Origin: Rhodamnia argentea
Taxonomy: Eukaryota; Streptophyta; Magnoliopsida; Myrtales; Myrtaceae
Reading direction: 5' to 3'
Assembly: GCF_020921035.1 (NCBI RefSeq)
Contig: NC_063150.1
Coordinates: 5,208,001-5,272,000, forward strand
Length of the DNA stretch: 64,000 nucleotides
The notes beneath the pieces are model-generated. The model saw only the letters and a program-made list of their open reading frames with translations. It did not search any database and was not told the DNA's origin. A program made the position numbers and the translations under genes. How positions within the stretch are numbered: the stretch's first letter is position 1; each line of letters opens with the position of its first letter. Positions 1 through 64,000 of this stretch are shown here, piece after piece.

Positions 1-171
1 CCCCACCAACTGACGTCGTCTTCATCGTCCTTGCCGACCCAATCTCCGGATCCCGCGCACCGCTGCTGCTCGCGCTCTATCCGGGCGAGACCGTGCTGTG
101 ATCATGCCCGCGCCCGAGATCTGATTGGCGGGAATGTGCCTCTGAAAACCCTCGCTTCCCGCCCTCACGCT

Positions 172-3100
172 ATGTCTCGAGCACCGAACCGTGAGTTCCA
201 GGAATGGTGGAACCAGCAGCGCGAGCGCAACCTCGACCTCTCCTCCTCCTCCTCCTCCTCCGACGGCCCCTCCACCAGCGCCGGCGACCCCCTCGTCTCC
301 GTCGAGATCCGGACCCCCCGGTCCGATCAGGCGGTGGAGAAGTCCCGAGCCCGCAGCGCCCGCCAGCTGTCCTGGGTCTGCCTCCTCCGGTTCCAGCAGA
401 TCACCTCCCTCGTTGCCTCCGCCGCCAGTTCCTTGGTCTCGATCCTACGCACTGCGAACCGGAGGATCGCCGCCTCGGCCGCGGACTCCTCGTCGTCGCG
501 GCTGTACCGGATTATCAGGTTCTTTCTGATCCTCGTTCTGGCGCTGTTAGGGTTCGAGCTGCTGGCGTATTACAAGGGGTGGCATTTTAGCCCGCCCTCG
601 GTTGGGTCGAAGGAGGTTTTGGGATACGTGGAGTTGGTTTACGCGAATTGGCTCGAGATTAGGGCTAAGTATTTGGCGCCGCCGTTGCAGAGTTTGACCA
701 ATGTGTGTATTGTGCTGTTTCTGATACAGTCCGTGGATCGAGTGGTGTTGGTTTTGGGCTGCCTTTGGATCAAAATTAGGGGGATAAAGCCGGTAGCGTC
801 CATTGATTACGAGAAGAAGGGAGATTTGGAGAGTGAAAGTGGGGATGTGGTGTATCCCATGGTGTTGGTGCAGATTCCCATGTGCAACGAGAGGGAGGTA
901 AGAAGATGTAGGTTTCTTTCTTCTCTCCTGAGACGCTGACTTTGATTCACACGTTACTGTTGGTGAAATGGTGCGGGAGTTAAGTGGTGATTCCAGTCTG
1001 GTTTTGTATTCATTTTGAGCGTTCTGGAATTACGGCATTTACTAGAGCATTGGCAGTTTCAGATATGCCGTTTGAGAATTCAAAGTTCAATTATGCAACT
1101 TCAAACTGTCGATTAGTCAAACTCAAGAACTCTGTCTAGCTGTGTGGTATACCTTGGGTATAGGGCTTTAGTTATCAAAAGCATGAAAACTTTGTGCTCG
1201 ACATTCATACTTACCTTAAGATTAGGATGCAATAGTTGACATCATGTTAAGGTCACTCCATACTTCTTGACATTCATGCTTACCTTAAGATTAGGATGCA
1301 ATAGTTGATCAACGGCTCATTGGGATAGATGTAGATAAACTAGAACCCTCCACAGTTGTGAACTTGTGATGAGTAAGTTATACAATATACCGGACATTTT
1401 TCCAAATAAGTTTGGCAAGACTTCAACACGAATATGCATTCTATCTGTTTCGGTGGATTTTCAACTTGACTTCGTAAATTTTTTTCTTTCCTTTTCCATT
1501 TTTTTTCCTTTTGTCATTTCCTTTTTCCTCTATTTGGGGGAGGGGGAGATGACTAGGCAAGAGGGTAGAGGCGAATTTCCTCATTATTGAAAATGAAAGC
1601 CTCTTTAGGATTTCTTTGAATATCTGATTAGGTGTTGGTAAGAAAATATTGACTTTCAGTCATTCAGCGAGCTTCTGCACTGCGTGTTTGTCATGCTTGT
1701 GTGGAGATTGTAAGACGGTCTATTCCGGTTACCGCTAGTGAAGGCCTGTTCCTGGGTTCTTGATGCCCTATTTTAAGCAGCAGCATTTACCTTCTGTTTT
1801 CTGAGTGACTTACTTTTAGCAGCGTCCGTCGTTTTCACTCAATTGCCAATTTTCCATGAATGAGTGAGACGATATTTAATTTTTTGGGAATGGAATGTGC
1901 GAGGAAGCTACTTGCTGAGTGGAAATGCAACAGATTTTTTTTTTTTTTTGGGTCGAAGCAACAGTTAGTTTACTTGTGGGGATATAGCAATCACTTGCAC
2001 ATATGATCTTCTCTTTGTGCACTGATGTATTTCTTCAGGATGTTCTCGATTCTGACTTTAGATTACATTGGATGGTATACTGATTAATACCAATATACTT
2101 GAACAGACAGTTCCCTTTACTTCTCTGATAAGTAGCATTGACATAAATTTTGACTGCATCAAAATTGCTGAATTGTTGTGGTTCTGATTGCAGTGACGAA
2201 GCTAGAAAGATTTTTCAGGGGGGTCAATATGATCATATAAAAAATTAAAGAGTTAATGAATTATGGTATTATTTTTTGTCCTGCTGAAAAAGCTTAATTA
2301 GTGATATGCATTTCATTGGTTGATATCATCTTTTAGAACTTACAAGTGAAGAAATGAGCCGAATTTGATATGTCTAAGATGTTTGTTAATTCGTTACTTA
2401 AGTATTTGTTTAAATTTATTTAGTTTAAGAATCTACATAAGGCCTGCTCACAATGAAGAAATGAAGTTCGACAAAAACCATTTGATGACAATGGCATGAC
2501 AAGGGCAAAATTAGTTAGTTATTATAATTAAATCTAGCCATGTTTTATTTGACTAACAGTTTTTGACTAATTTTATTTGATAATTTTTCACTTAAGAACA
2601 AACTAATAAGATTCATTGTTGTGATCAATTAATAACTGGACAATTCTTCACTAACTATCATGTTGACTCAAGTTAAATTACAACATTTTGCGTTTACATT
2701 TTCTTTCGTAAGGGGTAAGTTTAGCATCTATTTTGCTGGAAATTTGAACTTTTCACTGTTTCTTTGGCACTTCGGCTTTAAAAGCTCTGACTCTTTGAAT
2801 GAAATTGGGTCAATTTTCATGGACTAATAGGCTGAGTGGGTTCGAGCTGCATAAGTTGATTAGATAAAGTAATTTTTCTTGGGAAAAGCCACACATGTAT
2901 TGCAGAATTTGGCAAAAGAATGGGCTAAGAGTCATTACCCTTCGTCCCAGATTGATTGTTTACCTTTTAAGTGTTGTGATTACTGTGCCTGCTCCTTTAA
3001 GATAAGCAAGACGGACAATTCATGCTTTCTCTGGCCATAATGGAGTAGATAATGGATGCTTGGTTGTTTAAAACTTAATCTTTATATAGCATTGCCGGTG

Positions 3101-5564
3101 AAGCTGGTTGTGAGACAGATTGCATGAAATGGTCTTATCTTTCAGTTTTTGCAGATCCTTTTGATTGTATACTGTTCCACTTTCCGTATCTCAGTACAAA
3201 AGTACTGCTACCAATGTATTCTCTCATTGGGTTTCCAACAGGTTTATCAACAATCTATTGCAGCAGTATGCATACAAGACTGGCCAAGGGAAAGAATGCT
3301 TGTGCAGGTTCTTGATGATTCCGATGATTTAGATGTTCAACTTCTGATCAAATCGGAAGTTCAGAAGTGGCAACAGAGAGGTGTGCGGATAGTCTACCGC
3401 CATCGTCTTATACGCACAGGATACAAGGCAGGAAATCTCAAATCAGCAATGAGCTGCGACTATGTGAAAGATTATGAATTCGTGGCAATTTTCGATGCAG
3501 ATTTCCAGCCAGGACCAGATTTCTTGAAAAAGACCATTCCTTACTTTAAGGTAACTATTTGCAACAATCTTTTATGAAAGCCAATGCATAGTTAAAGTGG
3601 TCTGTTGGGTATGTTGTGCTGAAGGTAAAGATTGATTGGACAAATTCCTAAAGGAAGCTTGGCGAAATAAGGAAAACATCGCATAATTTTAAGTGTAAGA
3701 AAGAAGTTTGACTTTGGTTGCTACCTTTCAGCTGTCAGTAAATCAAAATTTTAAGTGTGGGAAGTTTGTCAACTTAATGATTTGCTTAGTTTAAAAAAAA
3801 AAAAAACTTAATGATTTGCACTTCCGGTATCTGATTAGAAATTATTATTTTCTCTTCAAGGGGAATGATGATCTAGCATTGGTCCAGACAAGGTGGGCAT
3901 TTGTAAACAAAGATGAGAACTTGCTTACGAGATTGCAGAACATAAATCTGTCATTTCACTTTGAAGTTGAACAACAAGTTAATGGAGTGTTTATCAACTT
4001 CTTTGGCTTTAATGGGACTGCTGGTGTATGGAGAATTAAAGCACTGGAGGAATGTGGTGGCTGGCTGGAACGAACAACTGTTGAAGACATGGACATAGCT
4101 GTTCGTGCTCACCTTTGTGGATGGAAATTCATTTATTTGAATGATGTTAAGGTGGGTTGTGGTTGACTTCAAACTTCTTGTACTTATCATGCCATACATT
4201 ATGTTCATCTTTCAATGTCTTTGTGCAGTGTCTTTGTGAACTTCCAGAATCTTATGAGGCATACAAAAAACAGCAGCACCGCTGGCATTCTGGTCCTATG
4301 CAATTGTTTCGAATGTGCTTCTTTGATGTACTCCGTTCAAAGGTAAGGTCATCAAATTGCATCTATTCTCGTAGTTCAGAAAAGATTAGAGACTAGAAGA
4401 CTGTTGGAAGGTATCTCAAAGCAATTATGAATGACCAGAAACAAATTTTGAATTCAAAATTTTAAAGATTGTTTGAGGATGTTGGGCCATTCGTTCTAAA
4501 GAGGATCTACTTTGAAACTATGTCTCCAAACTTTTGATGGTAGTGCACGTTGCGCTTATAGGCAGTGTCAGTGGGGAGGTCTTGATAGTCATTAAAGCCA
4601 GGAACATTTCATGGACCCCAAAACCATTTCGGTTTTGCACAACCAGTTTAGGAGCTAACTCAATGCTACAGTCACTAATATCCACTTAGATGATGATTGG
4701 TTGGCATGTCTATTATTGCTTTAAAGTATCTGTAGCTGTCAAGGGAAAGTGCATATCATAGCACTTCGGTGAGAAATTTTTGCATACACAGATAATTTCA
4801 CCTATTAGTGTCCCCATAGAAGGACAGTATAGTGGTCTACCTTCACAACCAAGCACCGTCTTTTTCGTTTGTGTTCTTTCCTGTTTTATCTTTGTTGCTC
4901 AAACCATATCTCCTTTTCATTTCAGGTGTCCTTGGCCAAGAAAGCCAACCTTATATTTCTTTTCTTCCTTCTACGGAAGCTTATCTTGCCCTTTTATTCA
5001 TTCACTCTTTTCTGCATCATTCTCCCGCTGACCATGTTTCTGCCAGAAGCTCAGCTGCCAGCTTGGGTAGTTTGTTATGTTCCTGGGGTTATGTCCATTT
5101 TAAACATCCTTCCAGCTCCTCGGTCTTTTCCATTTATAGTTCCTTACCTTCTTTTTGAAAACACCATGTCCGTCACCAAATTCAATGCCATGATATCTGG
5201 ACTGCTCAAATTTGGAAGCTCTTATGAGTGGATAGTTACAAAAAAGTTGGGAAGATCATCAGAGGCCGACCTAGTTTCCTTTAGTGAAAAAGAATCTGAT
5301 CCTCTGTTGGAGACTTCGAGTCTCCACAGGTCGTCATCAGAATCTGGCCTTGTTGAGCTGAATAAGATGGAGATGACAAAGAAAGCTGGAAAACATAGTA
5401 GAAATCGGCTGTACAGGAAGGAGCTTGGTCTTGCACTTATTCTATTGACGGCAGCTGTTAGAAGCTTGTTGTCTGCTCAGGGAATTCATTTCTACTTTCT
5501 TTTGTTTCAAGGTATAAGTTTCCTAGTTGTTGGCCTCGATTTGATTGGAGAGCAGGTTAGCTGA
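172..5564 (+). CDS. CSLC6: Cellulose synthase-like protein C (xyloglucan beta-1,4-glucan synthase), CSLC6-like
   Basis: A GT2 glycosyltransferase that makes the beta-1,4-glucan backbone of xyloglucan in the Golgi. Five exons join in phase 0 at GT-AG borders: 172-897, 3242-3550, 3861-4151, 4229-4342 and 4926-5564, giving 692 residues, the usual CSLC length. Visible GT2 residues: the VLDD aspartates (~267-268), the DAD motif in FDADFQ (~327-329), the catalytic-base aspartate in TVEDMD (~421) and QQHRW (~457-461). Hydrophobic helices sit at ~120-140 and ~200-225, with several more after residue 480. The N terminus ([17 protein letters not shown]) and the C terminus GEQVS match Arabidopsis CSLC6 as I remember it, which fixes the start at 172 although the frame stays open upstream to position 31. 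Serine-rich low complexity near residue 25 comes from a TCC repeat. Only 171 bp lie upstream, so the promoter is mostly outside the window. It converges with eS8. Confidence 0.93.
1200..1308 (+). repeat. Partial 69-bp tandem repeat in CSLC6 intron 1
   Basis: A ~40 bp block containing TTAAGATTAGGATGCAATAG occurs at 1200-1239 and again at 1269-1308 with one mismatch, a period of 69 bp. It lies inside the 2.3 kb first intron of the CSLC6-like gene. The rest of that intron (898-3241) shows only AT-rich sequence and a poly-T run near 1932; I see no other gene in it. Confidence 0.8.
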
Positions 5565-7672
5565 TTTTTTTCTTAAGTTGCAGAGGCTCTACCTATTTAT
5601 TACCGGTTAGCTCGCTTGCCCAAGTTTTTATCCAATTTTTTGCTCTGATATGGAGCTGTGGCAATTAGTGCCCGCTTTCACCGCTAAAAGACAAAAGTGC
5701 ATTGCTTTGTGATTGGGTCACCTTGTGGATCAATTATTTATCCGTGACCAAGGGACTACTGTACCATTGTAGTTGTCAATCAGCTACGTTTTGTCTGACG
5801 ACTCCCCAAGGTCGGATTAAGAATTGGAAGTTGCGGAGAGAGTGATTTTTTGCTTTGAGTTAATTGTTCAGTTCAGTTTGTTGTAGAGTCAGCGGACTGC
5901 ATAGATTGAGGAAGGCACTTTCAGATTATACATTTGAAATTCTTTCAATTTGTCATTTGGTAATCTATGTACCACATTCTGGAAAGCTTTTGCTTCTCAA
6001 ACTTCTCTGTGTTATCAATGGATAGTTAGACATACTTTTTTTCGGCTGTGAAATATCTCTTGTATGTTTTCAACGTACTTTTGTCTACTACTTTTCCCGC
6101 TTGTGCTGCTTGTCCCTGAGAAAGCAAAAATGGATTAACATATTGGAGTCTGCATTCCGGACTTATGAAAGTTTTGCCCATTTGGTGCTCATGCCAAGGC
6201 TGTGATGACATTACTGATTCTCTCTACTTTTCTAGCCGACATCTCACTGAAATTTACCTAAGTCTTGTTATAGACACAAGCCAGAAGGTATTCCACCACC
6301 CATAGCAAAACTTGATAGGGAGGTAATCAGGAGGTGTTTTTTTATTTTTTTTGGGGGGTGGAAAGGTAATCAGGAGTTGAAGCATATAAGATTTTTAACT
6401 TTCCATTGGCATTTTCCTAGCGAAAGAAAGATAACTCTTTCATGGCATTTGACATTTTCATGTTAGGTAATGTTTCTCCTAATGGCTTTCAGCAACGTTG
6501 GCTTGCCTCGTGTATATACGCTCTAACTACAAACTAATTTAGGACGCCACAAGCTGCAAGAACTCTTTCGTTACTGTTATTTCTATACTTAGAAGGCAAC
6601 ATTACAGATTGCTCTTGATTTAAGACCTAAATTCAAGGTCAACTTCTGCTTTTGATGACCTAGTTCTAATTTGCCCCCAGAAGTTCGACCAAGGTCGGAT
6701 TTGACCGAAATTCCATCGACTCGTATAAATAAGATATTTCCATATTTAATTTCACCACCTCTACAGTTAATTCATACTGACTTGAGAATGTGCCAAGATA
6801 ATGTCATTTGGTTAAAATGGTGGAGGTCCACACGGGCCAATTTCTTTCAGGAATATGTATTCTACAAATCAGATGATCAGAACAGAGCATGATTTCCAAG
6901 GCCGTGGCGTGATATGAGAAGAAAAATAGAACTTCAGAGACAAACGCGAGTCAAACTTCTGAGGTACAAGTATCAAATTAGGTCTAAAGTTGGAGACAAT
7001 CTTGGACCCACTATCAACACAGGCTCTGCAGTAGAATCGGGAGGAGCCGGAAAGGACACTGTTATGGAGTCCCATTACTGAAGTGGACCATCATCATCGA
7101 CACCTTTCATCTCCCTAATGTTGCAATGCGGTAGTTTGTCGCAAGCTACCGTAATCGGGAAAAAGGACAGTCCGATGGGTTCACCATCACCATAATCCGC
7201 AAAACCTACACTCACTTAAGTCAACACCATCACTATCGACACCTTTCACCCCCTAATGCCGCAATGCTAGATAAACACGACCTAACTTTCATCCAGGTTG
7301 AATCTGCTCTAGTTATCACAAAGTACCATGTAATAAAAAGTTCGGCAAAACAGAGAGGATCGAGAAGAAAGGTCCAGTGCTAGAGAAGATACATAGTAGA
7401 GAAAAGTAAACCTCTTCCAGTTCTAATTACGTCACTTCCATCATTTTGTTTCTTTTAGACGATTTCCTCATGCAAGTATTTGTCAATGTCTTTAAGCAAC
7501 AGCATTGGTGGCGCAAGAGAATAGTAATCTCATAGTCTGAAAGACAAGCTACAAAAATGACATTTTGGCCACAGAGGCCTCAACTTAGCAGTTCCGGAAG
7601 AAGGGATCAAAAAAATTATAATCCAAAACAAGCTCTTCAAAATGGTAGAGAAAAACAATAAAAATGGTACAC
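5565..7672. other. Convergent intergenic region between CSLC6 and eS8
   Basis: Holds the 3' UTR of CSLC6 on the left and the 3' end of the eS8 transcript on the right. No coding region is recognised; short open frames here have no family features. Two ~42 bp near-identical blocks (7087-7129 and 7226-7267, sharing CGACACCTTTCA and GCAATGC) form a direct repeat with a 139 bp period. Confidence 0.6.
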
Positions 7673-9557
<1,885 letters not shown>

Positions 9558-9614
9558 TTTTGGCTGAGTGGCGGCGGGGCTTCTCTGCACTCTGCTTCTC
9601 GGCTTCACTTACCA

Positions 9615-9622
9615 AAACCCTA
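9615..9622 (-). promoter_or_regulatory. Telo-box-like motif in the eS8 leader/promoter
   Basis: AAACCCTA reads on the plus strand about 60 bp upstream of the eS8 start codon, so it is in reverse orientation relative to the gene. Telo-boxes of this sequence are common just upstream of plant ribosomal protein genes (established knowledge). Its role here is inferred from position only. Confidence 0.4.
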
Positions 9623-9982
9623 GCTACGTCCATCACCTGCATCTTATAGGGTGCTTTACTGTGATGAGGGCATTATCGTCATTTTACCCATACAATATCA
9701 CCATGCCCTTTATTGGTCACCATATATGTAAATAAGCAGTTTTTCCCGTCCGCCTCTTCTCATGTCATATTCATAAATGAAATCGTTTCGATGATTATAG
9801 GAGAACTTTTTTTTTTTTTTTGAAGATCTTTTGATTAGTAAAATAATTACATTTTACTCAATTATAATGCCTAAAAAATACAAGCTTTCTGTCAAATCTC
9901 AATAGGATCAAGTATTTATTAATAGAATTTAATTAACGAGTCAATATTTGAAACATATGATCTTGGAATATATTCACTAGAA

Positions 9983-11008
9983 GTCTTAAAACTTGTCACA
10001 AAAGTACAATTGAATCTTAAAACTTACAAAAAATAAAATTGAATCTTAAAACTTGTCAAATTAATACAATCGAGTCATTTCGTTAACTCCGTTCAATTTG
10101 GCTAATGAAAAATGCTAACGTGGCTTCTTTTTTTTAATATTTTATCTCTCTTACGTGGCGATCATGTGATTAAAACGACAAACGTTTTGGTCTGTATCTG
10201 ATTTTTAATATAATTTTTATTTAAATTAATTTAAAAAATAAGCTAAAAAGAAGAAGAAAGAAACTTGGAAGACTACAACATGCGGCTGGAGTGATCCCCA
10301 TCAACGGCGAATTGCATGAATACAACATCCTGATCAGAGTCTCGCAAGTCCTATAATCTGAGAGCTCCTCATCTTCTTCGGGCTTTGCGTGTGCAACGCC
10401 GAGTCGCTATATTATGAGGAGTTCATCCTGTTCGTGGCCAACGAAGATGAGCTCGTGTAAGACCGGAATTACTTCATGCTCCCTAGTTGAAGCTCCGGCA
10501 CCGCCTGACTAGCCTCGGACATGGCGGCCAAAGGCAAGTGTCACAACGTAGAAGGCGGGGGCCGGCGACCCTCTGTCCCATTTGGATGAGGGCCGCGGCC
10601 CTAGCCATTGGTCGGCGAGGGTCGCCGGGCCTTGGCCGGGGCCCAACGACCACTTCCCCACCACCGTTGGCCATTCTCGATGGTGGTGGGGCAGCGGTGG
10701 CAAGGGCTGTAGAGCCCCTCGTCACTAATATGCTTATGTTATTTATTTTTGTTATCTTATTTTAAAATTAATTTAAATAAAATTTATACTAAAAATTAGA
10801 TTCAAACTAAAATTACGTCGTTTTAGCCACGTCATCGCCACATAGGAAGGAGAAAACATTTAAAAAATCACGTCAGCATTTTTCGATAGCCAAATTAAAC
10901 GGAATTAATAGTATGACTCGATTGCACCAATTTGATAAGTTTTAAGACTCTATTATACTTTTTGCGTATTTTTAGACTCAATTGCACATTGCTAACAAGT
11001 TTTAAGAC
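9983..11008. mobile_element. Mutator-like non-autonomous element with ~240 bp terminal inverted repeats and GC-rich core
   Basis: The left arm (9983 to ~10235) and the reverse complement of the right arm (~10770-11008) align over about 240 bp. Shared landmarks in order are GTCTTAAAACTTGT, CAATCGAGTCAT, AATTTGGCTA, AAAATGCT, ACGTGG, GTGGCGAT and AAAACGAC. Within each arm a ~30 bp unit built on CTTAAAACTT repeats about three times. The ~530 bp centre is GC-rich and unlike the arms; one part (10365-10460, plus) reads as an open stretch ending at TAA (LLIFFGLCVCNAES...), possibly a captured gene fragment. No transposase is visible. Long TIRs around foreign GC-rich DNA resemble a Pack-MULE; I could not find a clear target-site duplication, so the superfamily is inferred. 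Confidence 0.6.
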
Positions 11009-12202
11009 TTTTAGTAAACATACCCTTCAAATCTTTTATATTGTTTTTGTGGATTTTGGAATTGGATATCAATTAAAAAACGACAGATGCCTCTTTAAAT
11101 CGAAAGCGAATATTCAACTTACACCGTATTAATACGTGTTGATGGAATTATCTTTCTTATGAATCCCCCACTCATAGTTCTAAAGATGTTATATCGGATT
11201 GCAATTGTTTCATGTACATGGATTTGCACATCGCAAAATCTTCTTTTGATACAAGACATTCAATCCTCTTGGACCACCCTACTAATCTCTTTGCAACCTC
11301 AACCGAGCAAGAGGTCGTCGAAAGTGGTGTCGAGAAAGTTACATTCATCAAGATTTGAACTCACAAGTCACGATTGAACATTGACTTTCACCCGAGATTT
11401 TTAGCAACCTAACACAACTGGACAATCTCAAATCTCCGATTTTTTTGGAATTTACGCATCAACAGCTCATTTGCAATTCTCCATGCATATAACACATTTC
11501 GCAGATCCTCATAGTGTGAAGATTGCACAGTATGCCGGGGCCTTCACTTCTCGGTCGTCTTCTTTGGATCGGACAAGCTCAGCTCGGTTGGGGCCACTAA
11601 CTTGTAAGAGAAAAGGGCAAATGTTTGACTATGAATAACCGATGATCCTCATCCCTATACCAGTCCACACCATCAACCCATGAAGAAGCAGCACAATGTT
11701 TCAGTCCAGTCATGCTGCAGTCTCCAAAGTTTCAAGTCTTCCCGTACCTAGAAGATGCCTAGAATATTGGAAGATTCTACTTTGTCCTCCAGGAGGTTTT
11801 CGGTACAACTAAAGGGCATACAATTACTTGTCGAAATCAGGAAAAAGAGGTGTGAACTAATCAACAATACCACGTATGCATCCTTCTTATGCACTCGGTA
11901 ATCCTAATTACCTGCCCCCAATGGACATGCACAGAACCAAGATACATATTGTGTGCACGTAGTTAGCATAGAGGAAGGGAATGAAGGAGCGCCGGAACTG
12001 TCTAGTAAAATAAAATAGCTATACTCTCGGCAGCTCGAAAATGAAATTATGGAAGTACAACCTGTAAGAGCTAAAACCAACTTGGTAGCTATAAGCTGAA
12101 GGCAAAGCTCGTTGTTTTCTAGTTGAGCAAGATGAAAAGGCTACCATAAAGAAACGAAAGGGGGGAGGTTTGCTAAAGCTCTTGACAGGAAAACAAACCC
12201 AT
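11009..12202. other. Intergenic DNA and FKBP15 3' region
   Basis: No coding sequence recognised. The part nearest 12203 should contain the 3' UTR of the minus-strand FKBP gene. The remainder is AT-rich single-copy-looking DNA. Confidence 0.5.
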
Positions 12203-14998
12203 CTATAGCTCACTGTCATCCACGGTTGCATCAGGAAGTGGCTTTCCGTTCACAGAAACAAGCTCAGTGTCGAAGATGAGTGTTGCTCCACCTAGTACAA
12301 TTCACGCTCAAGTTTCAGGTTGAATATTTTGTAAAGAATGCATGAAGATATGCAAACATCAAGTCTGTGAACATATGCAACTATTTACGATGCTAGACGA
12401 TGATATTTAGTTCAAGAAGACATCATTGAGGGAATATCATCAACAATAATCCTCCAGCATTTACTGAGCCACATTAAAGGGAAAAAATAAGCATGAGAAG
12501 ATATCTGTTTCGTTCAAAGTATTTGTTTCTATATCTAAGTAGTTTTCTCCCAAGTTACCTAAAAAAAATTGTTTATGACTCTCAAAGGTCAATTACTTGT
12601 CATGCTAAAGCTCAGCACCATATTGGCAAGATAGTCTAAACAAGAGAGGACAGAGGAAAATTCCTACCAGGTATAGTCGGTGGTGAACCCTGGGCTCCAT
12701 AGCCAAGTTTTGCAGGAATTTTAAGCTTTCTCTTCTCACCGACACACATACCCAATAGTCCCTGGTCCCATCCTGCATAAAAGCAAAGAAACTCAGATAG
12801 TTAGTGACCATTATCCACTAATCTACCGACACAAAAAGAAAGATACAGCGGCCACAATGAGGTTCGAGTGCTCTCTAAATAACTTCAAGTTTCATAAGGA
12901 CATGGAGATCAGGCCTTGGCTCCACGCAAGACAAGTAATAGGATTACCACCCCTCTTCTGATAGTTGAGAACTTTGGTCACCAATTTAGGGTGCAGAAAG
13001 TAAGATAAGATGCTTCCCGCTAGCCCAACAATAGATCTTAGTTAATAGAATTTGTCCAGTTAATTTTCATTTAGGGACTAATCGCACTTATATCATTAAG
13101 AGTACTAAAAGAAAACAAATATTTGCATAAAAGTACGAATGACTCTGGAGAGCTTATAATATCAGTAGTCTGATCAGATGCGTTAAGCTATCTGGAAAGG
13201 AGTTTGTACATAAGAGGGAATAAATTTTAAAGCTAATATAAGGTTCACATCTGACAGAACACCACTGACCTTTTATTACTTGACCACTTCCAAGCTCGAA
13301 TTCAATGGGATCACCTCTTTCAAAACTGGAGTCGAAAACAGTTCCATCAGTCAGCTTTCCCTGCCAACAATCACCAGAGTCATCACTTACTAACGATAGC
13401 CAAGAATGGAATTGCTCAAATTAAACAACTTGACACAGTCCTTATATTCGGATTTTCCATACAGATCAAGTACTTGGACTAACTGCACATACACAAAGGA
13501 AAGGCCTGAATGAAGCAAAAATTTACCCGATAGTGTACTTTGACTCTATCACCTTTGTGAGCCTGGACATCACATTTTTCTGGCTTGTACTGTACAGACG
13601 AAAACAAAAGTTCAAGTACCAAACTATCAAATTAAGACATCTCAATAACAGGTTAGTAGTTTGCGCCATGCAGAATCATGAAATAATAAATGCTTCTCCT
13701 GCAAAGTGTTAGTTCATATCGTAAAAATGATATCGGTTTTCCCCCCTGATCAATGAAGTGCTATAGTTCTTCTTTCACTTAACTCATCAGGATAACCATA
13801 TAAATCAAACACAAACTAATGTTATGATTTGATTGGTGAAACCATTAGCATCAAACCTAACCCAAATTCCAAATTAATGCATCTCAATGTACTCTGCAGT
13901 GGAGCATTTACATGAATAAAGTCCGCAAAACTACATCATCTTCATACATGTCGTTTAGCAGAAACTAAAACAAGAGGGACAACTCCAACAGGTAGACAGT
14001 TGGACAAACCATGCCATTGTGTCATTTATAACAAATCAATAAAGAAACAAACAGCCTCACTCCTGTAGTAGTGGCATTTATACAAGCAAGCAAGGCTGCA
14101 AATGAACTTACATAAATTCTCAGTTGAGGATAGAAGAAAGAACCCAAATGGAACTCGGGTACCATATGCAGTGCATATCCAGGGACAGGAGGCCAATTAA
14201 CCTCACTCTAGCTAAGTCATCACTCTACATGCTCTTAGCCAAGCAAAGAGAGATAACATTGGTATTTAGTTTTCTACCATGTAAACCCAGGACCTAAGAG
14301 AAAACTTAAGTAGCTATAATGACAGAACCACTTGACCAATAATATCAAAAATCCTAGTTCACATCTCTGGAGGACAGCAAAAGAGCACAACGAAGAGATT
14401 GTAATTCCCTATTCAGGACAGAACCTAGATTTTGTTCCGAGTGATTGGCACACCTAAACACAAACCTAATGTGAAAATCTCACACCCTTAAAAGTCAGGT
14501 CTTGATTTCCTCTCGTGCAAATGACCGGCACAAGAAAACGGGAAACTATCAATTCGATGACCTCGCATTGCCTTCTCACACGAATACAAGGCAAAAAGAA
14601 GCGGCCTTTATTTACAGCACAAAACCCATGCCGTGAAGCGTCTGCAAAAGCGAATAAGACACAAAGCAGAGCATGTTTCTCTACAAGAAGATCCGATCTT
14701 TGACAATAAGCTAAAACCCATTAAGAGAAAACGACGAACAAGCGGAGCGACGCAGAGTTGCGGAGGGGTTCACCTTCACGCCGATCTGCAAATCCGTCAC
14801 GTCGCGGGTCTTGGCATTAGCTGCGAGTTGGGACATCGCAACGCTCAATCAGGCGCAACATGATCACATTTGCATGCTTGTGTTGCTCATCAGATCTAGA
14901 GGAGAGAGAGAGAGAGAGAGAGAGGGGTTACCGAGAGCCAAAAAGAGCACGAGAAGCGTAATGGAGAGAACGCTCATGACGCATCTGCTGAGACCCAT
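12203..14998 (-). CDS. FKBP15-1: FKBP-type peptidyl-prolyl cis-trans isomerase of the secretory pathway (FKBP15-1/-2 type)
   Basis: Catalyses proline isomerisation on proteins folding in the ER lumen. Six exons on the minus strand: 14932-14998, 14774-14820, 13527-13589, 13270-13360, 12668-12772 and 12203-12291, giving 462 nt and 153 residues, equal to Arabidopsis FKBP15-1 as I recall. All borders are GT-AG and the frame is continuous. The N terminus is a signal peptide (hydrophobic core [13 protein letters not shown]), followed by a single FKBP domain: [66 protein letters not shown]. The active-site residues Tyr, Phe, Asp, Val-Ile, Trp and Tyr are present. The C terminus is DSEL where the family usually has NDEL or KNEL. 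A (GA)n tract (14900-14924) sits just inside intron 1. Confidence 0.93.
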
Positions 14999-15236
14999 CT
15001 CTCGAGTGCACCAATGCCAGCCGAATCGATTGCTGGTGAGAAGAGAGACAGACAGAGAGGAAAGCGAAGAACTGAAATTGCCGAGCGAGTTTCTGAATCG
15101 ACCGGGCTTCGGGGTCTCATTCGTTGCGTTGAGCTGATCGTTGGAATCGCTAAGTCACGAAAATTGCACACGCGATCCCTGAATTCACATCTATTTCCAC
15201 TTGGGCAACATCTCACTATGACAATTCCGATTTGGG

Positions 15237-15651
15237 AAAAAAACACCAAAATCCTAAAATATGCTCATTATGACACATATATCCTAAATTTTTTTGTGAC
15301 ACAAAAAATCTCCAAACGTTCACCCATGTGATATATTTACTCTAAACTTGTACCCATTTGACAATTTAACCCAAACTTTTTTTTATGACCCTAAAAATCC
15401 TAAACTCGTACCTATTTGACACATTTACATAAAAAATTAGAGTAAATGTGTCACATGTCTATAAATTTGGGATTTTTAGTGTTACAAAAAAATAATTTGA
15501 GGTGGTACAAGTTTGAGATTTTTGGTATCACAAAAAAATTTAGGTTAAATGTGTTACACGGATAAAAGTTTGAAATTTTTGATGTCATAATAAAAAATTT
15601 GGGATAAATGAATCACAATGAGTATAGTTTATAATTTTTGGTGGTGATTTT
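15237..15651. mobile_element. Foldback element, nested-unit family (copy A)
   Basis: A ~415 bp palindromic region: left end ACACCAAAATCCTAAAATAT with downstream units 'aaactcgtacctatttgacacatttac', and a right half carrying the reverse complement of the same units (landmark GTGTTACACGGATAAAAGTTTG). Each arm is several degenerate ~55-60 bp units. Same architecture as the elements at 31650, 36996 and 61871. No open frame of note; no clear target-site duplication here. Confidence 0.65.
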
Positions 15652-17001
15652 TCTTTCGATCTCTTAAAAACCTTTGGAATTATTTCCAAGCAAAGATCAC
15701 TTGCGAACATACTAATTTGTGAATTTTTCAGTATATCCTTGTTATGATCATAAAGCAAGCCGCGGCATCTTTCAACGATGGCCCGCCATGCCAATGAGAT
15801 GTTCTTGAATTGGGAAGGTTACACACATTTGCCAAGTTTCTTCGAATAAAAAGGTTTTAAGCATCCGATGACAGAAAATTTAAGATGCCATTAGATCTCA
15901 TGTAGATTTTGAAAGACGCTATTAGAGATGTCAATATGGATCCATGACTCATTTTTTACTCATATTTTATATAAATAGGTTATTAGCTTTTAGAGGGTCT
16001 AATAAAAATGGGTCAAAAAATTAAAGCAAATATGATAAATAAAAAATAGGTTACACCTAAAACCCATATATCGTAATCCATTTTTGGCCCGTAAAAAAGT
16101 TAAGTCATCATCGTATTTAGGTTGGGTCACAGGCTGCCGACTACCGCTACCCACAACTGTTGATGCTGGCCGCCGCCCACCCCTACCGCTGCCCACCGCC
16201 CACCGCCCACTTACCATTGCCCACAGCCCACTTACCATTGCCCACAGCCCACTTACCCCCATTGCAATCACCTGCCACCGCTGATGCTTGCCGACCACCA
16301 CCTGCCCGCCGACCACCACCTGCCCACCGACCACTACCCACCACCACATTACGAAGAAGAGACCACCTTGTCCGATGACCCTGTTCTTTTTTTTTTTTTT
16401 TGGGTCCAAATCCGACCCTGTTCGACAGATGGTAAAGTTGGGAATCAGTGCGTTCAAAGTCCAGATCGCCGACGTTCAGCCCCGGCATCGCTTTCTGGGG
16501 CCGAACTCCAGAGATCTTGGATACACATTCTCTACACGCGAGTTTATCGAGAGAATAACGAGAGGAGCATCATTTTCCAACGTCTGCCAGAAATTTGCCA
16601 AAAGCCGTAATCATTAAATGACAATTTTGACTGCCTATGTGGGGCCCGGCCCAGCCAGCAAAATAAAGAGACGAGAAACAAAATAAAAAAAAGGAAAAAA
16701 ATTCAAAGAAGAAAAGAGAAAAATACAAAATGCAAAATCGAAAAGAAAGTGCGGGGCTTGCTTCTTTTTGCCCAGTAGAGACAGAGCAACAAAGGGAGGC
16801 GAGAGAGAGAGAGAGGCGTTCCACAAAGAGGAACGCACGCAAAGGAGAAGGAAAATGGGCAGCGGCTTCCGAACACGTTTCGATGGCCAAACTTTGTCGG
16901 AATCGAGCGGCGGGCTGCGGTGGCTTTGGCAGGCAGAGGTGGCGGGCGGGAGACAAGCTCGTGCCTGGGCTCTCTTGGCTAATTCAGGAAACTGCCTCTT
17001 A
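15652..17001. repeat. Intergenic stretch with CCCAC-rich minisatellite
   Basis: At 16196-16256 the block CCCACTTACCATTGCCCACAG repeats about 2.5 times in tandem, followed by a second short array (16288-16345) of CCGACCACCACCTGCC units. A GC-richer stretch at 16730-17000 has several overlapping open frames and a (GA)n tract near 16801, but no family features; it could be an old leader or gene fragment. No gene is called. Confidence 0.5.
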
Positions 17002-18239
17002 GGGTATGATTAGTAATGCTTCTATTTTTCTGTTTCTGTTTTCCGAACAAAAAAAAATAAGAAACATGTTTGATAATGTAAATGATTTTGATTTTGATTC
17101 TGTTCTCGGGAATACTTTTGGTTCAAAAATAAGAAACAAAAAAAAGTTGTTTCTAAAATAAAAAAAAAGGAACACTTTTGAGAATAAAAAATGCAACGAT
17201 AGTCTTTTTTTTTTACGTTTGTCAAGCGCCCGCAAGGCGTGGGCCAGGTCAACTCGACCCTATCCGGATAATTTTTTAAATAAAAATTTCGAAAATTAAT
17301 AAAAAAATAGAAAATGATTTAAAAAATAAAAAAATGGAAAATTCATAAAAAAAATTTAAAAAAACTGGAAAAAAATCAGAAAAAATCTAAAAAAAAAAAA
17401 AAAAATCAAAGATTAGGAGATGGATCATTTCAACTGGTCAATCCTATTTTTAACGATTTTGCCTTTTGATTTCTCCCAAATGATGATTTTGCCCCTCATG
17501 GGCAAATCGTTCTAAAAAATCTCGAAATTCCAAAAAAAAAAAAAATCTCAAAAAATAGGAATTGGTTCCATTCAAGTGGTCAATCCTTTTTTTGGTGATT
17601 TTTCTTAAGCCTTGCTTGATTTGTTATCGGAATACCATGTTGCATCGGTGATCATATGCATAGTAATCAAGGGTAAAACCGAGCCACCTATGTGGTAGAG
17701 ATGAATTTTATTCATTTTGATCAATAAAAGATAATTAGAGTCACCTCTTTCATCCTTAACATATGCATAGCCTCAAGAGAAATATGAGAGAACAATAATT
17801 TTAGCGTATTATCATTCCAATAAACAAATTTGAAGCATTTCTATTTTGGCCAAAAAAATGTCATGGTACAAGATGATCGTAATTGTGGATATGAGGAATG
17901 TCATCAAATGTGACTATGTAATTATTTGATTTAAACGATAAATTGGGAAGAGAAATTATTTTTCAAAATAAAAATTTTGTATAGTTATCAAACGTATTCG
18001 TTCTTTAACTTATCTAGGGAATAGAATCAAAAAAATTTTAATCGAAATTTTTAGATAGAAACGTTATCAAACGTGATTGTGCGTATGTACTCTAAAACTC
18101 AATTCGGGGACACTTTTCGAAACGGAACATTGGCGAAACGAGAAAAAAAATTTTTCATTCTAATCGATTATCAAAGTTTTTGAACACATTTTATAACGCA
18201 AGAGGAACATTTTTGCAAACGTTACCAAACAAGCCCTTA
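17002..18239. mobile_element. Candidate AT-rich transposable element with imperfect ends
   Basis: The left end reads AGGGTATGATTAGTAATGC and the right end, on the opposite strand, AGGGCTTGTTTGGTAACG, so the two termini are imperfect inverted repeats. In between, motifs such as AAACGTTATCAAACG recur and long A/T runs dominate; an 18 bp direct repeat (ATT/CAACTGGTCAATCCT) occurs near 17440 and 17570. No transposase frame. These ends resemble hAT-type MITEs, but no target-site duplication is evident. Confidence 0.35.
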
Positions 18240-20031
18240 GCTTCTAGGCTCAACCTTGAAGCTCAACCCTCAATGTGCTAGAAATTTTTGATTCACAGGT
18301 TCAACCAAAGTGGCAAGTGAAGAGTATCTTGAACAACATCGTACTACCAAATTAACAAGATGATTCTAGAAGTTTAGGAACCATACTTGGATGAGAAGAG
18401 GAGAGGAGAATTTAGGGACTTATTATATAGAACACTTCACACCATGCAACGGCTAGCGATGATGGCATTATAGAGGTTTTATATTAGTGTATTTTGATAA
18501 TATGAATCAAAATGGATAGAGTTTGTGTTAGTTACGGATCGGATATGAATCATTAAATAAGAACGAAAATGGATTAGAATGATCAATATGGGTCGAATCA
18601 TATTCAACCTAAATCAAATCCGATCCGATTCACCCATTTGACACCTCTAGACACGAAGTAAAAAACAAAACAACCAATCAACAAATGAATATTTAAGCCA
18701 TTTTTATGATGCTTTTGATTACTAAACTTACAAATTTGAGGACTTATCTCGATTGATTCACATTTGCAAGGGCCTATTTTTACTATGCCATGTGAGATCA
18801 CAATTGTGAGTTGATGGTATTGTCCGAGCCAACAAAATCAGCAAGAGTGACACCAGAAATGTGAGACAAAGCAAGGACAAAATATCTTGTACAATGGTCT
18901 AACCACACATCATGTCGACGCCATACCACTGCACTACTCACTAATCAAATTTCAAAACTCATGTTGGCTAAGAAAAATTGTGTTACCGGAACGTGAAATG
19001 ATACACGTGACGTCATTGCTGCGACACCATCCTTGTGTAAGATACATTTGCTAGGGCTAGCTATCCAATGTCAAGTTTCAAAATCGAGATTGATCTTGAT
19101 CTTAAAGTATTCACGATCCAAATCAAGCCACATAAGTCTTCAATCAATTACTTCAAACAAGAAATCATGAGATCATTCCGTTTGAAATTCCGTGTACAGA
19201 TTAGCCGTCAGTTTCTATCATTACCTCTATCAACTATCAACCAACACAGTAAACAAGAATACTCTCACTGAATGCATCATCAGTAAGCAGCAAGACTGAT
19301 TACTGGCACAGTCCCAAGGTATAATTAAGGTGAAAAACAATCGCCTAATCTTTCTTCTTGAGCACACCCTCCTCGAAATCTGGAGGCACGATGCCAGATG
19401 CCCATGAATTTGCAAATCCAAAGGAACTCGGATAGGCAAGAGAGACAATTGCAACAGAACTTTGAGAAGATCTCTCTTTTGTCCAATCTTCTTCCCAGTG
19501 GCAAAAAGAGGATGACGAGTAGAGTGAAAACACTGATGTTGGCAGCGAAACAACATCCTCATCGCCAGCATCAATCCAATGACACAGTTTGATAACATAG
19601 CAGTTCCTTTGAAACTCTTGCATGCCTAACAAGCTCGCCTCGTCCTCATGGGGGTTGCAGGAATTCATCTCTGTTTAAGAGCAAATCTAACTCGATCAGA
19701 TCATCTGTTTCTGAGGTAGATTAATCAGGAGATGTGCGAAAATGCAAATTGCACAGGCACAACATTGGACGATTGGCTCAACAAGTGCCATGTTGCAAAT
19801 CATGAATGCTGAAACAGGATAGACACCGATCGTGTCACAGGATGGATGCTTCTCCGCCGGCATTATGGGCACAGCATCAGAAATGGTCTCGATACCATTT
19901 AAGAGCATCAGACTCGCCACATGTGATTCAGCCATTTGCATATACTTTGCTCTCTTTGTAGGTCTCAACCACATCAGCATTTCCTCTCTATGCCAGTGAA
20001 ATCCAGAGCAAGCAATCATGAACATAGAATG
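18240..20031. other. Intergenic region and possible 3' region of the PPR gene
   Basis: 18480-18660 has degenerate TE-like sequence ending in CACCCATTTGACACCTCTAG. On the minus strand, open frames at 19345-19668 (107 residues, ending VPPDFEEGVLKKKD) and 19696-20025 lie directly downstream of the PPR stop. Neither shows a recognisable domain, and two competing frames are open over 19345-19598. They are most likely 3' UTR or a decayed gene. Confidence 0.4.
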
Positions 20032-21159
20032 CTACTCTCGAGTAAGGAAATTTATTCCATTCAACAGAATCTTGTAATTCTTCTGGCCCATCATTGTGTC
20101 CCTCTTCCTAAATTCCTCAAGCAAATCGAAGGCTTCACTGCCCTTCCCTTCCCTGCACAATCCTTCCAAGAATGTCTTATAAGTCAAAAGGTCTGGAGCC
20201 ATTGCCTCGCGCAGCATGTCAAACACCACCTCCTTTGCGTCCTCAAATCTCCGCTCCAATGAAAGACTACAAATCAGAATCATATAAGCACTGCTCTTCG
20301 GCACCAGCTCTTTACTCCTCATTTCCTTATAAAACCCTAAACCCTGTCCGACCCTCCCCTTCTCGCACAAACCCTTCACGATGTAGCTATACGTATACGC
20401 ATTCGGTTCACACCCATACAACCCCATCTCCCGAAACGTCCGGATCGCCTCATCGACCTCGAGGCACTTTGAGTACGCCTTAATGATCATGTTCAGCACA
20501 AAAGTGTCCGGGATGACCCCTGACGCCTTCATCTGCTTAGCCATCGACCGGACAGCGTGCAGGTACACATAACACACATGTAACTTATTGAACCTCCTAA
20601 GCAGGGAATTAAACAACAGAGTATAAGTCTCGAGCGTAGGCCTACAGTCCTCGGACCGAACCATCTTCTTGTACACGTCAAAGGCGCGATTGAACAGGAA
20701 CTTACGGCCGCAACAGAATCGAATCACCGAGTTGTAGAGAGGCACGCTCATCTCGCAGGCCCCGGCGACGACCTCCTCGACTAGGGTCTCGGCATGGCGG
20801 TAGCGGCGGCCGGAGATGAGGATCTTGATTATGACGAGGTAAGCGGCGGAGTCGTGCCTGTAGCCCCGCTGCTGGGCGGCCCAGCGGAAGATGTCGAGGG
20901 CGAGGTCGGGGTCGGACTGGGCGCGGAGGGCGTCGGCGACCTCGGGCGAGCCGAAGCCGGGCCTGAGCTTGTCGATCCAGCTCTCGAATTGCTTCTCGAG
21001 AGGGGTTCGGGTTCTGGGTCTAGGGTTGGGCGGCGGAGGCGGAGATTGGGCGGGTGTGGTGGTGATGGGGCGGTGAAAACGGAGAGAGATATTGAGGAGA
21101 TGCGAAGAGGAAGAGAAGAGGCGATTGGGTTTTGCGAGGAGTCGCAGGAGTCCGGGCAT
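20032..21159 (-). CDS. P-class pentatricopeptide repeat protein, mitochondrial (At3g25210-like)
   Basis: Organellar RNA-binding protein, 375 residues, intronless. The start at 21159 (MPGLLRLLAKPNRLFSSSS) gives an Arg/Ser-rich mitochondrial-type presequence and a length near the ~379 I recall for Arabidopsis PP254; the frame remains open to an upstream ATG at 21246. Tandem 35-residue PPR motifs run from the middle to the C terminus, for example PNAYTYSYIVKGLCEKG, VPKSSAYMILICSLSLERR and PDLLTYKTFLEGLCREG. There is no E or DYW extension, so it belongs to the P class (RNA stability, processing or translation). A proline-rich spacer and the block LEKQFESWIDKLRPGFG precede the repeats. Its neighbour, ~5 kb away, is the FKBP15 gene. 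Confidence 0.88.
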   Translation of the reverse strand: MPGLLRLLAKPNRLFSSSSHLLNISLRFHRPITTTPAQSPPPPPNPRPRTRTPLEKQFESWIDKLRPGFGSPEVADALRAQSDPDLALDIFRWAAQQRGYRHDSAAYLVIIKILISGRRYRHAETLVEEVVAGACEMSVPLYNSVIRFCCGRKFLFNRAFDVYKKMVRSEDCRPTLETYTLLFNSLLRRFNKLHVCYVYLHAVRSMAKQMKASGVIPDTFVLNMIIKAYSKCLEVDEAIRTFREMGLYGCEPNAYTYSYIVKGLCEKGRVGQGLGFYKEMRSKELVPKSSAYMILICSLSLERRFEDAKEVVFDMLREAMAPDLLTYKTFLEGLCREGKGSEAFDLLEEFRKRDTMMGQKNYKILLNGINFLTRE

Positions 21160-21246
21160 CGGGGGAGAGAGAGAGAGAGAGGGGCGGCTGTGCGTGCAGT
21201 GAAGAAGAAGAGACCAACAAGCAGCTGAGAAGGGAAGAAAAGGCAC

Positions 21247-23565
21247 TGTTTAACTTTTGAGTTTTATTTTCCACCAAAAAAAAAAAAAAAAAAGATCTTC
21301 AAGAGTTTTACCAAATAGGAAAAATAATATAAGACTCTGTTTGATTGTCACGATAAAAATCAATATATTTTATCATATTCTATATTTGGTAGATATCAAA
21401 GATAGGATAAAGAGAGATATAAATGGAAATAACTCATATAAAAACATATCATTTGAGGGAATGGAATAGACTTGTATATGATTTCCCAAGAGTGCAAACA
21501 AGAGGAGAACTAAATTTTTTCCACAACCACTGCCTCTCCTTCATGTCGGTCCACCTCTCCACCGTGCCGGGTCGCCTCCCAAGGGGGGTCGTCTCTCCAG
21601 CGGTGGCGACCATAAAGTGTAGCCGCCTTTTTGGCGATGCCGGGTTGTGGTCTCCGGCGGCAAAGTTGATTATCTCGACAACTTCATTTTTTAATCGATA
21701 GTTTGGGGTGATATAAGATCACATCTTCGTTCTTTAATCGCTCGAGCCTTTCCAACATTCGAATGGGGTCTTGACTTGTTATGAAGAACTCGAAATTGAT
21801 CATCGATTTTCAATATAGGTCTCTTAGACGATCTGCGTGAGTGAACCTTCAACTTGTGAAAAGAGTTTGAATAATTTCATTGTTCAGCACTTATTTACTT
21901 AGTCGACAAGACAACGAGTAAGGCAAGCGGGTCATTTTCAAAGGATTCGACTTCAAATCAAGACCATTGGCTCTACTAGATTTGCTCAAGCAATGTTGTA
22001 TTTGAATTTAGATGACACAAATCTCTGCTCAATAATAATTTACTCATCATAACTCATCATTGAATAATTTTTAAAATTTTTTAATATTTCAGCAAAACAT
22101 AGTCGATCTCAATTGTGTCTTGCCTCTACTTATCCGGACATTATATCCGTGAGTTCACCAAACAGTAGATAAGATATGACAAAATTTTTGAATTTCTTAT
22201 CCTATCATATCTTGTCTTATCTTGACGAGAAATCTAGATTACCAAATGCAACCTAAATGATTCTAAACTTTAGCTTAATGTGTCATGTTAAACTTTTAAT
22301 TTGTTCAATTTAATTTTTGAACTTTCATCCATTATGCAATGTAATCCCGAACTTGTACTTTATTCAATGTGATTTGTGGATTTTTAGTACATGTTCAACT
22401 TAGTTCTTAAATTATATGAAAATATTCAATATTATTCTTTAACTTGAATTAATGGAAGGACAACATTAAACATTTTCATATAACTCGATGATCAAGTTTA
22501 ACATGTATCAAAATTCCAAGAACCACATTGAACAAAATAAAAATTCAAGGACTACATTACATATTGGTTCAAAGATCACATTACATGTTTGGTAAAAATG
22601 TAAAGACTGTTTTTTTTATTATTGTTGGGGTATAGTTTATACTCCCATGTAACAAGAAAGTACCTAGGTCTTGCTCCACGTTGAGCGGGCAGAGGTCTAG
22701 AGGAGCCGCCTCGACGGGGATCTCAAGGAGGCACACCCCCGTGGACATTAGAAGGCTATTACTATTTAATCCCATAATTTTTCATTAATAGTTTGAATTT
22801 GGGCTCATAAATAGCTACTGTTATACATATACTCATTTCACTTATAATTGATTGATGTAATGAGATTGGCGATGTGCTAATTATAGTAAAATCTTCTCTT
22901 GGATGTAGAGCTAATTTAAGGGTGAATTAGGATAAAATCTCGCGTCTCAACTTATCTTTTTCGTTTTACGTTTTACTTCGACTTAATTGTGCATTGAATC
23001 TTAACAATTATCCCTATAAAAAAATACTACACATATATATGACATCTAATTACAAAGTAATAACGTTTTGTCTTTAGAAAAGATTATTTCTTCCCGCTTT
23101 CGAGTTTGAATCGCGCGTTACATAAAATCACTTACGCTCGATGAAGCTCTCATAATCGATTAAACTGTATGTTGTAGACTTAATAAGCCGGACCTTTTTG
23201 GCCATTTTGAGTTTTACTTAATGAGATACTTGGGACTATCATTCGATCATTTTAAGCTATATGTATATGATATTATGTTATCTAACTATTGAATCCTTAA
23301 GCATTGGTTTTAAAAAAAAAAAAAACTATTCCATCTTAAAAGGAGGATACGATCAATTATGTATAACTAATTTTTTTTAAGTGCAAAATATAAGATATCT
23401 GATTTAATCGTGTGATCCAAACAATTTCATTTTTAACTACTTTTTTTTTCCAATTTTCAATTGATAGAAAATAATGAATATTGACTTTATATACATAATT
23501 CTTTTAAAAAAATACAAAAATTATTTTCGTCGGCCCTAGCCATGCCTCTTAAGATGCTCGGCATT
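21247..23565. other. AT-rich intergenic region
   Basis: No gene recognised. It contains a poly-A tract (21275-21294), a foldback element (22267-22596, listed separately) and a mixed stretch (22620-22800) with a short GC-rich patch that may be LTR-like, but without paired ends. The rest is AT-rich. Confidence 0.5.
22267..22596. mobile_element. Foldback element, second family
   Basis: Left arm (TTCAATGTGATTTGTGG, AGTACATGTTCAACTTAG, TTATATGAAAATATTCAAT) is matched in reverse complement by the right arm (CCAAGAACCACATTGAA, AAGTTTAACATGTAT, ATTTTCATATAA). Arms are ~155 bp, the loop only ~20 bp. Arms contain degenerate ~45 bp subunits. Sequence differs from the family at 31650/61871, but the architecture is similar. 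No protein-coding content. Confidence 0.6.
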
Positions 23566-23715
23566 TACGTCAGCGATTTCCAAATAAAATTGACCGGTAA
23601 GACTACATTAGCAAATTATTAAAAGGTTTAGTACTAAATTGGAAAAGTTAAAAGGTTTATAACTGAATTGACATTTATACAAATTGTTTTTTTGGTGATT
23701 TTTTCCATCAAAGAT
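23566..23715 (+). repeat. Dispersed repeat arm (copy 1)
   Basis: Starts ACGTCAGCGATTTCC, continues AAAATTGACCGG, then two ~35 bp units 'aaaaggtttagtactaaattgg' and 'aaaggtttataactgaattgac', and ends in a T-run with GGTGATTTTTTCC. The same order of landmarks appears at 38005-38115 and 43775-43922. It looks like one terminal arm of an inverted-repeat transposon. Confidence 0.5.
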
Positions 23716-23997
23716 TATAGACAGTGCCCCCCGTAAATCAATCTCAGATTCCTCTTCACTTAGTCCATACCCCCATCATTTTCCCCAAGAACACAAAATT
23801 TGGATCATCATCATTGCGGTTTTACAGAAGAGGAGCATGCAAATATCATCTCTTTTTTCTATCCCGGACCAAAATCTATGTTGCCGTCCGAGTTAATCAT
23901 GCAGGACTGGGTAGATGTTCTCCTCCTGCATGGCTTGACACCAAAGGAGCAAGCTTTCTTCCAATGACATTAACAAACTACACACTGGGATTTCGAA

Positions 23998-24560
23998 ACG
24001 TCAAGTACTTGAAAAAAGCATCAGCTAAAGGACTACCGTTTAAAAATTATGATCATCTAAACACTACAGGCTTCTTTGATGCTGATTAAGCTAGATGTTC
24101 TTTGGATAGGAGATCTACTTCAGGCTATTGTATGTTTCTTGGAGACAATTTAGTTGCGTGGAATAGCAAGAAACATGTAGTTTCCCGATCAAGTGCTGAA
24201 GTTGAATATCAAGCTATGTCATTCATATTGCATAGAATCTTGTCTTCCATGAGCAAACCAAATATGTAGAGGTTGATTGCCATTTTGTCCGAGAAAAAGT
24301 TTAGAAAAAGTAGATGATTCTTCAACACACAAGGACAGAGCATCAACTCTTAGACATCCTTATTAAGTCTCTACGGGAAAATAGAGTGAGCTTCTTATGT
24401 AACAAGTAGGGATTATTTGATATCTACATCCCAACTCGAGGGAGAGTATTGGGAAGTATTGGTTGGTTGCGAGGGTAGAATAATAATAAGGGTCAATGTC
24501 ATATATATGTAACTCTATTCTGATTATCATTGAATAATAGAAACTACTATCTCTTCAACA
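23998..24560 (+). mobile_element. Ty1/Copia retrotransposon remnant (RNase H end, polypurine tract, partial LTR)
   Basis: Translation gives the end of copia pol: YLKKASAKGLPFKNYDH, GFFDAD, a TAA stop in place of Trp, then RRSTSGYCMFLGDNLVAWNS, KKHVVSRSSAEVEYQAMS, which is the RNase H C terminus. Degraded sequence matching 'VEVDCHFVREK' follows. A polypurine-like block CTCGAGGGAGAGTATTGG (24436-24453) should mark the start of the 3' LTR, which fades out near 24560. The 5' part of the element is absent. Defective because of in-frame stops. Confidence 0.85.
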
Positions 24561-24670
24561 TGAAGTACTAGAAGAAGATACAAAGAGTTTGCATCCATAC
24601 AGAGAAAACCAAAGAAAATGCAGAAGCCCATAGAGGTCAAAACCAGGAGAATTCCACCCCATCAAACATT

Positions 24671-25122
24671 TGAATGAGTTGAGCTTTCTGAACCAGCAGG
24701 TTGTTAAGTAAAGCAGTTCTCTAAAAGCACGCTAAGATGCTGCCGCTGTCGAGAAGCTGCAACTTAAGGTGTTGAACAAGCACATTGCAGAAGCTGCGGC
24801 ACCCCCTTAACAGGTAGGCATGACCAAGGCATTGCCTTTCAAAAAAATTTCATTTCCAAGATCTTATATTCACACCAGCAGAACTTCGGAAATAACAGTG
24901 GATGAGTTGAGCTTTCTGAACCAGCAGGTCGTTAATTGGAGCTGTTTTCCAAAAGCATGTTAAGATGCTGCAGCTGTGGAGAAGCTGCAACTTGAGGTGT
25001 TCAACAAGCACCTTGCAGAAGCTGCAGCACCCCTCTAATCGGTAGGCATGACCAAGACATTGCCTATCAAGTCATTTTCGTTTCCAAGATTCATATTCAT
25101 GTCAGCAGAACTTCTGAAATAA
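24671..25122. repeat. Imperfect tandem duplication, ~230 bp unit
   Basis: Two adjacent copies (24671-24893 and 24902-25122) share GATGAGTTGAGCTTTCTGAACC, GAGAAGCTGCAACTT, GCAGAAGCTGC and GGTAGGCATGACCAAG in the same order, ~85% identical by eye. No coding function recognised in either. It lies just downstream (in gene sense) of the VPS45 pseudogene. Confidence 0.8.
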
Positions 25123-25271
25123 CAAGCCTTGGAAGCAAACGCAACTCTTGTCCATGAAAAATTCCACGTGTCAACCTCTATTACAAAGGTCCAGACATGA
25201 AGTTAAGCTAGTTTCCCTAGATTGTAAGCATTAGTAAACGAGCATATGTCATTTATATCAAATATAAAGAA

Positions 25272-26252
25272 TCAGGTGGCAACATATTTAGAACTATCTT
25301 TCCAAGGTTTAATCTTAATGATATGACAACAGACTCTGAGACCTCCAAGCAACCAAACACCCACAGAATAACCCATCAAATTATGCACAGCAGATGAACT
25401 CTCCATGTTGTATTGCATAAATGCTGACAGTACCTCAAAAGCTGCCACCTGGCCATCATTACAAGCCAATTCCTGCTGTCTCCAAAACTACTATTAGCTT
25501 TCGCTCTTCAACTATCTTGATCGTTTCTGTAACCAATGTCACATGCTTTGAAACATTCCCATGCATTTTCCTGTACTCAGGGTAGTTATCAATGAATTTG
25601 GCCCTATCTGCTGCAGAACATCAGGCCATTGGGTAAATAACTGTATGTATTATGCTTCCACAAAGTGGTGGTACTAAGAGATCATGTCATGCAAACTCAA
25701 ATTGGTCAAAGCTTTGATGCTGTTCTATACAAACCTATTGTCTGGATGTTTTGGTTACTTTTGGCAAGTTGCTGAAACTCGTCAACCGTCCATTTGATGT
25801 TCTTTCCAATGTCACCAAAATTCTCATACATGTTAGCTTTGAGAAAAGCATCTTGTTTAGATAAAAGTACAACTTCCTGTGAAGAGAACACGGCAGAAAA
25901 CCAACTATAAAATCAGACACATGCATAATTCATTATGGGAATATAGAAAAAGGAACAAAGAAAACAACCTCCTGATTTTTAGGCAGCTTCTCTATGCTTA
26001 AGTCAACTTTGCTATCTTCAATGCCAATGGGCTTGTGAACAATTATTTGCCTGGGAACAATTTATGAAACCAATGAGTTGCTCTTCAACTCCAAAGTATA
26101 CGATCAGGCATTTTTATGCAAGAATGAGATACTTGTTTAGTCATACTGATGGTAATTGTATATCTGATAAGTCCATCGATTCGGCAATGGAGTCGCAGGA
26201 TTGTCCCTCCTATCAATTATCAGCAGCAATGGAGCAACTTCTGTTCGCCTGA
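25272..26252 (-). pseudogene. VPS45 (Sec1/Munc18 family) pseudogene fragment
   Basis: Minus-strand exons still readable in order: ~26164-26248 ([28 protein letters not shown]), ~25970-26052 (HKPIGIEDSKVDLSIEKLPK), ~25735-25880 (EVVLLSKQDAFLKANMYENF, VDEFQQLAKSNQNIQTI) and ~25460-25616 (DNYPEYRKMHGNVSKHVTLV, then LACNDGQVAAFE). These match the middle of plant VPS45, a syntaxin-binding protein for trans-Golgi/endosome fusion. Introns are retained, so it is not a processed copy. Damage: the donor after WTYQ reads ATATAC instead of GTATAC; the last exon shifts frame before LACNDGQ and then loses similarity; N- and C-terminal parts are missing. Functional VPS45 must lie elsewhere. Confidence 0.85.
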
Positions 26253-28085
26253 AATCACAAATCCTCCTTTCCTATTGATGCATCAATTTCTGCAAACATT
26301 TACCATTAAAGCGGAAACAATGAAAATCAGATTCTCCCTTCTCTAAATTCAACTAAACCTCAGTAACCCGCCAAGAAAAAAGAAAAAGAAAAAGAAAAAA
26401 AGAAACCCCACTGAGGAAGGACAAAAGTCAAAAGTACACACAATTTTGAAAGGCAATTTACTAGTTGCTTCATCAAACAAATCTTTGAAGGGATATCAAT
26501 TGCCTTGATTTTAGTCATAACAAATCATCTATGTTAACAGGCAAATGGTTGAGTGTTGCAAGATGGACGTACTGGATAAATCAAGTAACATTCTATTACT
26601 GGACACAGATTAGGAAGATGCAATTTGACCTATTAGAGGAAAAAGGGAAGAACTTTACTATGAACAAGGCTGGGCATGGAAGCACATTATGCACACAAAA
26701 GCAAAAGGCAAACTTCTACACTTAGTAGAGTTGCCAAATTTACTCCAAGAAGAAAAAGCCGGATAACTGTACTGAACACAGGAGAAAATATCAGCTCAGC
26801 AGAAGCTAAGTACAAAGATGGAAAAAAGCTTGGCCCTTGGGAAGGCATCTACAAGTCTAGAGGAGATTAAAAAAGGGTAGAGAAAAAGCCTGACGCATTT
26901 TTTATTCATGTCCACTAATTGGTTGACTAATTGGTTGACACATGTTTACTGAGTTGGATTAAAGAAATAAAAATGTAATTTTTCTCTTCATCCTCCTCCA
27001 CCCACTTTTTTTCTCTGGATCAGACCATCATCCATGACCGCGAGCGACGGTGGTCGACTAATCCGGGGAAATTTTAGAGCAGTCTCGCTGAAATTTCAAG
27101 ACTCATCAAGAGAACCCTCAAGAAATGAAACTCATCCTGATTTGTGATAAGGGTTGCTTTTTTAACTTTGGAAGATGATTTAACATGTCTGGATATGTAA
27201 TTCTGGTCTTGACAGAGCATTGATAACCCTCTTCTACATCAACTATTTGTGGGAATATACATGGTGGTTCCGGATTCCAGAGGGATCATTGCATGCACCA
27301 GGCGCTTGTGACCAGAGAGAGAGAGAGACAGTAGTTATATTGTCTATCAAACAGAATAATCTCACCTCCAAGCTTGAGATTTTTACCTAATTGCATGGAT
27401 GAGCAAGCACCTGTCCATTGCAGTTGACCAAGCATAATGCCATTTAGTCCAATGTATGAAGCTCCTTATGGACCTCCAGATGATTTGAGGAGAAGTGGCT
27501 TCGATGGGTCATGAATACATCATTCCCACACCTCACTTGGTGGCCTGCCAAAAAGATTTTGTACCAAATAGAAGTTTAATAAAAATAAGGACTTTCCTTC
27601 GAGTGATGAATTACAGAACAAAAGGAAACACTGTATACCGCTTTTCATTGTTAGAAGCTCCAGTTCATCATTGCAACTGTCGAAGATAACATCATAAATT
27701 TTGGAATTGCCACCCCACCAAGAATTACAGTTGACAACTGGTCTTCTAGGTCTTCTTTCCTGCGTATGAAGGTGATCAAGGAGATCCATTTATGGAGTAC
27801 TGTTGGCAAGGATATGAATGATCTTTCAGGATTTCCTTGATTTGTACTCTTACTTGGATGTAACTACATAAAATTCCTGAGGTCAGAAAAAAGCAAAAGC
27901 TATAACTCCTCCACTAGGGGAAGCAAAGCAGGAAATAAGCTGCAAAGCAGATCTTTGAGTATGAGAAAGTCACTTTCTCTCTGCACATTTCATTCACCAG
28001 TCTAACAGATGTTCCAGTTATCTCTACTCACCTTTCCCTTCCACTTTGATAGATCCAAATATTGGCAAATAAGAACAATTACAAC
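26253..28085. other. Intergenic region upstream of VPS45 remnant and downstream of the large PPR gene
   Basis: No recognised gene. Short open frames at 26531-26870 (+) and 27520-27789 (-) lack domain features. There is a purine-rich simple stretch at 26371-26405 and a (GA)n at 27316-27330. The last ~150 bp before 28086 probably include the PPR 3' UTR. Confidence 0.5.
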
Positions 28086-31000
28086 CTACACTCCATAGAG
28101 AAGATTCTCTGCTTTGATATAACCATCCTTTTTAATTAGAGATGTTAAATTATTTAAAAGTGCGTGAACTTCACCAGCACGAGGGAGGGACTCATCTCCT
28201 GCTACAAACAAATTAGTCTTATTTCCCACTGTAATCCAGCTACACCCAGGCAACTTCTTCACTCCCTTTTCATTCATTTTCCTCCTCAATGAATTCACCC
28301 CCTGCCAGTTTCCCAATGCAGCGTAGATATTAGACAATAAGACATAAGGTGCAGAATTTTGCGGCTCTGACTCAATGAGCTTTTCAGCAGCCAATTTTCC
28401 CCTTATTTCATCTCCATGCAATCTACAAGCACCAAGTAATGTGGTCCAAATCATAGCATCAGGTTCAGATTTTAATTTATCAATGAAAGCCACTGCTTCT
28501 TCAAGAAATCCCCAACGCCCAAGAAGGTCAACCATACAAGCATTGTGATCTACTCTCGGCTGAATCCTATAGTGATTCACCATTTCATCATAGATATTAC
28601 GGCCTTCCACTACCATTCCCGCATGACTACAGGCTGTAAGAACACCCAGGAAAGTAACATCATCAGGAACAATATTTGATTGCTTCATTGCATCATATAT
28701 TTGTAGTGCATTTTCTGCAAACCCATTTTTAGCAAAACCAACGATCATCGAGTTCCACGAAATCACACCAGTTTTACTGGTCATCTCATTAAATACTTGA
28801 ACGGAACTTTTCACATCTCCACATTTAGCATACATGTCTAGAAGAGCAACACTAGTTAACTCATCTAAGTCGAAACAAGAATGAAACATGAGAGGATGTA
28901 CTTGTCTACCATCTCGCAGTGAAGATAGGATAGAACAGGCCTTTAGGATACTAACAAATGTGGCTTGGTCTGGTGGTGCATTTTGTCTTCGCATTTCTCG
29001 AAAAGCCTTCAAAGCCTCCTCATTGCAATCATTTTGAGTGTACCCTGAAATTAGAGCAGTCCATAATATAACACTCTTTGGACTTGGGAATTCTGAGAAG
29101 AGAATACATGCATCTGATGTACTCTCAGAGTTCATATACATGCGCAGGAGAGAGACACCCAAGAAGTCCTCATAGCACCAAATTCCAGTTTTTAATAAAC
29201 AACAATGAATTTGCATTCCCAAAATCAACCCTTCTACTCCACTGCATGCATCTAAAATGCTTGAATAAGAGATCTCATTTGGATTCATTCCCATGTCATG
29301 AATCTGTCCAAGCATGTTTATAGCTTGTTCCAAGTTATCTTTAGCATAGCCAGCGATCATAGCATTCATAGAAGCAACACTTCTCTCAGGCATGTGCAAG
29401 AGAACAACAAGAGCAGCTCCAATGTCCCCACACTTTGCATACATGTCAATAAGAGAGCTTCCAGCATAAAGACTCAATTCTAGACCAGATTTCACAGCAA
29501 GACAGTGTACTTGCTTGCCTTTATCCAGAGCTTGAGTATTAGCACAAGCACTGAATATGCTGGCCAAAGCCGCTTCATCGGCCACTATACCAGTTAAATT
29601 CAAATGTTGAAACATCTTGAAGGCCTCATTCTCTTGTTCCCCCTGCACATAACCAACAATGATTGCATTCCAGGAAACTTTGTCTCGGCTCTTTAAGCAT
29701 TCAAATTGTTTCCTCGACTCTTCCAGATCCCCGGATTTGGCATACATATCCACGAGAGCATTTCCAACAAACAAATTTGATGTCAACCTGTTCTTGATGA
29801 TAGTGCAGTGCAATTGTTGACCCACTTCTACATATTCCAAGCATGCACATGCACTCAAAATGCTAGTATAGGTATATTCGTCAGGCTGAAAACCACATCT
29901 CTTCATCTGGGTAAACAGTTCCAAGACTTCACTGGCATAACCATTTTGTGCAAACCCTCCGAGCATTGCATTCCACAAAACCACATTTTTCTCCTCTAAA
30001 GCATAAAAAACTTTCATTGCAGCTTCCATTCTCCCACACTTTGCATACATGCTTATCAAAGAGCTTCTAACATAAACATTAGAGCTCAAACCCTGTTTAA
30101 TTGCTTCAGCATGAACTAACAAGCCCCAATCAGTGGCGCCTAGAGCAGCAATGGCACTCAATATGCTACCTAAGGTGGATCTTGTTGATTTAATGCCAAC
30201 CTTCCTCATTTTTTCAAAAAAATGGAGTGCTTCCACATCATATCCTCTTTGAGCATGACCTGAAATCATCACATTCCATGCCACAACATTAGGGTTTGGC
30301 ATCTGGGAAAACAACTCACGTCCACCTTCAAGATTTCCTGCACCAACATAAGCGCTAATGACAGTAACAAATGCCACCTGGTCTGGTTCATGGCCAGCCT
30401 TCTTCACCTTCTCAAAAACTTTGAGTGCCTCCGCTGGCAAATTTCCTCGAATGTACCCTGCAATCATTGCTGTCCAAGAAACTGTATCAGGTTCTAGTAC
30501 CCCATCAAAAATCCGCCTTGCATCCAAGAGACAATCACACCTAGCATACATATCAATAATTGAACCTTCACAAAACGAACTGAGCCCCAATCCCACCTTA
30601 ACAAGATCACAATGTACTTGTTTCCCAAAGTCAATATCTGTAGTCCTTGCACAAGCAGAAAAAACAATCGAATAAGTGAACTCATTTGGCACCAATCCAT
30701 AACGCTTAAGTAGCCGAAAGTGCCACTTAACATGTTGAACGGAAACCCGCCTTGAATACATCGAAAGAAGTGAGTTCCAAGCCAGGATATCTCTCCCCTC
30801 AAACTGACTAAATGCCTTCTCCACGTATTCCACATCCCCACATTTGGCATAAAGATCAAGAATTGCATTCCCTAGTGATCCGTTTGACCCAATTCCAAAT
30901 TTCATTCCCTGGCCATGGATCGCCTTGCATATAGTTAAAGCCCGCGCCGCTGGATGCGGCATTTCGTCGAATAAGTGATGGGATGTGAATCGTCTGCATT

Positions 31001-31184
31001 CTCGAAGGCATAGGCGCAGTAGATAAGCGTGGATATCAAATCCTCGTGTTGGGTCAGGCTCAGGACTCGAAGGGGGATTTTCTGGATGGCGGGCGACAGA
31101 AACAGTTGACAAGTTACGTTGACTCGGGAAGTTCTTGCGTGACCTCGCGGCAGGCGATCTTCTGGTTAAGTTCTGGAGGCGCAT
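28086..31184 (-). CDS. PLS-class PPR protein with E/E+ C terminus, mitochondrial editing-factor type (At3g09040/MEF12-like)
   Basis: Intronless, 1032 residues. The N terminus is Arg/Ser-rich (MRLQNLTRRSPAARSRKNFP), typical of a mitochondrial presequence. More than 20 P, L and S motifs follow in tandem; anchors such as SLISMYAKCGRMEAAMKVF, NALVDMYAKSGDLEESRKQF and WNAMISG-type segments recur about every 100 residues. The E region is clear near the end: ACSHAGMV, MVDLLGRWG, WTTLLGACRLHGD, YVLLSNIYAALGNW and GVKKLPGCSWI. There is no DYW deaminase, so deamination would have to be supplied in trans. Length and repeat layout match Arabidopsis At3g09040 (1028 residues), which I recall as MEF12, a C-to-U editing factor for nad5. 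The family is certain; orthology is inference from memory. Confidence 0.9.
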   Translation of the reverse strand: MRLQNLTRRSPAARSRKNFPSQRNLSTVSVARHPENPPSSPEPDPTRGFDIHAYLLRLCLRECRRFTSHHLFDEMPHPAARALTICKAIHGQGMKFGIGSNGSLGNAILDLYAKCGDVEYVEKAFSQFEGRDILAWNSLLSMYSRRVSVQHVKWHFRLLKRYGLVPNEFTYSIVFSACARTTDIDFGKQVHCDLVKVGLGLSSFCEGSIIDMYARCDCLLDARRIFDGVLEPDTVSWTAMIAGYIRGNLPAEALKVFEKVKKAGHEPDQVAFVTVISAYVGAGNLEGGRELFSQMPNPNVVAWNVMISGHAQRGYDVEALHFFEKMRKVGIKSTRSTLGSILSAIAALGATDWGLLVHAEAIKQGLSSNVYVRSSLISMYAKCGRMEAAMKVFYALEEKNVVLWNAMLGGFAQNGYASEVLELFTQMKRCGFQPDEYTYTSILSACACLEYVEVGQQLHCTIIKNRLTSNLFVGNALVDMYAKSGDLEESRKQFECLKSRDKVSWNAIIVGYVQGEQENEAFKMFQHLNLTGIVADEAALASIFSACANTQALDKGKQVHCLAVKSGLELSLYAGSSLIDMYAKCGDIGAALVVLLHMPERSVASMNAMIAGYAKDNLEQAINMLGQIHDMGMNPNEISYSSILDACSGVEGLILGMQIHCCLLKTGIWCYEDFLGVSLLRMYMNSESTSDACILFSEFPSPKSVILWTALISGYTQNDCNEEALKAFREMRRQNAPPDQATFVSILKACSILSSLRDGRQVHPLMFHSCFDLDELTSVALLDMYAKCGDVKSSVQVFNEMTSKTGVISWNSMIVGFAKNGFAENALQIYDAMKQSNIVPDDVTFLGVLTACSHAGMVVEGRNIYDEMVNHYRIQPRVDHNACMVDLLGRWGFLEEAVAFIDKLKSEPDAMIWTTLLGACRLHGDEIRGKLAAEKLIESEPQNSAPYVLLSNIYAALGNWQGVNSLRRKMNEKGVKKLPGCSWITVGNKTNLFVAGDESLPRAGEVHALLNNLTSLIKKDGYIKAENLLYGV

Positions 31185-32499
31185 TTGACTCGGGAGATCT
31201 AATGCATCGTCAATGAGACCGCAGATTCGCAGTGTCCGAGACTGAAACTCGCGCCTTAGCGGGAAATTGGCCGCGGTTTACTTCTCTCCAAATGCACGTC
31301 AAACCGGGATTTGGCAGTTGCTTCTGTAATGGGCTGTCCTTCACTGGCACTTGCTCGCGAATATGGGGGGCCAAACTCTAAACGACGTAGTTTTCTAGTA
31401 CGCATGGACTGCTATATTAGAAATGAATAAAAAAGTCACCTCAACATTTTTTTTTCCCAAATTTCGACCAAAAAAAAAAAAAGCATTTTTTCTAATTGAA
31501 CAGATTTGATGGAGGGATTTGATTGAGGGATTTGATTGCACAAGTTTGACAAATTTTAGAGTTCAATTGCACTTTTATGACAAATTTTAGGATTTCTTGA
31601 GCACTTAACCCTATATAGCTCTATATGTTAGTATTTGCATATTATAAAAGGGTTAATATCATGAAAAACTCCAAACTTGTACACTTATGATAAATTTACT
31701 CTCCGTTAATTTTCGTTAAATTTCACCATCGAACTGTTGAGTAAAATGAGATGTGACAATTGACGAATGTACCGGTTTGGCATTTTTAGCCTATGTTAAT
31801 CACAAATGTATTGGTTTGGTATTTTTACCCTTTGTGTATCACGGGTATACCGGTTTATAATCTCCGTGGTATTAACCCAATTTAAAAGAAACTAACGGAG
31901 GGTAAATTTGTTAAATGTATCGATTAGAGACTTTTGGTGACAAAAAATTAATTAGCGTATTAGTTTGGGATTTTTGGTGAAAATTTGTCATAGGTATTTT
32001 AGTTTGTAGTTTTTTGTGGTATTAACCCAAGCAAACATTATGGAATTTGTGATGTTTGATTTAATTTATTTTCATCCATTTATTTTTGTAAGCTTAATAG
32101 AGATTATTTTTCGAAAAATATTTTTCAAATTGCTAATTTTTCACCAAACAAACGCACCCTAAAAAGTTCAATTCTATTGCCATCGGTAATTCTCAAGTTC
32201 ATTGTCCAAGGGATAAAACATGATAGGTATCACCACAATACAACTAATTTCTCATTCTAACGCACCAAAAGAATGATGTAATTTCCTGCTGCTTATTGAG
32301 TAAAACACGAATAGAAACCAACTTCAAGGCCAGAACAGGAGGTAACAAATCCATTGTCATCTCCCTAATCTACAAATTTAAGAATGGACTACTGTCTATG
32401 ACTGTGAGCTTGCCGCCGGAGCAACAGTTCTTATTCAGCTCACACCATCTAACCATGATCCGCTAGTTCCGGCGAGAAAGGCAGGGAAACAGCTCGGAA
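31185..32499. other. Intergenic region between the PPR gene and FAO
   Basis: Contains the PPR promoter side (31185-31400), a foldback element (31650-32028, listed separately) and the presumed FAO 3' UTR before 32500. Sequence at 31555-31600 (ATTTTAGAGTTCAATTGCAC) resembles units in the arms of the 9983 element. No gene seen. Confidence 0.5.
31650..32028. mobile_element. Foldback element, nested-unit family (copy B)
   Basis: Begins GGGTTAATATCATGAAAAAC and ends GTGGTATTAACCC, an inverted pair. The left arm includes ACTTGTACACTTATGATAAA and CTCCGTTAATTTTCG; the right arm holds the reverse complement (AACTAACGGAGGGTAAATTT, TGTCATAGGTATTTTAGTTT). Length 379 bp. Internal units of ~55-60 bp carry 'tgtaccggtttggcatttttagcc' variants. 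Same termini as the element at 61871. Confidence 0.75.
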
Positions 32500-35400
32500 C
32501 TAGCCGACCCTTGGGAACTTCTCTTTCCTCAGGGACTCGGCGATTCTCTTTGAGATGCAATAAGCCGTGGACTGGATGGTGACCATGGGATTCACTCCAA
32601 TGGCGCTTGGGAGCACGCTCCCATCGCACACAAACAGGCCTTTTGCCTCCCAACTCTCACCATTCTCGTCAACTGCGCCCGCTTCCACGGACGCGCCCAT
32701 TCGGCAACTCCCCATCTGGTGTGCGCAGCCGTACATGGTCCAGTGCTCCTGGCTCGATCCCAGCCCTCCAGGGACAGTGATCGAGTCCAGGAATTCCTCT
32801 ATGTCCTCTTGCTTAGCCCCTCTGCATTTGATTCTCTGCCCGTCGCTTCGGTATGTGCCGACTTCGACAGCACCAGCCGCAATAAGGATCCTCAGTGCCT
32901 GCCTCAGCCCTAGCTTCAGCTTTTCCTTGTCTATTTGGCTTACTCTGTAACTGATTACACCTTCCTCTTTGACGACTCCTGAGCCCTGGTCTCTAACTAA
33001 TGCAAAAAGATTAGCGGTTCTCGGATACTTGACCATCCTGTTCTTCATTTCAGCCCCCGATACCCATGGGAACAGCGAGGCGAATGAACCGGGCCCGACA
33101 GCCGGAGTTTCTATGATGGCCTGCACTTCAGAGGAATCTTCCGACACCACCTTGTGGATTGAACTGATGATTGCTCCTTCATAGACTCTGCCTCTGTAAC
33201 CAGATGAATTGTCAGGAAAGTAACCCCAAGCCAGTAGAACTGGATGAAGGTGGAGGTTTGTGCCTATGTTAGGATTCTTCAACCCACTGGAGATAAGCAA
33301 AGGAGGCGTCAAGAGAGAGCCGCAAGCTGAAATTGTCACCTTGGCCTCAATGCGGAGCATCTTAGAAAAGTCCCTACTGGAGACCGTTGCAACCACTCCC
33401 GAGCATCTGTGGCCCACCTTCTCATCATCGCTGGTCTCAAGTATGAGTTTGTCCGCTTTACATCCTGTCAAAATCACTGCACCGTGCTCAACAGCATCAA
33501 CAAGCCATGTGGAGTCAGTACCACACTTCTCTCCCATTCTACAACCATAGCAGCACGAGCCACAGTAATGGCTCTCGGGGGAGTTCCTCGGGACAGATTC
33601 CACATCCAAACCGAGGTTTGAACACCCTTTTCTAAGAATTTGATTCTGGAAGCCTTCCTCGGTGCAGTTCTCTGTAATGCCAATTCTTTTGCACACGACG
33701 TCCATCGCAGTTAAGTACTCAGGGCTTCCGAAAAGTGGGATTTTGTGATCCACAGACCATTCATGGAGTACAGAACTTGGGGTTTTGATGGAAGCCGACC
33801 AGTTCACAGCGGACCCTCCACCTACAGTGGACCCCGCGAAGATCATGAACTTCCCATCGATGGTCGAGAGCAGCCCGCCTGAATTGTACATTTGATTCAG
33901 CGAGGGTGCCTCCAGGGAAGAATAATCCTGCGGCGTGAAATAATCCCCTTTCTCCAGGACAACCACTTTCTGGCCAGACTGAGCAAGGACAGCGGCAGCG
34001 ACTCCACCGCCGCAACCAGAACCAATTATCACGGCGTCGCATTTAATATTGCAGATATTTGTTTCAGAACTTTCCGCGACTTTGAGCCCTTTTCCTGCCA
34101 GAGACTGAACGAGGGATGAGCTGTTTTCATACATGGTCTCAATTATTCCCTTTTCTAGAGGCCTCTCCTTTTTGGATTTCACTGGCTTCTCTCGAGTGTC
34201 GACCTCGTATCCAATCGCTTCCCATGACGGGTTCTTGGAGTTCTCATCTGTCTGCAAGAAGAGCAATAAAGAGATTAATTCCTAACAACCTTAAAGCTCA
34301 AGGGCCGCCGTAATATTCAGCAACCTAGAAGCAGATAACCGAAGAACACAGAACAGTAGCAGTTATTGTAAATTGTGATACCAACAACTCCAGCACAAAG
34401 AAGAAATGTACATTTCCTCTGAAAACAAAGAAATTGTCATTTTCATGGTACCAGGTGAAGAGAGAGAAACAGATGGAAGTCGCCCAATGCTCTCCTTTCT
34501 GGACAATCTGATCGAGTAAGATCACTATTTTGGTAGGACATTGAAACAGGAAGTTTATGTTGGTGCTGTTATCATCTTTGATAAATGTATGGAGAATTAT
34601 ATCTAGAGTCTTCCGCATGGCGAGCCGTTTCTTTCAGCTTCTATAAGCCTTGCTTAACCAATAGAGCTCAACCTGATGAACTTCGCCAGCTTTTTAATCA
34701 AATATCACCAACCTTTTAAGCCAATGTTAGTAATGTATGCAAGGCATTGCTTAAGAGGAGAAACAACAAAAGAAGACTTGCCCTGGCAAGTTAGTTTCAA
34801 CACAAGTGGGGCCAGCCACCCAATGGACTTGGTTTCTATTACAGCTAGCCTAGCATATTATTCCTCATGCCATCATCATTGTAGAATCTCCATCAAGATA
34901 AAGCCAACTACCATGACTTTTGCCAACATCATAACCTAATATAATCCACACATAATATTTAAACACCATCAAGCATATGGATTTCTCTAAAATTCCTCAC
35001 CAGTCACGACCACAGCACTAACCCTTGGAGAGTTCAACTTGGCTAATATTTAAAAAGAAAAGAAAAGAAAAGAAAAGAAAAAGGAACATTACCCTTGAGA
35101 AGAAGATGAACAAGCAGAAAAGTTTGACCATTGCGAAGGCAACTTTCAGAGGGATCAGTTTCTTCTTCCTTGACCATCTGTTGAGGACTATCTCCCTCCT
35201 CTCCAATGGCATCTCTTGGAACTTGTGAATAAAGGGCCATCTCCAGTCCAAGCACAGAAACCCACAGAGCAATAAAGTCCCCAATCTGTAAGACAGAATC
35301 TTCAAGACTAGGCTCACAACAAACACAGCTCTGGGCTGACCCCTCTTCACCAAAAGCTCTGCAACCTGCACTCCATTGCAGAAGCAAAGGGAAAAGGGAA

Positions 35401-36067
35401 ACAAGGAATCAGCATCCGGTCCCAATTCGGGAACAAACTTCTCTTGGAAAAGATTAAAAAAACAAGCGTGTGAGACTCAATCAACGCTCAATAGAGCACC
35501 AAGAAGATACCCTTTACAAAAAAGAAGAAGAAGAAGAAGAAATCGAAGTTCTGAACACAGATGAAAATTTTGCAACCACGCCAGAAAGCCTGTCTTTGGT
35601 TTTTTATTGCCAATGGCCTTAAAGATGGTTAGCAATTACGTTTCGAAGAACTACCCAAAAGAAACTATGCCCAGGAAAGAAACTTCACAACACAATGGTC
35701 GTCCCAGACCAAAAAAGAAAGAAAGAAAGAAAGAAAGAGACTTTACCATGGCCAGGGATAGGATATAATTTCACTTGCAGAAGCATGCATGAACCTGCTC
35801 TAATCGCAAAGAGAAGCAAGCAGAAAACAAGCAAAATGGGAGCTTTTTGACCTCATCAGGGATCGGATGCTGAGACCCGGAAGCTCGGAAGAAAGAGCAC
35901 ACGGCCTCATTGCGGGGGCTGTCGTCGCCGATGCTGTCCGGCGAGAGGGGAGGGACGAGAGTCTCGCACATGGCGGCGAGCGACTGGATTTGGTCGGCAG
36001 AGAAGCCATGGCTGAAGCCGGCCTCCCTCCTCCCTCCACTCAACAGAGGATGACCGTCTCTTCCCAT
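32500..36067 (-). CDS. FAO: Long-chain-alcohol oxidase FAO (GMC oxidoreductase)
   Basis: Membrane flavoenzyme that oxidises long-chain fatty alcohols to aldehydes with O2, producing H2O2. Three exons on the minus strand: 35852-36067 (72 codons), 35093-35365 (91) and 32500-34251 (583 plus stop), all phase 0 with GT-AG borders, giving 746 residues as in Arabidopsis FAO3/FAO4B. The start [14 protein letters not shown] matches the family. Exon 2 carries two hydrophobic helices ([22 protein letters not shown]). The FAD-binding loop [12 protein letters not shown] is near residue 240 and the GMC stretch [16 protein letters not shown] follows. C-terminal catalytic blocks are HQMGSCRMG and [10 protein letters not shown] cysteine-rich block ([16 protein letters not shown]) typical of plant FAOs is intact. 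Intron 2 has an (AAAAG)n run beside its donor (35054-35082), and the leader has a (CT)n tract (36176-36200). I cannot assign the paralogue number. Confidence 0.94.
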
Positions 36068-36995
36068 TGTTTTGACTCGTGTGAAAACCCAGGAGAGCGC
36101 CTGTCCGAGCGACGCTTCCTCGTGAGAAAGATGCCGGACGGCTCTCCCAGATAGAAGACGCGAAACAGCCGGAGCGAGAGAGAGAGAGAGAGAGAGAGAG
36201 TTCTGCAGCAGTGTGCAGGTTTGTTCTGCCACGAGATGCGACCAAACAGAAATCGTTAGTGTAGAATCTCTTACGAGTGCCCGGACGACTGGCGGAAGCC
36301 GGCCCGTAATTCGTAAATAAACATGTTTTGATACGACTCGTGCCGCGTCTCCCCTCGATTCCCAGACGGAATCTCCTCCTTAGTTCGTCCACGACGTCTC
36401 TTTTCAAAACGACGGAGCTCCGCGTCATCCAAGAAAATGCCTTAATCCCATCCCCAATAACAACAGCTAAATCTCATTATCGTGACTGGCGCCGTCCCCG
36501 CCGCATCTTTCTCACAATCGTTTCCCAAAAACCTTATCTTTGCCGAAAAAATAATTACGGATTACGTTTAATTAAGCCCAAAAATCCGGACCCTCTCGGG
36601 TCGCTGTCGATCCATATACATATATTGTCATTCCCGCAACATCAAAAAGAACAATTGGGTCGGTTTCAAGAATCGTGGACACCACGGAAGGACACCATTA
36701 AAGGGAGGAAATTGTTGGATTTGAAATGAGCGTATTATTTCTTGCTGCATCAGATCTGTCTCTCTCTTTTTTTTTTTTTTCTGGGGAAGATCGGCGAGAA
36801 TCGTCATTAATGGTTGCTCGAATTTTCCGGAAGAAAGCGAAAGATTTTCCGGTTGAGCAATCCGCTCGTCCTCTCCGTTATCGGAAAGCTCCCCCCCGAA
36901 AATCATCCTTCACCTGTTGCCGAATTTCGGCAAAGATTGGAAAACTTGACTTGAGTCGTGGTTGCTCTATCTCCATCTGGTTAAAAAAAAAAAGA

Positions 36996-37406
36996 GTAAA
37001 TACCATAAATAAAAAAATCTCAAATTGATATATTCGGGGCAAATTTATTAGATTCCAAATCGGCATACTTGTAAAAAATTCAACATCCGTTAGTTTCCGT
37101 TAAATTTTACCGTTAAATTCCTGGGTTGGTTGGCATGTGATGGTTCACGGGGTGTATCAATTTGGGATTTTTATCCTCCGTTTATAGCGTGTGTATTCCG
37201 TGCTATTAACCCAATTTAATGAAAATTAATGGAGAATAAATTTATCGCGGGTGTATCCGTTTAGGATTTTTAGTGGTTAAAAACTTAGTTTGGGATAAAT
37301 TTATCGTAGGTGTACTAGTTTGGAGTTTTTGGTGGTAAAAAAATTAGTTTTAGGTTAAATTTGTCGCAAGTGTGTATTAATTTTGGATTTTTCATGGTAT
37401 TAATCT
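36996..37406. mobile_element. Foldback element, nested-unit family (copy C)
   Basis: Left end AGTAAATACCATAAATAAAA, right end TTTTTCATGGTATTAATCT in inverted orientation. Arms contain CAAATTGATATATTCGGGGC and CGTTAGTTTCCGTTAAATTT on the left, and TTAATGGAGAATAAATTTAT and GTAGGTGTACTAGTTTGGAG on the right. About 410 bp. More diverged than copies B and D. Confidence 0.65.
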
Positions 37407-37828
37407 AAAGAAAAAATTCTTACTTCTGACAGCTATCGGGGGTTATCTGTAATTCGTGTTTAAAGTTAGATTTGCAATCGAATTTCTAGACATGTCCATG
37501 GCCGGATGGCGGCGGGCACATGGATACTTTCGTTACAATAATAACGGACCAATGAGAAATCTCGTGAACTGATGATATGTCTTACTTATTGTTATCTGTG
37601 GATTCGAAATTTGTTTGTCTTCTCGATTTACGTAAGCTTTCATTTTCTTGAATTTTAGGTTCCTTCTAGTAATGCCTGTGAAGTTCCATATTGCCGTTCG
37701 TAGCCTTATAAGCTTTTGGCTTTTATAAGAATAGACGAAAGGAGGGTTTGTTTTTGTGATATTATAGAAAGAGTAGTTATAGCATGTAGTGACCGGTTCC
37801 CACCCTAAAACATGAAGGCAGGACAAAC

Positions 37829-37867
37829 AGGGTCGGTTCTTGGTTCCATCGGCTGGGAACCGACCCT
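37829..37867. repeat. Short perfect inverted repeat with flanking direct repeats
   Basis: AGGGTCGGTTC (37829-37839) pairs with GAACCGACCCT (37857-37867) over an 17 nt loop. A ~23 bp direct repeat (TTCCCACCCTA[A/G]AACATGA) flanks it at 37797-37817 and 37889-37909. It looks like part of a small mobile element; no function assigned. Confidence 0.55.
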
Positions 37868-38004
37868 ATCCACCCGCCCGATCTGATTTCCCACCCTAGA
37901 ACATGATGGCCTCCTGCTTGCCCTAACCGAAAAAAAAAAAGAGAGAAGAAAAAAAAAAGACAAGGAAAAAGATATTATGAATTAAAAAAATGAATTCAAA
38001 AGTT

Positions 38005-38115
38005 AGCGACGATCTCGTTACATCAGCAATTTCTAGTCAAAATTGGTTTAGTGGACTGAATTGACATAAATATTAAATGTTTAGGACTCAACTGACCAAA
38101 AAAAAAAAAATTCCC
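38005..38115 (+). repeat. Dispersed repeat arm (copy 2)
   Basis: Reads GTTACATCAGCAATTTC, CAAAATTGG, GGACTGAATTGACATAAA, TTTAGGACTCAACTGACC and then an A-run. Same order of landmarks as 23566-23715 and 43775-43922. Confidence 0.45.
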
Positions 38116-38782
38116 ATTTCTTCCCTCCCAACTCTTCATAGCAAACTGAGATTATGAACAATCTAACACACTCAATAAGATGAAAATTCAAAATCGTGTA
38201 AACAAAACTTTTCACGAATTCCTTGTTTCTGCAAAAAAAAAAAAAAAAAAAAAAAAAGAATGTTGGAAAGCCCATGTCTCCAAGTTAATGACCTTATTGC
38301 TCTTATGTCCACTCGAGATCCATCTTCTCAAAGGACATCCACTCTGGTTCCGCTCTCTTTTCCACCGTCCGATCCACCGGTAAACTGATCTAGCATCCCG
38401 ATATTTATTGACAATTACCACCTATTACATTAAATGACATGGAAAAGTCACAAAAAAAGAAAAGAAAAAAAAACCTCAGACTATAGCAATTTCGAGATAT
38501 TTACCCTAACCTTTCTTTTTGCGATATAAAAAATTCCAAACTTTTACTTGTGGTGCACAATCACCACAACGGAAGGCAAACGATGCTGCATGGCCCCCAT
38601 ATGGCTCAAGTGAAATAAGAACGACGGCGTTTTGATTGAGAAATCGAGACTATGACGGAATATAAATGTGTCATGTAGATACAAATTTAACATTTTTGAG
38701 ATCACAAGAAAAGAGTTTGCGGTAAACGAGATCGGTGGATTTGAGCATTTTGGTGGATATTTCCCTCAAATTATTAATGCAA

Positions 38783-39670
38783 CACTATAAAAAAATAAGG
38801 ATTTAGCCACGGATTTTGCCACGAAAAATTGACCAAAATTCATCGTTAAACTGATTTGCGACGAAAATTAGTGACGAAAAAATATTCGTCGCCAATTCGG
38901 CGTCGCAAAATTTAGCGACGAATGTTGCGACGACTACTTATCCTTGGCTAATTAGCGACGAATAAGTTTCGTCGCAAATTAGCCACAAATTTTGCAACCA
39001 ATTACTCTCCGTGGCAAATTAGCGACGAAAAGTTTGTCGCTAATTTCACGAAAATAAATATCGTCGCTAGCGACAAATTTAGTGACGAATTTTCTATTTG
39101 TCGCTAAATTTAGCTAAGAAAAAATAACATTTCGTTGCTAAATTTTGCGTGTTAGCTAATTTTTTGTGGCAAAATTTGTCTAAAACCCAATTAGCGACAA
39201 TTTTGCGAATTTTTGTGGTAAAATTAGCGACAAAATGGTGATTTGTGCTAAATTTGATTTACTTTTGGACGAACATTCCGACAAATTTTTTCGGTTGCTA
39301 ATTAGCACGAATCAAATTTAGCCACGAAAATATTATTCGTCGCTAATTTGCCACAAACATATTCGTGGCAATATTGTGCTAATTTGCGATTCGTGGCAAA
39401 GTCATCGCCGATTACAATTTGAAAGTTTAGCATCGTCATTTGCAACGATAATAGCCACGAAAAGTATTTAGTGATGGAATTTAAAATAATTTAGCGACAA
39501 AATTAGTGACGAATTTTTATTAATTCTTTAGCGGCAAACTCTCCGATGAATATTGTTTAGGGCAATTTGCGAAATTTTTTTTTTCATGATAAAATCATTT
39601 CTTTTACTTTTCAATCTTAAATTTAATTAAAAGCAAAATTAATTTCTACAATTTATATAACATTGATTGA
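38783..39670 (+). mobile_element. CACTA-like (En/Spm-type) non-autonomous element
   Basis: Starts CACTATAAAAAAATAAGG after the flank GCAA, and GCAA recurs right after the element at 39671-39674. The paralogous copy has an uninterrupted GCAA at 42779-42782. The interior is packed with subterminal-type repeats in both orientations: TTAGCGACGAA, TTCGTCGCTAA and variants with 'GCCACGAA', more than 15 instances. This matches CACTA transposons (5' CACTA, short flanking duplication, subterminal repeats). The expected 3' TAGTG end is not visible (the end reads ATTGATTGA), so the right terminus is degraded or deleted. No transposase. Confidence 0.75.
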
Positions 39671-40001
39671 GCAAGTTTCACCTCCTTATCGAATGCAAAT
39701 GCGTGTACATCATTTCTAGTTCATAAACAATACCGACACGAGTAATTAAAAAAGTTTGCAATAGGCAGAAATTTAATTTCCGATCAAGGCTAGTCAACCC
39801 CTAGCAGCAAAAGGGACGCACCACCCGAAGCTTCAACAAATACTTTTAGTCAAATTTTCGTTGTTGTTACATCTTGGCTGTTTAATTACTGTCAAATACA
39901 TGTAAAATCGCCCCCCCCCCCCCCGCCCCCAATCCCACTCCATTTCTTTTATTTTCCATTTTACCCCCAACAACGACGGCTTAGACATCGATGGCCTCTC
40001 G

Positions 40002-40280
40002 TCACGGCGGATCGCCACGGCACCGGTTGATTTTGGTACACGGACGGGTGTAATTATGCACTGGTAAACGAGGAGCCTTCGGGTCCTGGCAACCGGGCGG
40101 CGGGCGGGGTCTTTTGCACCGGTCAAGTACTCCTATCACGATCGACCGGACCGCCTTGACGCGGCGGAGTTCTACCCCATTACTGGGGCTCGCCGCTGGC
40201 CCGAGGTCGGGGCCCTCCGCCACAGCGCGGCAGACCGCTACTGTGCCGACAAGCGCCAAGAAGAGGAGCCACAGCTTCAT
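40002..40280 (-). CDS. RALF-like secreted cysteine-rich peptide
   Basis: Apoplastic signalling peptide expected to bind CrRLK1L receptors and LRX/LLG partners. Intronless, 92 residues. The N terminus MKLWLLFLALVGTVAVCRAV is a signal peptide. The C-terminal mature part has four cysteines in RALF order (LDRC..., GCQ, TRPC, RCRG). The end HNYTRPCTKINRCRG aligns with the conserved RALF end N-P-Y-x-R-G-C-x5-C-R, keeping five residues between the last two cysteines. The YISY-like receptor-binding block is weak (SIVIGVL) and a canonical RRxL cleavage site is replaced by RRVK, so it is an atypical RALF, possibly constitutively trimmed. A TATAAAAA box lies 64 bp upstream. It has a decayed duplicate at 43054-43334. 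Confidence 0.72.
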   Translation of the reverse strand: MKLWLLFLALVGTVAVCRAVAEGPDLGPAASPSNGVELRRVKAVRSIVIGVLDRCKRPRPPPGCQDPKAPRLPVHNYTRPCTKINRCRGDPP

Positions 40281-40343
40281 GATCTCTGTATTGAATTACT
40301 AATTCGCGAAGTTTGGTGAATGATTTTTGGGGTGTTGTGATCG

Positions 40344-40351
40344 TTTTTATA
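40344..40351 (-). promoter_or_regulatory. TATA box of the RALF-like gene
   Basis: TATAAAAA on the minus strand, 64 bp before the start codon, a normal distance for a short leader. The duplicated locus has CATAAAAA at the matching place (~43426-43433). Confidence 0.6.
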
Positions 40352-40629
40352 GCAATGGTGGAACGTGCTTTTAACCGTAGTCCTGCAATAATGAGGCGAT
40401 GCAAATTCAGTTACCTAAATTTACGAGCACTATAGTTTCAGATTATTAATTCAATAATTGATTCATTGCGCTCTTGCTGAATTAAATGTACATTTAATGT
40501 TGTTATCAATCTTTAATTACCGAAATTTCCTGTCGATGAACGCTAATTTTCCAGAGCGAAATCGGTAATTTGCTTCAGGATAGAAAAAAAAAATGTTTGT
40601 TTTCATTGGTACAAACACAATGTGATGTC

Positions 40630-40763
40630 CAGATAAATTGATGAAGTTCCAGGTTCGACTCCCAACAATCACGTCTTGGAGACTTATTCGATGGCATTGA
40701 CATACCCCACCACTCCGAGCAATAGTTCATTGTATGTAGAAAACCTCGGTTATGGAAAAAAAA
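40630..40763 (+). mobile_element. 5'-truncated SINE with 16-bp target-site duplication
   Basis: A ~134 bp body contains a pol III B-box-like GGTTCGACTCC (40652-40662) and ends in a poly-A tail. It is flanked by a perfect direct repeat AACACAATGTGATGTC at 40614-40629 and 40764-40779. Only ~22 nt precede the B box, so the A box region is missing, as in a 5'-truncated retroposon. Tail plus long TSD indicates target-primed reverse transcription. Confidence 0.75.
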
Positions 40764-40779
40764 AACACAATGTGATGTC

Positions 40780-41139
40780 GCCGATTTTTCATATGACCGA
40801 GATATTACATCAAGTTGACCAGTAAAATTGCATGAAAAAAAAAGGTAAAAAATTGAAGGATTTTATCTCGATTATCACTGTCCTGTGTTTCGTGCATGTA
40901 GAAAATAATTTGCAACAAATCAACATGTACCCTTTTATTGACTTTAAAAAAAATGCTTGGAAGACTTTGATAAGAATAAAGCGAAAAATAAAGTTGTGGA
41001 ATTTCTGTACGTTATTGATGAATTGTACAGGAGTTACAAGATCGCATTACAGTGGGAATTACAATCAACCAGGATAACAAAAACACAACCTGAGAGATAT
41101 ATGGAATCGTGCAATATATTTCTAAAATCCTCTCAAACT
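40780..41139. other. Short intergenic stretch between SINE and Copia remnant
   Basis: AT-rich, with a copia-style stretch at the right end (41026-41110, 'GAATTGTACAGGAGTTACAAG' region). No gene recognised. Confidence 0.4.
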
Positions 41140-42342
41140 TAAGGTGACATGTAGCACATGAAGTGTACGAAATGACCATCTATTTCATTATGTTTGGTGC
41201 GCTTATGAAAAACATCATCATGTGCTATTTGGACTGCACTACTCTGATTGTCGCAATAAAGTACCGTTGCGCCATCATGACGGATGCCCATGTCCTTTAA
41301 TAACTATTGCAATCAATTCTGCTTTAGTACTAGATCGACCGATAACAATCTATTTCTTGCTACGCCAGGAGATAAGCGAATTACCTAGAATGAAACAGTA
41401 GTTGGTAGTGGAGCGACGACCAAGAGGGTCTCCAGCCTAGTCAACACTAGAGTAAGCCTTTAACTCTAAGGTAGATTTAGCAGAAAAGTGAAGACCCTAA
41501 AATAAAGTGCCCTTGACATAGTGAATAATTCGAAGAACAATAACAAAATGTATGGTTCATGGTGCGGTCATAAATTAATTGGCCATGTGAGCAGCGTAGG
41601 TTATGTCAGGACAAGTCACAATGAGACATACAAGACTCCCAACCAGCTGCCGATGATGAGTCCCATCTTGGTTCATTAAATGTTGCATTGGTCTCGGTGG
41701 GAGTTGTAGCAAACTTGTTACGGTGGACCTGCTCGAGAAAGAATATCAGTGGCATCTTTAGCTTAAGAAAGATAACAACCCGAGGAATCTCAAGTAACCT
41801 CCAAGCCTAGAAAATAACCGAGTTGCTCGAGATCTTTCATTTTGAACTGTTGAACGAGATTATGCTGGAGTTTTGTAATGCCTTGTATCGTCATTGCTGG
41901 TGATAACCATAAGTAGCAGAATATACCCACATGATGTTCTTTGAACAAAGAGAGCACTGTCATAACGGCTTAATTTAAGTCCAAGCCATTCCATGGTGGA
42001 GCTGAATTTAGAATACCATACACGAGGAGCCTGCTTTAGCCATATAATGCTCGGACGTAATCGACACATTTTAAGAGAAGTAGTGTATCCAGGAGGAGGT
42101 TCCATATATACTTCCTTAGATCGCCATTGAGAAATGCATTTTTAATCTCCATCTAGAATAGAGGCCATTGCTTGATAGAGGCAACACCAGAAGACTGCGA
42201 ACAGACGTAAGACTTGTAAGCGGAACAAACATCTCGTTATAATCAATCCTATTCTCCTTAGTAAAACCTTTTTTACTACCGGTCCAAATCGTTCCATGGT
42301 GGAGTGTCTCACTCCACCATCTGCCTTCGTTTTGTTCTTAAA
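41140..42342 (-). mobile_element. Ty1/Copia pol remnant (reverse transcriptase to RNase H)
   Basis: Read on the minus strand from 42342: KTKADGGVRH, then frameshifted reverse-transcriptase sequence, MEPPPGYT (42105), WLKQAPRVWYSKFSSTMEWL, YDSALFVQR, then after more frameshifts DGTHHRQLVGSL, DWAGDPLGRRSTT, SWRSKKQIVIGRSS and KAELIAI of RNase H. Several frameshifts and stops make it inactive. A polypurine-like site is near 41136. The right edge coincides with the edge of the RALF segmental duplication. Confidence 0.88.
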
Positions 42343-43600
42343 CGACATTCACTCTGGTTCCCCTTTCTTTTCCACTGTCCGATCCACCGGCAAACTGATC
42401 AAGTATCCCAATATCCATTGAAGATTACCACCTATTATACTAAATTATGGGAAAGAGCCACACCCAAAAAAAAAAAAAAACCCCTCAAATGATACCCATT
42501 TCGAGACATTTGCCCTAAAATTTCTACCAATAATTTCAAAATTCTACTCGTGTCACACATTTACCTTTGAGTTCCCTCAATTAACAACATTAAAAATCTT
42601 TCTACATGGACGACGAAAAGAAAATGCCGTTGACATAGCCCATGTGACATAAGTGAGACAAGACAAATATGTCACATAAATACAAATTTAGAAATTTTGA
42701 GGTTACAAGAAAAAGTTTATGGTAAACATGTCCAGTGGATTTGAACATTTTGGTGGCTATTTCCCCTAAATTATTAATGCAAGTTTCACCTCCTTATTGA
42801 ATGTAATGCGTGTACATCATTTATTGTTCATAAATAATATTTTTTGACACGAGTAATTAAAAAAGTTTGTAAAAGACATAAATTAATTTTCCGATCAACG
42901 CTGGTCAACCCCTAGCAGGCTAGCAGCAAAAGGAACGCACCATCCGAAGCGTCGACAAATACTTCTAGTGAAATTTCCATTATCCTGCATCGTGGCCGTT
43001 TAATTACTGTCAAATACATGTTAATCCCCCAAATTGTTTCTAACAACGACGTCTTAGACATCGATGGCCTCTCCTCGCGGCGGACTGCCACGGCACCGGT
43101 TGAATTTGGCACACGGACGGGTGTAATTATGCACCGGTTTCGGGTTCTGGCAATCGGGCGGAGGACGGGGTCTTTGGAACGGGTCAAGTACTCCTATCGC
43201 GATCGAACTGGGCCGGCCCGACGTGGCGGAGTTCTTCCCCGACACCTGGGCTCGCCGCTGGCCTGAGGCTAGGGCCCTCCACTGCTGCGCGGCAGACAGC
43301 TGCCAAGCGCCAAGAAGAGGAGGCACAGCTTCATGATCTCTCTTTTAGTATTCCTCCGTCTTATGTTTTCAGGAGAGACCGTGGAGAAGTTTGGTGAACG
43401 ATTTTGAGGGTTCTTCTTGTGATCGTTTTTATGGCAATGGTGAAACGTAATTTAACCTTAGTCCAGCAATTATGTGGCGATGCAAAATTCAGTTACCTAA
43501 ATTTACGAGCGCACTATAGTTTCAGATAATTAAATCAATAAATGATTCATTGAGCTCTTGCTGAATTAAGTGTACAATTGATGTTGCTATTGGTCTTTTT
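42343..43600. repeat. Segmental duplication, copy 2 (contains RALF pseudogene)
   Basis: Collinear with 38333-40515 but without the CACTA-like insertion: ATTATTAATGCAAGTTTCACC (42769-42789) is the uninterrupted site. Begins ACATTCACTCTGGTTCC directly at the end of the Copia pol remnant and fades at TTGATGTTGCTATTGGTCTTT. Confidence 0.9.
43054..43334 (-). pseudogene. Decayed RALF-like gene copy
   Basis: Duplicate of the gene at 40002-40280. The start MKLCLLFLALG is present (ATG at 43334), but an 8 bp shortage in the signal-peptide region shifts the frame and leads to TAG after ~21 codons. The downstream mature frame is still readable (PPPDCQNPKPVHNYTRPCAKFNRCRG-type), but its first cysteine is lost (DRC to DPF), three residues are deleted after CQNPK, and the original TGA is CGA so the frame runs on eight codons to TAA. 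The TATA box is also changed. No ATG opens the mature frame. Each lesion alone would likely disable it. Confidence 0.85.
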
Positions 43601-43774
43601 CCTGATTTAATCGTTTTCTGCTTCATAATTAAAAGTTGCTGCAGAATGTTTGGGGAAATGTTCACATAAATTATACAAGTGAGATGTTACATCATTGGCA
43701 GTCCCTGAATTAGATGAAAATAATAAATGCAATCCTTCAATTAATTTAAGATCGGGGACAAGTAGGACAGTCGG

Positions 43775-43922
43775 TGTTCACATCAGCGATTTTCGATCAA
43801 AATTGGCCTGATAAAATTAATTGGCAAAACGTGAACAGCTTTAGGACTCAATTGATAATATTAAAATATTTATAATTGAATTGACAAATTTATTAGGGTT
43901 TTTTTTTTTGATAATTTTCTCC
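43775..43922 (+). repeat. Dispersed repeat arm (copy 3)
   Basis: TTCACATCAGCGATTTTCGA, CAAAATTGGCC, TTAGGACTCAATTGA, TTATAATTGAATTGACAAA, then TTTTTTGATAATTTTCTCC. Matches 23566-23715 in order and orientation. Confidence 0.5.
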
Positions 43923-44373
43923 AGGCGGAGTCTCTGCTTCCGAACGACAGAGTCCTATCATGGGGGAAATCCAATAGGCCCAAGAGACAATGAATGGGCG
44001 CGACTATTACCAATCTTGAACCTCTCGTGCACCCCTGCCACGTTGGACATGTTGGACCAAGTTCTGGGATGATTGCTCTATTTCATTTATTGGAAAAACA
44101 ATATAAATGATCCATAACTTAGGTTCAATATATCATGTGATCATTAAATTTTTGGTACGTGCGCAATTTAGTCTCTGGACCGCGTGATTGGTTTGTTAAG
44201 ATACAAACGAATTCGTTTAGGAAAAATGGGCACATCGAACATATTCCAAAAAAGGGTTCCTACCCAAACAACTACTAGGGAATTAATAAGTATCTAGCAG
44301 CCAGCAAGGTCTTGATGACTTTCCTGTCTTATTAATGGAACTAGTTTTTGCAGATTTTAATGTTGTTGTAGGT

Positions 44374-44912
44374 AGGGGTATCAATGGTTCGGTTTAGTTT
44401 GATTTTTCAAGAAAATCGAAGCAAACTAAATTGTCATGGTGTAAACTTGAATTGAACCGAATATCGCCCGAACTGTAAATGAATTGAACCAAAAATCCAG
44501 TTCGGTTCGGTTCGATTTTCGATTTTTCTTGTCCTCTTGTTTTTTCCCCCTTTTTGGGTTCAAGTCAAGCTAAGCCACCAGCCATCAGCTGAGGGTCGGT
44601 GACCCTTAGGTGAGGGCCAAAGAGGGCTGGCAACCCCCACCGACCCTTGGGCGAGGGGTCGTGGCCCCTTGATCGCCCTAAAAGAGAAAACAAAAGCAAA
44701 GAAAGAAAACAAAAAAAAAAAATGAAAAAGAGTGATTATTTGAAGATTTTTAGTGCGCTTTGAATAACCGAACCGAACTAACCGATCTAAAAAAAAAGCA
44801 TGGTTACTTTTCAACCAAAAAATGAATCGGATTGAAATGCACGAAATTTTCTATTCGGTTTGATTCGCGGTTCGATTCGATTTTTCAATTCGATTTTGAC
44901 ACTTCCGGCCCT
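44374..44912. mobile_element. Candidate hAT-like MITE with GC-rich core
   Basis: Left end AGGGGTATCAATGGTTCGG; right end on the other strand AGGGCCGGAAGTGTCAAAATCG. Subterminal sequences on both sides are rich in GGTTCGGTT/AACCGAA and GATTTTTC motifs in opposite orientation. The centre (44575-44675) is GC-rich with repeated GAGGGTCGGTGACCC-like blocks. No transposase and no clear 8 bp target-site duplication. Confidence 0.45.
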
Positions 44913-45200
44913 AAGGAATACAAGACATTTTATCAGTCATCAAATCGGTGGATATTCTGACCCAAAAAAAATCGGTGTATATTATGATTTTTAATTGATT
45001 TAACTTTTTCCGTTGGAAAATTAGCCGCTTCTTGATAAGTTTTAACAAGTGCCGACTGCCGAGTTTGCCGACAAGCGTGGGCGATGAGCATGGAGGCCAA
45101 GTGAATATAAAGTAACCATTCTAATCTTCGTTGGCTTTGTCTTCCTTTTCTTTCTTTCTTTTTGGGTCAGACGTTGGCTTTGTCTTGATTGGTTGGTCAA

Positions 45201-45230
45201 GGGGCGGGGCGGGGCGGGGCGGGGCGGGGC
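45201..45230 (+). repeat. (GGGGC)6 pentanucleotide array
   Basis: Six perfect consecutive GGGGC units in otherwise AT-rich DNA. Six G4 runs separated by single C satisfy the usual G-quadruplex pattern on this strand. Confidence 0.95.
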
Positions 45231-46204
45231 AACGCGATGCGATGAGCCCTAACGGCCTCCTCTAGTCATTCACTCGCGCTCGCCATACCCCGTTGTAATC
45301 ACTCCGCACCACCCACGACTCGAATCCATGACACTGGCGAGCCTATCACCGTAATCCCATCAAGATACTCTAAAACGAGAAGTTCTCTCTATACGAGACA
45401 CGCAATAATTAGGCACCACAGCACGAGTCATTCACATGCCTGCTCAGTAGTAGATCAATCAAAATGGGTCGTAAACCCATTTCTTAATCCGCATATGATA
45501 GAGTGAGTTGTTATATGCTTAGTTATATTCAATAAAGCAGTCATAAAAGGGTTTAAACATGATATTAATGTTCAATGAGTCATAAATGGATCATAAACGG
45601 GTCGAAAATGAGTTTAATATTTACTTAGATTCAACCCGTCTCGCTTACTCACTACGCAGTCTCGTTTTAATTTGGGTACGAATTTTCCTAAATCAAGTTA
45701 AATATAAAAGTGTATTAAGAATATAAACCATGTCGAAGATGTGTTGAGTATGAGTAGGATCGGATATGGGTAACTTAATTTGTATTATATGAAAATGGAT
45801 CAAAATTGAATTGTATCATCGTCAACTAAATTCACCCGTTTAAAAAGTCTACTTACTAGAGAGATTGGATTCGCGGCCAAGTACCAGGCGACTTGTCCTT
45901 TTCATCCCTCGGTCAAAGAGTGGTGGGGGGCAGCGGTCAAGAAAGAAACCTCCGAATCCCTCGGCCGGCCTCGAACGTTAGTTGCAGACTTGCGGTTCAC
46001 GGTCCGAATGATGTCCCCGCTCCGCAAACGTCGGGGAAAAGCAGTCAAACGACTCGTGGGCCACAGTCGTTTTGATGGTTTTGAACTTTGGACCACGGTA
46101 TCGCCACACCGGTTCATTTAATTTCCTATTAAATAAATTGTTTTATGTACATGTTTTCATTATTACAAGTAGTCACCGTACGATCCAAGACTGGCTGCGC
46201 ATGC

Positions 46205-46587
46205 AAAGGGCCGACCTAGAACGCCAAAAAAAAACAAGGCGTGACACCGAACTGAACCATCAAGTGCAAATCTGAATTGAATTGAATTTCGTCCTGAATC
46301 GAATATGAACTGAACCAAAAATTCAGTTTGATTTGATTCGGTTCAATTTATTTTTTGATTTTTCTTTTTGATTTTGATTTTGATTTTTTTTTTGTTTTTT
46401 TAGGCTAGGGGCCGGCAAAGGGCCGACCTAGAACGCAAAAAAAAGCAAGAACTAAACCATCAAGTGCAAATGAATTGATATTGAACTGAATTTGAACTAA
46501 AATTGTTTGATTTATTGTTCATTTATTTTTTGATTTTTCCTTTTGATTTTGATTTTGATTTTTTTTTTTTTAGGCTAGGGGCCGGCA
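46205..46587 (+). repeat. Tandem duplication of ~170-210 bp inside TE-like DNA
   Basis: AAAGGGCCGACCTAGAACGC ... TAGGCTAGGGGCCGGC occurs twice head to tail (46205-46415 and 46416-46587). Shared inner blocks: ACCATCAAGTGCAAAT, a run of GATTTTGATTTTGATTTTT, and TAGGCTAGGGGCCGGCA. The unit lies within a larger TE-like region. Confidence 0.8.
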
Positions 46588-48279
46588 GCCTCCAAAAAGA
46601 CGAAAGAAAAAAGAAGATTATATTGGAGATTTTCGAATGCGACTTAATTATCCGAACCGAACTAAAATAATAAAAGTGGAAAAAAGAATGTCTATTTTTT
46701 CAATCAAAAATTGAACATAATTAAAATGCGTGAAATCTTCTATTGGCTCGCGATTCGGTTTTGATACCATAATTCTCGGGTCATCCAAAACTGTGTTCTA
46801 GATTTTGACCAAAAAAACAAAAACGATGTTCTAGATGGGTTTCTGACGTCATCATGAGAGCTCTAATCCAGATTTGGTGTCAATTAAGATAAGAAGAAAA
46901 AAAAAAAACCATTTGGGTTTTGGGGTTCGCGCATGCCGTTGGGAATCGCGAGCCAACGACTTTCTGTCATCATATTTTTTTTTTAAGGTTTATTGAATAA
47001 TAAGATAATTTCCTTTTTTTTTTTTGTCGAAAGATAATTTTCTTTGATTATGTCGTTTTCAATTTACGTCCTAGACGCACCGCAATTATCTTTTATTTTT
47101 ATCTTTTAATTTTGATGAATCCTAACTTATCGCCTCTAGCATGATCGCCGATCGAATCGTGCGTCTGACTTTTTCGATAGATCTGTCAAACGTCCAACAG
47201 ATGCAAAAGAGCCACCTCTACATAGATCATAGACATGTGACTTGGTCTTCCGGAGAGATACTAAAAATAGCTCGAGAATCCGCGAGTCGATATAAGATTT
47301 GGTAATAAAAATTGTACAGCTAAGCGATCCAAAATGCAAATTAAGTATTTGAATATGAAACGTCTCGGTTGGATGTAGTCTGCGATTTGTTCTCGTTGCT
47401 CGGTCGTTTTCATTTAGATTGATTCATGTAGGTAGTATTACTCGCGCGTATCGATCCACACACTCAGACCAATGGCTCGGCGACGAGCGCCACTAGTGTC
47501 GGAAGTCGTAGGTAGAAAGGCACGCACTCGCGAAACGAAAGGGATTATACAACCATTCCATGCTGAGGTTTGGAAAATGCCTAGTCTTTTTCCCGTACAT
47601 TAGAATTATTCATTTTCACGCTATATCAATTTAAAAGCACCATATTGTCTTATTTACATATTTCATCCTCAATAAGTAACATTAAATTTTATTCTTTCTT
47701 AAAATTTTTAAAAAAAAATTCATAATACCCATAAGATCAACTATTTTGTTTGAACGTTTAAGATATAAAATTTTGAAGTATTTTTCGAGATGGAGGGAGA
47801 AAAAGATATTCTCTCAATTTGAGGGTGGAGATAGAGAACGTAGACTCCATATCGTGTAGTAGCGATCTGTGTCTTGGACAAGTTATTGGAATTTCGACTC
47901 TTGCATTATTAGCATATGCTTCGCGCAGTTCCTGTTGACCGATTTGCTGGCAACGTATCCCGATTAACAAATGCTGTGCGAATAGACGGGCATGATGTTG
48001 ACAATGACATAATCACTTCTCCGAAATTTCTCCTTCTTTATTTAATTTAGGAAAATATATTGCGAAATTATTCTTAGGATATTTATCTATCTCCCCCTCC
48101 CAATCCAATCCTGCCAAAATGTTCAGACACTGGCAGGACCAGTCCATTATCTTTTCCCTCTGCAAACCCTATCCACTCCACTCCATAACTCCTCTCTCTC
48201 TCTGTCCTCTGCGACGAACTAACCGCATCGAACGAAATTCCTCGAAATCCTCTCAGCCTGGAGCTTCCCCCTACGGTTG

Positions 48280-51200
48280 ATGGACAGTAGTCTCCTCCCT
48301 CACTCCACTAGGACGCCGCCGCCGCCGTTTCTGCCTCCCGCGGCGAGACGCCCCGCCTCCCGCAAGTTCCTGCCCCAGAAGCCGGGCGCGAGCGCGAGGA
48401 TCGCCGGGCGCCGCCCGCCGCGGCGATCGCTGACCGTCGTCGCCGGCGCGAGCCACTGCGAGTCGAGCAGCCTGAACACGCCCCTGGTGCCGGAGTCCGC
48501 GCCGGGGAAGTACCTGACCGGGGTCCTGCAGAATCAGCGGCAGCTGTTCCACGTCGCCGTGGCGGAGGAGCTGAAGCAGCTGGCCGAAGACCGCGACGCG
48601 GCGGTCTCGCGTGTGCTGCTCAGCGCCGGCTCCGATGAAGTTTGCCTCCACAGGTACTCGGGTGCTTTGTTGATCGATTGTTTGGGTTTGTCCGTATCTC
48701 GATGGGCATAGTTTGAACCTTGAAGTTTGCTGGATCATAGTCGGCGAGTGAATTCATTTAGATTACGTAATATAATATGCTTTGTTTGGCATTCAGCTAT
48801 TAGGAGGGTTGTTTCGTTTACTTACTTGCTTCTAGATAGGGAAATAGTTCTCGAGCGAGCATTCTGTCGTGACATTGAGATACAAATTACCAAAGCATTT
48901 TTAGCAAACAGAAACTGCCAGACTGGTATGCCGGATGGAATCAGTCTTCTGTGTTGAGAGAATTTAAGGAATATAGTGCATGGAGCTGGTTTAAAATTTA
49001 TTAATGGCAACGAGCAACAAAAATGGATTCTTTTGTACGTTTTGGCAATATGAAAAATATGACTTCTGGAGTTGAATTGGACTTATTCCAATAGGAGTCA
49101 TACTTCAACATGCTTATCCCACAGATATAGTCTCCATACCAACTCTTTGATTCTGTATATGGAAATCCAAGATGGATTAGTTTCTGCTCGTATTGTCTAA
49201 ATTGTTTGAGAGATCGGTCAGCTTTTTGCGTAAAAAGAAAATCTAGGTCGATAAAATCATTATTTAGCATATTGTTTGCAAGAAAAATCAAGAAAGAGCT
49301 GTTTGGTTAATAGGTAACGGCAGCTTATGAGATGAGTCACCGAATTGAGGTCCAACATGCCACTGATGGTTTGCTTATGCTTTGTATAAGTTCTGGCGGT
49401 TTCAAAACCGTTGAGCCCCAGAATGTGAACTCACAAGCAAGCGAAAAGATGGAGGCAAGCGTGAGAATATGAGTTCATTTATTTGATGTTTTCACATAGA
49501 AAAAGCTGAAGGACAAATCCAGCCTCTGAAGAGTCTGAAGATGACCTCATTTACTTCTCTAGCAGCCCTATTGGTATTTTTGTGTATATAGATGGTCATG
49601 CATGAAAGGTGTATATCAATGATGATAGGCTTAACCATCTACGAGAATTTGAGCATAGTCGTGGAGTCTTGGCTGCACTCAACCAAAGGATTCTTCAAAG
49701 TCTTTCGTATCTGCACGATAACCTTGAGTTGCTAGCTCCGCATTTGCTTTATACGTTGCATTTTGTCCATCTCCTTGCTGCTGTGCTGTCAAACAGTTAA
49801 GTATTCTGCTTGGATATGGTGCCATCTTGTGGGATAGATTAATGGCTTTCTAAAAGGGCATGGCAGAATACAGTGTGTTTTGGGTATTTAAGTACATCTG
49901 ATAGAGCAAGATGAAAGCTTGAAGCTTGATAGCGAAGAATGGTAAAAAGCGAGCGTGGATCTGCAAGGGATTGCCCCGCTTTACCACTCTGCCCCCTTAC
50001 CCAACAATGCTTGGACTCATTTTTCCCTATTATAAGAATGTACTGTCTAAGTTCTTCTCTGACCCGCTACAATTTTACTTGGCTGTGTTTCTTTCTCAGT
50101 GTGATATATGTTACTAATTGTTTGTCCTGGATCTGACGATGAGTTTGTTCAGAACTACATTATCTCTCTGCTATTTATACAGTTTGGATGAGTTTTAGTC
50201 TAAGCAGTTTCAACTAGGATACCTTTTATAAATAAAGCGCCTGCTGTGTTTCTTAAGAGAGATATGCATGACTAGTGGGTGTTTCAATATCACTCATTGT
50301 CATAGCGTACATTATAGAGTTATATCTACTGTCATGCATGTACAGATATTTTGCTTATTTTGATATTAACAGTTTTAACTCGCTGACCCATCGATAGATA
50401 TCATGCCAGCACTACAAATCTTCACACTTTCACAACATAAGCAGTTGTCAACAATTTTGGGTTTTCAATGTCTTCCCAAGATTGAACAATGCGTTTGAAA
50501 CAGTTCAAGGCAGGAGGACACTTGGAAATGGGGATGATGCTAGAAGGGGCTTTCTTAAACATCTGAAACATCAGACTATGGCAGGAGCATCGTGCCAATT
50601 TCGACTTGACTGTCTGGCCTGCTTAGTGAGCAGTGAGGAAAACATTGGGTGTTAGAAGTAGTAGCCATGGTTTCTGGGATTTGTTGTGAATTGAAGACAT
50701 GATGATGATCAATCAGAAACAAGAAAAATGCCAGATTGCCTGCATATCTATTAACTGAAGCATGTATTTTCTGAAATTTCTCGTTTCAATTCCAGCTGAA
50801 ACTTTAGACCTTTCCTTTGATCTGATCAAATTGTGCATGTAAACCCAGGAGGATTGCAGAAATCAAAGAGCGTGATCGTCAAGTTGCAATCAAAGATGTT
50901 ATGTACATGTTTATACTTTACAAGTTCTCGGAGATCAGGGTTCATTTGGTCCCCAAGCTTTCCAGATGCATTTACAATGGAAGATTAGAGATATGGCCTG
51001 CAAAAGACTGGGAATTAGAATCCATTCACGGCATCGATGTTTTGGAGATGATAAAAGAGCATGTTGCTGCTGTCATTGGCCTGAGAGCAGATTCTAGTGT
51101 TACAGACAACTGGGCGACTACTCACATTCAACGACTCCAACTTGGCCGACTTTATGCAGCCTCTGTTTTATATGGTTACTTCTTGAAATCTGCTTCTTTG

Positions 51201-51644
51201 AGGCACCACCTCGAGTGTAGTCTAGCTTTATCTCACCAGGGACACCAGGTCTTCCACAAAAACTCCCTTGAGTCTCCGAAACTTTGGCCATACGGGTGGA
51301 ACAATCTTGTTTGTGGTTGTTTTAGGAACGATAAATTGTCTTTAGGCCAAGCAGCAATCCAGGATAGAAACCATGAAAAGTTGAGATGTTATGTGATGGG
51401 GTTTGACCCCGAGACCTTGCAGAGATGTGCAAAAGTCAGATCCAGGGAAGCCATCGATCTAATTGAGAAGCATAGCTGTGCTCTCTTTGGGGACGGAAAG
51501 ATGGGTTTGATCAGTAGCGATGACATCATACTTACCTCATTTTCAAGCCTAAAGAGATTGGTTTTAGAGGCTGTTGCTTTTGGTGCCTTTCTTTGGGATG
51601 TGGAAGAGCATGTTGATGCTGTTTATAAGCTCAATGATAACTGA
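48280..51644 (+). CDS. DUF760 protein, chloroplast-targeted (UV-B-induced protein At3g17800 type)
   Basis: Two exons, 48280-48653 and 50849-51644, joined after CAC-AG to give LHRRIAEIKERD; 1170 nt, 389 residues plus stop. A 2.2 kb intron separates them with GT and AG borders. The N terminus is Pro/Arg/Ser-rich and lacks acidic residues (MDSSLLPHSTRTPPPP, SLTVVAGASHCES), as in a plastid transit peptide. The DUF760 core is unmistakable: VMYMFILYKFSEIRVHLVPK, YNGRLEIWPAKDWELESIH, VTDNWATTHIQRLQLGRLYA and SVLYGYFLKSASLRHHLE. The acidic C terminus ends ALWDVEEHVD-like then YKLNDN. The biochemical role is unknown; Arabidopsis relatives are described as UV-B-responsive plastid proteins. Exon 1 is very GC-rich compared with exon 2. 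The intron shows no gene. Confidence 0.92.
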
Positions 51645-51933
51645 TAGAAAGGGGCTGGGGGTGCTGAACTAAGCGGGATTTATCTCTCTCAGTTGCCGAT
51701 GTATATAAGAGCTCGACTAGAAGTGCGGATTGTCCAGTTCACTCTTGTAAATAGGAGTTTCAGGTATGCAATCAAAGTTCTCCTGTTTTACATTACAGCT
51801 TTAAGAGTAGTGTACAGCTTTTAGATGGTGCAAACTTTTGTTACAGAGTGTATAAACCGATGAGTAAACTGCTAGTAGAAATTTCACAGCAAACCTGTTT
51901 CCTTTTTATTTCGTGTGGACAGAGATTTCCTTA
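51645..51933 (+). other. DUF760 3' UTR region
   Basis: Sequence between the DUF760 stop codon and the edge of the LRR pseudogene; ends abruptly where similarity to the receptor-kinase locus begins. Confidence 0.5.
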
Positions 51934-53090
51934 GAATCTCTCCGCTTAAATTATTTGAAGAAAGGTCCAATATTTTTGTAACTGGACCATCCTTCCAAAT
52001 GTTGCGGGTATCTCACTAGAGAGGTGGTTGTTTGATATCCTTAGCCTCATCAAGTTACAACGATGCTCCCATTTTCACGAAAGTTCGCCTCTCAAACGAT
52101 TGTGGCTCAAATCCATGAAATTTAGATGGGGATATATTCCGAAAGCATATGCTATGTTTCCAGTAAGTCGGTTTCTGTCAAGCCTCAATCTGATCAATGT
52201 GCTACAATTATCTAAGTTCGTGAGGATGAGACCCGTGAAATGATTATTGAAGACGGATAAATTTTGCAATGTTTTCCCAAGCACACATCTTCTGGCCGTT
52301 TCCCCTCTACTTCATTATTAGCTAGGTCCAAAAGTCTCAAACGTGTTAAAATTATTGTTTTTCAGAAGGCAAGGAACCAAAGAATTTATTGTTGGCAACG
52401 TTCAGTCGAGTTACATTGGCCAGGCTTCCAATTTCTAGAGCATTCAGTCTTGAAAGTCCATTTTGAAAGAGGTGAAGAAAAGATAAGCTTGTCAAGTATC
52501 CGATGGAACGAGGAACTGAGCCGGTGATATGGTTGGATGATAGGTCAAGCACATTAAGAGAAGCGAGCCTCTCGATTTCTGAAGGTATGGGTCCCAAGAG
52601 TCCATTTTTTCATTAAAAAAAAAAAAGAGATGTCAAAGTCCGCAAGTCACGTGTCTCTCTAGGAATGAGACCAGGAAGGTTATTGCATGAAATGCCTAAT
52701 ACAGTTAAATTGCCTAATTTTTCAAGAGGAGGAGGAATGGGCCTAGAAAGCTGATTTGCACATAGGTACAAAGAATGAAGACTCTCACACATACATATAC
52801 TTGGAGGAATGTCCTCGGACAGGTCATTGGCGTAAAGATTATAGAGAGTTGGGTTTGGAAAGGTTACTGATACTCAAGGGGATGGAGCTATAGATCGAGT
52901 TATTGCCAATTACAAAGCTAACCAAACTGGTTATGCACGAGAAGTCAATCCCATCTAGAGTTTCACTCAAACCGAGAGAGGAAAGATTTAGATGAGTGAT
53001 GGCTCCGGAGTCGTCGCAAGCCACACCAGTAAAGCGGCAAGGATTGTTACTGTGCCATGAAGAGAGAAAAGATAGATTAACTTCTATGCT
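51934..53090 (-). pseudogene. LRR receptor kinase (MIK2-like) ectodomain pseudogene
   Basis: A broken relative of the gene at 56661-60439. On the minus strand it reads MACDDSGAITHLNLSSLGLS (53024), then after frameshifts IPSEIERLASLNVLDLSSNH (52597), LGSLANV-type repeats, LGKTLQNLSVFNNHFTG (52284), and ends near 51934 in NLSGEIP sequence. Signal peptide and LRR N-cap are deleted: leader sequence CTTCCCTATCTTGAAGAG (53088) follows almost directly after the LLSSWHS-equivalent. There is no transmembrane or kinase part. Several frameshifts, an A-run insertion (52615) and stops. Upstream similarity continues to the TGTGCCCAGCAACGCCT block (53269), which also occurs upstream of the larger locus (61296). 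Confidence 0.85.
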
Positions 53091-54660
53091 TCCCTATCTT
53101 GAAGAGAAAAACAAAGCAGCAACCAACAACACCACGAGTTAGGTTACTTCAAGAGGAACCTACGACTCCAATACTTGAACAAGAGTTTCGCGGATTGCCC
53201 AAAGTACTGTTTACAAGTCATTTAGGTCAATTTGTGATTCATCTCATCTTGGTCAAGTCTTTCAAGGAATGTGCCCAGCAACGCCTAATTGAAAGGGAAA
53301 AAAAAGGAAAAAAGAATTGAAAAAATTTGTAAAATTAACACCTAATAAATCAGAAATGCGGATTATTTATTCCTATAAGGCTACATTGGTAGCCAGGATA
53401 CCAGTTGAGATAGGATAAAATTGATTCCTACCCAAGATTGGATAAAGTTGGATATATAGGGATGTAGCCAAGATAAGAATTTACTCATGTGAGAGGAGGA
53501 CAAAGGTGAATAGGATTTATTATCTTTGTGGTAAAAAAAATTTATTTATTTTTAATAACAAACTTTTTAATTTAAAAAATTATATAAAAATATTTGGACT
53601 CTAATATAAACAAAGAAAATTCAAAATAACAAAAAAAATGATGGACAATTTTTGTTTTGATTTATATCATATTTTAGGTATAAGTGTAGTTCATAGTTTA
53701 ATAAAATTTTACTAACGAATGATGGAAGGGAATAACAAAGAAATAAAAAAAGAGAGGAAAAATAAGTAAAAAAAAATGATCAAAGAAACCCCCACTTTAA
53801 ATGAATAAATTCAATATTGAAACACATCTTTCTAATTCCCTCCACCTCCTTCTCCATCGTAATTCTGATTCACGTTGAAGCTTCACAACTTCTCTGTAGT
53901 TCCTTATTCACCCCGAAGCTCCACAAGAACGATGGTAGAGTCGAAACTCCTTCTCTTCCATACCTCTCTGTTTCACGTAATTGTTGAAAGAGTCAAAGCA
54001 CTATATTTTTTGAAATTGCAAAATTGAATAATTATGTTTTCTCTTTTTTATTGGATTTGGTGTATTCATACATTTTTCTTGTCATAGCCAAATATGTGGC
54101 TCTAAAATGTTGTAATGAACTCCTTTTTATGTTTAATATGTGTAGATCGTATACTAACTATGAATTGATTGATTGAGGTTATTATGTTTAACATGTAGAT
54201 TGTACATTAACTATGATTGATTGATTGATTGAGGTTATGTACATTTGTATATTTATAATTTTTTTTTAACATTGAATCATATTTTCTTGCGTTTGTACCT
54301 TTTCAAGTTCATTTACAACAGCATGTCGTTCATACCAAACAATGGATTTGATAAGATATAGCAATATATGACTTTAAAAATGTGATTTATCAAACAATAG
54401 ATAAAATATAATAAAATTTCTGGGGTTCATATCCTAACATAAAACGACATAGATGGGGAGAGCATCCCTTTGATTGGCTCCATTCTTGATCTAGTCCTTT
54501 AATTTATTGAATCAGGAATTAGGGAATGATTCAATCACTTGGTAGATAGTGAAGGGCTATGTTAAAAATCAAAACCTACCATCGGTTGTTTACAATATCT
54601 AGTGAACTCGCCTGTCTTCATCTTCCCCAGAAATTGCCATTGCGACGAAGAATCAGACGG
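53091..54660. other. AT-rich intergenic region
   Basis: 53091-53290 is duplicated leader/promoter of the receptor-kinase locus. The remainder is AT-rich with no gene; 'TGATTGATTGATTGAGGTTATG' is a minor tandem TTGA repeat at 54200-54240. Confidence 0.5.
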
Positions 54661-54665
54661 CGACT

Positions 54666-55040
54666 AGCGTTCACTCTGTTGAGCTTCAACTAGCGACTCT
54701 CGCGGCATGGAATAGCTCCCGCAAGTGCCTTCCACGGTGGAGGCCATGCTGTATCGCTGCGACAAAATTTGGATCTTCGATTGTGAGAAGCGTACGATTT
54801 GCTTCGGATCTTTGAAGAAAGGAGACGAGCGACTGGTGCTCAACAACTACAACCATGCGTACTAAAAGAAGTGCATTGAGAAATTGGCTCGACCAATGTT
54901 CGAAATGCGAGCTTTGCTAGGGGCCATTCAGGCATAGATTTCGCCGACTAAGATTGGCTCCTACGTTTTTGGTCAGATCAAGGCCTGGTTGGTTTATGGA
55001 TCCGACCGATATTTTCCGTTTGATATGGTGTCCGGGTAAA
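54666..55040 (+). pseudogene. Unrecognised coding remnant
   Basis: One frame reads STVEAMLYRCDKIWIFDCEK, RTICFGSLKKGDERLVLNNY, NHAY, stop, KKCIEKLARPMFEMRALLGA, IQA, stop, ISPTKIGSYVFGQIKAW. GC and amino-acid composition look coding and differ from the flanks, but two stops interrupt it and I do not recognise the family. Probably a fragment of a dead gene. Confidence 0.4.
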
Positions 55041-55056
55041 TCATCCCGATTGGTGC

Positions 55057-56066
55057 AATCCATATTGACCCTTATTTCTCATTTTCACCAAACTGATTGA
55101 ATCGTTTTTACTCTTTATTTTTTTTTATCCAACTACTTCAGCCTCTAACATAACATATATGAGTTTTCTTTTAGGATGAACCATTTTGGTAAGCCCGCAT
55201 TTGTCTTCCTTAATAATATTCGACAAAGATTTAAAGAGCAGTCATCTTTATCAAAATTTAATTACGAATGTTCTCATGAATAGTAAAAACTAAAAGGCAT
55301 TGGCAGTTTCTCTACCTATTCAATTTGCTCACGTTTGTTTTTATTCTTTTTCTTTGATCAATGTAGTCCCTCGACTATATGTGCTTTTTCCTATTTTGGG
55401 ATCGATCGTTCCATTATGCAAGTAAATGAAAATGCTAATCTAACCATTAATTTGTCATGATTTGCTGACATGTCATCCTACATAGCTTTTAACTTTTATT
55501 TGTCGAAAATTTTCTCTAATAAATTTAAAGTACGATAAGTACATTTAAAAATAAAGAATCCATATTGAACCTTACATCTCATTTTCGCCAAACTGATTTA
55601 ATCATTTTTATTCTTTATATTTTTTATCCAAATACGTCAGCCTCTAACATAAAATATATTTGTTTTCTTTTAGGATGAACCATTTCGATAAACCCGCATT
55701 CCTCTCCCTTAACAATATTCAACAAAGATTTTAAAGAGTAGATGGCTTTATCAAAATCTTATTCTAAATGTTTCGATTCGTGAATAGTAAAAACTCAAAT
55801 GAATTGATAGTTTCTCTACCTTTTCAATTTGCTCACTTTTGTTGCTATTCTTTTTCTTTGATCAATGCAATCCCTCCACTACATGTACTTTTTCCTGTTT
55901 TGGGATTGATCATTCTGTTACACAAAGTAAAATGGAAATGCTGAAGTCACCATTAATTTGTGGTGTTTTGCTAACGTGTCATCCTACATATTTTTTACTT
56001 TTTAATTAGTCGGAAGATTTTTCTAATAAAATTAAAGCACGATATATATATTAAAAAATACAGAAA
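55057..56066. repeat. ~500 bp direct tandem duplication
   Basis: Copies 55057-55556 and 55558-56066 align along their whole length (~80% by eye). Landmarks in both: CATATTGA[A/C]CCTTA, CAGCCTCTAACATAA, TTTTCTTTTAGGATGAACCATT, AATATTC[G/A]ACAAAGATTT, AGTTTCTCTACC, TTCTTTTTCTTTGATCAATG, TGTCATCCTACATA. Non-coding. Confidence 0.9.
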
Positions 56067-56660
56067 AAGGACAATAAAAACTTATTAAAATAAAAGAAAA
56101 TATAAATAGAAGGAAATACAAGTTTAACCATGTCGTGAAATATGAATAACGGGGTTTTATTCTTATTTAAGATTTCAACCGAAATGGTGTCTAATTGAGC
56201 ATGAGGGAGGGATTTTTCGCTATGCTTCAACTAAACATCAAATTGTTTAATTGGTATGCAATGTGCATGATGTATTTCATTTATATTAATTATGAAAGGA
56301 TGACATAAACACATTTGAAAATGTTAGGAATTCCATTGGACCAACTGAAAGTTTCGGGATCATAGAGCACATTTCTCAAAATTGATTTAATTCGATCAAT
56401 TGAAATTTCAAATATCACATTGCACAATCAATAGAAGTTCACGTATTGCTAGTACTATTATCTCTTACATCAATAGAAACTGCATGTTCTTTAAACCTCG
56501 TATCGAAGAAAGCAATAGATGTCGATCCATAGAGAAGCTAGTTCTGCAGTAAAAATCATAAATCACATGGTTGGGATAGGTGAGAACTACGAATATATCC
56601 AAAAGGCGATCGACATTGTAATTGAAAACCTAATAGAATAGCACTTGAAAAGTTCAAATC
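56067..56660. other. AT-rich intergenic region downstream of the receptor kinase
   Basis: No gene recognised; may include the 3' UTR of the minus-strand receptor kinase. Confidence 0.5.
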
Positions 56661-59600
56661 TTACCATGTCCTGAAATGCTCTGAATTTCTGACATTAAGA
56701 TCGCGAAGTTGCTCTAAGCTAATTGCATAGAGCGGCATATCCGGAGATACTTGAAAGCGAAGTTCACGTGAGACTTGTCCCATGGTAGGTCGAAGCTTCG
56801 GGTCGGCTTGCAAGCACTTGAATGCTAGCTTGGCAATCAACACCACATCCTGCGCATCTTGAAGGCACAATCTAGAAGGCGACAGACGTTAATCCAGCAC
56901 GTCCTTTAACATCATTGACTCAGTTTGGGCGGACGATGAACATTCCCAAGAAATATGATCTCCCGGATGTTTTCCCATGATCGTCTCTAATGCGACAATT
57001 CCAAAACTGTACACATCGCACTTTTCGGTAGGAATTATAGAATAAGCCAACTCTGCAAGTAGAGAATGCACCGTTTTTTTAATCTGTAAGTTGTATTCCA
57101 GTTCACAACACTACTTCCCATGATGGGACTTGTGATGATTACGATCGCAGATTTCTGCTTAATACGCACTTCCAACACTGATCTTTTGTTTTTTTTTTTT
57201 TTTAGTCGAAACTTACAACACTGATTTGAGTATGGGAGTTTCTGCTTTGGCAAAGTTCAAAAATCTTCGTTCGACGCTTAAAATACGAGCATCTTCTAGG
57301 TAACATGAACTTAATATCCTTGGAATGGATTGATTAAGATGTTTCCCACATTTGCCAATTCTTACTTATGAGGAAAATCGAATAGCTTTTTCATCAATAC
57401 TGAACTTGAGAGCTCTAAATAAGTATAAAAAATTTCCATAAGATGATTAAATAACTAAGGAACTGCACTAAACTAGTATAAGTTCAATTATAGAAGCATG
57501 ACACCAAATGCCATTGAAATTGAACAAAAAATTGCGAAGTACCTGGAGCAATATACCCAATGGTACCAACAATTGCTGTCCAGTTTGATGAATCCGGCCT
57601 CAACAGTCTTGCGGTGCCAAAATCGGAAACATGAGCCTCGTAATCACGGTCCAATAGAACGTTGTTACTGGTCAAGTCTCGATGAATCAACGGAGGAGAA
57701 CATTCATGATGCATATAGGACAATGCATCCGCAACTCCTCGGACCATATTTATCCTCTCGCCCCATCGAAATTCTAATGTTTTTTGATCGTCGTTCAAAG
57801 TTGTTCTCAAGCTTCCTCTTTCCAAGTACTCATACACCAAAAAGCAACGTTGTGCATGAGAGCAGAAGCCATAAAATTTCACGATGTTGCGATGGCGTAT
57901 ATTTGTCAATGCTTGAATTTCCCTTTCAAATGGTACCAAATCAACCATCTTAGTATCTTCCTGGGATGACGAGATTGTGCTTGACAGCAAACGTTTGTCC
58001 TTCTGATATCTCGGCTTTATAAACAATTCCATATGCTCCTTCACCCACATAGTACTTGGAGTCAAATCCTTCCGTGGCCTCAACGATTCGATCGTAGAAA
58101 ACTTTGCCATCATAACTCAAAATACGCTTGAAATCCAAATCATTTGCCCCTTCATTATCCTCTCTCTTGATAATCCTTCTTCCACGATGATTGACGATTA
58201 CTAGAACGGTACAAGACAAAAAGAGAAAGCCCATGAACAAGATAATGAGGATAACTATGATTCTAGCTCCAACATGCCGATTGTGCTTCTTGCTCTCGGT
58301 GGAGTTGCATTTTGGTAAACCAACAACGTTCCCACAAAGCCCTTTGTTATGCTGAAATGCCTCGAATGGAGTCTCATTGAAAGCCTTGACATTAGGGAGA
58401 GGACCTTCCAGGTCATTGTAGGATATATCGATAGAAGTCAAGGCCAACATATCACCAAAAGACTGTGGGATGAAACCAGATAGGCTATTGTGGGAGATAT
58501 TTAGAACTTGCAAGCTGTTCAGTTTTGCAAGCTCTCCTGGTATATTTTCTGACAAACTATTGTTACTCAGATCAAGAACCTCGAGGACTTGTGCGTTGCC
58601 TATCTCAGGAGGAATGCTCATCCGAAATTTGTTTCTACTCAAGTTCAAGCTCAACAAGTTTTTACATGAGCCTAGCTGCATCGGTATTGATCCGCTCAAA
58701 TTGTTTGATGCCAAGTTCAGATTTTCCAGATGGTATAAAAATCCAATCTCGGTTGGCACATTTCCCATGATCGCGTTTGTGCTTAGGTCGAGTTCTAAAA
58801 GCATCGACAGGCTTCCCATTTCCTTTGGAATCTCTCCGCTTAACTTATTTGAGGAAAGGTCCAGTATCTCTAATTGAAGCATGCTTCCAAATGTTGCGGG
58901 TATCTCACCAGAGAGGTCGTTGTTTGATACCCCTAAAGAAACCACAGAAACATTTTTGAGTGAAAATTTGATGAAGGTCGTTGTTTTTGAAGCTACCCTG
59001 CACAAAAACCTTATGGTTAATAAGAGAAAAAAAGAAAAATTAATTTTGGGATTGCTCATCAAATTAGCACAATGCTGCCATTTCCACGAAAGTTCACCTC
59101 TCAAATGATTGTGGCTCAAATCCACAAAATTTAGGTGGGGATATATTCCGAAAGCATCAGTTATGTTTCCATTAAGTTGGTTTCTCTCGAGCCTCAATCT
59201 GATTAATGTGCTACAGTTGTTTAGGCTCATGGGGATGGGACCCGTGAAATGATTATCGAAGATGGAGACATTTTGCAATGTTTTCCCAAGACATACATTT
59301 TCTGGCAGTTCCCCCTCTATTTCATTAGTAGATAGATCCAAAAGACTCAAATGTGTTAACTTATTGAATTCTGAAGGCAAGGAACCAGAGAATTTATTGT
59401 TGCCAAGGTGCAGTCGAGTTAGATTGGCCAGGCTTCCAATTTCGGAAGGTATCGGTCCTGAAAATTCATTTAGAAATAGGTGAAGCAAAGATAAGCTTGT
59501 CAAGTTTCCGATGGAATGAGGAATTGAGCCATTGATATTGTTGGTTGATAGGTCAAGCACATTAAGAGAAGTGAGCCTCCCGATTTCTGAAGGCATGGGT

Positions 59601-60439
59601 CCCGAAAGTCCATTTTCCCATAACAAAAGAGACTTCAAGTTTCTCAAATCACTTATTTTGCTCAGAATGAACCTCAAAAGTTTGTTTCGCGACATGCCTA
59701 ATACGATTAAATGGCGTAATTTTCCGAGAGAAGGAGGAATGGACCCTGAAAGCTGATTTGCATATAGATTAAGATGAGTCAGGCTGCTCAAGTTTCCTAG
59801 CGAAACAGGGATAGGACCGGTGAAACTGTTTTGGGACAAAGCAAGTTCCAAAAGGGAATCCAATCGTCCAATCTCCTGAGGGATTGGTCCGCTCAGGTTG
59901 TTTGCACATAGGTACAGATAATGAAGGCTCTGTAGCATACTTAAACTTGGAGGAATGTCGCCGGACAGTTCATTGAAGCAAAGATCAAGAGTGTTGAGTT
60001 TAGAGAGGTTACCGATACTTGAGGGGATGGAGCCATAGATAGAGTTGAAGGCCAGTTCGAAGCTAACCAAGTTGGTCAAGCGCGAGAAGTCGAGGCCGTG
60101 TAGAGTTCCTCTCAAACCGAGATTGGAAAGGTTCAGATGGGCTATTGCTCCGTAGTTGTCGCAAGCAACACCGGTAAACAGGCAAGGATTGTAGCTGTGC
60201 CACGAAGAGAGGAGAGATTGGCTACGGTTGTCAAGAGTAGATTTCCAATTCAGGAGAGCCACTGCTTCATCCTTATTCCCGGTCGCATCTACAGCAGAAA
60301 AAGCAGCGGAGGAAGCAGAAACGCCTGCACCATGGAATGAAGTGGTCCCAACCAAGAAGACCGACAAGAAGAAGAAGAAGAAGAAGAAGAAGAAAACACC
60401 TAAAGGAGACTGGTTGGACAGCAGAAAGGAAGAAACCAT
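56661..60439 (-). pseudogene. LRR receptor-like kinase (LRR XII/XI, MIK2-like) with a broken kinase domain
   Basis: Minus strand, two exons (57543-60439 and 56661-57052), joined as PELAYS. From ATG at 60439: signal peptide with nine consecutive Phe, LRR N-cap (EAVALLNWKSTL, CLFTGVACDN), about 20 LRRs of the LxxLxLxxNxLSGxIPxxIG type, transmembrane helix (IIVILIILFMGFLFLS), then kinase: EGAYGIVYKAEI, FAVK, HRDLTSNNVLLD, VSDFGTARLL, GTIGYIAPELAYS. Two lesions: one extra base at ~57970-57979, just after the VAVK lysine, shifts the frame to TAA at 57950-57952; a TAA (56889-56891) interrupts the C-lobe after LKDVLD. The ectodomain frame is otherwise open, with an unusual 39-residue insertion (~58933-59056). 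It is a recent pseudogene, or encodes a truncated membrane-anchored receptor-like protein; a sequencing error is possible for either single lesion. Confidence 0.85.
60366..60396 (-). repeat. (TTC)9 microsatellite coding for poly-Phe in a signal peptide
   Basis: Nine perfect AAG units on the plus strand read TTC on the coding strand and place nine phenylalanines in the hydrophobic core of the receptor-kinase signal peptide. Confidence 0.95.
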
Positions 60440-61870
60440 GATGTGGGGGATGTTTGGGTTTTGGGAGGTGGGAGATGGTTCAGGTCTAGGTGTTGTTAAC
60501 AAGATTGATGACTATACTTATAGCTGCACAGCGTCTTCCGGTGAAGGGTTCCTTCTCATTTTCCAAACAATTCATTTCGGTAAGGATTCGAGTGATTGGT
60601 CTATGAAGGGAGCTCGGATCTCTCTTTAGCAGAGTAGCTTTTAGTAAATGAGCTTCCTTTCGGCTTTTAATACAAAACCACTCTTCCCTATCTTGGAGAG
60701 AAAAAACAAAGCAGCAACAAGAACATGAGTTTCGTGAAGCACAAAGTTCTGCTTACAAGAAATTTTTGGTTGATTCATGAGTTTACGCAAGCCCATTGGG
60801 TAAGCATTCATAAATGAATTTCTGTTCCACGTGATTCTAAACTTAAAGCATGTCCTTCTTAAACAAATCTAAGTCATATAGGGTTTACGAACGATATCCA
60901 CACGAAATTTAGCTCGAACACTGCGGTGCAAATACTGCTTTTCGATAATTTACGTACTTAAGTTTACGTGCCGATTATGAGTGTTTTATAAAGAAGAGAA
61001 GAATGGAGTGATTGCATAAGAAATAGGAAGCAACTTCGGTTGAATGTCAAATGTAATTAGTTACATATTCGTTAATGATGGAAATTTGATACATTCCTTC
61101 CGTATTTTATAATTGAAAGTTTGCTTTTATATTAACATACGCAGTTTATATGATAATGGAAAATGTCTTCTCGAGAACGTAATTTTACCTTTTTGATGCC
61201 CTTGGAAGAGCCTGCAGAGATAACAATGAGAAATGTGTTTGACTATCCTTTGGTTTGTGAAAATTCATTTGAAAAACGAAAACAGCACAAGGACTGTGCC
61301 CAGCAACGCCTTCAAAATTATGACTATAAATTTGATGAACGTTCTCATTAAAAAGTTATGTATGGCGCTCACTCTGATGCTAAAAGTTAAATGTCAAATC
61401 GGAAAAAAAACGATCACTTAAGTGCCTTCGACGAGATATTCCAGTCAAAATTAATCTGGGGGAGGCCGCGGTGGCCCTAGGCGAGGGTCGCCGGAGCCCC
61501 TTGCCGGCCAAAGCTCTAGTTGCAAAAAAAGAAAGAAAAAACATTTAAAAAAAATTTTTTTAAAATAAATATAATTAAAAGTTATCGACGTCAACGTCAG
61601 TCGTCCTATATGGTGCTACCGGCGTCCAACTTAGCGATTTATAATTAACAACATGAGGACGAGGTACACCATCGAGCTCCATTTGGTTGGTGTCCGGCCA
61701 AAGAAGACATCAACAACATTACAAATTTCAAAATTTTATTATATTTCACCTAGCGAAACCCAACATAGAAAATGGATGATGATGATGATTCATGATCCGA
61801 CGTTGACTCAGCCCTCACGAAGTCAACCTTTGAGCTAAGCCAATTTAATCAACAAGCTTTAATTTAAATA
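60440..61870. other. Receptor-kinase promoter side and intergenic DNA
   Basis: 60440-61310 is partly duplicated upstream of the LRR pseudogene (CTTCCCTATCTTG..., TGTGCCCAGCAACGCC). 61460-61520 is a GC-rich patch containing GGCGAGGGTCGCCGG (61480-61494), a motif also found at 10613-10627. No gene. Confidence 0.5.
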
Positions 61871-62416
61871 GGGTTAATATTATGAAAAATCCCAAATTGA
61901 TATATCTATGACAAATTTACCTCAAATTATTTTTTTAACCACGAAAAGCCTCAAACTGGTACACCCGTAATAAATTCACCCCAAACTATTTTTTTGACCA
62001 CCAAAAATCCTAAATTGGTACATCTGTGATAAATTTGCCTTCGACTAATTTTTTTGACTATGAAAAACCTCAAACCGATACATTTGTAATAAATTTATCC
62101 TCCGTTAAATTGGTTTAATACCACAAAAAATCTCTAATTGATAGACCTGCGATAAACATAGGGTAAAAATCCCAAATCGATATATCCGTGAACCGTCACG
62201 TACCATCCAACTCAATAATTTAACAGTTTTTTTTTGTCAAAATAATTTGATAGTTAGATTTAACGAAATCTAATAGAGGGTAGATTTCTCATAAGTATAC
62301 CGATTTTGAGATAAATTTGTCACAAGTATACCAGTTTGAATTTTTTTTATCAAAAACTAATTTGAGATAAATTTATCATATGTATACCGATTTGAGATTT
62401 TTCATAATATTAACCC
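61871..62416. mobile_element. Foldback Mutator-like element with 9-bp target-site duplication (copy D)
   Basis: Begins GGGTTAATATTATGAAAAAT and ends ATTTTTCATAATATTAACCC, a near-perfect terminal inverted repeat. It is flanked by identical 9 bp ATTTAAATA at 61862-61870 and 62417-62425. The left half has four tandem ~58-60 bp units, each with 'caaa[c/t]tg[g/a]tacaccc[g/t]taataaatt' and 'ttttttgaccac' variants; the right half carries the same units inverted. 546 bp, no coding sequence. A 9 bp duplication is typical of the Mutator superfamily (established knowledge), so the family is best seen as a Mutator-derived MITE. Confidence 0.85.
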
Positions 62417-62715
62417 ATTTAAATAGCAAAACGCAAAGTCGTTTCCGTTTACTTTGCCTTCCAATCTTCCCTCTTCCAAGAAGTTGCGTTCACAACAACT
62501 GCTCCCGAAACTCCAATACACGCAAATCAATCCCGACAACGCCAACTCCTCCTTTTTCTTTTGAAAAAAAAATAATATTTATAGTCATGACATGGCTAAC
62601 AAGTCCTAGGTTTTCTCTTCAACGGCATTAACTTACACAACCTTAAACCTTAAACCTCACGAACTCAGACGACATCACCGCCTTCATCTCGTCTTCATTT
62701 TCTCCCGGGAGAAAC

Positions 62716-63261
62716 ATGTCATCCTTCAACTCTTTCCCTTCATCCACCCTCTTCTTCCTCTTCCTCCTCTTCACCGCCGCCGTCGTCCTCTCCATCTTCC
62801 ACTGTGAGGACTACTCCGAGGCCACCCTCTCCTTCCTCAACCTCGCCGCCTCCACCTCCTACCTGATCGTCCGAGCTGTCTTCGCGGGCACCGCCTACTT
62901 CCTCGCGTTCGTGATCAACGGGCTGCGCGTCCCAAGCGAGGCCCTCCTCTCGGGGCTCCGGCAGCTCGCGGAGGCCATCCTGTCGGTGGCGAGTTACGTA
63001 GGGGCGGCTGCCGTGGACGCCGCGAGCTCGCTGGTGTCGGCCGCTTTGGAGCTGGTGAAGGAAGCCGCGGGGAAATTCGTCGAGCTCGCGACGGAAGGAG
63101 CGGCCGCTTTAGCCGAGCAAGGTAAGGAAGGGATCGAGGGCCTGTGCAAGTTCGTGGCGGAGGCGGCACGGATCATGTTGGAGGTGGTGGCCGGCGTGGT
63201 GGCGGAGTTATGGAACAGCTGCAAGGAAGCGGTCAAGTACGTCATGGAGAAAGGGAAATGA
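62716..63261 (+). CDS. Unrecognised small membrane/amphipathic protein
   Basis: Intronless, 181 residues, start MSSFNSFPSSTLFFLFLLFT. The first ATG in the frame sits after a purine-pyrimidine leader (62640-62715) without upstream ATG in frame. Two hydrophobic segments: ~11-30 (signal anchor or signal peptide) and ~45-70 (TSYLIVRAVFAGTAYFLAFV). The C-terminal ~110 residues are Ala/Val/Glu/Lys-rich with heptad-like helices (AALELVKEAAGKFVELATEG, AEAARIMLEVVAGVVAELWN), suggesting amphipathic or LEA-like helices lying on a membrane. GC content is far above the flanks, as for other real exons in this window. I do not recognise the family. Function unknown. Confidence 0.7.
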   Translation: MSSFNSFPSSTLFFLFLLFTAAVVLSIFHCEDYSEATLSFLNLAASTSYLIVRAVFAGTAYFLAFVINGLRVPSEALLSGLRQLAEAILSVASYVGAAAVDAASSLVSAALELVKEAAGKFVELATEGAAALAEQGKEGIEGLCKFVAEAARIMLEVVAGVVAELWNSCKEAVKYVMEKGK

Positions 63262-64000
63262 AATTCGGTGTCATTGACTTCACCACCAAGTCTTTCTAGA
63301 GGAATATATTTCACAGGGGAAGCTTCCTTCATGCGGGGATTCCAAGTATTTAGATATCGTTCGAGACAGCGACATTTCATCTTTTCTTCGCTATAGCGTC
63401 TCCAAAACGGCCTTCATCGAAAAGTCTCGTTTGAATTTTCTTTTCCGCTTCGTTCATATCGACGGAATCTCGATCGAAATAGAGCGATCTAGGTCAGTCG
63501 CCGGTCCCCATCCCCCGCCCTTTTGTTTAGCGAAAAATATTAGAATCGGACAAGCTCCCCTTATTAGAATCGAACTCGAGATCTTTCGCTTTCTATAGCA
63601 TGGTCCCCGACTTTCGAGTGGTCCCATCGCCGTAACAATTGACACCAACAAATTCATAAATGTGCTGATGGATCAAACTTTCCGTCCCTCGTGGCACGTC
63701 TAAAATATTCGGTCTCTGCAAAAGCTAGCTTAAAGGAAATCAACGATCATCCTACCAAGATTATCGATCTTAGATTGGACCTTGGGGCTCGTTTCATTTT
63801 CCCTCTTTTAATAAGAGTCCCCGAAACTTGTCTTCAAGGCTCTATATTTTCCTCAATCCCCGACCACTTGAAATTTCCTCTCGACAGTGCATTTAATTGT
63901 TAATATTGCAAGTTATGAACATAATTCATATATAGGTTTAATTTAAAAAAAAATTAAAATGCGATTAATATCCATATCGATATTCGTATAGAAAAGAAAG
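63262..64000. other. 3' flank and intergenic DNA
   Basis: No gene recognised. A block at 63540-63620 (GAATCGAACTCGAGATC) vaguely resembles an inverted tRNA-type B box but lacks convincing partner motifs or flanking duplication. Confidence 0.4.

Follow-up and report, generated by a model that had tools for sequence, protein, structure and literature searches.

In and around the window, i.e., the whole 64,000-nucleotide stretch analyzed here (C1:5208001-5272000), are found genes for a PPR protein with an E motif, a lectin-domain kinase and RPW8, a gene content that points to a plant host. The subject of this work is a foldback element of 546 bp at positions 61871-62416 (forward strand), which is bracketed by two identical copies of a 9-bp target-site duplication (TSD), ATTTAAATA, at 61862-61870 on the left and 62417-62425 on the right (identified from the window sequence together with the family tally discussed below). 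A preliminary description had recognized at this site a foldback element with a perfect 9-bp TSD, which is confirmed by ATTTAAATA on both sides and by TSDs of 9 bp across the family.

Anatomy of the element and its relatives in the window

The left terminus of the element, GGGTTAATATTATG, occupies 61871-61884, and the right end, 62403-62416, is its exact inverse. A search allowing up to two mismatches found three matches to this terminus in the window, compared to 0.73 expected, and three or more were obtained in 3 of 100 shuffles. The terminus alone is therefore weak evidence.

The arms had been described as tandem series of ~58-60-bp units inverted with respect to each other, an architecture that is borne out by TRF (period 59, 3.7 copies, 61884-62102), by the spacing of direct repeats (left: 59, 59, 60, 63 and 39; right: 31 and 56) and by matches to a core sequence of the family. 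The long left arm (61871-62111, forward strand) contains four tandem ~59-bp units with cores starting at 61893, 61952, 62011 and 62071. The arms are unequal in this copy, i.e., the left part carries the four units with a core (4-7 mismatches relative to that of the family) and one degenerate unit (11 mismatches), and the right arm (62278-62416, reverse strand) carries three inverted cores at 62278, 62309 and 62365 (4-8 mismatches) with the terminus at its end. The best core match in 200 simple shuffles had nine mismatches. The outermost parts of the arms pair at 85% across 72 nt, a length that includes seven flank bases on each side.

Next to the left arm, at 62112-62124 (forward strand), lies an internal, degenerate version of the terminus, GGTTTAATACCAC, which is a possible start of an inner element and which is intact in another copy of the family (L036). 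The central region between the arms (62161-62277, forward strand) begins inside the last, degenerate unit and contains an insertion of ~27 bp relative to the family consensus (62214-62240, forward strand; placed by eye in the alignment), which explains most of the extra length of this 546-bp copy, the identity of which to the 521-bp consensus is 82.4%. No open reading frame of at least 110 aa was found inside the element, Rfam at gathering scores gave no matches in the whole window, and no stretch with the core pattern of the family was found in viral contigs.

The preliminary description also predicted that transcripts would fold into long imperfect hairpins, which might feed small-RNA pathways. 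The calculated RNA fold of the element has an energy of −142.8 kcal/mol, compared to a mean of −78.0 kcal/mol for shuffled sequences (z −10.8; none of 100 shuffles was as stable). Because of this z value, a transcript through the element would be expected to form a long imperfect hairpin, so that the claim holds as a predicted fold.

Relatives of the element are found elsewhere in the window. One, at 31650-32028 (reverse strand, an orientation weakly supported at 69% vs 67%), has fewer units and no convincing TSD. Another, at 36994-37406 (reverse strand), harbors an internal terminus ATTGGGTTAATAGCAC and is flanked by AAAAAAAAA and AAAGAAAAA, which agree at 8 of 9 positions by eye. In both, the internal terminus is well kept, i.e., far better preserved than in the 61871-62416 copy. 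Units of ~59 bp also make up a more distant foldback relative at 15246-15645 (strand not assigned), the ends of which are not defined, and weak, partial matches to the family profile are seen at 38663-38756 and 42660-42756. A further repeat, a 228-bp unit present twice with 85% matches, occupies 24674-25124. About 66 bases past the end of the window lies a copy in the opposite orientation (L010, C1:5270001-5278000, at 2066-2585) with its own TSD, TTTGGACAA; this copy and that at 61871-62416 flank an open reading frame that starts near 62719.

A dispersed family with 9-bp target-site duplications

The family was searched for in the genome (346,658,060 bases, 346.7 Mb, in 74 contigs). Among 3184 first-look candidates 40 were scored, including the element at 61871-62416. 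The other 39 are near full-length copies that are 73-78% identical to the element, except for one partial copy (L046, 83%), and the family is spread across 11 large contigs.

To what extent these copies are flanked by duplications was tallied for the 40 scored copies with their own flanks, the ends being set by the termini. An exact 9-bp TSD directly at the ends is found in 24 of the 40, and 30 of the 40 have one with at most one mismatch, compared to 0.19% and 1.16%, respectively, among 1558 left/right pairs of flanks swapped between different copies. Exact duplications of 8 bp are seen in three scored copies, all three being homopolymers, and exact duplications of 10 bp in two. Homopolymers also account for three of the 24 exact 9-bp cases (L021, L025 and L028); upon removal of these three, 21 of 37 are exact. 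The surroundings of L021 (C5:27330991) and L025 (C5:27235553) are 96% identical over 6.5 kb, and these two therefore represent a single insertion that was duplicated together with its surroundings, i.e., one duplicated locus. With L025 dropped (n = 23), the exact TSDs display a base bias, with A at the final position in 19 and T at the initial position in 15.

Among the 16 of 40 copies that do not have an exact 9-bp TSD, six differ by one mismatch and eight by 2-5 mismatches at 9 bp (one of these eight is L046, the end of which was wrongly set by the script), while L031 has an exact 10-bp repeat and L032 a 10-bp repeat with one mismatch. Other intact copies with absent TSDs or with TSDs of another length, an outcome on which the preliminary description had staked its 9-bp claim, are present as a minority only (16 of 40 inexact, including the exact 10-bp repeat of L031). 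Two additional copies, found in the flanks of others and outside of the tally, have TSDs that agree at 8 of 9 positions by eye (L015 at 4866 and L017 at 1554). At another place (L037, 3063-3795) a copy is followed by a second, partial copy that is trailed by the same TSD, TAGATATTG, as if the right end and its flank had been duplicated in tandem.

Seen on its own, the structure at 61871-62416 could be an inverted duplication or a satellite-like array that arose without transposition, where the 9-bp repeat at 61862 and 62417 is a coincidence in A/T-rich DNA: ATTTAAATA is A/T-rich and nearly palindromic, and the tandem units resemble a small satellite. The probability of this explanation is negligible, since exact 9-bp TSDs flank 24 of 40 dispersed copies, compared to 0.19% of swapped flanks, and exact termini recur at a matching distance at 61 or more places. 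The TSD tally refutes it for the family and likewise rules out a chance palindrome or satellite. The element at 61871-62416 is one copy of a real, widely dispersed mobile family, not a chance palindrome.

A consensus of 521 bp was built from 38 copies (L046 and L025 were excluded). The family terminus is GGGTTAATAYCAYG. A 30-bp core, CAAACTGGTACACCTGTGACAAATTTACCC, and its variants are found four times in the forward direction in the left arm (at most three mismatches), with one more at nine mismatches, while the right arm has three inverted cores (at most two mismatches). After the fourth unit follows the inner terminus, which is degenerate in the consensus, GATTTAATATCACGAAAAATC, and the distance from there to the right end is 279 bp. 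The script recognized this inner terminus at the usual offset in 22 of the 40 copies, in all 22 preceded by AAATT, and an intact, exact inner terminus with the right terminus at the expected distance is present in one of the 40 (L036). The exact ends, the target duplication and the consensus anatomy can serve for the annotation of further copies.

Divergence from the consensus ranges from 5 to 21% among the 40 aligned copies, and the mean pairwise identity of the 38 copies is 81.7%, a level as would be expected for an old, decaying family. The substitutions in the 38 copies relative to the consensus comprise 1786 transitions and 553 transversions, and the rates of C-to-T/G-to-A changes are 0.20 in CG, 0.21 in CHG and 0.16 in CHH contexts. 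One control, the duplicated 6.5-kb locus L021/L025 with the element included, displays 121 transitions and 51 transversions. This spectrum would fit earlier methylation of cytosines, whatever their context, without being decisive; because the transition excess is modest, we do not claim small-RNA-guided methylation.

Possible size classes and the internal terminus

Genome-wide pattern searches revealed that the termini recur at preferred distances. A pattern with both termini exact and 500-530 bp apart (reversed-pattern control, 0) gave 64 matches at 507-524 bp, which represent at least 61 distinct places, and 41 of 61 are at 519 or 520 bp. A pattern for termini ~254-284 bp apart gave 29 matches at 21 places (control, 0). 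The third pattern, 32 bases composed of the outer terminus and the start of the first unit, gave 182 matches when one mismatch was allowed (control, 0). Among the 100 matches listed, at least ten inverted pairs are 822-824 bp apart, at least one is at 792 bp and at least two are at 519-520 bp, and of these 100 matches 28 belong to places of the 520-bp class and 22 to pairs at 792-824 bp. The 822-824-bp pairs are a possible third size class (examples are C1:21892784-21893606 and C4:6420224-6421046). Because the 280-, 520- and 823-bp patterns differ, the counts do not identify the most numerous class.

The recurrent spacings of ~280, 520 and 823 bp, together with the degenerate third terminus, suggest, without proving it, a size ladder in which arms are added. 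In this scenario, to which we ascribe a rather low probability, a ~280-bp element would become the asymmetric 520-bp form by addition of one arm, the ~823-bp form would have arms added at both ends, and the three-terminus form would have been amplified to at least 61 exact-ended copies. It is possible that the ~280-bp element gained one further arm to give the ~520-bp form, where the old terminus was left behind as the degenerate internal copy.

The data may also be explained without any ladder, i.e., the ~280-bp matches would be the inner parts of long copies, while the 823-bp spacing would belong to another, related family or to amplification of a 520-bp form carrying an unrelated insert. 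The odds of this explanation we place slightly short of even. The AAATT that adjoins the terminus in long copies is found also at 9 of the 21 ~280-bp places, one of which (C8:9667292) lies within a known 520-bp copy. It is absent at the other 12, which may be free-standing short elements; this number is an upper bound because the context test covered the AYCAC-end side only. An 823-bp form produced by a fifth unit in the arm was considered, and the exact pattern for a five-unit arm gave no matches, a search of low power that accepts exact letters only; this null result, too, is on the side of an explanation without a ladder. On the other hand, AAATT precedes all 22 recognized internal termini, yet is missing at 12 of the 21 ~280-bp places. 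Furthermore, the relatives at 31650 and 36994 preserve the internal terminus far better, and among the matches listed at least ten separate places have a pair of termini 822-824 bp apart. If the ladder were real, elements with two, three and four arms would exist side by side within one genome, and the role of extra terminal repeats in Mutator-type transposition could be addressed in terms of copy number and age.

Probable Mutator affiliation and known systems

The element is, with high probability, a non-autonomous cut-and-paste DNA transposon of the Mutator-like (MULE) superfamily, i.e., a foldback-type MITE. TSDs of ~9 bp, as in the MULE superfamily, are found in exact form at 24 of 40 copies, a number that rises to 30 when one mismatch is allowed. 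The terminal inverted repeats are long (85% pairing over 72 nt) and have defined ends (exact termini at 61 places or more). As in MITEs, the copies are short, non-coding and near-uniform (41 of 61 exact-ended copies at 519-520 bp, with 500-530 bp allowed), and as in Foldback elements, the inverted arms are composed of tandem units.

Both the 9-bp stagger and the modular build of the long inverted arms are indicative of a MULE transposase, and the Mutator label is likely to be correct. Such a transposase, acting in trans, would bind the repeated core CAAACTGGTACACCTGTGACAAATTTACCC and its variants (four forward on the left, three inverted on the right), cut at the GGG/CCC ends and insert the element into A/T-rich targets with a 9-bp stagger. 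The tandem units would thereby serve as multiple binding sites for the transposase and would also make the transcript fold back.

A search of the genome for MULE transposase domains gave 474 first-look candidates, and all of the 150 that were scored were above the cut-off. The domain PF10551 is found also in host genes of the FAR1/FHY3 kind, so that some of these 150 places may not be transposons. At two of the 150 scored places the upstream stretches (2401 bases each) both lacked the family termini, a search that termini farther up or downstream would escape. The Mutator type proposed in the preliminary description is supported in part: the TSD length, the length of the inverted arms and the occurrence of MULE domains in this genome speak for it, and the shared termini were found in neither upstream stretch. 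Within 10 kb of the 150 MULE places are 4 of 106 distinct family places, compared to 0.94 expected (P 0.012); we do not read a partner relationship into this proximity, given that the family places are small elements next to MULEs and that the two may share a preference for certain regions. In one of the two upstream stretches, which belongs to another MULE (L049), a 127-bp unit is repeated 4.4 times at 461-1043, upstream of an open reading frame that leads to the MULE domain, with no match to the family profile, and repeated units near a MULE end are therefore not peculiar to the present family in this genome.

Among the 51 stop-to-stop open reading frames of at least 110 aa in the window, the 10 stretches searched with Pfam gave no transposase. 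Beside the fetched copies (43 open reading frames of at least 170 aa), no MULE family is among the 25 listed of 45 Pfam families, where spliced or broken genes would fall below the cut-offs, and one open reading frame near these copies matched DDE_Tnp_4.

An alternative is that a transposase from outside the MULE superfamily, likewise generating 9-bp duplications, dispersed the copies, in which case the Mutator label would be wrong. The two upstream stretches devoid of family termini agree with this explanation, and the TSD length by itself is no proof, since 9-bp TSDs are not unique to MULEs. We consider it improbable because the 9-bp TSD, the modular long inverted arms and the plant host together best fit MULEs, many MULE domains are present in the genome, and the MuTAnT elements of Medicago truncatula, in the passages cited, have a similar general build and a mudrA-like partner (PMC4486113).

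Tandem units inside inverted arms combined with a 9-bp TSD had been considered unusual for a MITE, a view that is not supported by published families. The combination is not new because it is known in MuTAnT, Tm1, Muta1 and MULEs with tandem TIRs, as far as the cited parts of these reports extend (PMC4486113, PMC3169594, PMC5225508, PMC3310237). The MULE family MuTAnT comprises 218 copies with 9-nt TSDs and a mudrA-like autonomous partner; it was first described at 292 bp, 90% of copies are 200-300 bp, the ends are GGGG/CCCC and the targets are TA microsatellites (PMC4486113). Common to MuTAnT and the present family is a short, modular, hairpin-forming foldback structure with a 9-nt TSD in a plant, but the present family is ~520 bp with ~59-bp units. 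The Tm1 Mutator/Foldback elements of root-knot nematodes have, in the cited text, composite inverted repeats with a variable number of tandem motifs, mostly 9-bp TSDs and a MULE-like transposase on one element (PMC3169594). They share the composite repeats of tandem motifs and the TSD length with the present family and differ in the ~14-bp motif, the animal host and the asymmetric 7-bp end motifs. Muta1 of Aedes aegypti, a MULE of the type 2 Foldback kind, is similarly reported to have subterminal tandem repeats in its TIR and 8-9-bp TSDs, and its derivatives vary in repeat number (PMC5225508). Here, the similarity lies in the TIR with tandem repeats and in the TSD, while the 12-bp repeats, the animal host and the known active autonomous element set Muta1 apart.

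A literature search on pieces of the terminus and core gave no plant-transposon paper by title. The combination of features is known, while the family itself appears to be new. The FARE elements of Arabidopsis are plant foldback elements of the MULE kind and are likened to the present family by class alone. In the cited account, FARE is now classed with MULEs (PMC4486113).

With respect to the internal terminus, the relevant system is that of MULEs with multiple long TIRs (Ferguson and Jiang 2012; PMC3310237), which, in the cited passages, have one extra TIR or extra TIRs at both ends, where the likeness between outer and inner TIRs extends over 100 bp or more. The 520- and 823-bp classes may resemble the one-extra-TIR and both-ends types, respectively, and an additional internal terminal sequence is common to these MULEs and the present family. 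Set beside the likeness of at least 100 bp used there, an internal terminus and a degenerate unit are recognizable in the present family, but this terminus is short and mostly degenerate. A further copy was reported for just one of the 12 distinct elements that carry a single extra TIR, and the asymmetric three-terminus form in tomato is, in that account, nearly always a dead end (PMC3310237). In the present genome, by contrast, the asymmetric 520-bp form was found with exact ends at 61 places or more, and this amplification, compared to the tomato case as given in the cited passages, is the sole point that a specialist might find surprising.
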